A stretch of 51,305 nt of DNA from the IMG/VR virus record IMGVR_UViG_3300030450_002582, positions 1-51,305 of that record. The stretch is one strand, 5' to 3'. Of this stretch, positions 1-51,305 are shown piece after piece. Under the pieces are notes generated by a model. It did no database searches and was not told the DNA's origin. It saw nothing but the letters and a program-made list of their open reading frames with translations. Numbering within the stretch: the stretch's first letter is position 1; the number at the start of each line of letters is the position of its first letter. Position numbers and translations under genes: made by a program. Source of the stretch: a virus.

Positions 1-1
1 G

Positions 2-148
2 TCGTTTTGGGATTTATTTAATGTAGGAACTAACGTATTAAGTCATCATATGAATAGAAACGCCCAATCCACTCATGGAATTGAAGGAAGATTGTATCCT
101 ACAATTAAAAAGTGGGCTCAAAAAGAGGCAAAAGTTGCCATCGCTTGA
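2..148 (+). CDS. C-terminal fragment of a DUF932-like phage protein (partial)
   Basis: The frame is open from base 2 and ends at TGA 146-148, giving the last 48 residues of a gene that starts outside the window. The fragment has a W-x-L-F-N-x-x-T-N-x-L-S-H pattern followed by a lysine-rich tail. This resembles the end of phage/plasmid DUF932 proteins (W-x-L-[YF]-N-x-x-T-x-x-x-x-H), a family of unknown function often found in replication regions. It overlaps the start of the methylase by 74 bases if that gene starts at 75, or by 14 if it starts at 135. The family assignment is from a short stretch and is tentative; that this is a real reading frame is likely. Confidence 0.55.
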   Translation, partial: SFWDLFNVGTNVLSHHMNRNAQSTHGIEGRLYPTIKKWAQKEAKVAIA

Positions 149-974
149 TTGGTACGACTGTCCTATAATTATACCTTATTATGGTGGGAAATATACCTTG
201 AGCAAGAAATTTGTTCCTCTTATACCCCACCATGATAGGTATTTTGAAGTCTTTTCTGGAGGTTTATCAATGTTCTTTAGAAAAGGCAAGGCAGAATGGA
301 ACGTACTCAACGATAAAGATAACAACATTGTAAATCTATATATGTGTGTAATACATGATTTAGATAAATTAGTAGAAATATTAAATTGGCTTCCCAAGTC
401 TCGTGAATTGTTTTTAGATTTCAAGGTAGAAGTACAAGAAAAACAAGAGATTGAGATACCCGATCCATTAAGAGCTGCAAAATACTTTTATTGCATAAGG
501 CACAGCTTTAATAAATTGATACATACTCCAATGTCAATGGTTAAGGATTGGAATAAAAATTGGGAAGAAGAATTTAAATATTCAAGGGAGAAAATAGGTG
601 GAGCTACAATAGAAAATCTAGATTTTGCTGATCTAGTGGATAAATATGATCCAAGAGAAGGAGACTTTTGGTATCTTGATCCACCATATTTTGTAGCACA
701 CGAAAAAGGCAATAAATACTATCAACATAATTTCAATGCTGATGATCATTTAAGGCTAAAAGAAAAAGTAGATAAGATACATAAACAAGGTGGAAAATTC
801 ATGGTGAGTTATGATCATAGAGAAGAAGTTAAAGAACTCTATAAAGATTATGATGTTAGAACTATTGATTTAAAATACTCAGGAGCAACTGACGAAGCAA
901 AAAATAAAGAAAGAAAAGAATACTTAATACTAAATTATGAACCAATCAATCAAGTTGGTTTATTTGATAAATAG
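75..974 (+). CDS. dam: DNA adenine methylase (Dam / D12 class)
   Basis: S-adenosylmethionine-dependent N6-adenine DNA methyltransferase of 299 residues, a usual length for the D12 class. Motif I is at about residues 34-65 (PYYGGKYTL, then F-E-V-F-S-G-G-L-S-M-F-F), and the catalytic DPPY motif is at about residues 202-205. Phage Dam enzymes commonly modify the genome against host restriction. The start is uncertain: ATG 75 lies well inside the upstream frame. TTG 135, preceded by AAAGAGG, would shorten the overlap to 14 bases and still keep motif I. It is followed 8 bases later by the helicase gene, so the two are probably co-transcribed. Confidence 0.9.
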   Translation: MELKEDCILQLKSGLKKRQKLPSLDWYDCPIIIPYYGGKYTLSKKFVPLIPHHDRYFEVFSGGLSMFFRKGKAEWNVLNDKDNNIVNLYMCVIHDLDKLVEILNWLPKSRELFLDFKVEVQEKQEIEIPDPLRAAKYFYCIRHSFNKLIHTPMSMVKDWNKNWEEEFKYSREKIGGATIENLDFADLVDKYDPREGDFWYLDPPYFVAHEKGNKYYQHNFNADDHLRLKEKVDKIHKQGGKFMVSYDHREEVKELYKDYDVRTIDLKYSGATDEAKNKERKEYLILNYEPINQVGLFDK

Positions 975-982
975 GAGAACAA

Positions 983-2314
983 ATGGCTAAAGAAATATCA
1001 CAAAGTAGTAATATAAAAGTACCACCATCTGCATTAGAGGCTGAGCAAGCTTTATTAGGATGTATTATTCAAGGAGGAGAAAGAGAGCAAGAAATTGCTA
1101 TGGCTTGGATAAGAAATAATAGTGCTTTTCACACAACAGATAATAGGCAAATATGGGAAGCAATGTCAGATCTATATAAAGATGGTATAGATATAGATTT
1201 TGTGACATTAAGTAATAAAGTAAAAGATATGCATGGAGATAGTAAAGCATATTACATAACTGGATTAACTGAAAGCTTTACGACAACTGCTAATATTGAA
1301 AACTATGCAAAAATAATATGGGAAAAGTTCATACAAAGAGAAACTGCTAAATCAGCAGAATCTTTACTTAATGCTTCTTATGAAGACTATAAAGAAGTAG
1401 GAAGTATATTAGAGAAACATAGTAGGCTTATTGAAGAACTAAGACAAGTACAACCTTCTAAACAAAGGAACATTGAAGTATTAGTTGAAGAGATGAAAGC
1501 TACTGTTGAAGAAGACTCTAATCTTATTCCATTTAATCTAGGACATCTAGATACTTTTGCAGGTGGAATGACTCGTAAAGAAATAACTGTATTAGGTGGT
1601 AGGCCTGGACATGGTAAAACAACTCTTGTAATTAATATCATTAAAGGATTAATTGAACAAGGTTATAAAGTCATGTTATTTAACCGAGAAATGAGTAATA
1701 CAGAAATGTTAAAGAAAATGGTAGTAATGGAATCAAACGCTCTTAAATACGGAGATATAAGACGAAATGACCTATCAGAAACAAGTAAAGAAGAGTTTGA
1801 ATTAATTGCAGATAAAATGAAACACGATTATGAAAACTTTCTTATGTATGATACAGTTAGAACATTGGATGATTGTTTAAGGGAAATTGCTAAACATAAA
1901 CCAGATGTTGTAATAGATGATTATATTCAATTAATAGATGTTAATGGTATTAAGGAAGGCAGAAGATTCGAAATTGAAAAGATCATGCAAGAATACAAAT
2001 GGATGTGTAAACAAGAAGATTGTTCAGCAATATTAGTATCACAGTTAAATAGGGAAATAGAAAAAAGATTTGATCCTAGACCTCGCATGAGTGATTATGC
2101 AGAGTCAGGTGTAATCGAGCAGACTGCTGAATCAGCAATGTTTGTATTCTATGGACATAACTTTGATAGTGAAAAGTATAATCCATATAAAAGTGAGATT
2201 ATAGTTGCTAAAAGTAGATATGGAAAGATTGGTACACATTTAGTTGGGTTCAATGGAGGAAGATGCAAATTCTATATGAACTCATCTATGGCGGAGAAAG
2301 ATAATATTGCATAA
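983..2314 (+). CDS. dnaB: Replicative DNA helicase, DnaB family
   Basis: 443-residue RecA-fold hexameric helicase that unwinds the replication fork. The N-terminal all-helical domain starts around residue 17 (ALEAEQALLGCII, typical of DnaB). Walker A is GRPGHGKTT near residue 207, Walker B is VVIDDYIQL near 308-316, and a S-Q-L-N-R-E-I-E-K-R motif follows. The ATG at 983 has a clean AGGAG 7 bases upstream. It sits between the Dam gene and a RuvC-like resolvase in a tightly packed operon. No primase is seen in the window, so primase is either outside it or supplied by the host. Confidence 0.95.
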   Translation: MAKEISQSSNIKVPPSALEAEQALLGCIIQGGEREQEIAMAWIRNNSAFHTTDNRQIWEAMSDLYKDGIDIDFVTLSNKVKDMHGDSKAYYITGLTESFTTTANIENYAKIIWEKFIQRETAKSAESLLNASYEDYKEVGSILEKHSRLIEELRQVQPSKQRNIEVLVEEMKATVEEDSNLIPFNLGHLDTFAGGMTRKEITVLGGRPGHGKTTLVINIIKGLIEQGYKVMLFNREMSNTEMLKKMVVMESNALKYGDIRRNDLSETSKEEFELIADKMKHDYENFLMYDTVRTLDDCLREIAKHKPDVVIDDYIQLIDVNGIKEGRRFEIEKIMQEYKWMCKQEDCSAILVSQLNREIEKRFDPRPRMSDYAESGVIEQTAESAMFVFYGHNFDSEKYNPYKSEIIVAKSRYGKIGTHLVGFNGGRCKFYMNSSMAEKDNIA

Positions 2315-2609
2315 AAGTTGTTTGGGATGTTATTACGAACATGAACGTAAGTGTCATTGGTTTGATATTGTTGGTGGTGACATCCCTAAACAAATACCAA
2401 ATAATGTTTTTAATAAAGGATGTGGTAAATATATGAATAATGTATCTATTGGGGAAAAAACTGGAAATGAATTAGCTGATAAAATAATAGAAGTATTTGA
2501 TGGGGAAATAATAAGCAATAAATACGAACCAAGCGTAAATTACAAACCATATAAAAAGAAATGGGTTAAAAGCTCACATAATTATTCACATAGAAAGGAT
2601 GCGCAATGA
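2307..2609 (+). CDS. Small Cys-rich protein of unknown function
   Basis: 100-residue protein starting at TTG 2307, inside the end of the helicase gene, with GGAG at 2293-2296. The N-terminal third holds C-x2-C-x7-C and a later G-C-G-K motif, which could bind zinc. The C-terminal third is basic and aromatic. The stop overlaps the resolvase start in an ATGA arrangement, suggesting translational coupling between helicase, this protein and the resolvase. I do not recognise the family. A small zinc-binding accessory protein of replication would fit the position, but that is inference from neighbours only. Confidence 0.75.
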   Translation: MHKSCLGCYYEHERKCHWFDIVGGDIPKQIPNNVFNKGCGKYMNNVSIGEKTGNELADKIIEVFDGEIISNKYEPSVNYKPYKKKWVKSSHNYSHRKDAQ

Positions 2610-3091
2610 TAATATTAGGAATAGATCCAGGTGCTGGCGGAGCAATAGCTTGCTGGGAAAAGGGTATTACTTCACATAAATGCCCTAAAAGTACAGAAGA
2701 AATGTCTTCTTTAGTGCAATCCTATGTAGGAAAAAATAAAGCATATGCTTACATAGAACAAGTCCACGCAATGCCTCACGATGGTAGAAGTTCCCTATTT
2801 AAATTTGGCACTAATTATGGAATGTGGTTAGGAATACTAGCTGCACATGGAATAGAAGTAGAAAAAGTAAGTCCACAAAAATGGATGAAGTATTGGAAAG
2901 TAAAATTAGATATTGAATTATCTAAAGATAAACCAAAAAGAAAGAGAGAGTTAAAAGAAATTGCACAGAATTATACAGATAAAACTGTTACTTTATATAA
3001 TGCTGATGCAATATTAATAGCAATGTATGGTTTATATACAAAACAAGAGGAGAACAAAAATGACAGCAAAGGAAGTAAAAGTAAAGTCTAA
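2606..3091 (+). CDS. RuvC-like Holliday junction resolvase
   Basis: 161-residue RNase H-fold nuclease. The N-terminus GIDPGAGGAIA carries the first catalytic aspartate, AYIEQVHAMP near residue 49 carries the acidic residue of strand 4, and N-A-D-A-I-L near residue 132 supplies the C-terminal acidic residue. RuvC-like phage resolvases cut branched DNA before packaging or during recombination. The ATG overlaps the preceding stop by four bases (ATGA). A second small gene begins inside its 3' end at 3060. Confidence 0.88.
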   Translation: MIILGIDPGAGGAIACWEKGITSHKCPKSTEEMSSLVQSYVGKNKAYAYIEQVHAMPHDGRSSLFKFGTNYGMWLGILAAHGIEVEKVSPQKWMKYWKVKLDIELSKDKPKRKRELKEIAQNYTDKTVTLYNADAILIAMYGLYTKQEENKNDSKGSKSKV

Positions 3092-3287
3092 ATGGGAAAA
3101 AAGTTTTTACCCGTTTTTCAAAATAGATTGTTTAAAAATAAGTGGATTCTTTATTCAGTATATTTTTACATTAAATCTATTTTTTAATTTATTATGGATA
3201 GAATTAAATATATCAAATGAATTAATTATATTTAAAGTAGGAATATTTAATATGTATATTATGTTAGGAGGGGGATCTTATGAATAA
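3060..3287 (+). CDS. Small hydrophobic protein, probably membrane-bound
   Basis: The start is placed at ATG 3060, preceded by AGGAG 9-13 bases upstream, giving 75 residues; the upstream in-frame ATG at 3027 lacks such a site. The first 18 residues are basic (many K), and the remainder is a nearly continuous run of F, I, L, Y and N with two possible membrane-crossing stretches (about residues 22-50 and 55-70). It is nested in the end of the resolvase gene and its end overlaps the start of the next small gene. Function unknown. Confidence 0.55.
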   Translation: MTAKEVKVKSKWEKSFYPFFKIDCLKISGFFIQYIFTLNLFFNLLWIELNISNELIIFKVGIFNMYIMLGGGSYE

Positions 3288-3387
3288 AGAAAGCAATGAA
3301 TATTTAAAAAAGAAAATAAAAGAAATATCAAACTTATTAGAAAAATTAAATGATGAAATACATAAAATAAGTAAATTAATTAATTAA
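3280..3387 (+). CDS. 35-residue coiled-coil-like mini-protein
   Basis: A very short frame with an exceptionally strong ribosome binding site (AGGAGGGGG, 3266-3275) just before ATG 3280. The product is one charged helix with I/L at heptad-like spacing (K-K-K-I-K-E-I-S-N-L-L-E-K-L, then E-I-H-K-I-S-K-L-I). It is the last gene of the rightward block and stops 21 bases before the terminator hairpin. The strong binding site argues that it is translated. Function unknown. Confidence 0.55.
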   Translation: MNKESNEYLKKKIKEISNLLEKLNDEIHKISKLIN

Positions 3388-3408
3388 CCTAGCCATGGTT
3401 ATCCAAAG

Positions 3409-3452
3409 GCGGGTGACAGTAATGGTTAACGCTGTCACTCGTCTTTTTTTTT
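3409..3452 (+). terminator. Rho-independent terminator ending the rightward block
   Basis: An 11-bp stem (3409-3419 with 3432-3442; GGGTGACAG against CTGTCACTC, two G-U pairs) with a 12-base loop is followed by nine T from 3444. It stops the rightward early transcript where it meets the leftward late block. The opposite strand has no U-tract after the stem, so leftward termination here is not supported. Confidence 0.85.
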
Positions 3453-6400
3453 AATCTATATAATTATCAATAGATTGAGCAACTTCTTTAATTGGACTTG
3501 GTAAATAAGGTCTTACCCCTTTAATTGCATTTCCACTAAAGTCATATAACCATAAAAATAAAGAAGTAAGTTCAACTGAAAATGGTAATTCTCTTAATAC
3601 ATCTTCAATAAAATCATCTGTATCATCACCGTCAATAGCTTTTATAATAGCAGATATTAAAGTTGCAATCATTAAAGTTTTAGTTACAAGTGGGCTTCCA
3701 AATCCCATTAAAGCTCTTTGATTAATTTTATTTTTTCCTACCATAGATCCAATTAATAATTGACCTTCTCTTAATATAGTATATGGAGCCCATTGTGTAT
3801 AAAGTATAAAAGAAGCTATTGAAGCCATCCCTCTTGTCATCATTAATAAAGTAGCTCTTTGAAGATTTTTATCATCTAATTCTGGATTTAATTTCATTGT
3901 TTTTTGCAATTGTGAAACTTGTTCTTTGCTCATACCCATCGCTCTCATTGTTTGCGTACCTGCTCTTATAATATTTTTACCAATTTGAAATGGCAATCTA
4001 GCTGCAATTAAAGCTCCCATAGAAGCACCTTCTCCATATTTCGCAGCCCATTCTGGAGACATAGCAGCTGATCTAAACATTTCATATTCTAATATAACTT
4101 GATTATAATCATACTGTCTCCAAAGAAATGCCTTTCCACCTACAGCTCCTCTAAACATTTTAGGATTCATTACTTGAGTAAATCCAAATAAATTAGTATA
4201 TACATAAAGCCTAGCCATTTCAACAGCTTCTGGACTATCTGTATATTTCCAATTCTTTTTTTCTGTATTTATTAAGCCCATCTCTTTAGCTTCTTTTAGT
4301 CCTTGAAAAGCTACTTCCAATCTCATTTGTTCTTCAGTTCCAGCCATTGTAAACATTTTATTTTTTAATCCAAGTGGAAACCATTGCAATTTCCAATTTA
4401 TTAATCTATTAATACCAGATTGTGTAAGCCCAAGTCTTAAATCTTTTAATCTTTTTTCTAATCTTTTTTTATCTTTAAGATTGTTTTTTGTAGGTTCATT
4501 AACAATATTATATAATTCTGTCTTTATTCTTTTTATTTCTTCAAGTTGAACTTTTTCTCCACTAACTTGACTAGATGCTCTTTTTATTAAATTATCTAAA
4601 GAATTACTTCTATTTAACCATGAATCTAAAGTAGTTGCTTTCCAAAGTGAAGCCACATCTCTTATAGGGGCTAAAGCTTCTTTCCATTCAGTACCAACTT
4701 GCATATTAATATTCATACTTAACATATCTATAAAAGCATTACCCGGGTGAAGAACTCCAGTCTCTTCAACTTGTTCTCTAATTTCAGAAGCGGTAAATCC
4801 GTCAATCCCATTTTTAACTGCATCCATAGCTTCCCAAGTTTTTTTCCATCCATAATTAATTATTTTATTTAATCTTTGAGTATTGTTTGTAACTGCAGTC
4901 CAAACACCAAGATTAGCAGCTGATAAATAACCTCTAATAATTAATCCAATTTGCTTTACTTTTTCTGGGGTAATATCTGATATATATTTACTAAGAATAT
5001 CACTAATTCTTTGATCACTATAATTTAAATTCATAAAACCAGCTTCAATATCAGCCCCACCGGAAGCAACTTTAACTTGATCAACTAAATAATTAACTAA
5101 TGGTTGATTATGTTGCAATGATAATACAGTTTTAAATAATTCAAGTTTTAATTTTGTTAATTCATTTGCTCTAAAAGCTTGATCTACATATTCGCTATGA
5201 ACAGATCTGTCTTTTCTTCTAAGTTTATTATCTGTAAATAAAGTTCTTGATTTAGTAGCTAATATCTTACTTGATAAAAACATTTGTTTTCTATCTTGAT
5301 CTGTTGAGTTTTCACCATATAGAAGATTTTCCATGTTTTCAACTATAGATTCATAATATTTTTTCTTAGACTCAAGAATAGTTATGCTATCTAAAGCTTC
5401 TGCTTTTTCAGCTAATGAAGATTCATTGCTTTTAATTATAAAATTATCAGTTGCTAATTGAGCTTCTATTTCTGGTAAATAAGATTTATTTATAGAATTT
5501 AAAGCTTCGTCCATCATACTCTGATAAATTGGGTTATCAAATTTTACATGTCCATAATTCCATCTTGATGCTTTTTTAACAAATGAATTAGATGTAGCAA
5601 AATTACCTTGAGAATCTTTAATTAAATTAAATTGCATACCTCCCATTAAATTAATAGTATCAATTAAATTTTCTATATCTTTTTTATTCCAACCACTATT
5701 TATAAGTTTTTTATTTATTCCTTTTAAAAATGTATTTAATTCTTCATTAATTTTTTGAGTTTCAACATTTAAAACTTTTTCATAAAATAATTCATTCCAT
5801 TCACGTTGCATATCAATTGCTTTCCACATACCCGGCATCCAAGCATCTGGTGGATCATATATTTTACCATTATAATCAACGCCCTTAGACCAATTTGCAT
5901 ATTTACGCTTGGGCATATCAGTGTTGGCAATAGTTTCATATTTATAAACTCTATGTTCTTGAGCTGTATAAAAACCTTCTTCTATTTCATTTTTTAATAA
6001 ATCTTTTTCTAATAATTCTTTAGTAATTGATTTATTATTTTTAATATTCTTTAAAAAATTATTCATATTGTCTGGTATTCTATATACAAGAAAGGCATTT
6101 TCTAATTCACTAGGATCTACTGAAATAGAACCTTCACTTAATTGAGACTTTCTATAATTTCTTAATATTTTTTGACCATTCGATTCTTTATGTAAAGGAA
6201 TCATAACATACTTTGAATCGGATTCTCCAATTTCATGTCTTTCTGATTCGGATTTTATATAACCAAAAAATTGTTTACCTTCCCAAGAGTTTCTCCATTT
6301 TATAAATTGTTTAGGATCCGTTGGAATATCTCTTGATATAATATTTCTAACTTCATCATGTAATAATTCTTCAGAAAATTGTTCAGCTAATTGTTTATTT

Positions 6401-7140
6401 TGTCTAGAATCAAATCCAGCAACATCAGCAGAAGTAGAAGCTTTAATAATTTCTATATTAATATTTTCAAGAGATAATGGATTTTTTTTCTGAGTAATTG
6501 GATCAACAATACTTATTTTCCAAGAATATCCTTTTTGTAAATAATTATCAAGAGCTGAAGTAGTCATTTTAACTAATTTTAAAGCTTGTCCAGTTGGGTC
6601 AAGTGAAGCACCTACTAATAATGGTTTTTTTATTGTATTTTCATAATCACTTAAATAAGGATCTTTTTCAGCTCTTTTTTCCCAAGATTGAACTTTATTT
6701 AAAATATATCTTATTTTACCAGCATCCCATTTTTCTGAATTATTTAAACCAGATAATTGCAAAGCTCCTTTTCTACTAAAAGTTGATTGACCATAAGCTT
6801 CTTGAAAAAGGCCTTGTATAAAATCAAGTCTATTGCTTACAAAATCATTAGGAACAATAAATACACTAGAATTATTTAAATGTTCAATACTTTTATTAAA
6901 AAAATGAGAAAATAATTTTTTATGTTCTAAAAATCTTTTACCTTCATTTATTATTTGCTGTTGAATAAATTTTTTATCACTTTTTTTAACAGCTTTTTTT
7001 AATTCTTTTTTTAAATTTGGTCTGTTATCAAAAGGATATTCAATTATGCGAGATATTCCGCTTTCTAAATTAACTTCTAATTCAGATCTTGCTTCTTTTG
7101 AAAGCTTAGCTGCTAATTTTTTATCATCACAAAAACTCAT
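3451..7140 (-). CDS. Giant virion-associated / ejection-type protein (1229 aa)
   Basis: Last gene of the late block. I place the start at ATG 7140, which overlaps the upstream TGA as ATGA and has AAAGGA upstream; a TTG at 7146 would add two residues. The N-terminal 1000 residues are Lys/Asn/Glu-rich and mainly helical, with no motif I recognise. The C-terminal 200 residues hold several hydrophobic stretches (roughly residues 1080-1110, 1125-1150 and 1180-1200) that could insert in a membrane. Its size, terminal hydrophobic segments and coupling to the putative virion RNA polymerase suggest an internal virion protein delivered with the genome, comparable in role to T7 gp15/gp16. This is inference from context, not homology. 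Confidence 0.75.
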   Translation of the reverse strand: MSFCDDKKLAAKLSKEARSELEVNLESGISRIIEYPFDNRPNLKKELKKAVKKSDKKFIQQQIINEGKRFLEHKKLFSHFFNKSIEHLNNSSVFIVPNDFVSNRLDFIQGLFQEAYGQSTFSRKGALQLSGLNNSEKWDAGKIRYILNKVQSWEKRAEKDPYLSDYENTIKKPLLVGASLDPTGQALKLVKMTTSALDNYLQKGYSWKISIVDPITQKKNPLSLENINIEIIKASTSADVAGFDSRQNKQLAEQFSEELLHDEVRNIISRDIPTDPKQFIKWRNSWEGKQFFGYIKSESERHEIGESDSKYVMIPLHKESNGQKILRNYRKSQLSEGSISVDPSELENAFLVYRIPDNMNNFLKNIKNNKSITKELLEKDLLKNEIEEGFYTAQEHRVYKYETIANTDMPKRKYANWSKGVDYNGKIYDPPDAWMPGMWKAIDMQREWNELFYEKVLNVETQKINEELNTFLKGINKKLINSGWNKKDIENLIDTINLMGGMQFNLIKDSQGNFATSNSFVKKASRWNYGHVKFDNPIYQSMMDEALNSINKSYLPEIEAQLATDNFIIKSNESSLAEKAEALDSITILESKKKYYESIVENMENLLYGENSTDQDRKQMFLSSKILATKSRTLFTDNKLRRKDRSVHSEYVDQAFRANELTKLKLELFKTVLSLQHNQPLVNYLVDQVKVASGGADIEAGFMNLNYSDQRISDILSKYISDITPEKVKQIGLIIRGYLSAANLGVWTAVTNNTQRLNKIINYGWKKTWEAMDAVKNGIDGFTASEIREQVEETGVLHPGNAFIDMLSMNINMQVGTEWKEALAPIRDVASLWKATTLDSWLNRSNSLDNLIKRASSQVSGEKVQLEEIKRIKTELYNIVNEPTKNNLKDKKRLEKRLKDLRLGLTQSGINRLINWKLQWFPLGLKNKMFTMAGTEEQMRLEVAFQGLKEAKEMGLINTEKKNWKYTDSPEAVEMARLYVYTNLFGFTQVMNPKMFRGAVGGKAFLWRQYDYNQVILEYEMFRSAAMSPEWAAKYGEGASMGALIAARLPFQIGKNIIRAGTQTMRAMGMSKEQVSQLQKTMKLNPELDDKNLQRATLLMMTRGMASIASFILYTQWAPYTILREGQLLIGSMVGKNKINQRALMGFGSPLVTKTLMIATLISAIIKAIDGDDTDDFIEDVLRELPFSVELTSLFLWLYDFSGNAIKGVRPYLPSPIKEVAQSIDNYID

Positions 7141-10100
7141 GGGCAATCCTTTAATAGTTGTTCAATAGTTTTATCATTAATATCTTCATATCTTGATTGA
7201 GATTTTAAAGTTATTCTCTCGTTTGAAGCTTCCCTTAAATTAGGGCCAAATCTATTCATAAACTCAGTATAAACTCCTTGATGCATTAACGGCATTGGTA
7301 AAAGTTTTTCTACATCACGATTTCTTGAAACATTATTTTTACCATCTAATGTTAAAACACCTCTTAAAAATCTTAAAGTAGAATAAGCTTTCTGTTCTTC
7401 TGACATTTTATCCCAAGAAGGTAATCCTTTTTTCTTATCTCCTTTAAATTTCCATTTTTCTATATATTTAATTAATTCTTCTTGATATGGGTAACCAGAT
7501 GACGTAATAAGACTTTTTGTTTTGTCTTGATGGCTTACAGCATCCATCATTATATTATAAAATTCACGAGTAGATTCATTAATAAACCTTCTAGCAACTT
7601 CTTTATCTTTAGAAAATTCTTTTGTTTCTGGATACCATCTTTGAGTTTCTTTTTGTATCGTATATAAATCTTTTTGAGTTTGGACAATTCCTCTTGTAAT
7701 CCTATTTGGATGATAACCTAATGGATGATTATGTACTTTATCATTTGGATTTAAAGATTCATAATCTAATAATGATTGATGAGGTATAGACAATAATTGC
7801 TCTAATGGAGTATTTTTATTATTAAATATTATTTTATCAATTTCCATTGTATCTTTATATAAACGACTTCTTTCTCCATATCTTAATCTTCTACCATTTG
7901 CTTTATTTCTTATTATCTCACCTTGCTCCACTCCAGACATATTTGTCATTTCATGCATATCTTTACTTAATGCAAACATACTTTCTATGTCTTGAGAATT
8001 ATTATCTACATTACTAACTCCTCTTCTTGCTTGATTATGCATTAATTCTTTTCTAATTAACGAAGTCATTGTACTAACTTGTTTTAACCCTATTGGAGAT
8101 CCATTTTCTTGAGTAAACATTTTAGGAATAACAAACTTATATCCATTATATCCCCAATCTGCTAATAAAAATTCTTTTGCATTATCTACAGCTGATTGTA
8201 ATAATATATGTAATTGTTTAATTGGAGTTGTTTTTAAATATTTATCCCCAGATTCCCATTTAGATCCATCTTTATGCACTAATGTTCCCATTTTAGCTTT
8301 ATCAAGCATTTCTTGAGTAATGTCATCATTTAATTGAGCATAATTCATTATTTCAGTTTCTTTATCTGGATTTTTAGGAACAATTGTTTGCCCTCCAACT
8401 TCTGCCTTAAATCCTTTAAAATACATATCCTCTAAAAAACTTACTGAGTTCATAAGTATTCCTTGAGAATTTATACCTTTACCTAATTTGCCAGATATTG
8501 TATACATATCTGCTTTTTTAGTTAATTTATATTTTTTATCTTTTTTCTTAAAATATTCTAAACGAACAAAGCTGTCCATATTTTCAAATGCTTTTTTAAT
8601 GCTATCGGATTGCATTGCTTTAATAATGCTTTTGTCTTGATAGTTATCTCCAAAATAGGGTGCTAGTAAAAATCCATTATCACCATCGTGGTCAGCTTGC
8701 ATTTTACCTACAATAGATTCTGGATGCAGCCATGCTACTGCACCATGCCCCTTAGGCATCACTTTTTCTATTTTTGCTAGAAATACAGCGCTTGGAGCAT
8801 AAACTGGCCACCTACCTACCATTAAATATTCTTTCCTAGATCTTAATGCTTCATTAATATTATTAATTAATTCATTTCCAGTCCCATCTACATTTAATAA
8901 ATTTTGTAAAAATCTTAACATTGTTACATCATCTGCACTAATAACAACACCATCTTCTTTCTTAACTATATTTCTTGCTAAATCTGATTTTAATACTGGA
9001 TAACTTCCAAGACCCCTTCTTCTACCTCCATAAGAATTTTCTTTTAACATTCTGTTTTTAATAGATTCAGACATTCCAGTTATAATATGTGGATGCATAA
9101 ATCCATCTGAAATCATTTGACCAGGAGAAGGTTCTAATAATCTATCAACTTCACTCATTATAGAAAGACCATCAGATTTCATTTGACCCATTAAAGATCT
9201 CATAGTTTGAGAATTATTTCTTGTACTAAATAAAACATCCATATTCATTTTTGCAATAGCATTCATTTTAGTAGAAAATAAATTTCTAAGTTTATCAAAT
9301 TCTGGATTATGTAAATGAGATAACCAAGACCATGGGAATGCTGCACTATTGTGACCTTGTTGTTTAGGTATTTTAACTATACGCCTAGATTCTTCTGGTA
9401 AAGTAAGTATATCAGTTGATATTCTATTATTTAATTTAAATGACCCACTACCTCCATCTGGTTCTTTTGCTTCATCTAAAGTTCCAAACATTGTTATTCT
9501 ATTGTCTTCTGAATCAAATATTCTTATGTTGCCATTAACATTTGCAGTATATACAATTACATTATCGTTTTCATCTGTAATATAAATATCTTCTTCTGGT
9601 ACAAACTCATTATGTTTTAAAGCTAAATAATGAGTACCTTCTATTTCTTGAGTGCCTTCTTTATAATGTTTATTACCAAACTCATCATTTTTACTTATAA
9701 ATCTAATTCTTGTTTTTATTTCTCTTAATTTAGAAGAATTTGGAGAATTAGGAACTCTACCAATAGCTTCTGCAGTTTGGTCTAGGTATTCACTTTCAAC
9801 CCACAATGAACCATCTGAATGATTTTTATTTTCTAATCCACCAACATAAGAAGACAATGGTTGTTTTTTAGTAGCTGAAGTGCTATTTGGAATGCCTTTA
9901 GAAACAAATACTTTAGATTGGTCTACAATTTTAATTGTATAATCACCAGTTCCTATTGCTACTATACCATCACCATCATCTATAGCTAATCTTCTACTAT
10001 GATGAGATGCAAGAGGAGATCTCATTAAATAATCACGACCTCTCCATCTTTTTAATACTTCATGCGATAAAATATGTTGAGCTGCTGAATATTTATTACC

Positions 10101-13100
10101 TTTCGATATTTCATTTTTAATTGATTCTAAAATTTCCTTAGACATTTCATCTGTTAAGTTTCCAATGCTTATTTCATAATCTAAATAATCTCTAATACTT
10201 TGGTCATCAGATGCTACATCCATTATATCTTGACTAGCTTTAGCAATAACAAATGAAGGATTATTACTTCCAGATTTTACACCCACTACTGTTCTAGCAA
10301 ATCCATCTTGATCTGCATATTGAGAAAACTTTTTATCCCAATTTCTTACTAATGCTCCACTAAGTTCTGTGTAAGAAGGCTTTGAATAAAAAGATCCCTT
10401 CTCTTCACCTTTAAAAACATCAACAATATCTTTTAAATATATTCTACTATATTGAAAATATCCAAAATTCCAATCATAAGAATCATTATCGTAATCAAGG
10501 AAAGATACACCAGTAGTTCTTGGTAAATCTTTATTATTTCTTATGTCTTTACCATATTTAGGATGACCTCCTATTTTTGGTATAAGATTTTTAGAGTCTT
10601 TATTACTAATTTTTTTACCATCTTCAGTTAAATTAGCATACCAAAAAGAAGGTTTATTTACGGAATCTTGTCTATTAATTGGTTGATTTCTTACCCAAAA
10701 ATTCTTAACCATATTATTATCATTAATAGTTTCTGGTGTGTATTTATATTTTTTATTAAGAAAACCTAAGAAAGAATCATAATCATTTATGGAAACTTGA
10801 TCCATTAATTCAGCTGTTTGTTTTTGATCTAAAAATCCTTTTTCACTTGTAGATTCTAAAAATTTAAAAAACTTATCACCTACAAAGTCATAAGTATCAA
10901 ATGTCATATTGTTAGAAATTTCTTCAACATCGCTTATATCAGATATAGATAATCCTTCACGACTAATATCATGGCTGTCTTCAGACCCTTGATTGTCAAG
11001 AGCGTTAGATATATTTGAAACAACATTAAGGTCTGATATTTGAGCTTTTATTCTTCTACTTTTTATTCCACCAAGACCCATTAAGTCTATAATTTTTAAA
11101 GAATTATTATTACTTTTCATTTTACTAGCAATTGATGGATCTCTTTCAACAGCCCATTCATTTAATAATCTTTTAAGGGATTTTCTTTTTTCTAAATCTT
11201 CTATTACATTTAAGGAACGACTCATTGGGGGAACAAAATCTGCAATGTCAATTCCATATTGATCTTTAATAACTTTAAAAGCCCCATCTAAATATTGAAA
11301 TGCCTTAGACGGTTCCATATAATTGTCTATAACTTTTGGCAATCTAGATGTGTTTTCTATTATTTGTTCATTTATATCAGAAGAAACTTGATCTAATGGT
11401 GGTTCATTAATCCAAAATCTCATTTTATCTGGATAATAAATATTGCCATCTTTATCTGTTGCGGGTTGAGATGATACTCCATATTTAACAAATCCTTGTT
11501 TTACCCAAAAATCTTCTGAACCTGTTTTTGCTATAATTTCTATTTTGTCTCTATTTTTAGCTTTAAATAAATCTTTAAAAGCATTTACTATCTCAGTCCC
11601 AACCCCCTTATTCCTTAATTCTTCAGCAATTATAATAGTCCCAATTCTATGTGTAAATTCTGGGCCTGGGCCAGCTCTTTTTATTGTAACACCTTCCATT
11701 TTACTAAATTTTTCTATTTTCATTTCAGCTTCCATTTGAGGACTTACTTTAGGAGTCTTTGTAGGAGCTTTAGTTTTATCAGTAGTTTTTGGAGTGTCTT
11801 TTTCTTTTTTAATGCCTAATTCTTTTTCTAGTTTTAATATTGCTCTGTCAATAGATTCTAAGTTACCCTTATTTTTAGCAATAACTTTTCTTTGAGCCTT
11901 TAACCCTTTAAGTTTATTTCTTTTTTTAACTAAAGGATCTATGTCTTTTTTAACTGTTGATGGAGTTGGTTCTATAATTTTTTCTTCTTTAATTTTTTTT
12001 CTTTGTTCTTTCTCTTTTTTTCTTATCTTATTTGCTTTTTCAACAAAGTTTTCCTTAGTTATTCCTCTTTGAAGTAACATTGTTTTTACTTCTTCAATTG
12101 TTCCTTTAATTGTTCTAGATAAACCAGGCAACACATTACCAGTCTCTTCGTCTGTAATTCTATATTGATTATTATCATCTTTATAAATAAAATAATTACC
12201 TTCTGGATCCCAATCAAAATTAATATTTTTACCAGAAACACTTTTTAATTCATATTTACCTTTTGATAGTAAATTTACTTTCTTTTCCGAGTATCCTTTT
12301 TTATGTACAAGTTTTTTATCTGTTTTTTCTGCTTTAAGCTCTTTAATCGCATTTTCCATGTCTTCTATTATCAGACTTCTCACACTGTACCAAATTTTGC
12401 CTTTGCTTTCTATTTTTTCTCGCTTTTTTTGCCATTCCAATTCATTTTCCAAATGCTTTAAAGGGTTTTTTTCAAATTCTTTTAAATTCTTTTTATTTGC
12501 TTGTCTGCTTAACGACTGATGTGCAATTTGAGCTTCTTCTAATATATTATCTTCTGTTACTTCACCGCTTTTTAATTCATCTTTATACAAATCCCTAAAA
12601 TCTTCAATCAAATATTCTTTGGTTAGTTTAGCAGCATTAACAAGTTCATTTTTGTATTGTTTAACAATTGGAGATTCTGTTTCTATTGTAGATTCTGTAG
12701 TGGGTGATTCTTCTTTTCTAATAAATTTTTGAGTTTGTTGTTTTGCTTTAAACTCAGCAATGGCATCTTTTATTTCATTTATATTAAGAGTTGTTCCTCG
12801 GCTTTTACCCTCTTTCTTTTCTAAATCATACCAGCTCTGTAAATCTTTTTCCATGTATGCCAAAGGGTCTTTATCATATTCTTTTAATTGTTTTCCTAGG
12901 ACTCTTTTATAATTTTCTAACTGAGATTCTGTTTCTATCGTAGGATCAGTTTTTGATGGCATTACGCCTTTTTGCTTATCAATTGCTTGCTCAGTCTGTT
13001 TATCAATTTCTCTTTCAATTTGTTGGTCAACTTGTTTTTCAATAGACTTATCAACTTCACCAAAAACATGCCTATCTAATGAAGATTGAATTTGATTATT

Positions 13101-15329
13101 AATTGCATTATCTATATTAATATTGAATGTACTAGATAAATAATTTTTAGTAGACGTAGAAGTTGCTGATTCTCCAAGATTTTCAGATATTTCTGATTCA
13201 TATGCTTGAATTACACTATCTAATAAAGACTTATCTGTAATACTAATTTTTCTATTTTGTTTTTTAGTATTGCCTTTTGCTTTTTTACTTTCAATAGATA
13301 TTTTATTATCTAATATTGCTTGTATAATATTTGGATTATCTCCAAAAACTTTTAATAACTCTGGACTTAAAGATTCAACAGTTCCAATTAAATAATCATT
13401 TACGTCATTTAAAACATTATTATCTATTTTATTAATCTCATTTTGCCCAATACTTTTTATAGCTTCAGAAAATTTTTCAGCGGGCGTTGCCATGCCATAT
13501 GTATCTTGTTGTTTAATAAGAGAGGCTAATCGAGATTTAGTATCTTTAGTCCTATCAACATTAACTTTAACATCCATAAATGGATTTATTAATTCTCTAA
13601 AATAATTTTCAGCATTTAACAATGCATTAGTTTCTATTACTGGAGAATCCAATAACATAGACTCATTATCAAATCTCGCATTAGGAACTCCAGTTTCAAT
13701 ACCATAATTATCATTTAATATTCTATTCGCTTTATTGTCAAATTTATTCCATTTAAATGCTTGATGAACATAACCAGCAGTTGTTATTCCAGCTCCCATT
13801 AATGCTCCACCTACTACACTTTCATGCATTTCAGCTGGGTCAACTAAGGGATGAGAAGATGGATCTAATAATATAGAAGCTAAATTAGTTGTACCTTCAT
13901 CTTTATACCCAGCTTCACTCATGACTTGCCCACCATACTGAACATATTCTTGAAAACCTTCAGCAACTGGATCTCTTAATGGTCTGATAATATATCCACT
14001 TAATTTACCAATTTGTGTATTTTTTAAATTTCTTAAAGCTTGAACTCTCTCAGGTGTAGCAATATTTTTTGTATATAAATTTCTTAAAAATTTAGATTTA
14101 GCTGATGCATTTACAGCTGGGGCAAATTTTTTCATAATTCTACTCATTCCCCATCCTTCAGTAGCAACTGTAAATGCTATTTGAGTAGCACTAGAATAAG
14201 CAGCGTTAGATTTAGCAAGTTCTTCATCTCCAGTTTTATCTAAAGTCCATTGATATGCTTCATTATAAGCTCCAGTAGCAACTAATGGTACATGGCCAGC
14301 AGTTCCAATAAACGCAGCAGCTCCAGGCCCCAAAAATGATAAAGCAGCCAGAGATCCACCCATTATTGCAATTGATGGGACCATTGAAAAAACTGTATCA
14401 AGAAAATATTCGGGAGATTTAAATGACGTAAACCAATCAACTGGTTTTTGAGAAACATATTGACTATAGGCTTGAAATCTTAAATCTTTTTCTTGTCTTT
14501 TTTGTATTTTTTCAATATGATTTATTGAAGTTTCTTCAGCCCATTCATTTATTTCTATTAATGTATTTAAAAAACCTTGATTAACTTCTTTACGCAATCC
14601 TTTATTTTCTCTTTCTTGTTGCTCTTCTTTCCAATTATTTAATTCTATACCATATTTTTTAAGAGTTTCAAAATAATCTGGATTTTGTTCTCTTGCATAT
14701 GCATAATCTTCTTTTGTTGCTGGGCCAATAAAATCATCACCTGCAAATCCATAATCTTCAGAATCCTTATCCCAAACAAAATCTGGCCTTTTTGTTTTTT
14801 CAATTTTAATTTGATCTTCAGCCATTTTATTATAATTATCGCTAAAGAAATCTGATAATTGAGTTAATTTTTCATCATCTTTTTTTATAGCATCAATAAG
14901 CAATTCTGAAACAGTTGCTATTGCTTTAGGGACTCCACCACTATAATCTTCCATCATAGAACCAGAAAGATTCCATCTTTCAGAAATATTAAAATCTAAA
15001 TTATGGTAAGCTGATTTTTCTTTTAAAGGAGATAGGTCTGCAACATTATCTATAAGGTATTTTGCTCTCTCGGATCTATCTTGAAAATAATTAGCACCTT
15101 CATCTGTCCATTTGAAAGGAAATTGAGTTTCCATTTCATTAGTCTCTGGATTTGGTACTCTTTCATATTGAGTAATATCATATTCTCCAGCTTTCTCCCA
15201 GAGAATGGGCATATTTTTTTCTATATCATCCGCTAATTCATCTAATCCCTTCATTCCTTCTGGGATTATGGGTTCTTCGTCTAGGTTATCTGTTGAAGCT
15301 AGCCAAGCTGGTGCTAATAATTGAGGCAT
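7137..15329 (-). CDS. Giant multi-domain virion protein, putative two-barrel RNA polymerase (2730 aa)
   Basis: Order of features: acidic N-terminus; Gly/Ala-rich hydrophobic stretch at about residues 310-395, membrane-like; charged coiled-coil region at about 750-790; two ~50-residue repeats near 813-863 and 950-1003; a GNAT-like domain at about 1195-1310 (R-N-K-G-V-G, then F-W-V-K-Q-G-F); a long beta-rich region; then G-R-W-P (R near 2173), L-H-P (near 2202) and ADHDGDN (DxDGD at 2213-2217), and AVDNAK near 2378. The R-x-P / H-P / DxDGD series matches, from memory, the catalytic barrel of RNA polymerase beta' (NRAP, LHP, NADFDGD), with Phe replaced by His. Those aspartates chelate the catalytic magnesium. 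crAss-like phages package a comparable giant enzyme. It lies among ejection-protein genes, with AAGGA before its ATG. The beta-like barrel is not clearly identified; K-I-P-K-Q-Q-G-H-N-S near 1982 is a candidate. Confidence 0.72.
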   Translation of the reverse strand: MPQLLAPAWLASTDNLDEEPIIPEGMKGLDELADDIEKNMPILWEKAGEYDITQYERVPNPETNEMETQFPFKWTDEGANYFQDRSERAKYLIDNVADLSPLKEKSAYHNLDFNISERWNLSGSMMEDYSGGVPKAIATVSELLIDAIKKDDEKLTQLSDFFSDNYNKMAEDQIKIEKTKRPDFVWDKDSEDYGFAGDDFIGPATKEDYAYAREQNPDYFETLKKYGIELNNWKEEQQERENKGLRKEVNQGFLNTLIEINEWAEETSINHIEKIQKRQEKDLRFQAYSQYVSQKPVDWFTSFKSPEYFLDTVFSMVPSIAIMGGSLAALSFLGPGAAAFIGTAGHVPLVATGAYNEAYQWTLDKTGDEELAKSNAAYSSATQIAFTVATEGWGMSRIMKKFAPAVNASAKSKFLRNLYTKNIATPERVQALRNLKNTQIGKLSGYIIRPLRDPVAEGFQEYVQYGGQVMSEAGYKDEGTTNLASILLDPSSHPLVDPAEMHESVVGGALMGAGITTAGYVHQAFKWNKFDNKANRILNDNYGIETGVPNARFDNESMLLDSPVIETNALLNAENYFRELINPFMDVKVNVDRTKDTKSRLASLIKQQDTYGMATPAEKFSEAIKSIGQNEINKIDNNVLNDVNDYLIGTVESLSPELLKVFGDNPNIIQAILDNKISIESKKAKGNTKKQNRKISITDKSLLDSVIQAYESEISENLGESATSTSTKNYLSSTFNINIDNAINNQIQSSLDRHVFGEVDKSIEKQVDQQIEREIDKQTEQAIDKQKGVMPSKTDPTIETESQLENYKRVLGKQLKEYDKDPLAYMEKDLQSWYDLEKKEGKSRGTTLNINEIKDAIAEFKAKQQTQKFIRKEESPTTESTIETESPIVKQYKNELVNAAKLTKEYLIEDFRDLYKDELKSGEVTEDNILEEAQIAHQSLSRQANKKNLKEFEKNPLKHLENELEWQKKREKIESKGKIWYSVRSLIIEDMENAIKELKAEKTDKKLVHKKGYSEKKVNLLSKGKYELKSVSGKNINFDWDPEGNYFIYKDDNNQYRITDEETGNVLPGLSRTIKGTIEEVKTMLLQRGITKENFVEKANKIRKKEKEQRKKIKEEKIIEPTPSTVKKDIDPLVKKRNKLKGLKAQRKVIAKNKGNLESIDRAILKLEKELGIKKEKDTPKTTDKTKAPTKTPKVSPQMEAEMKIEKFSKMEGVTIKRAGPGPEFTHRIGTIIIAEELRNKGVGTEIVNAFKDLFKAKNRDKIEIIAKTGSEDFWVKQGFVKYGVSSQPATDKDGNIYYPDKMRFWINEPPLDQVSSDINEQIIENTSRLPKVIDNYMEPSKAFQYLDGAFKVIKDQYGIDIADFVPPMSRSLNVIEDLEKRKSLKRLLNEWAVERDPSIASKMKSNNNSLKIIDLMGLGGIKSRRIKAQISDLNVVSNISNALDNQGSEDSHDISREGLSISDISDVEEISNNMTFDTYDFVGDKFFKFLESTSEKGFLDQKQTAELMDQVSINDYDSFLGFLNKKYKYTPETINDNNMVKNFWVRNQPINRQDSVNKPSFWYANLTEDGKKISNKDSKNLIPKIGGHPKYGKDIRNNKDLPRTTGVSFLDYDNDSYDWNFGYFQYSRIYLKDIVDVFKGEEKGSFYSKPSYTELSGALVRNWDKKFSQYADQDGFARTVVGVKSGSNNPSFVIAKASQDIMDVASDDQSIRDYLDYEISIGNLTDEMSKEILESIKNEISKGNKYSAAQHILSHEVLKRWRGRDYLMRSPLASHHSRRLAIDDGDGIVAIGTGDYTIKIVDQSKVFVSKGIPNSTSATKKQPLSSYVGGLENKNHSDGSLWVESEYLDQTAEAIGRVPNSPNSSKLREIKTRIRFISKNDEFGNKHYKEGTQEIEGTHYLALKHNEFVPEEDIYITDENDNVIVYTANVNGNIRIFDSEDNRITMFGTLDEAKEPDGGSGSFKLNNRISTDILTLPEESRRIVKIPKQQGHNSAAFPWSWLSHLHNPEFDKLRNLFSTKMNAIAKMNMDVLFSTRNNSQTMRSLMGQMKSDGLSIMSEVDRLLEPSPGQMISDGFMHPHIITGMSESIKNRMLKENSYGGRRRGLGSYPVLKSDLARNIVKKEDGVVISADDVTMLRFLQNLLNVDGTGNELINNINEALRSRKEYLMVGRWPVYAPSAVFLAKIEKVMPKGHGAVAWLHPESIVGKMQADHDGDNGFLLAPYFGDNYQDKSIIKAMQSDSIKKAFENMDSFVRLEYFKKKDKKYKLTKKADMYTISGKLGKGINSQGILMNSVSFLEDMYFKGFKAEVGGQTIVPKNPDKETEIMNYAQLNDDITQEMLDKAKMGTLVHKDGSKWESGDKYLKTTPIKQLHILLQSAVDNAKEFLLADWGYNGYKFVIPKMFTQENGSPIGLKQVSTMTSLIRKELMHNQARRGVSNVDNNSQDIESMFALSKDMHEMTNMSGVEQGEIIRNKANGRRLRYGERSRLYKDTMEIDKIIFNNKNTPLEQLLSIPHQSLLDYESLNPNDKVHNHPLGYHPNRITRGIVQTQKDLYTIQKETQRWYPETKEFSKDKEVARRFINESTREFYNIMMDAVSHQDKTKSLITSSGYPYQEELIKYIEKWKFKGDKKKGLPSWDKMSEEQKAYSTLRFLRGVLTLDGKNNVSRNRDVEKLLPMPLMHQGVYTEFMNRFGPNLREASNERITLKSQSRYEDINDKTIEQLLKDCP

Positions 15330-15374
15330 AATCGCAATCCTTAATTAATTTAATATTTCGGTTACGATTTTTTA

Positions 15375-17135
15375 TTATTCTAGCCATTGTGTACTCTCTC
15401 CAGTTATACCACTTTTATCATCTATGCCATATTCTTTTCCAGCTTTTAAAATTCGGTCGTAACCATAATCCGGCCCAAATTTTTGCATAGCTTCTATATC
15501 AGCATCATATAATCTACCATATAATTTTAAAAATTGTTGGTATGCGTCTTGTGCATTTTTATCTTTGTCACTTCCCCAACTATAACCTTCAAAATCTAAT
15601 TCTACACTTGCGTTTGATAACATTTTATATAATTCATCAGCTTTTGAAACTTTATCCGCAGTAGATAAATTCTTATTCTTTATATTTTCTATATCTCGAA
15701 GTAACTTTTTTATTTTATTTTTTTCTCTATCATCAAAAGGATCTAAATTACTTGTTGAAACAAACTTATTTAATTCATTAAATACTGCATTTTTATACTC
15801 AATCATATTTGATTTGCTATCTAAACTAAACTTAGAAAATTTATTAGCTACATCAAAATCTACATTATCATAATCACTAGCTAATGGAAAAGTTATATTC
15901 TTCCCTTTTGAATCTCTACCATAATCCCTTAAAGTTTCAGCTATTGTTTCTATTTTTCCTTCAAGAGAATTTTCTAAATCACTTTTTGATTTTCTAAAAG
16001 CTACTTCTTTTGATTTAGCTTCAGCTTTTAAACCTCTTTCATACTCACTAACGTCTCTTAAATTAGCAGATGTAAATTTATTATATTGTTTTATACCTTC
16101 TTTAATAAGTTTAAGATTATCATCTCTTATTCCTTGATCTATGTATGATTTAGATTCTTCTAGGAGAACTGAAGATTCCCTTGAAAACGGAACTATTCTT
16201 TCTACATCTGATTCTATGGCATCAATTGAATTTAAAATAGTAAAAGCTGTTTGAAAATTATTTGCTTCTTCTTCCATTTTATCTAAATCTTTTTGAATAA
16301 CATTATTATCTATAAATTGACTTTTTTCCCATAAATCTTCTCTTGTATCACTAAGAACTTGAATAGACAATTCACCAAATTGATCTGGATTTTTTTTAAT
16401 ATCATCTAATTCTTGAGCAAAATCAAAAAGACTCTTGTCATATTCATTTTGTGCATTAGCATAGCTTATTCTTGTTTCAACCATTCCTATATAAGAATCA
16501 AGTTTGTCTAAAGCATCTGAATTTACAAAATCATTTTTTTCTTTTCTTAAATATTGTGATAATGTTCCAAATTTATTTATAAAATCTTGATTATTAACAT
16601 CAATTAAAAAGTTTCCTTCTTTATCTTTTGGGGTATAAAAACTCGCTAAATCATTTTTTGCATTTCCTAAATCACCAAGAACACCTTCTAAATATGGAAC
16701 ATAACTAGCAAATTGTTCATCTTTTTGAAGGACTTCTTGCATTGTGCCTGTAAATCCCCCAACTCTCGTTTCCCCATATTTTTCTGTCTGAGCATCTATT
16801 ACTTTCCCATGATGATTTTCTAAAGAATTAATGTAAGATTCATAAACAAGAAGCTCTGATGGATCAATTTTATTAAGATTGCCTTTAAGTGATGTAATTT
16901 CTTCTTGAATTTTACTAGGGTCATCTAATGTTAAAGTAGATTGAACATTGATTTCAGCAGCCTTTAATAAAGATCTTTTATTATCTATATCTTCTTGTCT
17001 TGCTTGAGTAAAAAAATCATTTACTGCATTTCTAGTAACTCCACTTACAAGTTGTTGCAAAGCTACATCTATGTAACTTTCGCCCATATTTAATTCACCA
17101 AATTCTCTAGAAGATATTCCTTTATAATTTGCCAT
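15375..17135 (-). CDS. Helical structural / internal virion protein (586 aa)
   Basis: Soluble, strongly charged protein with long stretches of helical, coiled-coil character (many E/K/D/L/I) and no membrane segment or recognisable enzyme motif. It is directly upstream in the transcript of the 2730-residue gene and follows two other probable internal virion proteins. Podoviruses place several such core or ejection proteins together after the tail genes. I do not recognise a family; ejected core protein is the reasonable guess from position and composition. Confidence 0.7.
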   Translation of the reverse strand: MANYKGISSREFGELNMGESYIDVALQQLVSGVTRNAVNDFFTQARQEDIDNKRSLLKAAEINVQSTLTLDDPSKIQEEITSLKGNLNKIDPSELLVYESYINSLENHHGKVIDAQTEKYGETRVGGFTGTMQEVLQKDEQFASYVPYLEGVLGDLGNAKNDLASFYTPKDKEGNFLIDVNNQDFINKFGTLSQYLRKEKNDFVNSDALDKLDSYIGMVETRISYANAQNEYDKSLFDFAQELDDIKKNPDQFGELSIQVLSDTREDLWEKSQFIDNNVIQKDLDKMEEEANNFQTAFTILNSIDAIESDVERIVPFSRESSVLLEESKSYIDQGIRDDNLKLIKEGIKQYNKFTSANLRDVSEYERGLKAEAKSKEVAFRKSKSDLENSLEGKIETIAETLRDYGRDSKGKNITFPLASDYDNVDFDVANKFSKFSLDSKSNMIEYKNAVFNELNKFVSTSNLDPFDDREKNKIKKLLRDIENIKNKNLSTADKVSKADELYKMLSNASVELDFEGYSWGSDKDKNAQDAYQQFLKLYGRLYDADIEAMQKFGPDYGYDRILKAGKEYGIDDKSGITGESTQWLE

Positions 17136-17137
17136 AT

Positions 17138-17812
17138 TTATTCATTATTTTGTTCCAAAAACATCATAAATTCCCAAAAATCTTCTTCATATTTCTTTTG
17201 TTCTTTATTTATTTTTTGTTCTTGGTCTAGTTGAGATAATTCACTTTTTAAATCTAAATCAGAAACAGTTTGTTCAAATTTAGAAAAAGCTTCATTTTGT
17301 TTTGCTTCAAGGGTATCAATTTGCCCTTCATATTGCCCGATAACAGCTGATTTTGTTCTATCTGATATATTAGACCTTTTCCCTAGACCAGCAGAAGCTA
17401 TGGTTTGCCCTTGTTGAAAAGATTGGTACATATTAGCTTGAGAAGATAAAGCAGCTTCTTCAGATTGTTTTTGCAAAGCTTCTACTCCCATTTCATACAT
17501 TGATGAAGCAGTTCTTTGTTGACCAGTAATTGCCTTTCTCTCTAGAATGCCTTCTTTTTTAATTTGTGTTTCCGCTGATCCGTCGTAAGATGGAGCATAC
17601 ATTTCATACTTACCAGCATCTACTCCCATTCTATTTAATATAGTGCTCATATTTTCATTTAATAAATCATCTAATGAAGGAAGATATTCGCCTTGATTTA
17701 TTTTATATACAGGTAGTGGAGCTCTATGGCTTACCGGCCTACCTAAATCATCACCCCTAAATTGTTCATCTTCATGACTTCCAGCGTATTGTATTATTGG
17801 GTCTCTAGCCAT
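17138..17812 (-). CDS. Putative internal virion protein (224 aa)
   Basis: 224 residues. The first 60 are polar with several prolines, while residues 90-224 are Gln/Glu/Ser/Lys-rich and predicted helical (S-Q-A-N-M-Y-Q-S-F-Q-Q-G-Q, then coiled-coil to the acidic, Asn-ended C-terminus). Gln/Ala-rich helices are typical of core or ejection proteins of podoviruses. It is separated by 2 bases from the next gene and 9 from the previous one, inside the ejection-protein series. No family recognised. Confidence 0.65.
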   Translation of the reverse strand: MARDPIIQYAGSHEDEQFRGDDLGRPVSHRAPLPVYKINQGEYLPSLDDLLNENMSTILNRMGVDAGKYEMYAPSYDGSAETQIKKEGILERKAITGQQRTASSMYEMGVEALQKQSEEAALSSQANMYQSFQQGQTIASAGLGKRSNISDRTKSAVIGQYEGQIDTLEAKQNEAFSKFEQTVSDLDLKSELSQLDQEQKINKEQKKYEEDFWEFMMFLEQNNE

Positions 17813-17821
17813 CTAAATATC

Positions 17822-18652
17822 CTAAATAAAACTTTGCTGATTTTTATCTTCTTCAGGACTAAATAAATAATCCATTCCTTTTTGAACTCCGTAATCAATT
17901 ACAGATTTTTTAAGATAATCTTGAGTTCCTTGAAGTAAATTTTCATTAGAAAGAGATCCGAAAAGACTTGTAGTGGACTTAGGTTCTGAAAAACCAATTC
18001 CAGTTATATTTCCTTGAGAATAAGTTGATGATAAAGAACTATCAACTCCCGAAAAAGATGGAGTTACATCAACTGATATTCCTGCTTTATCAGGCCCCCA
18101 TCCGCCAGAAGGTTCTATTAATTTTTCAGTAAAAGAAGTATCAGTCATACCTCCACCTCCAACCATATCTGGAGAAGATGTAGGAGTTGTAGAAGTCACT
18201 TTACTTGCATCACCAAAAAGTGAAGATCCTTTCATGTAAGCTGATCCACCTGCAAGCAATCCAGAAACGGCAGCTCCTTTAAAAATATCGATAGTAATAT
18301 CCCTGTCGTATTCTTTCATGGATTCAGTATAATCTTCAGCAGTGCCTTTGTAAAATTTATCAGTTTTAATAGATTTTGTTTCGCCTTGAGCTGCTTCAGT
18401 AATTTCTTTAGCTAAAATTCCCCCAGCTAATGCAGAAGCAGCCGTTGTCGCTCCAACAGCTAAAGAACCTCCAGCAGTCATAGGAGCAAGAACCAATCCT
18501 CCAACTATAGATCCAACAGCAACACCAAGGGTAGACCACATGCTTTTATTTTTTAACTTTGAACCTTCTTTTGCAGTTTGTTTTTCTATATCCTTTTGGG
18601 CTTTACTAACATCCCTTTGAAGCATATATCTTTTTTGGGCTTCACTTGCCAT
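17822..18652 (-). CDS. Gly/Ala-rich membrane-active internal virion protein (276 aa)
   Basis: A basic helical N-terminus (residues 1-40) precedes a Gly/Ala/Val stretch at about 40-85 (V-G-S-I-V-G-G-L-V-L-A-P and A-S-A-L-A-G-G-I-L-A) and a second at about 128-145 (G-A-A-V-S-G-L-L-A-G-G-S-A). The C-terminal half is Ser/Thr/Gly-rich. Small-residue-rich membrane segments of this type are seen in phage ejection proteins that form a trans-envelope channel. Its position after the tail genes supports that role, but no specific homologue is recognised. Confidence 0.65.
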   Translation of the reverse strand: MASEAQKRYMLQRDVSKAQKDIEKQTAKEGSKLKNKSMWSTLGVAVGSIVGGLVLAPMTAGGSLAVGATTAASALAGGILAKEITEAAQGETKSIKTDKFYKGTAEDYTESMKEYDRDITIDIFKGAAVSGLLAGGSAYMKGSSLFGDASKVTSTTPTSSPDMVGGGGMTDTSFTEKLIEPSGGWGPDKAGISVDVTPSFSGVDSSLSSTYSQGNITGIGFSEPKSTTSLFGSLSNENLLQGTQDYLKKSVIDYGVQKGMDYLFSPEEDKNQQSFI

Positions 18653-18705
18653 AACAAAAACTCCAGATTTTACTTGAATTTAACAACATTAAATTAATTT
18701 ATCAA

Positions 18706-19350
18706 TTAATAAAGATCATACGATACATAAAAAACAGCACAAGTATATTGATTTCCAGTTATATCATCAGCGTCTGCATCTATTTTTAAATAAATATAAG
18801 TATCATCGTAATAAGTTTCAAATTCTCTATCTATATCAGCTTCATCTTGGATATTTGCAGCTCCTGCTATAAAAGAATTATTTGGAATACTTCCACTTGC
18901 TACATTAGATGTAAGATCGCTTGCCATATTCATACTTACACAAACTATTCTTTTTTTACCATTTATAACACCATGTTCAATATCTATTTTATTATCTTTA
19001 GCTGGTGTAGTCCCAGTAAAAAAACGCCATTGTAAATCATTAATTGACCCTCTTGTTTTAAGATTTTTAAAATCAGCAGAACCTTTTTTATCTATTTTAA
19101 ATCCATTAAAATTTCTTTTATAATTACTTGTTTTTAATTCATTACCATCTTTTCTAATAATTCTTTTTTTAATATCGGGTTTAACTCTTTCAGATTCTTT
19201 AACCCATTTTAATGTATAAATTTCATTATTATGCTTTAAATAACTTAAAAGATTTTTACCAGATGCATGAGTAATCATATCTCCATTATTCATTGTTTTA
19301 ATATTTGCTGGTTGATTACTTAATATATTATCTATTTTACCTTGAGACAT
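18706..19350 (-). CDS. Tail-associated structural protein (214 aa), unknown
   Basis: 214 residues. The N-terminal half is Asn/Lys-rich; the C-terminal half (about 105-214) is beta-rich and includes I-D-I-E-H-G-V-I-N-G-K-K-R-I-V and a closing Y-Y-D-D-T-Y-I-Y-L-K-I-D-A-D-A-D. This composition is common for tail appendage or fibre-like proteins. It begins 2 bases after the tail nozzle gene, so the two are co-translated. No family recognised. Confidence 0.6.
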   Translation of the reverse strand: MSQGKIDNILSNQPANIKTMNNGDMITHASGKNLLSYLKHNNEIYTLKWVKESERVKPDIKKRIIRKDGNELKTSNYKRNFNGFKIDKKGSADFKNLKTRGSINDLQWRFFTGTTPAKDNKIDIEHGVINGKKRIVCVSMNMASDLTSNVASGSIPNNSFIAGAANIQDEADIDREFETYYDDTYIYLKIDADADDITGNQYTCAVFYVSYDLY

Positions 19351-19352
19351 TA

Positions 19353-22295
19353 TTAGCTACTACTTGTTTCAGTTACCACAGCTGCTGTTGTAATAGGTCT
19401 ATACCTAATTGCAATACTAATTATTTCTAAATAAGTTTCAGTAGTTCCAGCACTTGCAATTCTTAAGGAAATACTTCTGCATTTAATTGGAATAGAATCA
19501 GATGGTGTTATTTTTAATATATTAACATTGTCTTTATTGCTACTTCCACTTAAAGCTTGGTCTTCTACTAATACATTAGATCCACTATTAGGATAATCAT
19601 TGCCATCTTTTTCATACATTACATCAATAGTGTCACTTGTACTATCTGTAATATATTCTATATCAATTTCATATATTTTTTTAAATATATTAGGCATTCC
19701 AAAATCATCATCTTTTGTTATTAATATAAATGCTGAATTATTAGTTGAAGTAAAACTTAATTTTCTTAAATCTTTATTATTAGATGACCCAGTAGCGGGA
19801 TCTGTATATATTAATAAACCTCCATAGGGAAGAATAGAAGCGTCTCCAGCATCTTGAATCTCATTGCCAATAAAATTTAACATATTACTTTGACTTGTGC
19901 TTGATCCACCTGGAATTAACCAATAAGGATTAACAGTAAGTGGATAACCATTGCTCCATGATTGAGTGTCTATATCGAACATTTTCATTTTAGTAGGTGC
20001 TTTAACATTATCAGAAAGTATAATTTTATTAGAACTACTATCCCATCCAATACCAGGCCCTCTATCATCGCTAGATCCAGCTGAATAAAAATCTGTCCAA
20101 TCTTCATAGCTAATTTTTTGATTAGATATATTTTTAGGTTGATTATTAACCATCATATATAAGCCACTTTTTGTTACCCAAAAAATACCTAAAGATGATT
20201 TTGTTATTCCCCAAGGCCCACTAACTCCTAATCCATCATATTTAGCAATTAATTTCCAAGAAGCTTCATTTGGATTAGATACGTCAATTAAATATAAAGC
20301 ATTCTTTTTAAAAGCAAATAAAACTCCATTAACATATTCTAAAGCAACAAATTCATCTCCATCATTACCAGCTATATTTAATCTATAAGAAGGTGGAAAA
20401 GTATCATATTTTCCAACCGGTGTATAAAATATTGCATCACCCATAGTCCTTGCTAATCCACTATCTGGATCAACATAACTAGCATTTGCAACAAATATTC
20501 TTTGACCAGCTACAACAGAAGCTTTATATCCATAACCTGCAGATTCACCAAAAGTTAAAGCATATTCATTTGCAGAATATCCATTAAGGTTTTCATAAGT
20601 TTCTACACCTAAAGATTTTATTTCATATTGCTTACTTTTAAGGGCTGTAAAATTTGTATCAGTCCATCCCATATTCTCACCACCAGTATCCGCATCTCTA
20701 GCAGTTTCCCAATCATCATAATCATCAATAGTAGTTAATCTAGTTCCCCCACCAACTGCTCCAGAATTATAATTAGTCCTATAATCTATATCCATTAATA
20801 ATGACCATGGAGCATCGTCATTTACTCTTCTCATATAAATACGACCACCAATAATTCTTTTATCAATATATGTATTATTTTCACTAAGATTACTAAGTCC
20901 AGACATATGTACTTTAGCATAAATAAGTCTTTCATCTCTGACTTCAAGATTCTTTCCTTCAAATTTAGTTATTAAAGATTCTTGATTTCCTTCATATATA
21001 AAACTTTGACCAAATTCATAATCATCTTCAACAAATAATCCACCATCAGCTTCCCCAGATGTAAAAACTTCTAAAAGGGCTCCATCACCTGGAAATGGAT
21101 ATATTTCATAAGATCTTCCATCCCAACTTACACTATTTGCTGATGTAGTAAGAACAGATTGTTCTTCATCAGCTACAGCTGTTATTTTCCAAACATCATT
21201 ATTTGACACATCATAAGCAACAAGCCATCTACTACCACTATTAGCAGCTGATACACCAGATGTCCATTCTTGGAATTGTTGTCCATCATCTGTGACAATC
21301 CATGTTCCCGACGCTGGGTCGTGATCTTGTACATATGGACATTCTACCCAAAAATTATTTGCATCAATTCTAATTAATAATTTATAAATACCATTATATC
21401 CACTAAAATCATCGTCACTAGATCCTGCGTTTATAATTCTTATCCATTTATGATCTGGATGATAAGTAGATCCATCACTACTAAATTTAAAATCTTCATC
21501 TATTAAACCATGAGATGTGTCTGTAATATTAATATTATGCAATCCTAAATTATAATCGAGGTAGCCATCACCAGAGGTAGTATCTGAAGCTTTTCCAATA
21601 TTATTTGCAACTCCACTTGTAAGAACTGGTTGCTTTCCAATTAAAGCAGTTGTACTTGATGAAGTAGCTCCGCTAGTTTGAGAAGAAGCTGATGGGCAAG
21701 TAGCAGATAGATTTAAAGTATGAAATCCAACAGTTGGTTTATTAAGAGTATTTGATGTAGAAATCCATTCCCTATCAAGCTCAACTCCTAATAATTTTTT
21801 CTTTGTATCTGTTCCTATTCTACCAAACCATTTAACAGTATTATTTGTATCAAAAGATGCATCAGCAACTCTAAGAGCTCCATCTGCATAATAAAACTCA
21901 GCTTGCATAGCAGTTCCACTTCCAAGATCAAGAATATTTTCTTGCATCATATGATCATCTTGGTCAGCTGCATCATTATATCCAAATAAATCTATTTGAC
22001 TATTTGATTTATCAGCAACACAAATATATTCACTCTCTCTTAAACTTAAAGTATTAACAGTATCAGAGTATGAATAATCTGATTTAAAAGAAAAAAGACC
22101 TCGACCTGGATATATTGTAGCTGAATGATCATCAACTCCTCTAAGGGAAGAAGGTTTAATTGTTCTTAAAGCTCCTCTTTCATCACACATTACTCCTTGA
22201 GCTTCAACAACTTCATTTTCTTTTATAAACTTAGAATTTACTTTTGTATTTACACCACCAGAAAAATCTCTATATATTTGATACCTTTTAGGCAT
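19353..22295 (-). CDS. Tail nozzle / stabilisation protein, P22 gp10-like (980 aa)
   Basis: The N-terminus (Y-R-D-F-S-G-G-V-N-T-K, then K-E-N-E-V-V-E-A-Q-G-V-M-C-D-E-R-G-A-L-R-T-I) is the signature seen in P22 gp10 / T7 gp12-type podoviral tail proteins, where the chain forms a beta-propeller-based nozzle. The rest is beta-rich with many S/G/D and W, consistent with that fold. At 980 residues it is longer than P22 gp10. It marks the virus as short-tailed and lies between the putative lysis cluster and the ejection proteins. Confidence 0.75.
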   Translation of the reverse strand: MPKRYQIYRDFSGGVNTKVNSKFIKENEVVEAQGVMCDERGALRTIKPSSLRGVDDHSATIYPGRGLFSFKSDYSYSDTVNTLSLRESEYICVADKSNSQIDLFGYNDAADQDDHMMQENILDLGSGTAMQAEFYYADGALRVADASFDTNNTVKWFGRIGTDTKKKLLGVELDREWISTSNTLNKPTVGFHTLNLSATCPSASSQTSGATSSSTTALIGKQPVLTSGVANNIGKASDTTSGDGYLDYNLGLHNINITDTSHGLIDEDFKFSSDGSTYHPDHKWIRIINAGSSDDDFSGYNGIYKLLIRIDANNFWVECPYVQDHDPASGTWIVTDDGQQFQEWTSGVSAANSGSRWLVAYDVSNNDVWKITAVADEEQSVLTTSANSVSWDGRSYEIYPFPGDGALLEVFTSGEADGGLFVEDDYEFGQSFIYEGNQESLITKFEGKNLEVRDERLIYAKVHMSGLSNLSENNTYIDKRIIGGRIYMRRVNDDAPWSLLMDIDYRTNYNSGAVGGGTRLTTIDDYDDWETARDADTGGENMGWTDTNFTALKSKQYEIKSLGVETYENLNGYSANEYALTFGESAGYGYKASVVAGQRIFVANASYVDPDSGLARTMGDAIFYTPVGKYDTFPPSYRLNIAGNDGDEFVALEYVNGVLFAFKKNALYLIDVSNPNEASWKLIAKYDGLGVSGPWGITKSSLGIFWVTKSGLYMMVNNQPKNISNQKISYEDWTDFYSAGSSDDRGPGIGWDSSSNKIILSDNVKAPTKMKMFDIDTQSWSNGYPLTVNPYWLIPGGSSTSQSNMLNFIGNEIQDAGDASILPYGGLLIYTDPATGSSNNKDLRKLSFTSTNNSAFILITKDDDFGMPNIFKKIYEIDIEYITDSTSDTIDVMYEKDGNDYPNSGSNVLVEDQALSGSSNKDNVNILKITPSDSIPIKCRSISLRIASAGTTETYLEIISIAIRYRPITTAAVVTETSSS

Positions 22296-22301
22296 ATTTA
22301 A

Positions 22302-22397
22302 TTACTTCTTTTTTTTCATTTTTCTAGGTTTAGATGCTTTTTTCTTTTTCTTTGGTCGACCTACTTTAGATCCGTATGTTCCTTTACCATATGGCAT
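22302..22397 (-). CDS. 31-residue highly basic protein with AT-hook-like GRP motif
   Basis: A short frame, ATG at 22397 and TAA at 22302, with AAGGAG 7-12 bases upstream. The product begins MPYGKGTYGSK, then V-G-R-P followed by five lysines, and ends K-M-K-K-K-K; about half the residues are K or R. The G-R-P-K-K core resembles an AT-hook that binds the minor groove of AT-rich DNA. It lies 12 bases downstream of a coiled-coil gene and 6 bases upstream of the tail nozzle gene. Roles in DNA condensation or as a small virion protein are inference. Confidence 0.6.
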   Translation of the reverse strand: MPYGKGTYGSKVGRPKKKKKASKPRKMKKKK

Positions 22398-22408
22398 AAT
22401 AAACTCCT

Positions 22409-22600
22409 TTATAGTCCTAATCTGTTTGATATTTTATCTACTTTAACTCTCATAAATTTAAATTCTTCTAATAAAGTAATGACAGCTAATTGACATTCTT
22501 TCAATTCTTTAGATAATTGATCAATGTTAGTAGATTTTTTTGAAACATCTTTTTTAATAGTTTCTTTTTTATCTTTGTTTTCTGTTTTTTTATTTGACAT
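22409..22600 (-). CDS. Small Lys-rich coiled-coil protein (63 aa)
   Basis: 63 residues. The first 25 are almost all K/E/D/N/S/T, followed by a leucine/isoleucine heptad pattern to the end (L-S-K-E-L-K-E-C-Q-L-A-V-I-T-L-L-E-E-F-K). It shares one base with the preceding gene's stop (TAATG type junction at 22600), so translation is coupled. No membrane segment. Function unknown; part of a string of very small genes between the putative lysis genes and the nozzle gene. Confidence 0.65.
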   Translation of the reverse strand: MSNKKTENKDKKETIKKDVSKKSTNIDQLSKELKECQLAVITLLEEFKFMRVKVDKISNRLGL

Positions 22601-22788
22601 TATTTAGCGCCAAATACTTTTGAGAAAAAGCCTTTTTTCTTCTTTTTACCTTTTTCGGAAACTTTCTTTCCTTTTTTCTTCTTCTTCTTTACTTCAGCAT
22701 TAGCTACAATATATTCATCTACTTTTATGTTGTCTAATGGTTCTGAGTATAAAGAACTACTTAATAATATAACTGCAATTAAATTCAT
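22600..22788 (-). CDS. Small protein with signal-like N-terminus and poly-lysine body (62 aa)
   Basis: 62 residues. The N-terminus is short and hydrophobic (MNLIAVILLSSSLYSEP), resembling a signal peptide or anchor with possible cleavage after S-L-Y-S. The body has two lysine clusters (six K in a row, then KGKKKKK) and ends with G-F-F-S-K-V-F-G-A-K, an amphipathic tail. Such a basic exported peptide could act on the membrane or on anionic envelope polymers, which would fit the neighbouring small membrane genes, but this is inference. It shares single-base junctions with both neighbours. Confidence 0.6.
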   Translation of the reverse strand: MNLIAVILLSSSLYSEPLDNIKVDEYIVANAEVKKKKKKGKKVSEKGKKKKKGFFSKVFGAK

Positions 22789-23018
22789 TAATCAGCCTCC
22801 AGATCCATTGACACTGCTAAGAAATCAGTCATAGCATCTACGCAAACAACTAAAATTTCTTTTTGTTTTGCATCGTCATACTCTTTCCAATCTGGCAATT
22901 TCTTTGCTATTGCTTCAGCTATCTTTTCTTCCGTTTTCGGGTCTTGAAGATTCTTTACTTGCTCTTTCATTAAATCTTTTGCAAGATTTTTAGCGAACTT
23001 AATAATTAACTTCTTCAT
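22788..23018 (-). CDS. Small helical protein (76 aa)
   Basis: I use ATG 23018 (MKKLIIKFAKNLAKDLMKEQ), which has AAGGAC upstream and overlaps the preceding stop as ATGA, rather than the longer in-frame start at 23075. The product is an amphipathic, Lys/Glu-rich helix with an acidic C-terminus (M-D-L-E-A-D). No membrane span is obvious, but the first 15 residues are amphipathic. It sits in a chain of overlapping small genes. Function unknown. Confidence 0.65.
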   Translation of the reverse strand: MKKLIIKFAKNLAKDLMKEQVKNLQDPKTEEKIAEAIAKKLPDWKEYDDAKQKEILVVCVDAMTDFLAVSMDLEAD

Positions 23019-23152
23019 AGTTTGTCCTTTATTTTTATTGTTAGATATACGATTGACATCAATGCGACTACACATTGAAGTATCAAATTAAATTCAGCTA
23101 AATATGCTCCATAATTCGCAAAGCTGATTGATGCTACTTTTAAACTATCCAT
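23015..23152 (-). CDS. 45-residue single-span membrane protein, holin-like
   Basis: A small frame beginning at ATG 23152, whose A is also the last base of the upstream TAA, and ending in an ATGA overlap with the next gene. The product has one hydrophobic stretch (L-I-L-Q-C-V-V-A-L-M-S-I-V-Y-L-T-I) followed by a basic end (K-I-K-D-K-L). Size, single span and basic tail are compatible with a class III or pinholin-like holin, and the neighbours are all membrane proteins. The perfect start/stop overlaps on both sides argue that it is a real gene. Confidence 0.6.
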   Translation of the reverse strand: MDSLKVASISFANYGAYLAEFNLILQCVVALMSIVYLTIKIKDKL

Positions 23153-23469
23153 TAAACTTTCCCATTAACCCTACTTAAAGATCCTTTTATTTCTGAAACT
23201 TGCTTATCAAGATCGTTAATTTCTTTTGTAAGAGCATCAAATTTTCTATCTAATTTATCATCTGATGCATTCCATCTACCAATAAGCTTTATAATCATTC
23301 CTTCTATATTTTCAATACTTTCAGACTGACCTCTATTTTCTATTTTTAAATCTTCTAAGGTAGATTGTTGTTGAGCTGATTTATTAGACAATGATATTAC
23401 TAAATATACAAACATAGCACCAACAACTCCTATCATGCCTGCTTCACCATAAATTGCCATAAAATCCAT
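23152..23469 (-). CDS. Membrane-anchored coiled-coil protein (105 aa), lysis candidate
   Basis: An N-terminal hydrophobic segment (about residues 12-27, M-I-G-V-V-G-A-M-F-V-Y-L-V-I-S-L) is followed by a long heptad-patterned coiled coil ending D-K-Q-V-S-E-I-K-G-S-L-S-R. The topology (one span, then periplasmic or cytoplasmic coiled coil) resembles i-spanins and some holin-like proteins. It overlaps both neighbours by one base. Assignment to lysis is from topology and clustering only. Confidence 0.6.
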   Translation of the reverse strand: MDFMAIYGEAGMIGVVGAMFVYLVISLSNKSAQQQSTLEDLKIENRGQSESIENIEGMIIKLIGRWNASDDKLDRKFDALTKEINDLDKQVSEIKGSLSRVNGKV

Positions 23470-23789
23470 TATTTAACTTTCCTTTTGCCCCAACTTAAGG
23501 GGTTTATGTTAAACTCTTTCTCATAAAAAGATACTTGCTCTTGCATTGTTTTATACCTTTGTTCCTCATCTTCGATATGTTTTGATACTAATTCTTCAAT
23601 TTGTGTATCTGCCTCAGCCAAGCTTTCTTCAAGGTTTATAATTCTTGTTTCAATTCGCCAATAACTATAAACTAAAGAACCAACAAGTATAGCTCCTTGA
23701 GCTAACCATTTTAAGTTTATAGAAATTATAGCATTATCATCTACTAAATTTCCCCTGTAACTTCGAGCTGTTTGAGGCTTTTCATTCAT
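23469..23789 (-). CDS. Membrane-anchored coiled-coil protein (106 aa), i-spanin-like candidate
   Basis: A polar N-terminus of about 28 residues, then a single membrane span (W-L-A-Q-G-A-I-L-V-G-S-L-V-Y-S-Y-W, about residues 29-45), then an acidic coiled coil (L-E-E-S-L-A-E-A-D-T-Q-I-E-E-L) and a basic tail. This is the topology expected of an inner-membrane spanin. It follows a small lipoprotein gene with which it overlaps by 4 bases, the usual pairing being i-spanin plus o-spanin lipoprotein. Alternative: a tail-assembly membrane protein. Confidence 0.6.
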   Translation of the reverse strand: MNEKPQTARSYRGNLVDDNAIISINLKWLAQGAILVGSLVYSYWRIETRIINLEESLAEADTQIEELVSKHIEDEEQRYKTMQEQVSFYEKEFNINPLSWGKRKVK

Positions 23790-24043
23790 TTTACTACTAA
23801 TTTTTCATATTGATCGTGAAAAAAACACCAATTATCACCATGTGTAATTCTATGATACCAATGTCTATCGCCATTTTGATCAAATACCACTTGAATAGCT
23901 GAAGATGTATCTGATGGTGTTAATTCTAAATTACCTACTGACCATCCATTAGAACAACCCATTACGCTTACTAAGTATAAAATAAAAATTAAAAAAGATA
24001 TATAACTAATTATCATTTTATGCTCTAATGGTATTTTTTTCAT
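23786..24043 (-). CDS. Small putative lipoprotein with conserved Cys/His tail (85 aa)
   Basis: Basic n-region (MKKIPLEHK), a hydrophobic core (I-I-S-Y-I-S-F-L-I-F-I-L-Y-L) and S-V-M-G-C-S, a lipobox-like site with Cys at about residue 30. The mature part ends with D-x4-R-H-x-Y-H, then I-x-H-x2-N-x-C-x2-H-x3-E-K. The same pattern occurs in the lipoprotein at 43456-43668, so the two look paralogous. The ATG has GGGGGAG upstream. Lipid anchoring in the outer membrane (o-spanin-like) or in the inner membrane (exclusion-type) are both possible. Confidence 0.6.
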   Translation of the reverse strand: MKKIPLEHKMIISYISFLIFILYLVSVMGCSNGWSVGNLELTPSDTSSAIQVVFDQNGDRHWYHRITHGDNWCFFHDQYEKLVVK

Positions 24044-24049
24044 ACGACT

Positions 24050-24535
24050 TTAAACTCCCCCATCGTCGCAAATTGCAAAAACCATTGTTTGAATATTTCC
24101 AGAAGATGAATCAGCATTAACGTCATTTATTTCAGTATTACCCAATCTTGCATAAAAACATTCACCTGCTTTTAAAACTATATCACCAACTGCACTTCCA
24201 GTAGCAGTACCTCCACTTAAATTAATATGTAATGTTGCTGTTGTAGATGTAGATCCATCTGTTGTTCCAGTATGTTTAATAAAAAGAAAAACAATATCAT
24301 CTGTACTATTTACACTAGCAGTTGCTCCTTCCTCAGATGTTCCTTGACCGAAATAGGGGACTGAAGCTAATAAAGCATCTTCAGAAGATGATCCTATTAT
24401 GCTTAGAGAATAAGCCCATTTATTATTATCGCCCAAGTCATTTAAATCGTAAATAGTCGTACCGCCTATTGATGTTTTAATTTCATCTGGTAATAATGAA
24501 GCTGATATATTAACTGTTGCTTTATCTGCGGCCAT
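24050..24535 (-). CDS. Small beta-rich virion protein (161 aa)
   Basis: Ser/Thr/Gly/Ala-rich beta protein. A central F-L-F-I-K-H-T-G-T-T-D-G-S-T motif followed by K-A-G-E-C-F-Y-A-R-L is a pattern I associate with small phage head/tail structural proteins. A similar F-I-Y-I-K-H-T-G segment with a later P-N-E-S-W-F is present in the protein at 30806-31273, so the two may be distant paralogues. It lies between the fibre region and the small membrane genes. Exact role unknown. Confidence 0.6.
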   Translation of the reverse strand: MAADKATVNISASLLPDEIKTSIGGTTIYDLNDLGDNNKWAYSLSIIGSSSEDALLASVPYFGQGTSEEGATASVNSTDDIVFLFIKHTGTTDGSTSTTATLHINLSGGTATGSAVGDIVLKAGECFYARLGNTEINDVNADSSSGNIQTMVFAICDDGGV

Positions 24536-24599
24536 TATAAATCCTTATTGTGATTTTTTATAAATATAAATTACTTCTATATCATAACTTGTTGATCTA

Positions 24600-25112
24600 T
24601 TACTCATCATCCCAATTCTCTGCAATATATGTTTTTAATTCTTCGTTGGTATAAACAGTAAATCCAGTTCCTAAAGCCTTTAATTCAGCTAAAGTAAAAT
24701 CTGTCTTTACTGCAAATTCTTTACCATCTGGAGATTCTCTTTTAGCGAAGTAAGTAGGCTTGTTATTGATCATATCTTCAAGAGTAGCTTCATTTTTAGT
24801 TGTCGTATCTACTTCTTGTTCTGTGTACTTATAAGATTCATCTACTTGTGGATACCCATTTTCTAAGATGTGAGCATCAATAACTTCAAGTAATTCAGCC
24901 TTAGTTCCACTTCCACTAATGCTATGGTCTGACATAAATGTTTCTATTTCAGACTTTAAATTATCATCAGTAGGTAGCGTAGCATTTACCTTACGAGTCC
25001 CTGTTTTTTCAACATCCTTATAAGTGTATGTATTCCAATCATACCTTGTTGAAACACGAGTTTTAATCTTTGATGTATCTACTAATAAGTAGTGTGTGTA
25101 TTGTCCGTACAT
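24600..25112 (-). CDS. Tail-region protein with an HeH/SAP-like helical motif (170 aa)
   Basis: 170 residues. Residues about 50-85 contain an I-E-T-F-M-S-D-H-S-I-S-G-S-G-T-K-A-E-L-L helix-extension-helix pattern typical of the HeH/LEM/SAP fold, which in phage and Rho proteins binds nucleic acid or acts as an adaptor. The N-terminus (MYGQYTHYLLVD) and the acidic C-terminus (E-N-W-D-D-E) have no recognised function. The gene directly follows the large LamG fibre gene and may encode a fibre accessory or assembly factor. The role is inferred from position. Confidence 0.6.
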   Translation of the reverse strand: MYGQYTHYLLVDTSKIKTRVSTRYDWNTYTYKDVEKTGTRKVNATLPTDDNLKSEIETFMSDHSISGSGTKAELLEVIDAHILENGYPQVDESYKYTEQEVDTTTKNEATLEDMINNKPTYFAKRESPDGKEFAVKTDFTLAELKALGTGFTVYTNEELKTYIAENWDDE

Positions 25113-25121
25113 AATTAATTC

Positions 25122-28100
25122 CTATGAATGTTTACCTTTTCCATGATTGTAATTTTTTAATAATTCATCAGCCGATAGAGCTTTATTGTAAAGCCTAACT
25201 TCATCTATTAATCCTTCATATTTTTGATATAGAGTTCCACTTAATAACTTTGCTCCCATGCTTGGATCATAAGAAGCGTCAGATGTGAAAGAAGATTCCA
25301 ATGCTGAAATATCTTTTGTACTACCTGACTGAACACCATTGACGTAATGTTTGGCTTCACCAGCAGTTCTATCTACGACTAAGGCTACGTGTTGCCATAC
25401 TCCAGTAATAGCATTTGTTACACCATTAAATTCAACAGTTTCATCCCCATCATCAAAGGTAGTCCTTAACCTATCAGCACTATCATCAAAATGAAAATCA
25501 ACGCCTGTATGTGGTGTTGCAACTCCCTTGATATATAAAATCTGCTTTAAGGAATCTCCTACACCAAGATTGGGTTTAATCCATGCATCTATCGTAAAAT
25601 CAGCACTTCCTAACTGTATAGCTGGTGAATCAGGTGTTGGTATATATCCATCTCCATAAAACCTTATTCCATTTGCTATGGCAGTTTCATCTGCTAATGG
25701 AAACCCAACAGAATCTTTACCTGAAGTAAGACCTTCTGTTAATAAATAAGTAGCAGGAGAACCATTGACAGTTCCATTATTAGAACCTTTTAAGTCTGCC
25801 CAAGTCGTTGCTCCACTATTTCTCCAGTACCCTGTAAGATTAGCAGAAGAAGCATAGTTACCACTATTGGTTAAGGCATCTATTGGTACACCACTATTAT
25901 AGAGAGCTGTTATTTCAGAAGCCGTAAGGGCTTCATCCCAAACTGCGATTTCATCCATAAAACCTTTTAGCTCTTCGTAATTAGGTGAGTCTCCAAATGT
26001 GGTTATATCTGCCAATACCCCTGCATCAGTAATAGACCAATCTTCTGCCCCGTTTACATAAAACTTATATGAAGTATTGTCCTTCCAATATACAAGATGG
26101 TATAATGTATTAGCGGATATAACAGTATTGGATGTGTTCCAAGCACCATCAACAAGCCACTTAAAATTGTTACCATAATATCCACAATAAGCAAATAAAT
26201 TTGGATGTGTACCACCGATAATCATTCGGTATGTTGAGTCAATTTCATCAATCATCACCCAGCATGAAACAGTCATAGCCCCTGAAGTAGATGAAGCAGA
26301 TATAGTAGACCCAAGAGATATATAGTCATCTGATCCATCAAACAACATCTTCTCATTACCTCTCATTAATGCAGTTTGTGCTATATCTGATTCACCAGTT
26401 ACAAAAGTTGCTCCATCTATTGTACCATTATTGCCATTACCAGAACCATCGTATGCAGTTGAACCAGCACCTTCATTAAGCATCCATGCACCTTTTAGAT
26501 TAGATGCAGATACTCCTGTTGGTAATTGCATTTCTGGATTAGTGTATAATTCCTGAACTTGTGCTAAAGTTAAGGATGTATTAAAAGTACATAGATTAGA
26601 TATTTTACCATCAAAAAAAGCATTAATTGTGCTTGAACTTTGTCTATAGCAACCTATAGCAAAATCTGTATATGAAGTATCGGCAGTATAGCTTGTAGTT
26701 TCTGTATGCTTTAATACACCATCTACATATAGTTTTCTTGAACTATTGCTTTCAATTACATAACAAAAGTGATGCCAACCAGTTGTTAAACCTACATCTG
26801 TTCCATAATCTGATCCATGCTCTGAAACAGTATATGCACCAGCAGAACCTTCATAAGCTACTCTTATATAAGGAACACTACTTACTACATACATACCAGC
26901 TTTAAATCTTTCGGTACTTCCACCAGTATTATAAGATGAAAACATTTCTCCACTTGCAGTAAGGTCATCTGGTTTTGCCCACCAACTAACTGCCCCAGCC
27001 GAGCCAGATATACAATTTGCCACAGTTGAATCATCTATATCAATTTTATCATTTGTACCATCAAAGTTAAATGCTCTGCCAGAGTAAACTTTACCATAAT
27101 TAACTGGATCAGCTACACCTTTTGGTGAAGCATTATATGAAGTAGTTGTGGTAGCTCCTGTGACTACTCCTGTATTTGAGGTTACTTTCTGTACATTAAA
27201 GTTTTTAAATTTATAAATATCAATTCCCGAGTGACCAGCCCCCATTCTTAAAAAATAAGGAATAGAATAGCTAAGACTTGTTATACTACAATAGATAGTA
27301 AATGTTTGATATTCACTTGTTAATGATATATCAGTTGTGGGAATAACCTTACTACCAGAATCAAAAATTCTTAAAGTCTGACCACTTCCACTTCCATTGG
27401 TTGCAATTTTTGCTTCAAATTGAAATTTTGCTAAATCATTTACTGCGTACCCCAATGCAGTAGAAAAACCTAAATTAGCTAAATTCCCTGACTCCATTCC
27501 TTTATCGCTTCCAGAAACAACTGGAATTGTTAATGTTACTTCATCTCCACTTACAGAAACGATTTCTCTATCTGCTATTTTTGGTGAAAAATTGTTTAGA
27601 CTTACAAATGTATTGCTTCCCAATGTTTCGCCTGTTGCTGGTTGAACTAAATTATTAGTTTGAGTTCCTAAATCATACCAAGAGACTAAATTTGTAGATT
27701 CTGCAGATGTAAGATCAGAATAGCTTTTAAACATAATGCTTTGAATTTCCGATTGAGACAAAGCTCTTGAATGTAAAGAAACATTAGCTAATTTTCCTTC
27801 CCAAAAATCTCCACCTGTTTTATTTGTACCAATTAAAGGATTTGATGCAGTCGTATTTAATGATGAAACTCCCGAAGCATCCGCACTACCATCACTTACA
27901 GTTTCTAAAGCACCATCTAAGTATATTTTTAATGTACTACCAGCATCAAATACACCAGATACATGATGCCAATTCCCATCTGCAATATCAGTCGTGCCTC
28001 TTACATGTTGATCAGCAGAACCACTATCAACTCTTAATTGAAGCCTATTTGATGATGCATTTTGTTGTAGGTAAAAAGACCTTGTTGGGTCACTACCAGT

Positions 28101-29453
28101 ATCTCGTGCAAAAATATAAGCACCTTGTGATGTCGATGTATTAAACCAACAAGATATTGTAAAATCACCAGACACTCTTAATGATGCATCAGAGCCACAA
28201 TCTATATAGTCACTACTACCATCAAAGGACGTAGAGCCTGTACTTAATTGTACTGCATCCTTTGGATCAGCTTGATCTACAATTCTCGGTAAAAATGGAG
28301 AATTACCACCATAAGCTGAAGTATTTGTTGTAGCTCCTACTATTGAGCCATTGTTTGAACCTTTAGAATCCTCTACGATTGCAACTTCTTTTAAAGAAAG
28401 ATTGCTAAATGTAACATTTGAAGCACTCCTTCGATAAAGTTGTAAATATTTTGAATTTGTGTTTGCTGGAGTTATAGTTACTGTATTAGAACCAGCAGAA
28501 GGAGTTGATATTACACCTCCTTCGGCAGATGCTCCACCTTGAGATGATCCCCAATACCATCTTGGAGTATCCCCAGCTCCCCCAGAATTAATAACTGCTG
28601 TATAGGAAAATTGATAACTAACAGCAGTATTAGGAGAAGCTATGACTAAGTTTGTTGCACATCCTTCTGTTCCAGAACCATCTGTTTCTACAGTAAATCC
28701 TCTATTTGTACTAAAAGTATCCGTAAATGAATCAAATGGATATTCTGTACCATTGACTGCTCCAGTAATCAACTCACTTCCTGTAGTTGTACTATCTAAT
28801 GCCCACCAAGAAACAAGACTTGATTTATCTATGGTACTAAGATCAGCATAGTTTTTCCACATAACACCTTGAATCTCTGCTACTGATAAGGCTCTTGACC
28901 ATACTCCCATATTGCTCAGTTTACATTCTTTGTAAGATGTACTGCCAGTTGTAGTACCACCTATTGTATCTATTTTTGAATTTATAGAACTAAAGTCCCC
29001 ACTACCAGTTTCAGTTTCTTTTAGAACACCATTTACATACATCTTTACACTTGTGCCTTCTCTAACGAAAGCAAAATGATCCCATTGGTTCTCTATGGAA
29101 GTGTGATTACTAAATGTTACATAATCATCATCAACTCTAAAGAATATAGCAGATTCTTCGAAATATATGCAGTAACTAATATTATTTGATCCATTTGTCC
29201 AATCACTTACCCCTACTACTGCACCATCATCATCTACATCTATATTATTAAACCAAAAAGAATAAGTAGCATTCAGACCTAAGTCTATTTCAGATGTACT
29301 TATATAGTCATCGCTCCCATCAAAGGATGTATTACCAGCTAAGAATAAAGAACGATCTGTGCTTTTAAAATTGAAAAAGAGTTTAAGATTGTCTTTGACG
29401 TAGGTAAGGGCTTTTACAACACCCTTAGTTAAGGATATTCCTAATCCTAACAT
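25122..29453 (-). CDS. Large tail fibre / receptor-binding protein with five LamG-like domains (1443 aa)
   Basis: Five concanavalin/LamG-like jelly-roll domains begin near residues 41, 412, 793, 1036 and 1263. Each opens with F-D-G-S-[DS]-D-Y-I or a close variant. Each carries a W-x-H-[FVL] strand with [YL]-V-[ND]-G or Y-L-D-G and ends with a segment like G-K-[LI]-x-N, S-x-A-L-[ST]-x-x-E-I. Linkers after domains 1 and 2 look like carbohydrate-binding modules. LamG domains bind glycans, so host-surface attachment is the likely role. The first 40 residues would be the virion-attachment part. Repeated domains suggest growth by duplication. Confidence 0.8.
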   Translation of the reverse strand: MLGLGISLTKGVVKALTYVKDNLKLFFNFKSTDRSLFLAGNTSFDGSDDYISTSEIDLGLNATYSFWFNNIDVDDDGAVVGVSDWTNGSNNISYCIYFEESAIFFRVDDDYVTFSNHTSIENQWDHFAFVREGTSVKMYVNGVLKETETGSGDFSSINSKIDTIGGTTTGSTSYKECKLSNMGVWSRALSVAEIQGVMWKNYADLSTIDKSSLVSWWALDSTTTGSELITGAVNGTEYPFDSFTDTFSTNRGFTVETDGSGTEGCATNLVIASPNTAVSYQFSYTAVINSGGAGDTPRWYWGSSQGGASAEGGVISTPSAGSNTVTITPANTNSKYLQLYRRSASNVTFSNLSLKEVAIVEDSKGSNNGSIVGATTNTSAYGGNSPFLPRIVDQADPKDAVQLSTGSTSFDGSSDYIDCGSDASLRVSGDFTISCWFNTSTSQGAYIFARDTGSDPTRSFYLQQNASSNRLQLRVDSGSADQHVRGTTDIADGNWHHVSGVFDAGSTLKIYLDGALETVSDGSADASGVSSLNTTASNPLIGTNKTGGDFWEGKLANVSLHSRALSQSEIQSIMFKSYSDLTSAESTNLVSWYDLGTQTNNLVQPATGETLGSNTFVSLNNFSPKIADREIVSVSGDEVTLTIPVVSGSDKGMESGNLANLGFSTALGYAVNDLAKFQFEAKIATNGSGSGQTLRIFDSGSKVIPTTDISLTSEYQTFTIYCSITSLSYSIPYFLRMGAGHSGIDIYKFKNFNVQKVTSNTGVVTGATTTTSYNASPKGVADPVNYGKVYSGRAFNFDGTNDKIDIDDSTVANCISGSAGAVSWWAKPDDLTASGEMFSSYNTGGSTERFKAGMYVVSSVPYIRVAYEGSAGAYTVSEHGSDYGTDVGLTTGWHHFCYVIESNSSRKLYVDGVLKHTETTSYTADTSYTDFAIGCYRQSSSTINAFFDGKISNLCTFNTSLTLAQVQELYTNPEMQLPTGVSASNLKGAWMLNEGAGSTAYDGSGNGNNGTIDGATFVTGESDIAQTALMRGNEKMLFDGSDDYISLGSTISASSTSGAMTVSCWVMIDEIDSTYRMIIGGTHPNLFAYCGYYGNNFKWLVDGAWNTSNTVISANTLYHLVYWKDNTSYKFYVNGAEDWSITDAGVLADITTFGDSPNYEELKGFMDEIAVWDEALTASEITALYNSGVPIDALTNSGNYASSANLTGYWRNSGATTWADLKGSNNGTVNGSPATYLLTEGLTSGKDSVGFPLADETAIANGIRFYGDGYIPTPDSPAIQLGSADFTIDAWIKPNLGVGDSLKQILYIKGVATPHTGVDFHFDDSADRLRTTFDDGDETVEFNGVTNAITGVWQHVALVVDRTAGEAKHYVNGVQSGSTKDISALESSFTSDASYDPSMGAKLLSGTLYQKYEGLIDEVRLYNKALSADELLKNYNHGKGKHS

Positions 29454-29457
29454 AAAT

Positions 29458-29757
29458 CTATCCTAAATATGCTATAACTGAACCACTCGCTAAAGTAAAA
29501 GCAGTCCAATTTCCATAAATTACCACACCTTGTGGAAAAGTATTATTTGTATCGATTGCGTCACCATTACCACCTGCAGTTCCTATAAAATTTGAACTAC
29601 TTGGTGTTAATGTAGTAAAAGTTGAGTCTTCCAAGAATTGAATTGCTACAATTGTTTTACCAGATACAGCATCTGTACTATCTTCAAATAAACAGCCTGC
29701 TTGACCAAGCGCTGCATTTAATGATTCATGTGTTCTGTATTTTTGAAGGCTTGCCAT
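29458..29757 (-). CDS. Small beta-rich structural protein (99 aa)
   Basis: 99 residues with A-I-Q-F-L-E-D-S-T-F-T-T-L-T in the middle and F-P-Q-G-V-V-I-Y-G-N-W-T-A-F-T-L-A-S-G-S-V-I-A at the C-terminus. From memory this end pattern recurs in small structural proteins of marine tailed phages. It starts just upstream of the LamG fibre gene (4-base gap), so it may be an adaptor or small spike subunit. The ATG at 29757 has AAAGGAG upstream. Function unproven. Confidence 0.65.
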   Translation of the reverse strand: MASLQKYRTHESLNAALGQAGCLFEDSTDAVSGKTIVAIQFLEDSTFTTLTPSSSNFIGTAGGNGDAIDTNNTFPQGVVIYGNWTAFTLASGSVIAYLG

Positions 29758-29777
29758 GATTTCTCCTTTATTTGTTT

Positions 29778-29815
29778 AGTTGCCTTGCGAGGCGAGAATG
29801 TCTCCTTATGCAACT
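29778..29815 (-). other. Intergenic structured segment between connector and fibre genes
   Basis: A 6-bp closing stem (AGTTGC 29778-29783 with GCAACT 29810-29815) encloses a possible GAGA/TCTC hairpin (29794-29797 with 29801-29804) and an alternative CCT/AGG hairpin. There is no U-tract on the transcribed strand. It could be an mRNA processing or stability element in the late transcript; the stems are short and it may be chance. Confidence 0.3.
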
Positions 29816-29823
29816 TGTTATTT

Positions 29824-30519
29824 TTATCTTACTGCGAAAGGCCCAGACGGAAATGTCATTGATATGTTGCGTTTGTTACTTTCGTTGTCGCCTAATTTAC
29901 TATAAAATTCTTTGATGTAATATTCTTTTCTTTCTAAATCTCCACGTTGTTCATGGATCATTGCTTTAACATAATCTACTACAGCTAAAGAAAGCATTTT
30001 ATTTAAATTTACATGAGATGTTTCACTAGGTGAAGAATCTTCAACTGGTATTTGAGTAATAGTAATTCTTTCTCCTGCTGTTTCAGCTGTAAAACTTCCA
30101 GCAGCTACTTCAAGAACTGATGCTGAAGCTTTATTAACGATGGTATAATCTCCATCATTACTTGTAGATCCTTGTATTCTTACTTTATCATTAGTAGCAA
30201 AATCTCCAAATCCATTTGTTAAATTAATTGTATCTCTAGAACTACCACCATCTCCATCTCCAAAAGAAATACTAGCTGAATTAGCTATAGCAGTTGTATC
30301 TTCTAAAGCTTCAGATATAAATGATTCATTAAGTGCTGTATATTCTATTCTTAATCCATCTTCTATATTTTCATCTGGGTACATTAATTCATTTTGTTGA
30401 GTTTTAAATACACCAGATTGAGTAATTCTTTCACTTGTTGATCCACCAAGAAGTTTATATAATAATAATTCTCTTCCTCTTAAATAATAAAACCATTCTC
30501 TATCTACATATGAACTCAT
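29824..30519 (-). CDS. Head-tail connector / adaptor protein (231 aa)
   Basis: The N-terminus (S-S-Y-V-D-R-E-W-F-Y-Y-L-R-G-R-E-L-L-L) and the C-terminal helical part (V-D-Y-V-K-A-M-I-H-E-Q-R-G-D-L-E-R-K-E-Y-Y) flank a beta-rich insert (about residues 75-160, with D-K-V-R-I-Q-G-S and D-G-D-Y-T-I). Helical adaptor proteins with this size and position (after the capsid genes, before the fibre) attach below the portal in podoviruses. The gene overlaps the preceding small connector gene by 4 bases. Assignment is from position and architecture. Confidence 0.6.
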   Translation of the reverse strand: MSSYVDREWFYYLRGRELLLYKLLGGSTSERITQSGVFKTQQNELMYPDENIEDGLRIEYTALNESFISEALEDTTAIANSASISFGDGDGGSSRDTINLTNGFGDFATNDKVRIQGSTSNDGDYTIVNKASASVLEVAAGSFTAETAGERITITQIPVEDSSPSETSHVNLNKMLSLAVVDYVKAMIHEQRGDLERKEYYIKEFYSKLGDNESNKRNISMTFPSGPFAVR

Positions 30520-30806
30520 GGCGAAGTATCCTCAATTAAGTAATTTGGTTGTGTCGTTATTCTTCTAATTTTTTTATATTTACCATCGCTAGTATCTTTA
30601 ACACTTACAGTTTCTAAAGAAATCATATCACCAGGTAATTGATAAACATTATCATCTCCGTCAACTGCTTTTATTACATCTTGTTTTCTTGATTTAATTT
30701 TTTCTTTGCTATTTGATTGTATTAAATGTATAGCATCTTTAATATGAGCAATTGTAAGAGTAGTCTCTTCAGTATTTGCTCTTTCCATTATTTCTTGAAC
30801 TGTCAT
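30516..30806 (-). CDS. Small connector-type protein (96 aa)
   Basis: 96 residues. The N-terminal helices (V-Q-E-I-M-E-R-A-N, then I-K-D-A-I-H-L-I-Q-S-N) are followed by a beta segment with Y-Q-L-P-G-D-M-I-S-L-E-T-V-S-V-K. This helical-plus-strand layout is like the N-terminal part of podoviral adaptor proteins (T7 gp11 / P22 gp4 type). It might be the first half of a split adaptor whose second half is the adjoining 231-residue gene, with which it overlaps as ATGA. It also shares one base with the upstream gene. Confidence 0.55.
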   Translation of the reverse strand: MTVQEIMERANTEETTLTIAHIKDAIHLIQSNSKEKIKSRKQDVIKAVDGDDNVYQLPGDMISLETVSVKDTSDGKYKKIRRITTQPNYLIEDTSP

Positions 30807-31273
30807 TAATCTAACCCCAATGCTTCAATAGCTATATTTGTAGAACTACCTCTTCTTACTGTAAATGAGCTAACTGTACTTGAAGTTCCGTCTAATGGAA
30901 TAAACCAAGATTCGTTAGGCCCTAAATTTGCAATATGCTCACTATCTGCATATATTTGTATATCATCTAAATTAACTGCACCTAATACAGTTGAACTTGA
31001 AAATGCATAACCAGTATGTTTTATGTATATAAACTCAGTATCTCCATTACCAACGGCAACTCCCAATCCATCAGCTTCTAAATAATTAGGAGACCCGTCA
31101 GTTACTCCACCATAATCAATTGCTCCATTATAAGCAACTTTCCCACTCCCACCAAGAGTTTTTCTAATATTTTCATGGACAGTTGAAGTATCTAAACTTG
31201 CTCCATCAACTGCATCTACATTAACAACTGGAGTTGCTGATACTCTAAACCTAACGACGTGTCTTGTAGCCAT
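30806..31273 (-). CDS. Small beta-rich virion protein (155 aa)
   Basis: The middle segment T-E-F-I-Y-I-K-H-T-G and the later N-L-G-P-N-E-S-W-F-I-P-L resemble the protein at 24050-24535. It lies between a coiled-coil structural protein and the connector genes. It may be a head completion or decoration protein. No specific family named. Confidence 0.6.
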   Translation of the reverse strand: MATRHVVRFRVSATPVVNVDAVDGASLDTSTVHENIRKTLGGSGKVAYNGAIDYGGVTDGSPNYLEADGLGVAVGNGDTEFIYIKHTGYAFSSSTVLGAVNLDDIQIYADSEHIANLGPNESWFIPLDGTSSTVSSFTVRRGSSTNIAIEALGLD

Positions 31274-31279
31274 TTATAA

Positions 31280-32476
31280 TTACCTTTGAGATACTTGTTG
31301 AGATACCATTGCTGACCTAATGCTTTTTTCATTATTTTGTATATAAGAATTTATTTCAAGAACAGACCAATCGTAATATTTTTTTGATTCTTGACCATAA
31401 AAAGCTGCGTTTGCTGTTTTTGAACTAATCTTAGCTTGTTCTTCATTTACTTCAGCTGCGTATTTTGAAACATCTGCGCTAAAATGTTGTAAGGTGGCTA
31501 AGTATTCTTGATTTTCTTTTTGTAATAAAAGAGAAGTTTCTTGTTGTTTTTCATTTGCAGCTAATTGAGCATCTTGTTGTGATTTTTGAACATTTAATTG
31601 TGCTTGTTGAATTGCTTCTTGTAATTTTGCTTGATATTCTGCATTTTCTTTATTAAAAGTATTTAATTTATTTTGCATAGCAGATTGATAAGTATTTACA
31701 TAAGTTGAAATTTTTTGCAATTGAGCATTTGCTAATTCAATATCTTCATTCACTTCAATCATTTCCCCCAATATATCAAACCAGTGGCTGAAATCTATCA
31801 GATCAGCAGCATCACCTATTGTTCCTCCATCAATTGCTGCAGTTAATTCTTCAGTTGCCCCAGCTACTGTTGGAGGTGTATAAGTTGGAGGAGTTCCTAA
31901 ATTATTTAAAACTGTTGTATCCATAGTCGTAGTATCAATACTAGGACTTGTAAAGCTTGGAGTATTTGGAAGTGGAGGAGCAAATAAATTATCACTCCAA
32001 GTAGTCACTTCTGAAGAAGCTAATTTAGCAAACTCCATTGAAGTTGCTCTATAAATAACTGCACTTCTTAAATCACAATCATCATCTATTTTAGAAGAAT
32101 CTATGTAAAATATATATCCAGCATTACTGCCATCAGTTACTGGAGCAAAATGAACAGATCCTTGTTTGTGATACCAAGCTGGATGTTTTGCTGTAGCATA
32201 TTTTAAACTTGACGAATCTAATACCCACTTAGAATCTGACATTGGAATTTCTTTACAATTATATCCATTTCTTTCAACTGCGATAATTAAATCATTTTTT
32301 GTAAAAGAAATTGCACTTCCATCAGTTGATGCCGATGAGGCTGTTTGAGCCCATTTTAATAAATTTTTTGGGATACTGGCTATTAAAGATTTTTGAGCTG
32401 AAATAATAAACTGATCATTTGCATCTGTAACACCAGTGATATTTTCTATATCTAATTCTATATTTGTTGTTGCCAT
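31280..32476 (-). CDS. Structural protein with beta N-terminus and Gln-rich coiled-coil C-terminus (398 aa)
   Basis: Residues 1-165 are beta-rich with several aromatic positions. Residues about 165-205 form a Pro/Thr-rich linker (A-P-P-L-P-N-T-P-S-F-T-S-P), and 235-380 are a long Gln/Ala/Glu coiled coil (Q-E-A-I-Q-Q-A-Q-L-N-V-Q-K-S-Q-Q-D-A-Q). The layout suggests a head-associated or core structural protein. It directly follows the decoration protein in the late transcript, with a very stable hairpin in the gap. No family recognised. Confidence 0.65.
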   Translation of the reverse strand: MATTNIELDIENITGVTDANDQFIISAQKSLIASIPKNLLKWAQTASSASTDGSAISFTKNDLIIAVERNGYNCKEIPMSDSKWVLDSSSLKYATAKHPAWYHKQGSVHFAPVTDGSNAGYIFYIDSSKIDDDCDLRSAVIYRATSMEFAKLASSEVTTWSDNLFAPPLPNTPSFTSPSIDTTTMDTTVLNNLGTPPTYTPPTVAGATEELTAAIDGGTIGDAADLIDFSHWFDILGEMIEVNEDIELANAQLQKISTYVNTYQSAMQNKLNTFNKENAEYQAKLQEAIQQAQLNVQKSQQDAQLAANEKQQETSLLLQKENQEYLATLQHFSADVSKYAAEVNEEQAKISSKTANAAFYGQESKKYYDWSVLEINSYIQNNEKSIRSAMVSQQVSQR

Positions 32477-32493
32477 ATAATTTTTTTTTAGTT

Positions 32494-32523
32494 ATATATG
32501 AGGGGCCGAAGCCCCCCATATAT
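32494..32523 (-). other. Very stable UUCG-capped hairpin behind the capsid genes
   Basis: On the transcribed (minus) strand the arms ATATATGGGGGGC and GCCCCTCATATAT form 13 continuous pairs (one G-U) around a TTCG tetraloop closed by C-G, the most stable tetraloop class. The A-C mismatch on the plus strand means the minus strand RNA is the better folder. It is followed by A-rich, not U-rich, sequence, so it is not a standard terminator. mRNA 3'-end protection, RNase processing or attenuation between decoration protein and the next gene would fit. Confidence 0.75.
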
Positions 32524-32545
32524 TGTTTATATTAACTGTGAGGAA

Positions 32546-33055
32546 TTAACCTGCGTTAATAGCTGCAATAGCGTCTGGATCATTTCCATCAGTCATTAAA
32601 GCACCATTAACCATCCAAGCAGTATCATCCACAGCAATCAATCTTACACTATCTCCAGCTTTGCCACCTAGCGTTTGAGAATCATGAACAAAGTCCAGAT
32701 TGTCATAACTAGTTACTGTGCCAATAGCTGTAGCGTGAGCAATAGATTGAGCACTAGATTTAGTTTTAGTAGCTGAATTAACAACCAATGTTCCAAAGAA
32801 ACAATCGCCAGAAGATGCTACAATAGTAGCTCCAGCTGTTGTGTCAATAAAGAAACAAAAGTCAAATACCATACCTGCCACGGCAGATGGTAAAGTAACT
32901 TCAATAGCTGCTGCATTTACACAGATTAATTTACCTGCGTCTTCAGCCCCTAAAGTGGTAGCCGCTGTTAAGGTTTTAATACCTAAGTTTTTCCCACTTT
33001 GCAGTAAGTCTAACTTATCATCAGCTTTGTTTTGTCCGTATAAAGGATTAGCCAT
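32546..33055 (-). CDS. Putative capsid decoration / head protein (169 aa)
   Basis: 169 residues, Ala/Thr/Gly-rich beta protein beginning M-A-N-P-L-Y-G-Q-N, with L-G-A-E-D-A-G-K-L-I-C-V-N and S-S-G-D-C-F-F-G-T-L-V-V-N. Position just after the major capsid gene (11-base gap) is typical for a decoration or capsid-stabilising protein. GGAGG-like sequence precedes the ATG. Base composition is less AT-rich than neighbouring genes, as expected for a highly expressed structural gene. Confidence 0.65.
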   Translation of the reverse strand: MANPLYGQNKADDKLDLLQSGKNLGIKTLTAATTLGAEDAGKLICVNAAAIEVTLPSAVAGMVFDFCFFIDTTAGATIVASSGDCFFGTLVVNSATKTKSSAQSIAHATAIGTVTSYDNLDFVHDSQTLGGKAGDSVRLIAVDDTAWMVNGALMTDGNDPDAIAAINAG

Positions 33056-33066
33056 AAGTAACCTCC

Positions 33067-34662
33067 TTAAACCCAGACAGCGTGGGCTTCAGGCATTGAC
33101 CATTCCATCCCAGCTTCTGTTTGAATTAAGTCAACCCTTCGGTCAACACCACTATTCTCTAGAGTTTGTACTCCAACGTAAACTGCAGTATCACGAGATA
33201 ATCCATTACCAACCAATGGTCGATAAGAACAATGTCTCATGTTACAAGCAAAGATCTTAACTGGAGAACCATCCAAGTGAACATTACGAGCTACATTCAT
33301 ATCACCATAAGGTGTAGAAATAACTGTAACATCAACTCCAAAGGCTTTCTTTTTACCAACAATGTCTACATTGGCTCTTCCATATGAATTACCAGATGTG
33401 TCAGGTGTTGTAGCTCCTGGCTTTACCATCCCGACATTATTAGCAAAATATCCACTTAACTTATGCAACCAATTAAATACTTCTGTTGAACAGAAGAACA
33501 TTGTAGCTGCTGAGTTATTGTAACGTGGATCTAAGAACTGAGATAGATCATCAAGAAAGTCGTCTTGGCTTTTACTTGCCAAAGCTAAACCAAATTGATT
33601 TCCATAACTCAATACATAGTCAACTCCACCTTGAGTATATTGAATACCAGCTGCGTCTGTATATTGATTTCCAAACAATAGAGATGTTTCAATATCCCAT
33701 TTGTGTTCAATCAATTTTTCACGCCAGATTCTTGCAAACTCATTTGGTTCATACTTTAGAACGGTAGCACGAGTTGTGTTATCCATTGCCATAGCTGTTT
33801 TCCAAATTTGAGTTAAACCACTTCCTGTTGAGAAAGGGTTATCTTTCCAAGTTTCTGGGTATCCAGTTCCTTGGCCCCAAGAATTACCAACTACATAACA
33901 ACGAGCTGTTTCAAGTTGCTGAACAGTAAAGTTTTTCCATTCAGCCGCTGAAACATCATTTGTATTAGCAGATAAATCTTTCTGGGCAGTTGTTCCAGCA
34001 CCCCAACCAGATAATTCACTATTAGCAGAACAAGTTCTTACAATAGTCAATTGTAGTTCAACTGAATTAGCCGTAGCTGAAGTTGCACCTTCTGATTGTT
34101 GATTTGCTGCTTCTATTCTACCTACGATGTAATCATCTACTAAAAATGCATTAGCAGCTGTAGCCGCATTTGTATTTGTTGTTTGTAGAGGAACTTTTAT
34201 CATCATGCCCGGTAGAAAGAAATTAGGTCGTGTTCCATTATCACCTACTCGTAAAGAAGCTGAAGCTCCATACACTTGACCGATGTTGCCATCGTTCTTG
34301 TAATCGCTCATCATTCTTACCCAATAAGTGTCACCTTCTTCTACGTTACTTTGAGTAACTGTAGCATCTGTTGAAGCCAACCCACCTTGAGTTGTTCCAT
34401 GAGCTACAACATAAGCATAACGCTTATGGTAAGAAGGTCTTCTTTCTGTGAATTTAAACTGAGGGTCATCAGTTGGTTTTTTAGCTAATTTTGATACAAA
34501 ACGAAAAAATGGGTCTTGCGCAATTGCTAACTCACTAACTCTATCACCAAAGTTATATTTTCTCCGAAGATCGCCAGTACTAAGAGAACCACTAGGATCA
34601 ACTATCCCAGCGGTACTTTCAGTTAAACTGGAGACATCAGAAACGCCAAAAGAATCAGCCAT
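33067..34662 (-). CDS. Major capsid protein (531 aa)
   Basis: 531-residue protein placed after the scaffold and before the decoration gene, as in most tailed phages. N-terminal part: L-R-R-K-Y-N-F-G-D-R-V-S-E-L-A, then D-P-F-F-R-F-V-S-K-L, patterns common near the start of HK97-fold capsid proteins in podoviruses. The C-terminus is beta-rich with C-N-M-R-H-C-S-Y-R-P-L-V-G-N-G. The gene is GC-richer than its neighbours. No sign of a protease gene nearby, so maturation may not need cleavage. The call rests mainly on position, size and these patterns. Confidence 0.8.
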   Translation of the reverse strand: MADSFGVSDVSSLTESTAGIVDPSGSLSTGDLRRKYNFGDRVSELAIAQDPFFRFVSKLAKKPTDDPQFKFTERRPSYHKRYAYVVAHGTTQGGLASTDATVTQSNVEEGDTYWVRMMSDYKNDGNIGQVYGASASLRVGDNGTRPNFFLPGMMIKVPLQTTNTNAATAANAFLVDDYIVGRIEAANQQSEGATSATANSVELQLTIVRTCSANSELSGWGAGTTAQKDLSANTNDVSAAEWKNFTVQQLETARCYVVGNSWGQGTGYPETWKDNPFSTGSGLTQIWKTAMAMDNTTRATVLKYEPNEFARIWREKLIEHKWDIETSLLFGNQYTDAAGIQYTQGGVDYVLSYGNQFGLALASKSQDDFLDDLSQFLDPRYNNSAATMFFCSTEVFNWLHKLSGYFANNVGMVKPGATTPDTSGNSYGRANVDIVGKKKAFGVDVTVISTPYGDMNVARNVHLDGSPVKIFACNMRHCSYRPLVGNGLSRDTAVYVGVQTLENSGVDRRVDLIQTEAGMEWSMPEAHAVWV

Positions 34663-34716
34663 TTTATTATAACCTTTATTTTATTTTCATCAATATTTGT
34701 CCAACTGTTATAGTTA

Positions 34717-35583
34717 TCATCCAAACATTGAATCCAGTTCTTTGTCAATTCCCAAAATTGATTCAAAGATATTGTCGTCACCGGACTTTTGAGGAGTCCC
34801 TTGACTACCAGCTTTGGCAGCTGATTGAGGTTTACTTCTAACCCTTTGCATTTGATCTTTCATCTCTTCACGAGTTGAATTTGCGACTTGCTTATCACGG
34901 CCTTCCCTATTCTTTAAATAGTAAATGTCATCAAGTGTAAGAGTTCTGGATTTACCATACTCTACAAAATCATTCCATTCTTCATTAGACATTTTATGGG
35001 TGTCTCTAAAAGACTTTTCTGCATTCTGAGTATCACTTAATTTCTGTTGATTCTGTTGAAATGCAGATAATTTTCTTTGAACAGTCCCATCAATGACAGA
35101 TTGAAGCACTTTTGCAGAATTTGAATCGCCATCAGATATAGCTTCGTCTGGATCAAAAATAAAATCATCATCTAAGCCAAGTTGTTCTTTGATATTTTTT
35201 GGGGTTTTACCACCATCCTCAAAATAATTTCTAACATGAGAAATTAAATTAGGATCTTTTTTCATTGCATTGAGAATTGGAACATATGGTTCAAGATTTC
35301 TTAACTCTGAATTTAATCTACGAGCTTCACTGCTTGAATCATTATATCTTTTTTCCCAATTATGTCCTTCTTCTGAACCTTCTTGAGTGCTTGTTTCCAA
35401 GGTTGACTCAGGTTGCATTTGTTGGACATTTTCTGCTGTGGCTTCTTCAGGCTCCAGTATACCTTGATTTACCTTTCGGTCAAGAGCTTCAAAAAAATCG
35501 TCAGCGTTTGGACTTGTACTTTCATCAGGGCTATCGGCGGGGAACATTTCCCCAGATAGGTTGTCTGCTTTAGTTTCAGCCAT
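34717..35583 (-). CDS. Capsid scaffolding protein (288 aa)
   Basis: Highly acidic, Ser/Glu/Gln/Asp-rich protein with a disordered N-terminal 70 residues, central helices (about 75-215) and a C-terminal basic patch (M-K-D-Q-M-Q-R-V-R-S-K-P) followed by a short acidic helix (I-L-G-I-D-K-E-L-D-S-M-F-G). This composition and its place between portal and capsid genes are typical of phage scaffolds. It is lost from the prohead before packaging in related systems. Confidence 0.8.
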   Translation of the reverse strand: MAETKADNLSGEMFPADSPDESTSPNADDFFEALDRKVNQGILEPEEATAENVQQMQPESTLETSTQEGSEEGHNWEKRYNDSSSEARRLNSELRNLEPYVPILNAMKKDPNLISHVRNYFEDGGKTPKNIKEQLGLDDDFIFDPDEAISDGDSNSAKVLQSVIDGTVQRKLSAFQQNQQKLSDTQNAEKSFRDTHKMSNEEWNDFVEYGKSRTLTLDDIYYLKNREGRDKQVANSTREEMKDQMQRVRSKPQSAAKAGSQGTPQKSGDDNIFESILGIDKELDSMFG

Positions 35584-35624
35584 TTTTACTCCTTAATTTA
35601 TGATACAACACAACAATAAGTAAA

Positions 35625-37868
35625 CTAGTTTGTCATTTGCTTTTTCTTAGCATCAGCAACTGCCATTCCAAGTTCTTTTATTTTTGCAGTAGTATCATTT
35701 TTTAGTTTATCACGAAGCATGCTTTGTGCAGCTTCGGTATCAAGTAAGTCTTTTTGTATTTTCATATTAGCATCTTGTACTTTAGTATTTATTCCAGATT
35801 GTACAAGTTGCCTTTCTAAAGTTTCAATAGCACCTTCTCTATCTGTAAGAACTCCTTGCAATTGTTCAACTTGATTTCTTAATTGCATATATACACTTTT
35901 TCTTTTAATAATAGATTCTTTATTTCGTATATCAGTTTCAGCTATCATAGCTATATCATCTATTAATCCAGATTGATACCATTTAAAATATTCTTCTAAT
36001 AATGCCCATCTATTTAATGGCAATGTAGAACCTCCTATAATTCTTACATCAAAAGCGGCAGTGGCATAATCATTCCATTTTCTAATAGCTTTTCCATAAT
36101 CATTAAATATTGGAACATTAATTTCTATTGATCTTTCTTCATCTATATTATTTGGATTTACTATCCTAAATACTTTATGCGCTTGATATGTATGTTGAGA
36201 AAAATCTTTAAATATTTTTCCTAAATGTTCTAAGGAAGGCTCTATAATATTTTGCATCCAAGCTTTTATTCTTCTTGTTCCGTATTCATCCATAGCTAAT
36301 AAACCACGATAAGTTTCTGGAGAAGAACCAGTGTCTCCTTGCATTGATGAATAAATTCCAGATGTATACTCCATATCTCTTTTAGCATTTTCAGTAATAC
36401 CATAAAAAGCTGAATTTAGTGGAAGGGGTTGCACTGGAGATGGAGGGGCAAATCCTTGTCTATATTTTAACAAAGCACCTGGTGAAGATGAATATTTTTC
36501 CCATTCTTCTTCTGGAACAGATCCTTCTTCATACATCCATCTTAAATTAGATGCTAAATTTGCATTGTGAATCATAATTTGATGGGCTTTATTTAATTCT
36601 TTTTGTTTACCGACTAAAGGAGATACCGCTCCTAATGCAAATGGAGTTCCTGTGTGTTGATATACAAATGGAACTATTGGATATTCTTTAACTGGTAAAA
36701 TACTATTATGTAAAATTTTATCTCCAGCTACAATACAAAACTTAACCCTATTTTCGTAAAACTTTATTGCATCAACAACATTAGCTATTAAATTAGGATC
36801 TTCCTTCATTATATTGTATTCAAATTCTGTTACAACTCTATTCTCTACTTTAGATTTTGCATCCGCTAATTGACTTTTTATAACAGTTTTTCTTTGTTCT
36901 AATTCAGCTTCCATCGCTTTTTGAGACTTTTCTATTTCTAGTAAAGCTCTTTCTTCTATCATTTCTCCTTGTTCTACCATTTGAGATAATTTCAATTTTG
37001 ATTCTTCAAGCTCTACAAACATTTCTTTAGCTAATGCTTCTACTGAATCATTGGCATCTTTTTCAATTTGAGACATTTGCTCTGGAGAAGGAGGTCTATT
37101 AATAAATAAATTGATATAGGGTATTTTTTCTTTAAAATAAGCTTCATAATAATCCACTATTTCATCATTTTCGCCTTCTTTAGTATATGCAGAATTTTTT
37201 ACATCAGAATTAAATATAATTTCAGTATCAGTTATATCTCTTTCACTATAATTATCATTTGTTAACTGATTAGATTGTATATTTTTTATTTTTCTTTTAT
37301 CATCTGGAAACAATCTTATTAATTGTTCTTTAGGTATATCTTTTTTAACAATAATATAACTAGCATCTCTAAATAAAAAATCCCTAGAAGTTGGATCTAC
37401 ATAAACATCAAATGGGTTAACTGAGTTAAATATAACTTCACCCATTCCCCTATCTTGATCTGGATCTACATCTACTTGTAAATAACCAATGCCCTTTACT
37501 AGAGCATCTTGAATAACACTTGAATAAATACTATTTCCATTTGAATTAGCCCAGCAATAATCTGCAATATCAGCATGTACAGCAGCTACGTCTGAATCAC
37601 TTCCATCAGCTCCCACAGCTTGCCATTTAGGATTATTTGCAGTTGCAAAAAATTTCATCATTTCAATTACTGGAGTAATTCTATTAATAACAAAATCTGG
37701 CATACCGGCTGATTGCAAATTATCTTTTTCAGATGCTGTTAATTGCTCTCCAAGAAAAAATTCATAATTTTTTTGTGCATCATGTTGCCATTTAGCTCTT
37801 TCAGTAGAATTTGCTTTTGTAAATAAATTTACAATATTATCTACTTCTTTTTTAGATTGTCTTGCCAT
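35625..37868 (-). CDS. Portal protein with internal coiled-coil insertion (747 aa)
   Basis: Dodecameric DNA-packaging vertex. Core motifs: G-Y-L-Q-V-D-V-D-P-D-Q-D-R-G then F-D-V-Y-V-D-P-T-S-R-D near residues 125-160, and Y-T-S-G-I-Y-S-S-M-Q-G-D-T-G-S-S-P-E-T-Y-R-G near 500, where portals test for the stem region. Residues about 255-355 are an E/K/M-rich coiled coil with a P-P-S-P-E-Q start, unusual for this family. The last 90 residues are another coiled coil. At 747 residues it is in the size range of P22-type portals. It shares one base with the endolysin stop. Confidence 0.85.
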   Translation of the reverse strand: MARQSKKEVDNIVNLFTKANSTERAKWQHDAQKNYEFFLGEQLTASEKDNLQSAGMPDFVINRITPVIEMMKFFATANNPKWQAVGADGSDSDVAAVHADIADYCWANSNGNSIYSSVIQDALVKGIGYLQVDVDPDQDRGMGEVIFNSVNPFDVYVDPTSRDFLFRDASYIIVKKDIPKEQLIRLFPDDKRKIKNIQSNQLTNDNYSERDITDTEIIFNSDVKNSAYTKEGENDEIVDYYEAYFKEKIPYINLFINRPPSPEQMSQIEKDANDSVEALAKEMFVELEESKLKLSQMVEQGEMIEERALLEIEKSQKAMEAELEQRKTVIKSQLADAKSKVENRVVTEFEYNIMKEDPNLIANVVDAIKFYENRVKFCIVAGDKILHNSILPVKEYPIVPFVYQHTGTPFALGAVSPLVGKQKELNKAHQIMIHNANLASNLRWMYEEGSVPEEEWEKYSSSPGALLKYRQGFAPPSPVQPLPLNSAFYGITENAKRDMEYTSGIYSSMQGDTGSSPETYRGLLAMDEYGTRRIKAWMQNIIEPSLEHLGKIFKDFSQHTYQAHKVFRIVNPNNIDEERSIEINVPIFNDYGKAIRKWNDYATAAFDVRIIGGSTLPLNRWALLEEYFKWYQSGLIDDIAMIAETDIRNKESIIKRKSVYMQLRNQVEQLQGVLTDREGAIETLERQLVQSGINTKVQDANMKIQKDLLDTEAAQSMLRDKLKNDTTAKIKELGMAVADAKKKQMTN

Positions 37869-38248
37869 TATTCCCTTATTTCTACATGAACTAAATCGTC
37901 AAATGCGTTATCTTTAATTTCACCATCTGAATCCCAATCGCCACCCCAACGAATTTTTAGTCCTAATTGATGTCCTATACCTCTTAACATTCCACCCATA
38001 TAATGAAATCGCTCTCTATCTTCCCAGTCTATCGGGTAAGGAGCGAGATCAACAGCTTTTCCTTCTAGATGTTTGGAATACTTAGTTTTAGTTTTCCCTT
38101 GTGCTAATAATTGCTCCTGCCGCTCCTTACTCCGAAGTCCTTCTATAATCGTAACGTCCATTATTTTAATTAACTCGTTAAGAACATTTACTAATTTAGC
38201 ATCTACGCCTTTTAATCGGTCTTTACTTCTTTTACCAAATTTAGGCAT
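37868..38248 (-). CDS. Endolysin, M15 family L-alanyl-D-glutamate / D-Ala peptidase
   Basis: 126-residue zinc peptidase. S-K-H-L-E-G-K-A-V-D-L-A-P at about residues 57-69 provides the first zinc His and Asp, and D-L-V-H-V-E-I at about 118-124 the last His with the catalytic Glu. I-I-E-G-L-R-S-K-E-R-Q near residue 37 is also typical. The length and single domain match T5-like Lys enzymes. It is encoded among packaging genes, far from the membrane gene cluster at 22.6-24.0 kb, so lysis genes are split. Confidence 0.88.
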   Translation of the reverse strand: MPKFGKRSKDRLKGVDAKLVNVLNELIKIMDVTIIEGLRSKERQEQLLAQGKTKTKYSKHLEGKAVDLAPYPIDWEDRERFHYMGGMLRGIGHQLGLKIRWGGDWDSDGEIKDNAFDDLVHVEIRE

Positions 38249-38251
38249 ATT

Positions 38252-38452
38252 TTATTTATATTTTTTTTGAGACATTAAAGTGTCTAATTTTTTAGGAGCA
38301 AATGATTTACCTTTTGGCATAAAAGATTGCCAATATGAATGCTTTGGTCCTCCTACATCTATTTCAGTAGAACCCATTTTAGATCTTGTTTCCAAAGATG
38401 ATTTACCCATGCTTTTGGGATTTTCAATATTATGTGTACTCTTTCCAGCCAT
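38252..38452 (-). CDS. Small basic protein between terminase and endolysin (66 aa)
   Basis: I place the start at ATG 38452, whose A is the last base of the TerL TAA stop, rather than five codons upstream. The product is polar and Lys/Ser-rich (M-A-G-K-S-T-H-N, then S-K-M-G-S-T-E-I-D-V-G-G-P-K) and ends in S-Q-K-K-Y-K. No fold recognised. Single-base coupling to TerL and a 3-base gap to the endolysin support it as a gene. Confidence 0.6.
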   Translation of the reverse strand: MAGKSTHNIENPKSMGKSSLETRSKMGSTEIDVGGPKHSYWQSFMPKGKSFAPKKLDTLMSQKKYK

Positions 38453-40026
38453 TATGCGACCATCCAATTTTTTGCTTTTCTTTTTGGCTTAAACCACTTT
38501 CTTTTGCCTTTATCTTTCTTCATGTTTGGTGGAAAAGCATGAATTTGTGCGTAATAAAGACTCTCTATTGTGTCATCGTGAGCCATTTTGGGGCCAAAAG
38601 TAAGGATTTCGTTTATTAAATCAAACATATTTTTCCTTAAATGTACTGTTCCAGTGCTAAATCGGGCAGAAAGTCCACTATAAATACGATTTCTTTTCTG
38701 TGTTCCTCCTGGTTTTTGTGGAATTACAGAAATATCATACTTATTTAGCCTCCTTCTTTCATCATTCATAGCTTGGAATATACTTCTATTCATAGCAACA
38801 TCTTCAACTGTAGATGACATACAATTATATTTTTCATGTAATTCTAAAATAATATCTACCACTCCCTTTTTTCCAATAATTTCATTTGTTTCTGGATTCT
38901 TAGATCCAATAGTGGGAATACTTCGATGCCTTTCATATTCTAATACATATAATTCATTATTACCATCAATGGCAATTACAGTTATTACTGAAAAATCACT
39001 ATGCTTAGTATCAATATCTGTCGCTGGATCGCATCCTATGAATGTATTAACTGGTAAATCATTTCCATCTTTTACAATATAATTTATTCCATCTTCATGC
39101 TTATAATAACCTTCCCAATATTTTATATGCTCTCTTCTCCATATTGAATCTTCTTCGCTCATTACTTCCATCATATATTCTTGATAAAATTTTTGAGGTT
39201 GACCTGAATCAGCGTAGAATTTTTTCTTTTCTTGTATTTTTGAATAAGGAAACCATCCTTCCCATAGGGGAGTTTTTTCATCTATAAGAGCTTTATAAGT
39301 AATAACTTTCCAAGCAAATTCTTTATCTTTTCCACCTTTCTTTGCTTTAGCAAAATTATTTAAAAGATTGTTTATAAAAGAATCATAATGGACAGGAGTA
39401 CCATTCACTCTAAGTCTTCCAGTATGAGGTTCAATAGCAGGATAAACAACTGCAGTTACAAGATTAGCATTTTTATCTCGAGCTTCTTTTGTAATTGTAT
39501 TTGCTTCGTGTTCAAAATCATCAAGTACAATAAGGTCATATCTTTTATGTAATTTCGCACCACCTCTAATACCAGCTACATTACTTTTACTAATAAGTTT
39601 ACATCCGTTGGATAATTCTATATCTTCTTCAGTCCATTTTTTTCCTTTCATTGGGCCAAAATAATATTTTATAGATTCGTTATTTTCTAAATGATATTTA
39701 ATATAATCCATATTCCCTACACTAAGTTTTTGTGTAGCGGATACCCATGCATAAAATAAAAAATTATCTTTAGTTGCAAATACAAAATCTTTTATAATTG
39801 AGGCTTTTGTTAAAACAGTTTTACCATGGCCTCTAGGTACAATAATTGCAGTTTGCTTTATTTCTTTATTGTCAATTGCATCTGCAATTTCATAATGAAA
39901 GAAAGGAGTTTCACTTCGCATAAAATCATCTGGGAGGAAAAGTTTTCCAAAGGATATAAGATCTTTATACGCTAATTGTAAAGTTTCTTCAGCTTTGCTT
40001 ATGTTCTTCTTGTTTATATTTGCCAT
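38452..40026 (-). CDS. terL: Terminase large subunit
   Basis: 524-residue packaging motor. ATPase: Walker A P-R-G-H-G-K-T near residue 64 (a variant with R-G-H), Walker B L-I-V-L-D-D-F-E-H-E near 166. RNase H-like nuclease: I-G-C-D-P-A-T-D-I-D-T-K-H-S-D near 332, then T-V-E-D-V-A near 402, and a C-terminal H-D-D-T-I-E-S motif. Length is normal for TerL. The ATG lacks a clear ribosome binding site and lies 38 bases inside the preceding small gene, so it is likely translated by coupling. Confidence 0.95.
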   Translation of the reverse strand: MANINKKNISKAEETLQLAYKDLISFGKLFLPDDFMRSETPFFHYEIADAIDNKEIKQTAIIVPRGHGKTVLTKASIIKDFVFATKDNFLFYAWVSATQKLSVGNMDYIKYHLENNESIKYYFGPMKGKKWTEEDIELSNGCKLISKSNVAGIRGGAKLHKRYDLIVLDDFEHEANTITKEARDKNANLVTAVVYPAIEPHTGRLRVNGTPVHYDSFINNLLNNFAKAKKGGKDKEFAWKVITYKALIDEKTPLWEGWFPYSKIQEKKKFYADSGQPQKFYQEYMMEVMSEEDSIWRREHIKYWEGYYKHEDGINYIVKDGNDLPVNTFIGCDPATDIDTKHSDFSVITVIAIDGNNELYVLEYERHRSIPTIGSKNPETNEIIGKKGVVDIILELHEKYNCMSSTVEDVAMNRSIFQAMNDERRRLNKYDISVIPQKPGGTQKRNRIYSGLSARFSTGTVHLRKNMFDLINEILTFGPKMAHDDTIESLYYAQIHAFPPNMKKDKGKRKWFKPKRKAKNWMVA

Positions 40027-40189
40027 CTAAAAATTCTTGAAATTCATCTTCAAGTCCTTGCATTTCAACAAAATTACTAAACACTGTTTCAAATTTTGTT
40101 ATTCTTTCTATTGAATAATACATAGCTTTTTCAAGTTCTTGAATATTTCTTTTAATATCGTGCTTACTGTATGTTTTTCTTTTTTTCAT
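39989..40189 (-). CDS. Small helical protein upstream of TerL (66 aa)
   Basis: 66 residues, charged and helical (S-K-H-D-I-K-R-N-I-Q-E-L-E-K-A-M), with an acidic second half ending H-K-Q-S. The ATG at 40189 has AAGGAG 5-10 bases upstream, a good signal. It overlaps TerL by 38 bases and the upstream small gene by 26. No family recognised. Since a TerS candidate exists further upstream, this is more likely an accessory packaging factor than the small terminase. Confidence 0.6.
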   Translation of the reverse strand: MKKRKTYSKHDIKRNIQELEKAMYYSIERITKFETVFSNFVEMQGLEDEFQEFLDGKYKQEEHKQS

Positions 40190-40373
40190 ATTCTCCTTCC
40201 AATTTCCAATTCATTACTTGACAGTATTGAACTGCATCATCTAATCCCCTTGCCCAAAATTTATAACCATCAGTTGATACATATCTGGTATAATTCCCAG
40301 ATATATGCAATCCTTTCTCTTTACTTTTTGAACTCTTTTTTCTTTTCCCCATGATATTCATAAGCATGCCCAT
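40164..40373 (-). CDS. Small basic protein (61-69 aa)
   Basis: The frame can start at 40373 or at internal ATG 40352 (M-G-K-R-K-K-S-S-K-S-K), neither with an obvious ribosome binding site; the internal start gives the usual basic N-terminus. The middle part, S-G-N-Y-T-R-Y-V-S-T-D-G-Y-K-F-W-A-R-G-L, is a small compact motif with several aromatics. It overlaps the nuclease gene before it and the 66-residue gene after it. Function unknown. Confidence 0.5.
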   Translation of the reverse strand: MGMLMNIMGKRKKSSKSKEKGLHISGNYTRYVSTDGYKFWARGLDDAVQYCQVMNWKLEGEYEKKKNIQ

Positions 40374-40704
40374 TTATTTTTAGTAGATCATTTAAACTAG
40401 AATCTTCTCCTTCAATAAATATTTCTCCCAGTACTCTTCCATACTTACCAGTACCATGAGACTTTAAAGTGAATTTTCCCTCATCTGAGTCTTCTAGCAT
40501 TTTTTTTGTGTAAGCTTTTGCTTCTAAACCTTTTTTCTTTTCGTCCAAGTCCCTTGTTCTTGATTCCCAAGTATCTACACCCATAAATCTAATTCGTTTT
40601 TTTACCCATGTATCAAATCCTAAATCAATCATAGCATCACAGGTATCCCCATCTACTACTCTTACTAATTCAGCATTATATATAAATTTATCTATTTTTG
40701 ACAT
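40321..40704 (-). CDS. Staphylococcal nuclease-like (SNase) protein (127 aa)
   Basis: An SNase OB-fold nuclease: R-V-V-D-G-D-T-C-D-A-M-I near residue 15 carries the calcium-binding Asp pair, R-I-R-F-M-G-V-D-T-W-E-S-R near 37 the catalytic Arg/Asp/Glu, and K-Y-G-R-V-L-G-E near 87 the second Arg. No signal peptide, so it is cytoplasmic or virion-associated. Its place between a metallophosphoesterase and TerL suggests DNA processing at packaging or host DNA breakdown; which one is not evident from sequence. Confidence 0.85.
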   Translation of the reverse strand: MSKIDKFIYNAELVRVVDGDTCDAMIDLGFDTWVKKRIRFMGVDTWESRTRDLDEKKKGLEAKAYTKKMLEDSDEGKFTLKSHGTGKYGRVLGEIFIEGEDSSLNDLLKINGHAYEYHGEKKKEFKK

Positions 40705-40717
40705 TTCTTAATTTAAC

Positions 40718-41767
40718 CTATTTATTGCGAAGATATGTTAAATATTCCGCTGCTACTTCTGGATTGAAAATTGTCGTGATTAATCTATTATCATCATCTT
40801 CTTTTGTAGGATCAATAATTGTTACAGGGCAATTAAATATATTTTTATCATCTAGTCCTAATTTATCTGCATAACTATCCATTATCTTAAATGACGCTAC
40901 TTGCAATGCATGGCTAATAATTCCAGAAGCTGGATCTTTTAATACTTGGTAACCTGATACATGAGTATGCCCACAAGTAAGAATATGGTCTTTCCATCCC
41001 ATTTGGACTGCTTTTGCAACTCCATGAGCTGTATTCCACATTGAATTTCCCTTAAATGTATGACGAGCATTAATTGTAATTTCTTTTCCATTAGGGAAAA
41101 CGAGTCTCATCCTTGCTCCCCATCTTTCATACAATCCTTTATGATCTCTCATAATAAATTCTAGAGGGTCACCATCACCTGACCAAACATCGTGATTTCC
41201 TGCGACTAAGTACAACCAATTTAATTTATTAACAAAGTATTCAGTAAGTCTCCATGATTCCTTTGCAGATGTAGATTGTTGTCCATATAAAGTAGCCAGC
41301 CTTCCTATCCAATTATTTTGTATATCTCCTAAATTCCCTGCGAACATTCCTTCTGTATTATTAATAATATTCATATAATGCAGTATTTGAGATATATCCG
41401 TACCATCATCATCGACGTGAGGATCTCCAAAATGAGCAATCCCTATTGGCCCTTTTGTTTTAATATCTATCCGTATAAGCTTTCTACTCTCTTTACTTGT
41501 TTTCTTTTGTTTGTATTGTTTTTGTCTAAATTCTATTAATTCTTCTATTGGTATTGTTTCGGGATCTCTATCTTCTACTTTAAATGGACTTTCTTCTAGT
41601 ATTGTTGGCCTCACTGTTTTTCTTACACAGGCCATACACTTCCATTGTTGTTTTTTACTATTTGCTCTATATAGAAATCCACTTTTATGAAGTGCTCTTG
41701 CACCACAATGAGGGCATCCTATAACATTGCCATCCGCATCTTTTCTTATATCGTCCATTTCTCCCAT
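40718..41767 (-). CDS. Zinc-ribbon metallophosphoesterase (349 aa)
   Basis: The N-terminus has a zinc ribbon (C-P-H-C near residue 18, C-M-A-C near 44). A linker follows, then a calcineurin-like phosphoesterase: F-G-D-P-H-V-D-D-D near 112, A-G-N-L-G-D near 140, V-A-G-N-H-D near 188, R-H-T-F-K near 236 and C-G-H-T-H-V-S-G-Y near 265. All five metal-binding motifs are present. The ATG at 41767 has AAAGGAG upstream. The zinc ribbon resembles transposase or IS1-type C-x2-C modules and may bind DNA, making this a candidate DNA nuclease next to the terminase genes. Confidence 0.85.
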   Translation of the reverse strand: MGEMDDIRKDADGNVIGCPHCGARALHKSGFLYRANSKKQQWKCMACVRKTVRPTILEESPFKVEDRDPETIPIEELIEFRQKQYKQKKTSKESRKLIRIDIKTKGPIGIAHFGDPHVDDDGTDISQILHYMNIINNTEGMFAGNLGDIQNNWIGRLATLYGQQSTSAKESWRLTEYFVNKLNWLYLVAGNHDVWSGDGDPLEFIMRDHKGLYERWGARMRLVFPNGKEITINARHTFKGNSMWNTAHGVAKAVQMGWKDHILTCGHTHVSGYQVLKDPASGIISHALQVASFKIMDSYADKLGLDDKNIFNCPVTIIDPTKEDDDNRLITTIFNPEVAAEYLTYLRNK

Positions 41768-41778
41768 TACTTTCTCCT

Positions 41779-42570
41779 TTATTCCTCGGTTTTTATTTGT
41801 TGATTATCTTCTAGTAATTGATTTTCCCTAGAAGCTCCTTCAATTTGTTCTGGCGAAAATCCTTGAAATACACCTAATAATCCCATTTCTTTTTGTTTTA
41901 CTATATTACCAGAAGTACCTACGATTTTCCCTAATTCTTTTGTGGATTGTAATATGATATTATCGTCTTCACTATAATCAGCAAGATTTTTTAATTTTCC
42001 TAATATATAATCATGGTCTATCCCTAGACTTTTTGCTACATCAAGAACAGATTTTTCTATTTCTTTCATTACTCTTTCCTGTTTTAATAAAATTGTTGCT
42101 TTTTTTCTTGCCTTCTGATTAGACATTTCAGAGTATGCTTTTTTATAAGCATCTACGGCTCCCATACCAGTTACTACATTTACTGCAAATTCTTTTTCTT
42201 TATTAGTTGTCTTTGTTCTTTTATGAACTCTATCAGAAGTGTTCTTTATGTTGGTAGAGAATGTATATCTGTTTGGATGATTATCAAAGTCTGTATCCAT
42301 TTTTACATTTGGTCGATTTATAAAGCTACCTACAACAGTTCTTACCCATCCTTTAGCAAATTGATAATTTTTGCTATCTTTATGATGTTTAACTGTTTTT
42401 GATACTTTTAATAATTGTACGATTCTATTATCATCAGAATATACCCATGAACCTTCTTCGGCATTTCTCCAATCTGAATGAACAACTGTATTAGGATGGT
42501 CTTTTTTAAATTCGTCTATATCATCATAGACATAATGGGGAACTTTTTTTATAATTCTTTTTTCGGCCAA
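41779..42570 (-). CDS. terS: Putative terminase small subunit with N-terminal extension (263 aa)
   Basis: The start is TTG 42570, preceded by GGGGAG. Residues about 125-225 contain K-E-K-E-F-A-V-N-V-V-T-G-M-G-A-V-D-A-Y-K then K-A-Y-S-E-M-S-N-Q-K-A-R-K-K-A, the helix-turn-helix pattern of the Terminase_2 family, followed by helices ending L-G-K-I-V-G. The preceding 120 residues are an extra beta-rich domain not usual for TerS. First recognised gene of the late block. It supplies DNA recognition for TerL. Confidence 0.65.
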   Translation of the reverse strand: MAEKRIIKKVPHYVYDDIDEFKKDHPNTVVHSDWRNAEEGSWVYSDDNRIVQLLKVSKTVKHHKDSKNYQFAKGWVRTVVGSFINRPNVKMDTDFDNHPNRYTFSTNIKNTSDRVHKRTKTTNKEKEFAVNVVTGMGAVDAYKKAYSEMSNQKARKKATILLKQERVMKEIEKSVLDVAKSLGIDHDYILGKLKNLADYSEDDNIILQSTKELGKIVGTSGNIVKQKEMGLLGVFQGFSPEQIEGASRENQLLEDNQQIKTEE

Positions 42571-42770
42571 TTGTCAGTCTCCCCACTTTCTTCTAATTGA
42601 AGTAAAAGATTATCTATTAGTCTTGATACTTCTTCATGTACCATATAAATGCTTCCATTTATTTCTAGCGGAACCATTTCTTGTGATAAATTTTCTAAAA
42701 TCACTTCTTGTACATTCACAGGTAGTCGAGCTAATTCTTCTATAAATTTAGCCATATTTTTATTATACAT
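42549..42770 (-). CDS. Small acidic helical protein, first gene of the late block (68-73 aa)
   Basis: Start either at ATG 42770 or ATG 42755 (M-A-K-F-I-E-E-L-A-R-L). Acidic helix-rich product (V-N-V-Q-E-V-I-L-E-N-L-S-Q-E-M) with a beta segment in the middle and E-S-G-E-T-D-N-W at the end. It overlaps TerS by 22 bases and is the promoter-proximal gene of the leftward transcript. It could be a regulator or a packaging accessory. No family recognised. Confidence 0.55.
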   Translation of the reverse strand: MYNKNMAKFIEELARLPVNVQEVILENLSQEMVPLEINGSIYMVHEEVSRLIDNLLLQLEESGETDNWPKKEL

Positions 42771-42970
42771 TATTTTTTCCCTTCCCTACCACCCTATTAA
42801 TTTAAACCATAAGTCAACTATAATCAAAAGGTATTTTACCCAAGTTGTTTATCTAAAAAAATTGTAGGATTTTGAAATAGACATATATTTAGCTCGTATA
42901 CCCAATAACGGGTTTATGGAAATCCGATTTTTAGTTAGCCAATAAATAAAAATAACATAAGGAGTTAATC
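42771..42970. promoter_or_regulatory. Divergent control region between late and early blocks
   Basis: A 200-base gene-free region separates the leftward and rightward blocks and so must hold at least one promoter in each direction. Visible candidates are weak: rightward TTGTAG (42862) and TATATT (42884), 16 apart; leftward TTGGGT and TATAGT, about 15 apart (around 42842 to 42818). Small dyads are GGTA-ttt-TACC at 42830-42840 and ACCC-aataac-GGGT at 42900-42913, which could be operators. If the phage carries its own RNA polymerase the promoters need not look like host sigma-70 sites. Confidence 0.5.
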
Positions 42971-43198
42971 ATGGCAAATACAACCCAAATAGCTATCCCT
43001 ATTACTGATGAAAATACTGGTGAACAGAAAGTAGTGTTCACAACGGCATTAGTGAGTGAAGGTACAGTGCCCTACCAAGGCAAAGATATGTACCTAATCA
43101 AATTTGATTCTGGCAAGACTCAGCTTACTGAGAAACATCCAGATGAATCGAATATTGTGCAACTCATGGATGAGCTAGCATTGGAAGAAGGGATGTAA
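42971..43198 (+). CDS. Small protein of unknown function, first gene of the rightward block (75 aa)
   Basis: 75-residue acidic protein with a beta-rich first half (T-Q-I-A-I-P-I-T-D-E-N-T-G, then Y-Q-G-K-D-M-Y-L-I-K-F-D-S-G-K). The ATG has AAGGAG 6-11 bases upstream. It is followed directly by a strong terminator, so it is a single-gene transcript, and its codons are less AT-biased than the genes around it; both suggest high early expression. Role unknown. Confidence 0.75.
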   Translation: MANTTQIAIPITDENTGEQKVVFTTALVSEGTVPYQGKDMYLIKFDSGKTQLTEKHPDESNIVQLMDELALEEGM

Positions 43199-43208
43199 CT
43201 ATGAGAAT

Positions 43209-43234
43209 GGGGGGGGTCTTCCTCCCCCTTTTTC
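43209..43234 (+). terminator. Rho-independent terminator after the first early gene
   Basis: G-tract 43209-43216 pairs with CCTCCCCC 43221-43228 (8 pairs, one G-U) around a TCTT tetraloop, followed by TTTTT and more pyrimidines. It follows the stop codon by 10 bases. It separates the first early gene from the following small genes, which therefore need their own promoter in 43235-43357. Confidence 0.8.
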
Positions 43235-43357
43235 TATTGTTTTATTACTATTGTTGTTAAAAGGTGCAATAAAAGGTCGTATATACTTTATTTATATATT
43301 AGTATCGATATTGTATTAACTTGGGGGATAACCTCTAATCATTGGAAATTGTTAATA

Positions 43358-43459
43358 ATGGATAAATTTATTTTAGAAATCATAATATTTATAGTATGTG
43401 TATTTGTCTATGGTTCATTGTATTTAGAATTTAAAAATATGCACAAAGATCACAAATGA
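43358..43459 (+). CDS. 33-residue single-span membrane protein
   Basis: M-D-K-F then a continuous hydrophobic stretch (I-L-E-I-I-I-F-I-V-C-V-F-V-Y-G) and a short basic tail (K-N-M-H-K-D-H-K). The stop overlaps the lipoprotein gene start as ATGA, indicating translational coupling. No clear ribosome binding site, only GGAAATTG upstream. A tiny membrane protein paired with a lipoprotein might form a two-component envelope device. The gene is inferred from the coupling. Confidence 0.5.
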   Translation: MDKFILEIIIFIVCVFVYGSLYLEFKNMHKDHK

Positions 43460-43668
43460 AATACTTAATAGTCTTGTTAATGTTAAATGGGTGTAGTGTT
43501 CATACTACTTCGCACTCACTAATAGATAGGGATAATAAAAAACATAAGTATCATACTAATACATTCAATATCATTAAACATAAAAATTACTATTGTGCTA
43601 ATCATTATAGATGGGAGAAGGTATCAATGGTAAGAAGTGTCGATGGTATTAAATACATAGTAAGATGA
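43456..43668 (+). CDS. Small putative lipoprotein, paralogue of the one at 23786-24043 (70 aa)
   Basis: Signal MKYLIVLLMLNGCS with a lipobox-like L-N-G-C (Cys 13), then a His/Lys/Asn-rich mature part containing D-x4-K-H-x-Y-H, I-x-K-H-x-N-x-x-C-x2-H and W-E-K. The same signature is found in the late-region lipoprotein, where the spacing differs by a few residues. It is coupled to a 33-residue membrane protein. Possible jobs include superinfection exclusion (early expression) or spanin-like action; neither is shown. Confidence 0.65.
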   Translation: MKYLIVLLMLNGCSVHTTSHSLIDRDNKKHKYHTNTFNIIKHKNYYCANHYRWEKVSMVRSVDGIKYIVR

Positions 43669-43679
43669 GAATTAAACTT

Positions 43680-43725
43680 GGAAGAGTTGATGCAGAGATT
43701 TGGGGCCCGAGGCTCTTCCGTTTTT
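43680..43725 (+). terminator. Probable intrinsic terminator after the lipoprotein gene
   Basis: GGAAGAG (43680-43686) pairs with CTCTTCC (43713-43719), 7 perfect pairs, followed by G and TTTTT. The 26-base loop contains a GGGGCCC palindrome. The long loop makes it less typical, but the U-tract and its place 11 bases after the stop fit termination. It opens a gene-free stretch (43669-44027) in which I also see AGCC...GGCT near 43751-43774 followed by six T, and the elements listed below. Confidence 0.55.
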
Positions 43726-43834
43726 ATTAAACTGCAGTTAACCAAACGATAGCCTTCTTATGCATGAGATTGGCTTAAGGTTTTTTGCCCAAAGAGGTGT
43801 TTTTCCATAGCATAAAACTAAAACAAATTACAAA

Positions 43835-43915
43835 GGGCATTGTTTATACTTATACTCACAACTACAATAAAGTATATAAAGAGAACTCCGTATTATCCTC
43901 TTATAAGCAATGCCC
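43835..43915 (+). ncRNA. Structured intergenic RNA element E1, three-way junction
   Basis: A 14-bp stem closes the element: 43835-43848 with 43902-43915 (GGGCATTG against CAATGCCC, then a U-G pair and five A-U pairs). Inside are two hairpins: TATACT 43851-43856 with AGTATA 43871-43876, and AGAG 43880-43883 with CTCT 43898-43901 (this last overlaps nothing essential but is weak). No reading frame crosses it. The same overall plan, long closing stem with U-G plus two inner hairpins, recurs in E2 and E3. It may be an independent small RNA or an RNase III-type processing site. Confidence 0.55.
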
Positions 43916-43967
43916 GATAATTAATAACGAAGAAGATAAGGTTGAGCAATACTAGTTGTTTCCTCTT

Positions 43968-43998
43968 GCCTGCTACCTTCATAAGAAATGCAGGCTTT
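43968..43998 (+). other. Hairpin upstream of gene 44028
   Basis: GCCTGC (43968-43973) pairs with GCAGGC (43990-43995), loop 16 bases, followed by TTTAATTT. It could be a weak terminator for a transcript containing E1, which would make E1 a discrete small RNA, or a leader structure before the ATG at 44028 (AAGGAG at 44018-44023). Confidence 0.4.
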
Positions 43999-44027
43999 AA
44001 TTTAATAAATAATAATAAGGAGCTATA

Positions 44028-44237
44028 ATGAGTGATTTCGATAAACAAGAATATCTAACATCTTTATGTGATTATGGAGTTCCATACATTAACATAAAAG
44101 TAAGACAATTAATTATGAAAAATAAAGATAATATAATTAAAGAACTTTCTAATGATTTTAATATAAGTAAAGAAGATGCTTTAGAAATATTTAAAACTTG
44201 GGAATTAGTAGAAGAAAAACTTAATTATATTAAATAA
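44028..44237 (+). CDS. Small helical protein of unknown function (69 aa)
   Basis: 69 residues, charged and helical, with a C-terminal part N-D-F-N-I-S-K-E-D-A-L-E-I-F-K-T-W-E-L-V that resembles a short helix-turn-helix, though no DNA-binding family is recognised. Good binding site AAGGAG before the ATG. First of a tight series of early accessory genes that leads to the AcrVA2-like gene. Confidence 0.7.
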   Translation: MSDFDKQEYLTSLCDYGVPYINIKVRQLIMKNKDNIIKELSNDFNISKEDALEIFKTWELVEEKLNYIK

Positions 44238-44254
44238 AACATAAAGGTGCGGAT

Positions 44255-44428
44255 ATGAGAATAATAACAAAAGAAATGTTTCTAGAATATGAAAAAATAA
44301 GGAAAAGTGGAAAATACAATATGTATAATCCAGAAGCTAGAAGATTAACATCAATGTCAATAAAAGAATGGCAAACAATAATGAAGGACTATGATAAACT
44401 TGCAAAATCATGGTTAAAGGATAAATAA
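44255..44428 (+). CDS. 57-residue protein of a common small phage family
   Basis: M-R-I-I-T-K-E-M-F-L-E-Y-E-K-I-R-K-S-G, then N-M-Y-N-P-E-A-R-R-L and I-M-K-D-Y-D-K-L. The Y-x2-[IV]-R-x-S-G-x-x-N-M pattern recurs, from memory, in small DUF5049-like proteins of phages and gut elements whose role is unknown. AAAGGTG precedes the ATG. It ends one base before the next start. Confidence 0.65.
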   Translation: MRIITKEMFLEYEKIRKSGKYNMYNPEARRLTSMSIKEWQTIMKDYDKLAKSWLKDK

Positions 44429-44429
44429 A

Positions 44430-45866
44430 ATGTTACATACACCAAGAATGACAGCTTATGAAAGATATATAAAACAAGCTGAGTTATCTAATATGAATTT
44501 TGTACCTAAAGCATTAGATATATTAAATAATACTTATGATTGGAGTTTGCATAGTTCTGAAGGTCAAAATATTGTATATAACAATCCGATACATTTGAAA
44601 AAGCTATGGAAAGATCTTGCTAAAAAATGCGTTGAAAAATTAAATGGCAAATTTAATGAAGATGAATTTGATGAACTATTTAATACAAATTTTGAAGCTG
44701 ATACAAAGTTTCTTCCAGCTGCATTTACTAATAATGAAACAATTATTAAAACAATCAATACAATGACTTCTATGTATTTTGAAACCATGATGTATAATTT
44801 CTATAAGAATGGATTTGATAATTTTGAAATTATATTAAAAGTTATAAAAGAAGATATAAATAACTTTTTAAATAAATGGGCAAGAATACTTTATCATTTT
44901 CATATGTTTAGACAAGAAAATAATAATACAGTCCTAATTAAAGAAGATCTATTATATGCATTAGGAGATACTGAATTTCCTACATCAACAGAATATTTAA
45001 AATCACCATTTAGATCTTTTTACTTAATGTTTGAACCAAATAGTATAATAACTAATGTAAAAGAAACAAATGGAATTACACAAGAATCAGAAAAAATTAA
45101 AGTTGATTATGAAGGAGCGTTTATAAACATAGAAAATGACACAATAAAAAAAGGATATACATCTATAAGAATTGATGTACATATTAGAATAACAAAGAAA
45201 AATTCAAATCACTTTAGCTCGTTAGATCCAGTTAATACTTATTGGGAATTACTTGTTCCAAAAGATGAAAGCATAACTAATGCAATTTATGAATCTTTTA
45301 AAAAAACAAAAGGAATTAGTGAAGTACAACAACAAGTAATGGAAAATTCTTGTTTTAATGAAGGCATGAAAGAAGGCTTGAAAAGTCAATTAATGCATTT
45401 TACAAATATAATTATTCAAGTTCTTTTATATATGACATCTATTAACAGAGAATCTGTATTAATAGAAGGTAAAAAAAAGAAATTAAAACCAAAAAGAATA
45501 AAAAAATACATTGAGAGAGAAGAAACTCAAATGAATTATAATATACTTGGAGGTACTAGAACTAATTATATTAATGGATCTGTTAATAAAAATAAAAATT
45601 ATTCAAATAAGAATAATGTAAATAAAAAGCTAGAATACAAAACTACTGTTCGTGGTCATTGGCATTCTTTTTGGTATAAAGATGAAGTAAAAATATCTGA
45701 AATACCATTATTTATGCATCGTGAAGAAAAATATGACGATATGGGTAAAAAAATGATAAGATGTATAAAATGGATTGAACCTTATATAAAAGGTGAAGGA
45801 CAAGAAATAACAAAAGAATACAAAATGACCTCTGGTGGTTTAACATACAATAATAAAGGAGAATAA
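44430..45866 (+). CDS. AcrVA2-like protein (478 aa)
   Basis: The N-terminus M-L-H-T-P-R-M-T-A-Y-E and the C-terminal T-V-R-G-H-W-H-S-F-W, followed by C-I-K-W-I-E-P-Y-I-K-G-E-G, resemble, from memory, AcrVA2 of Moraxella bovoculi elements (start M-H-H-T, C-terminal R-R-G-H-W-H-G-Y-W, then R-W-Q-P). AcrVA2 is reported to lower Cas12a levels by acting on its nascent chain and mRNA. Its homologues occur in many phages whose hosts lack Cas12a, so the ancestral role may be broader. This copy is longer than AcrVA2, with a Lys/Asn-rich insertion at about residues 350-400. Residues 160-240 match the central region only loosely. A winged-helix gene follows one base downstream, like an anti-CRISPR plus Aca pair. 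Confidence 0.6.
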   Translation: MLHTPRMTAYERYIKQAELSNMNFVPKALDILNNTYDWSLHSSEGQNIVYNNPIHLKKLWKDLAKKCVEKLNGKFNEDEFDELFNTNFEADTKFLPAAFTNNETIIKTINTMTSMYFETMMYNFYKNGFDNFEIILKVIKEDINNFLNKWARILYHFHMFRQENNNTVLIKEDLLYALGDTEFPTSTEYLKSPFRSFYLMFEPNSIITNVKETNGITQESEKIKVDYEGAFINIENDTIKKGYTSIRIDVHIRITKKNSNHFSSLDPVNTYWELLVPKDESITNAIYESFKKTKGISEVQQQVMENSCFNEGMKEGLKSQLMHFTNIIIQVLLYMTSINRESVLIEGKKKKLKPKRIKKYIEREETQMNYNILGGTRTNYINGSVNKNKNYSNKNNVNKKLEYKTTVRGHWHSFWYKDEVKISEIPLFMHREEKYDDMGKKMIRCIKWIEPYIKGEGQEITKEYKMTSGGLTYNNKGE

Positions 45867-45867
45867 C

Positions 45868-46149
45868 ATGAGTGTAACAACAACAAGTAAGATAGCATAC
45901 AAAGAGATAAATGAAGAAGGGAAAGCTACAGTACAAGGAGTAATCATATTCGATGCAGTCGAAAGATACGGACAATTAAAAGACGATGGTATGTCATTGC
46001 GTGAAATAGAAGAATTAACTGGCATAGATATTAATGCAGTTAGTGGGAGAGTGAATGATTTAAAAAAAGGTGGTCATTTAAGAACAATAGAAAAAAGAAA
46101 ATGTACAGTAACAAATAGATTAATTTCTCCAGTGGTGGTGAATGTATGA
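45868..46149 (+). CDS. Winged helix-turn-helix protein (93 aa)
   Basis: S-K-I-A-Y-K-E-I-N-E-E-G-K-A, then S-L-R-E-I-E-E-L-T-G-I-D-I-N-A-V-S-G-R-V followed by K-K-G-G-H-L-R: a winged-helix DNA-binding fold of a type frequent in phages, where it is thought to regulate transcription. GGAG precedes the ATG, which lies one base after the stop of the AcrVA2-like gene. It may repress that operon. Overlaps the next gene by 4 bases. Confidence 0.75.
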   Translation: MSVTTTSKIAYKEINEEGKATVQGVIIFDAVERYGQLKDDGMSLREIEELTGIDINAVSGRVNDLKKGGHLRTIEKRKCTVTNRLISPVVVNV

Positions 46150-46418
46150 GTAAAGAAAAAAAATCAAATCAACCTAAGACTGATGATGAACATAAAGTTG
46201 CAATGTTATTAAGAATATGTGGATATGAAGACTATAAATTTAAAAAATTAGGCACAGACAGAAGGTGTGTGAGTATTGGCTTTAGAGATAAAATTGCAAA
46301 TAGACATCTAGAAAGAATCAATTCAAATGAATTTAATGGGAATATTAAGTTAGAAGAAGTAGATTTTGAAGACGATGATTGTGGAACTGGATATTTTTAC
46401 ATCATAAATCAAAAATAA
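46146..46418 (+). CDS. Small acidic protein of unknown function (90 aa)
   Basis: 90 residues with a Lys/Asn-rich start (S-K-E-K-K-S-N-Q-P-K), a helix (E-H-K-V-A-M-L-L-R-I-C-G-Y) and an acidic end (E-V-D-F-E-D-D-D-C-G-T-G-Y-F-Y-I). Starts as ATGA over the stop of the winged-helix gene. No family recognised. Followed by structured element E2. Confidence 0.65.
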   Translation: MSKEKKSNQPKTDDEHKVAMLLRICGYEDYKFKKLGTDRRCVSIGFRDKIANRHLERINSNEFNGNIKLEEVDFEDDDCGTGYFYIINQK

Positions 46419-46423
46419 AATAA

Positions 46424-46501
46424 TTTGGGGTATATTTTACAAATGAAATTAGTTGGCTCTAATTTGATCTTTTTATTAAAAAAGTGCGAATATGCCCCAA
46501 A
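46424..46501 (+). ncRNA. Structured intergenic RNA element E2, three-way junction
   Basis: Closing stem of 14 pairs: 46424-46437 with 46488-46501 (TTTGGGG against CCCCAAA, a U-G pair, then five A-U pairs and one more U-G). Inner hairpin A: AAATTAG 46446-46452 with CTAATTT 46459-46465, 7 pairs, loop TTGGCT. Inner hairpin B: CTTTTT 46469-46474 with AAAAAG 46479-46484, 6 pairs, loop ATTA. No frame crosses it. The 3' arm ends 19 bases before ATG 46521, so it can also control that gene. No tRNA features. Confidence 0.65.
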
Positions 46502-46520
46502 AAACTTAAAGGAGTAATAA

Positions 46521-46697
46521 ATGAGATATTATTGGGAATCTTTATTTAGTGTTGAATACTTTCCATATTGGGAATTTACAATGTTAATGATGTTGTTAAT
46601 GCAATTATCAATGATATGGAGATTACATAGAATAGAAAATAAAGTAGATATAAATAATGAAATAATAAATAAAACATTAGATGAACTAATAGATTAA
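46521..46697 (+). CDS. 58-residue small membrane protein
   Basis: 58 residues from ATG 46521, with AAAGGAG 6-12 bases upstream. A hydrophobic helix (F-T-M-L-M-M-L-L-M-Q-L-S-M-I-W) is preceded by aromatic residues and followed by a coiled-coil tail (I-E-N-K-V-D-I-N-N-E-I-I-N). Seven methionines in the first half is unusual. Function unknown. Confidence 0.65.
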   Translation: MRYYWESLFSVEYFPYWEFTMLMMLLMQLSMIWRLHRIENKVDINNEIINKTLDELID

Positions 46698-46716
46698 AAT
46701 AAAAGGAGAGAGAGAT

Positions 46717-47061
46717 ATGGGAATGGATTTATATGCAGTAAACCCAGAAAGTCAAAAAGGAGAATATTTTCGAGCAAATGTATGGTATTGGAGACCATTG
46801 TGGAACTATACTTGTGATACTTGTGATGATATATTGTCTAAAGAAGATATGTTACAAGGTGAATATAATGATGGATATGAAATTAATGCAGAAAAAGCCT
46901 TTTTAATATCAGAAAGATTAGAAGAGCTTTTTAAAAGCAATCATGCACATGAAAATAAAGAATATTATAATGGATTAAGTGATGATCATACATTTGATCC
47001 AGATTTTGTAATGGAATTTGCAAAATTTTGTGGAGACTCTGGCGGATTTAATATTTATTAA
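46717..47061 (+). CDS. Conserved phage protein of unknown function (114 aa)
   Basis: The start M-G-M-D-L-Y-A-V-N-P followed by G-E-Y-F-R-A-N-V-W-Y-W-R-P-L-W-N-Y is a signature I recognise from many unrelated phages and some bacteria (function not known to me). C-D-T-C-D in the middle could bind metal, and N-D-G-Y-E-I follows. GGAGAGAGA precedes the ATG. It is followed by structured element E3. Confidence 0.75.
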   Translation: MGMDLYAVNPESQKGEYFRANVWYWRPLWNYTCDTCDDILSKEDMLQGEYNDGYEINAEKAFLISERLEELFKSNHAHENKEYYNGLSDDHTFDPDFVMEFAKFCGDSGGFNIY

Positions 47062-47077
47062 AATTGTATGTGGAATA

Positions 47078-47175
47078 ATATAAGCTGGCAGTGGTGTCTC
47101 GAGAATAATAATTTGTTCGTATTATAATTGCTTAATACTCATTTTATTGTTGTAACTATCCACGCCAGCATATAT
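47078..47175 (+). ncRNA. Structured intergenic RNA element E3, three-way junction
   Basis: Closing stem: 47078-47082 with 47171-47175 (5 A-U pairs), one A-A mismatch, GCTGGC 47084-47089 with GCCAGC 47164-47169, a bulged A, then GTGG 47091-47094 with CCAC 47160-47163; 15 pairs in all. Inside: ATAATA 47105-47110 with TATTAT 47120-47125 (loop 9) and TAATA 47133-47137 with TATTG 47145-47149 (loop 7). Same plan as E1 and E2. It ends 58 bases before the Cas4-like gene. Confidence 0.6.
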
Positions 47176-47233
47176 TTCGATTGACTGTAAACCTTGATAT
47201 TATTAAATTTAGACTACATTTATGGAGGGATAA

Positions 47234-48016
47234 ATGGACATTCAAAACATATATAATGACTACTTAAAACATCAAGATTCTTTAAGAGAAAGAGATGAAA
47301 ATGTTTTTCATGCATCATCCGCAGGTAGTTGTTATAGAAAACAAATGTATTCTTATTATGATTATCCATCTGATGATAAAGATCAAGCATCATTTAGATT
47401 ACTAAGGCTTGGAACTATTGTACATAAGGATTTAGAAGAAGCTATGTGTATGTATCAAGATAGTATAGCAGAAACAGAGCCTAATAAAAGAATATATATC
47501 GAAGAAAAAGTTAAAATAGAAGAATTAGATGTTGTTGGAACATTTGATGCTGGAGAATTTATACAAGATAATGATGAATCAGTATTTTATCTTTATGATT
47601 TTAAAACTGCAGCTGCATATAAATGGACAACAAAATTCGGTAGGATAAAAAATAGAGTAGCAAGTACAGACACTAATTACAAACTACAATTAGGTACTTA
47701 TGCTTTAGCAATGCAAAATAAATTGGGATTTGCTAACATCCCTTTACAACCAACTAAAATTCATATGTATTTAATATGGTATAATAAAAATACATCTCAA
47801 ATGAGAGAACAAATAGTTAGTAATGAATGGATAGATAAAGCATTGGAATATTGGACAGAAGTATATGAAATGAAAGAAGATATGGAAAAAGGATTTGAAG
47901 ATGAGTTAATACCAGAAATTACATATGGTGTACCTGTTCAAGATTGGGAATGTAGATATTGTCAATATTATAGTATCTGTCCATCTACGCTAGCAGATAA
48001 AAAAAAGAAATACTAA
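47234..48016 (+). CDS. Cas4-like PD-(D/E)XK nuclease (260 aa)
   Basis: RecB/Cas4-type nuclease. An N-terminal Cys (S-A-G-S-C-Y-R-K) and C-terminal C-R-Y-C-Q-Y-Y-S-I-C supply four cysteines that would hold an Fe-S cluster. G-T-F-D-A-G-E-F then Y-L-Y-D-F-K-T are the catalytic D...D-x-K motif and Q-L-G-T-Y-A is the QxxxY helix. GGAGG precedes the ATG. Phage Cas4-like nucleases provide the exonuclease of two-component recombination. The partner annealing protein follows 10 bases downstream. Confidence 0.88.
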   Translation: MDIQNIYNDYLKHQDSLRERDENVFHASSAGSCYRKQMYSYYDYPSDDKDQASFRLLRLGTIVHKDLEEAMCMYQDSIAETEPNKRIYIEEKVKIEELDVVGTFDAGEFIQDNDESVFYLYDFKTAAAYKWTTKFGRIKNRVASTDTNYKLQLGTYALAMQNKLGFANIPLQPTKIHMYLIWYNKNTSQMREQIVSNEWIDKALEYWTEVYEMKEDMEKGFEDELIPEITYGVPVQDWECRYCQYYSICPSTLADKKKKY

Positions 48017-48026
48017 AGGAGATAAA

Positions 48027-48665
48027 ATGAGCAATAATAATGAAGTAATTGTTGTAGATCAACAAATGTTGGATGCAACAGATTCAGTAAGACAAGCAAT
48101 AACAAAAAAACATAAGAAAGTATCTAGAATAAAAACACCTAAACCATTTGTTAAGAAAAAAATGGGATTAGATTATGTAGAATTTTCTTATATGAGAGAA
48201 GTAGCGGATAAAGAATATCCAGGTTGGTCTTGGACAATAGAAAAATCAGAAGTATTAGGTAGTGAAGCTTATGTAGTACATGGTAGAATTACTTGGTATG
48301 ATGAAGGTATTTGGAGAAAAGCTGATATGGTAGCTGCTCATAGAATACAAAAGAAGAGAGGAACTAACGAATTTGTAGATATAGGTAATGATGTTAAATC
48401 AGCTAATACAGATTGTATTAAAAAAGCATTTAATATGTATTTAAATATTGCTGATGATGTATATCGTAATCAAGTTGAAGATGTTTCACTATCAGATGAA
48501 CAAAAGAATGATATTTTATTAATCGCAAGTGAAATAAGTGAAGAAAGAATGGAACAAATACATGATTTGATTAAAGATCAAGCAATAAATACTGCAAATT
48601 ATAATTCATCTAAAATAAAATTAGATAGAGAGCTGGAGAAAAAAAATGAAAAGTCTAAACAATAA
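48027..48665 (+). CDS. Rad52/Sak-like single-strand annealing protein (212 aa)
   Basis: Core: Y-M-R-E-V-A-D-K-E-Y-P-G-W-S-W-T-I, then G-S-E-A-Y-V-V-H-G-R-I-T-W and G-N-D-V-K-S-A-N-T-D-C-I-K-K-A-F-N-M-Y, a pattern I associate with Rad52/22-type phage annealing proteins. The C-terminal 60 residues are a charged coil. GGAG precedes ATG. Its neighbours (Cas4-like nuclease, SSB) make it the annealase of the recombination module. The precise family (Sak, Erf or Rad52) cannot be settled by eye. Confidence 0.7.
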   Translation: MSNNNEVIVVDQQMLDATDSVRQAITKKHKKVSRIKTPKPFVKKKMGLDYVEFSYMREVADKEYPGWSWTIEKSEVLGSEAYVVHGRITWYDEGIWRKADMVAAHRIQKKRGTNEFVDIGNDVKSANTDCIKKAFNMYLNIADDVYRNQVEDVSLSDEQKNDILLIASEISEERMEQIHDLIKDQAINTANYNSSKIKLDRELEKKNEKSKQ

Positions 48666-48906
48666 CTATGGAGAAATTCATTCACTTCTTACACAAGAAG
48701 AATGTTATACAATAGGCACTAACGATGGAAAAGAATTTAGAAGAGTAGTTTATAAAGGGACTAGACTTTTAAATGGAAAACCAATGATGGTATTTAAAAC
48801 AGAAGATAAAAAATCTTTAACTGTTAATCCATCTTTCCATACTTTCACAATAGAAGAACAACCTCTTCCACAACCGGAAGACTTTAATATAAACAAAGGA
48901 GAATAA
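48646..48906 (+). CDS. Small protein in the recombination module (86 aa)
   Basis: Begins inside the end of the annealase gene (20-base overlap; GGAG within that gene upstream). 86 residues: Y-K-G-T-R-L-L-N-G-K-P-M-M-V-F-K-T-E then S-L-T-V-N-P-S-F-H-T-F-T, a compact beta-rich fold, ending in a P-rich acidic tail. No family recognised. Spacing to the next gene is one base. Confidence 0.7.
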   Translation: MKSLNNNYGEIHSLLTQEECYTIGTNDGKEFRRVVYKGTRLLNGKPMMVFKTEDKKSLTVNPSFHTFTIEEQPLPQPEDFNINKGE

Positions 48907-48907
48907 A

Positions 48908-49180
48908 ATGGGAAAAATCTCAGTAAAAGACACAGAAGCTTTGAAAAAAGAAGGTGTCTTATCAAATAAAGCAATGGCTGAGTTAGGAAAAAGAAACTTA
49001 GTTGCTAAAAAAACTAGCACTAAAAGGTTTATTAAAACTGCCGATGGCAAGTTTGTAGAACCTAAGTTATATTTCCGAGGCTCTAATGGAACAGAACCAT
49101 CTAAAGAGATGATTGAGTTTCAAACAGCCTATAGTGAATTGCTTAATAAATACACAACAACAAAAACAACAAATAAATAG
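48908..49180 (+). CDS. Small basic protein in the recombination module (90 aa)
   Basis: 90 residues, Lys/Thr-rich (V-A-K-K-T-S-T-K-R-F-I-K-T-A-D-G-K), with helix-like ends and a Thr/Lys tail. AAAGGAG precedes the ATG. It lies between the annealase and SSB genes and is 8 bases upstream of SSB, so a DNA-binding accessory role is plausible, but nothing specific is recognised. Confidence 0.7.
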   Translation: MGKISVKDTEALKKEGVLSNKAMAELGKRNLVAKKTSTKRFIKTADGKFVEPKLYFRGSNGTEPSKEMIEFQTAYSELLNKYTTTKTTNK

Positions 49181-49188
49181 GAGTAATA

Positions 49189-49815
49189 ATGGCGAAAGCA
49201 CTAGAAGCAGTATTTGACTCAACAGCAGTAAATACATGGCTACCAATCGAAGAAGGAGAGTACCCAGCACATATAACATCTTTATCTACTAAAGAAGTTA
49301 ATACAAGAGCTGGAGAAGCTATCGTTGTAAACATGACATATAAAATAGCAGCTGAAGTAGCAGATTGCAATCAGCTATTATGGGAAATGGATGGATACAA
49401 TTACAAGAAAGATGCAAGTGGAGATAAAATACCAGTACTGAATGGTGATGGTCAAGCAACTGCTGACTGTACTCATTTAAAAGACAGAAAAATGTATGAT
49501 AATGGATTCTGGGTATTTACTGATACATCATCAGCAGGTAAAAATAGCAGATATTTTCAACTACTAGAAGAACTTGGCATTAAATGTGAAGATAACAAAG
49601 GCATTAAGAAATTAATGTTAGTAGAAGAAGATGATGTTGTAGGAAAACCTGTTCTTGTTAATGTACAAAGACAAGAATATGTCACTAAAGAAACTCGTGA
49701 TTTACCAGTAGATCAACAAGAAAAAAGATCTACATTTAAAGTAAGCACATTAAAAGCATGGGAAGGTGGAGATACATTAAGTTTGGAAGAGCTTGATGAC
49801 GATGTACCATTCTAA
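49189..49815 (+). CDS. ssb: Single-stranded DNA-binding protein with SSB-type acidic tip (208 aa)
   Basis: The N-terminal part (P-I-E-E-G-E-Y-P-A-H-I-T-S-L, then A-I-V-V-N-M-T-Y-K-I) and the central beta region fit an OB-fold of the DUF669 or phage SSB type. The C-terminus E-E-L-D-D-D-V-P-F is nearly identical to the DDDIPF tip by which bacterial SSB recruits partner proteins. GGAG precedes the ATG. It completes a nuclease-annealase-SSB module. The acidic tip suggests it binds host SSB-partner proteins. Confidence 0.82.
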   Translation: MAKALEAVFDSTAVNTWLPIEEGEYPAHITSLSTKEVNTRAGEAIVVNMTYKIAAEVADCNQLLWEMDGYNYKKDASGDKIPVLNGDGQATADCTHLKDRKMYDNGFWVFTDTSSAGKNSRYFQLLEELGIKCEDNKGIKKLMLVEEDDVVGKPVLVNVQRQEYVTKETRDLPVDQQEKRSTFKVSTLKAWEGGDTLSLEELDDDVPF

Positions 49816-49863
49816 ATAAGGAAAAAAAGGGTTTCCATTCTTATGGTTAATGAAGGTAAATTA

Positions 49864-49935
49864 GAGGCGAGGGTAGTCGATTTTAAGCATATCTCTCTCT
49901 CGTCTCTCCCTTCGTTCTCCAAGGCGGCTACCCTC
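49864..49935 (+). ncRNA. Structured intergenic RNA element E4, pseudoknot potential
   Basis: Stem 2: GAGGGTAGTCG 49869-49879 with CGGCTACCCTC 49925-49935, 11 pairs with one internal U-G. Stem 1: GAGGCGAG 49864-49871 with CTCGTCTC 49899-49906, up to 8 pairs with one G-U. The strands interleave (1a, 2a, 1b, 2b), so both stems together would be a pseudoknot with three shared bases, or they compete. The loop is pyrimidine-rich. No frame crosses it. The ATG of the next gene is 23 bases downstream (AAAGGAAAGAG). Confidence 0.5.
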
Positions 49936-49957
49936 AATATTTAAAAAGGAAAGAGAG

Positions 49958-50215
49958 ATGAGTAAACCATCAAGCGCATTAATTAAATTAACAGATCCCG
50001 AAATAGGTTATGTTATAATAGCATTAGTAATGGCTAAGCAAGCATCTGCAAATCTTGGAGAAGAATATTATGAAAAAATGTTTGATAGTCTTTTAAAGGA
50101 TTTTAAAGGTATAAAAGAACAAATAAAACAAGGGGATAAGCAAATTGAAATCGATAACAAAAATGAAAAGAAAATTAGGGGAAGCGAGCAAACTTGCAAA
50201 AGCTGCTCTGATTAA
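49958..50215 (+). CDS. Small helical protein (85 aa)
   Basis: 85 residues: helix T-D-P-E-I-G-Y-V-I-I-A-L-V-M-A-K-Q-A-S-A-N, then a charged coil, ending C-K-S-C-S-D. GGAAAGAGAG precedes the ATG. The last part overlaps the next gene. No family recognised. Confidence 0.7.
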   Translation: MSKPSSALIKLTDPEIGYVIIALVMAKQASANLGEEYYEKMFDSLLKDFKGIKEQIKQGDKQIEIDNKNEKKIRGSEQTCKSCSD

Positions 50216-50444
50216 TGGGCCTAAATGGAATCCTTCTAAGGGATTTAAATATATTAAAGATGTACGAGTTGGAGAATTAGTAGATACAGGATCTGGTCTA
50301 AGAGCTATTGTCGCAGATCATGGTGAATGTTCAACAACAGTATTAGTATTAAGAGCAGATTGTCATCCAGAAAAAGATAGACAATTTTATTTAGGTAAAC
50401 ATAGATGGGCTCAAACAACAGAAATAAAAATAATAGGAGATTAA
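50145..50444 (+). CDS. Small basic beta-rich protein (93-99 aa)
   Basis: The start is either TTG 50145 (GGGG 9 bases upstream) or ATG 50163 (no clear site); I keep the TTG. Residues 15-45 are basic (K-M-K-R-K-L-G-E-A-S-K-L-A-K), followed by a beta-rich part with V-R-V-G-E-L-V-D-T-G-S-G-L-R-A-I-V and C-H-P-E-K-D-R. It might be a nucleic acid-binding small protein. No family recognised. Confidence 0.65.
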   Translation: MKSITKMKRKLGEASKLAKAALINGPKWNPSKGFKYIKDVRVGELVDTGSGLRAIVADHGECSTTVLVLRADCHPEKDRQFYLGKHRWAQTTEIKIIGD

Positions 50445-50445
50445 T

Positions 50446-50757
50446 ATGCCAAAACCATTTAAAAAAGAAGGATTAACAGATTATATGTCTAGATATAAAG
50501 AAAAATCAGAACACTTAGAAGAGGGTTTAAGAATAATTAAAGATAAAATAATAAATGAAGGATGCAAATTAGTCAATGTAGAAGAATTGTTAGACTTAAC
50601 AATTGAATATCTTGATGAATTTAATGATGGATATAAGATAGCAAAAGAGTATTCAAATCATTCTACACAATATAGAGAAGTGCACTATATTAGCCCTAAC
50701 GATCCAGGCGATGAGAATGATAATTTAGGAGATGATTTAGAGTATAATTATGGGTAA
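50446..50757 (+). CDS. Acidic helical protein (103 aa)
   Basis: 103 residues with M-P-K-P-F-K-K-E-G-L-T-D-Y at the start, a coiled middle (L-E-E-G-L-R-I-I-K-D-K-I) and an acidic end (D-P-G-D-E-N-D-N-L-G-D-D-L-E-Y). ATG one base after the previous stop; AATAGGAG upstream. It overlaps the following zinc-ribbon gene by 8 bases. No family recognised. Confidence 0.7.
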   Translation: MPKPFKKEGLTDYMSRYKEKSEHLEEGLRIIKDKIINEGCKLVNVEELLDLTIEYLDEFNDGYKIAKEYSNHSTQYREVHYISPNDPGDENDNLGDDLEYNYG

Positions 50758-50935
50758 AGATAGTCAACACGCAGATGAAAGAATAAAGTATTGTCATAAA
50801 TGTAAACGATGCTATGAATTAATTGGGAGAGCAATGACTAGCAGAATTAAAACAGAAATTGTTTATTATCTTAATTTTCCAACTTATGGGAAAGAAAAAC
50901 AAGTATGTAAAATATGTAAAAAGGGGGGAATTTGA
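50750..50935 (+). CDS. Small zinc-ribbon protein (61 aa)
   Basis: Two Cys pairs, C-H-K-C-K-R-C at about residues 15-21 and C-K-I-C at 53-56, flank a helical segment (R-A-M-T-S-R-I-K-T-E-I-V-Y-Y-L), a minimal zinc-ribbon arrangement. It overlaps both neighbours. Likely binds nucleic acid or a protein partner; function unknown. Confidence 0.65.
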   Translation: MGKDSQHADERIKYCHKCKRCYELIGRAMTSRIKTEIVYYLNFPTYGKEKQVCKICKKGGI

Positions 50936-51305
50936 GAGATTCTAAAGTATTTAAATGTCCAGCATGTGGGTATGATCCTTTTAATAATGAAAGAATCGGT
51001 CCTCAAATGAATAAAATATTAAAGTCAAAAAATAAAAAAACTATAAAATTATTAAATAAAATAGCTAGTTTAATAATGGCAAATATACCATCAGAATCAA
51101 GAAAAAGTTATTCTCAATTTCTTTATGGTATAAAAGATGTTGAAGATAAAGTAATTCAATATGCAATAGAAAGATTTTATCAATCAAGACATTATCTTAG
51201 TGGTAAAGGATTTGCATATTTAAGAACAATATGTTTAAACAGAGGAAAGAACATAGAAATAATAAAGAAAAACGAAAGAAATAGGATTGGATCTACTCCA
51301 CCTGT
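50932..51305 (+). CDS. Zinc-finger protein, truncated at the window end
   Basis: Begins at TTG 50932 with a GGGGGG tract just upstream, overlapping the previous stop. The first 15 residues hold C-P-A-C-G-Y-D, followed by helices (K-T-I-K-L-L-N-K-I-A-S-L-I) and G-K-G-F-A-Y-L-R-T-I-C-L-N-R-G-K-N near the end. The frame is open to base 51305, at least 124 residues. The pattern near the end recurs, from memory, in small phage zinc-finger proteins near replication genes. Function unknown. Confidence 0.65.
   Translation, partial: MRDSKVFKCPACGYDPFNNERIGPQMNKILKSKNKKTIKLLNKIASLIMANIPSESRKSYSQFLYGIKDVEDKVIQYAIERFYQSRHYLSGKGFAYLRTICLNRGKNIEIIKKNERNRIGSTPP

Follow-up and report, generated by a model that had tools for sequence, protein, structure and literature searches.

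In virions of the phage crAss001, three proteins associated with the RNA polymerase (RNAP), of 155-277 kDa, have been found by mass spectrometry, and they are thought to exit through the tail partly unfolded (PMC10172136). The virion RNAP of the crAss-like phage phi14:2 is known as a structure (PDB 6VR4), and for that phage MS/MS records list the RNAP and the giant proteins that flank it among the components of the virion. In the Thermus phage P23-45 the virion RNAP and the tape measure are one fused protein, and the pre-early genes are transcribed by this polymerase (PMC10770324); for jumbo phages a multisubunit virion form is described (PMC7598289). In phiKZ and AR9 the two-barrel core, related to cellular RNAP, is split over several subunits, and these phages exceed 200 kb. 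N4-like podoviruses also package and inject a giant virion RNAP, of about 3.5 kaa; it is a T7-type single-subunit enzyme, and its fold is different. Among viruses only a few have yielded structures of single-chain two-barrel polymerases, the RNAi enzymes being the other source.

Here we examine a giant protein encoded in a virus record of IMG/VR (51,305 bases), all of which is covered by the stretch analysed (hereafter the window). Like the crAss-like enzymes, it is a single chain of 2-3 kaa from a late block, with RxP, DxDxD and VDNAK in the same order and large putative particle proteins on either side. Unlike in them, its polymerase follows an ejection-like N-terminal part that includes a GNAT-like domain; it belongs to a family with DxDGD where the crAss-like proteins have DxDID or DxDVD, and it shares no BLAST-level similarity with them; the crAss-like genome is also larger (~100 kb, against a record of about 51 kb here). 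P23-45 gp96 (PDB 8H2M/8H2N) resembles it as a polymerase fused to a giant particle protein, and its DFDGD motif is comparable, the two being linked through a distant homologue described below. In gp96, however, the polymerase is N-terminal in a tape measure of 5002 aa, whereas that of the window is C-terminal; P23-45 is a long-tailed phage, and gp96 has no direct profile match to the family. With the jumbo phages the window protein would share the two-barrel core, in one chain rather than several; with the N4-like enzyme it shares giant size, but its predicted fold is two-barrel and not T7-type.

Relatives of the giant protein

Relatives were found in uncultured viral contigs only (L and G numbers below), and a search of 84,980 bacterial and archaeal genomes found no relative or RNAP. 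The nearest are L001 (69% identity), L003 (about 70%), L010 (63%), L028 (62%), L031 (59%) and L011 (58%), followed by L007 (50%), by L014, L024 and L029 (43-45%) and by L056 and L060 (31-34%). At the far end are L071 (23%, E 6e-13) and the group of L072, L059 and L042 (about 20%, E 1e-5 to 7e-5). Profile links to the distant members are strong and span the whole core rather than the motif alone (L056, 100% over 942 columns; L071, 98% over 657; L072, 96% over 536), whereas reversed controls reached probabilities of 0.1-1.2%. In a maximum-likelihood tree of the core, the window protein groups with L001 and L003 (support 100/100), and L056/L060, L071 and L072/L059 are successively more distant and long-branched, their exact order being uncertain.

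The late gene block and the case for a particle protein

Both ends of the record hold plus-strand genes, including those for a D12 methyltransferase, a DnaB helicase and a PD-(D/E)XK nuclease, and between them, from 3451 to 42770, lies a single late block of minus-strand genes. In this block are the terminase (PHROG 38, E 8e-74), the portal (PHROG 156, E 5e-64), a weak capsid match, a fibre-like protein with a lectin domain and five matches of laminin-G type, a match to 'internal virion protein' and four smaller ORFs (214-586 aa each); the block also holds the giant ORF and a protein of 1231 aa (Table 1). Late-block synteny is kept among relatives with context, in which the RNAP gene again lies between structural genes, and the MPK..FSGG counterpart of the internal virion protein is present in G009, G008, G012, G014 and G010. 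The preliminary description of this DNA had reported the 2730-residue ORF at 7137-15329, omitting its strand, which is minus, and had placed it in a late series of ejection proteins; both the annotation of the block and the relatives bear out the late-gene series.

The stop codon of the RNAP gene overlaps the start codon of its downstream companion in the sequence ATGA (7137-7140, minus strand), which suggests coupled translation. The mechanical call of the companion ORF begins with a TTG at 7146 and is probably too long, the likely start being the ATG at 7140-7138. Elsewhere in the block, a 1443-aa protein (25122-29453, minus strand) has five laminin-G-3/concanavalin-like stretches and is likely a receptor-binding fibre. 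No family A DNA polymerase was found in the window, with a positive control, despite the DnaB helicase. A repeat search of the early region gave weak AT-rich matches only, and we therefore propose no promoter.

Table 1. Features of the giant protein, its gene neighbourhood and its relatives (window coordinates unless a contig is named)
Feature	Position	Strand	Basis
Giant ORF, 2730 aa: N-terminal ejection-like part, then predicted two-barrel RNAP	7137..15329	-	ATG start; IMG/VR relatives
Hydrophobic Gly/Ala-rich segment, residues 307-353; candidate membrane/channel segment	14271..14411	-	Hydropathy (KD) maximum 1.81
GNAT acetyltransferase-like domain (C-terminal part), residues 1223-1284	11478..11663	-	Pfam PF13673, E 3.4e-4
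Strongly conserved polymerase half, residues 1340-2730	7140..11312	-	Block identity to L001; alignments
Candidate beta-like barrel (DPBB-B), residues 1872-1980	9390..9716	-	Strand-rich in model; K1872, K1905 and K1955 invariant
Predicted beta'-like double-psi barrel (DPBB-A), residues 2127-2222	8664..8951	-	Model strands and preceding helix; Foldseek; crAss RNAP profile alignment
R2173-x-P2175	8805..8813	-	Invariant across the 16-sequence alignment; opposite R-I-P of crAss RNAPs
H2202-P2203	8721..8726	-	Invariant in 16 sequences
Predicted catalytic DxDGD, residues 2213-2217	8679..8693	-	Kept in every covering relative, x variable
Proposed bridge helix, 33 residues, 2272-2304	8418..8516	-	Model helix 508-540; aligned to crAss RNAP
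AVDNAK, residues 2380-2385, proposed trigger-helix region	8175..8192	-	VDNAK identical in phi14:2 RNAP and cr111_1
Downstream companion protein, about 1230 aa	3451..7146	-	Adjoins RNAP gene in near relatives; by profile also in distant L089 and L088
Upstream 586-aa protein, candidate ejection protein	15375..17135	-	Position; homologues 5' of RNAP gene in L001 and L003
Tail/internal virion protein; conserved late module begins here	19353..22295	-	PHROG 511 'internal virion protein', E 6e-8
Variable enzyme domains between N-terminal part and polymerase	Window 11478-11663; L001 residues 1063-1194 and 1415-1475; L010 residues 484-576	- (window)	
Helicase-polymerase fusions	L072:1246-9789; L059:57-9062		

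The two halves of the giant protein differ in conservation. Per block of 100 residues, identity to L001 is 51-86% from residue 1301 on (66-86% in most blocks) and 22-56% ahead of it; with the division set at about residue 1400, the C-terminal side has 62-86% and the N-terminal side 22-56%. The membrane-like Gly/Ala segment that the preliminary description had noticed near the N-terminus recurs at about the same place in four relatives with complete N-termini (L001, L003, L014 and G009), and the distant L087 and L093 have one at about residues 225-268. A GNAT-like domain precedes the polymerase in the window protein, L001, L003 and L014; the window match, at 21 bits, lies below the PF13673 cut-off of 23.6, while those of L001 and L003 lie above it.

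We regard the giant protein as a probable particle protein because of its place in the late block, its N-terminal hydrophobic segment, a downstream companion conserved to profile level, and precedent. A two-barrel polymerase could instead be made late, stay in the cell and, as a non-virion RNAP or a barrel polymerase of another type, transcribe or replicate phage nucleic acid there, and two-barrel RNAPs outside the virion do exist, in P23-45 (gp64; PMC10770324) and AR9. Here, however, the polymerase is fused to a part of some 1300 residues with conserved hydrophobic segments, and its gene sits among structural genes within one late block, also in relatives with context, in a layout similar to that of phi14:2, where mass spectrometry places the corresponding proteins in the virion. 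A purely intracellular enzyme is thus unlikely.

Conservation of the predicted active site

Motif positions were located by script: KIPKQ at 1986, AFPWS at 1997, GRWP at 2172 (R2173), LHPES at 2201 (H2202), DHDGD at 2213-2217 and AVDNAK at 2380. For GRWP, HP, DHDGD and AVDNAK these agree to within two residues with the positions given previously (AVDNAK having been put at about 2378). Given the length and composition of the protein, chance alone predicts 0.056 copies of DxDGD, so that the motif alone is weak evidence and conservation had to decide.

We therefore turned to an alignment of 16 sequences with 19-79% identity to the window protein. Every sequence that reaches the motif retains D2213, D2215, G2216 and D2217 (the fragment L024 stops just ahead of DxDGD), while the x of the motif varies among H, N, T, Q, F, Y and S; K1872, K1905, T1950, E1953, K1955, R2173, P2175, H2202, P2203 and G2208 are invariant. 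K1986 and K1989 of KIPK had been considered as the active-site lysines of the beta-like barrel, and this idea was dropped because L056 and L060 lack them, whereas K1872, K1905 and K1955 are invariant. Several sets of relatives were gathered with DNA patterns on GHGxVxWxHP, QADxDGDN or HP...G...[AG]DxDGD; these patterns contain the motifs, which were therefore partly selected for. L001, L003, L010, L011 and L012 (the last from the same contig as L007) were gathered with patterns elsewhere in the protein, and the site is kept in them nonetheless. Judged from these aligned sequences, conservation across relatives is what turns DxDGD into strong evidence for a polymerase site.

DxDGD is also a common calcium-loop pattern, and it could be an EF-hand-like loop or, given the chance expectation above, an accidental motif in an unrelated structural protein. 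The loop, DHDGDNGFLLAP, has no Gly at position 6 and no Glu at position 12, the order RxP...HP...DxDGD...VDNAK is conserved, and the predicted fold matches RNA polymerases; we consider a calcium loop or chance motif very improbable. A subtler alternative is that the protein is an ejection or internal virion protein in which the polymerase part is a dead relic, retained for structure or DNA binding, as its embedding in a giant particle-type protein might suggest. The residues that are best kept are, however, the catalytic ones: DxDGD, RxP and HP are still present in relatives of only 19% identity, with x differing among them, and conservation is much higher in the polymerase half than in the N-terminal one. 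A relic is accordingly quite unlikely, though less so than a calcium loop, and a working polymerase remains our preferred reading.

Predicted fold

An AlphaFold2 model of residues 1765-2530, built with the 16-sequence alignment, has a pLDDT of 73.3 and a pTM of 0.65. An earlier construct (residues 1455-2640, 11 closer sequences) reached a pLDDT of 55 and gave meaningless Foldseek matches; adding distant homologues and shortening the construct yielded the usable model. Searched with Foldseek against 350,542 PDB chains, this model had as its best match 6VR4 (E 2e-4, prob 0.99), the virion RNAP of phi14:2, the crAss-like phage that the preliminary description had named for comparison, and the other top matches were RNAP beta'/Rpb1 chains. 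All seven matches at E <= 1e-3 were RNA polymerases, as were all 50 matches listed, including those of phage AR9 and of archaea. Because TM-scores were low (0.27), with large rmsd, we regard the class of fold as supported but the arrangement of the domains as not settled. In BFVD, a set of predicted viral proteins, unnamed proteins came first among the matches listed (E 4e-32 to 1e-21) and crAss-like proteins next (E 3e-7 to 1e-3), including phi14:2 and the cr111_1 'putative RNA polymerase'.

The barrel strands of the model place the DxDxD loop in a beta'-like barrel, and Foldseek agrees; a fold of residues 2100-2300 other than a double-psi barrel, which would have counted against the preliminary description, was not obtained. 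The candidate beta-like barrel region is strand-rich, with parts at low confidence. After the catalytic barrel comes a confident helix at 2272-2304 (pLDDT about 91-94 over most of its length), then VDNAK, aligned with crAss RNAP, the bridge-helix and trigger-helix labels being assigned by analogy. From the model and its matches, residues from about 1450 to 2730 are very likely a single-chain RNA polymerase with a two-barrel fold.

Sequence links to known polymerases

No sequence-level match to a known RNAP was obtained by tblastn, Pfam, PHROGs, NCBIfam or a PDB profile search; the tblastn search, against 50,697 phages, included crAss-like genomes. A profile of the family was aligned by hhalign with a crAss core profile of eight sequences (phi14:2, PhiCrAssBcn21, cr111_1, cr107_1, p-crAssphage, Fpv1, cr4_1 and 'frurule') and scored 33.2, though at an hhalign probability of only 5%; 60 column-shuffled controls had a mean of 15.7 (sd 2.2, maximum 21.9). 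The preliminary description had also staked its reading on a hit to two-barrel RNAPs; the structure search gave such hits, and the profile score, at the edge of detection, exceeds all of its shuffled controls. The main alignment sets SAVDNAKEFL opposite AFVDNAKDPY, the VDNAK of phi14:2 RNAP lying at about residue 1611. A second, collinear local match sets VGRWPVY opposite GYRIPNQ and QADHDGD opposite GSDFDID; alone, this DxDxD region scored 23.2, against 23.7 for a control, the large virion protein gp078 of phi14:2, and we therefore count it for position only.

The more distant viral homologue L044 matches the family profile at 82%, and in the PDB it matches nothing but the virion RNAP of the P23-45 tape measure (two chains, E 0.13), over the region of DxDGD. 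Its polymerase-like DxDGD protein (L044:1173-3008, on a contig of 138,661 bases) is a possible bridge between the families. Direct comparison of the family with the single sequences of P23-45 gp96 and gp64 found nothing.

A T7/N4-type single-subunit RNAP was considered and set aside: the giant protein has no match to the T7-type RNA polymerase family in Pfam and has DxDGD and a predicted two-barrel fold instead. The unassigned ORFs of the genome are too small for a T7-type RNAP or are without match.

A lineage apart from the crAss-like phages

Conservation, structure prediction and profile alignment all support the beta'-like, two-barrel polymerase site proposed in the preliminary description, and its suspicion that a genome so little like the crAss-like ones might represent a separate lineage also holds. 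By the searches used, the Crassvirales hallmark genes examined (terminase, portal and capsid) are not crAss-like: the best terminase matches are to podovirus-like phages, the portal has weak matches to Aeromonas and Acidovorax phages (terminase and portal at about 23-29%), and the capsid search gave no match. Because the sequence relation lies at the edge of detection and these three proteins are not crAss-like, we do not file the giant protein as a crAss-like RNAP, although it would work like one; the predicted polymerase, a highly diverged relative of cellular RNAP, belongs to a separate, undescribed family. A literature search found no title or abstract describing such a family.

Proposed role and significance

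By analogy with the described systems, we infer the packaging, injection, template, promoter use and activity of the giant protein as follows. It would be made late and packed into the particle with its 586-aa upstream and 1231-aa downstream neighbours, the N-terminal ~1300 residues, with their hydrophobic segments and GNAT-like domain, serving as the packaging and ejection part. It would leave through the tail partly unfolded, with or ahead of the DNA, refold in the cell, and transcribe the early genes of the opposite (plus) strand before host transcription serves the phage. In the refolded enzyme, active-site lysines would come from the beta-like barrel (about 1870-1980), and metal would be bound by D2213, D2215 and D2217, three aspartates of the beta'-like double-psi barrel (about 2127-2222); the proposed bridge helix and then the trigger-helix region with VDNAK follow. 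Taken whole, this account of a polymerase that is packaged, injected and used for early transcription seems to us likely.

The domains between the N-terminal part and the polymerase vary: a cpYpsA SLOG domain is found in L001 (E 6e-25) and a GHKL ATPase domain in L010 (E 5e-12), and once injected such domains may act on the host as takeover modules. In the L072/L059 branch, a Dda/RecD2-like SF1 helicase lies ahead of the distant polymerase core in a chain of 2848-3002 aa. The chances seem to us evenly balanced that these proteins form an unrecognised superfamily of virion-packaged two-barrel RNAPs in non-Crassvirales phages of ~50 kb, one whose sequences bridge the crAss-like and P23-45 enzymes and whose members co-inject, within the one chain, interchangeable takeover modules (GNAT, SLOG, GHKL) or, on a single distant branch, a helicase of Dda/RecD type.

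The family adds at least 16 diverse sequences, from small phages, in which a minimal set of conserved residues stands out clearly, and it suggests that phages other than the crAss-like, jumbo and Thermus ones also package a cell-type RNAP in the particle. For the uncultured phages of this family, the prediction is that their early genes should be transcribed independently of the host RNAP.
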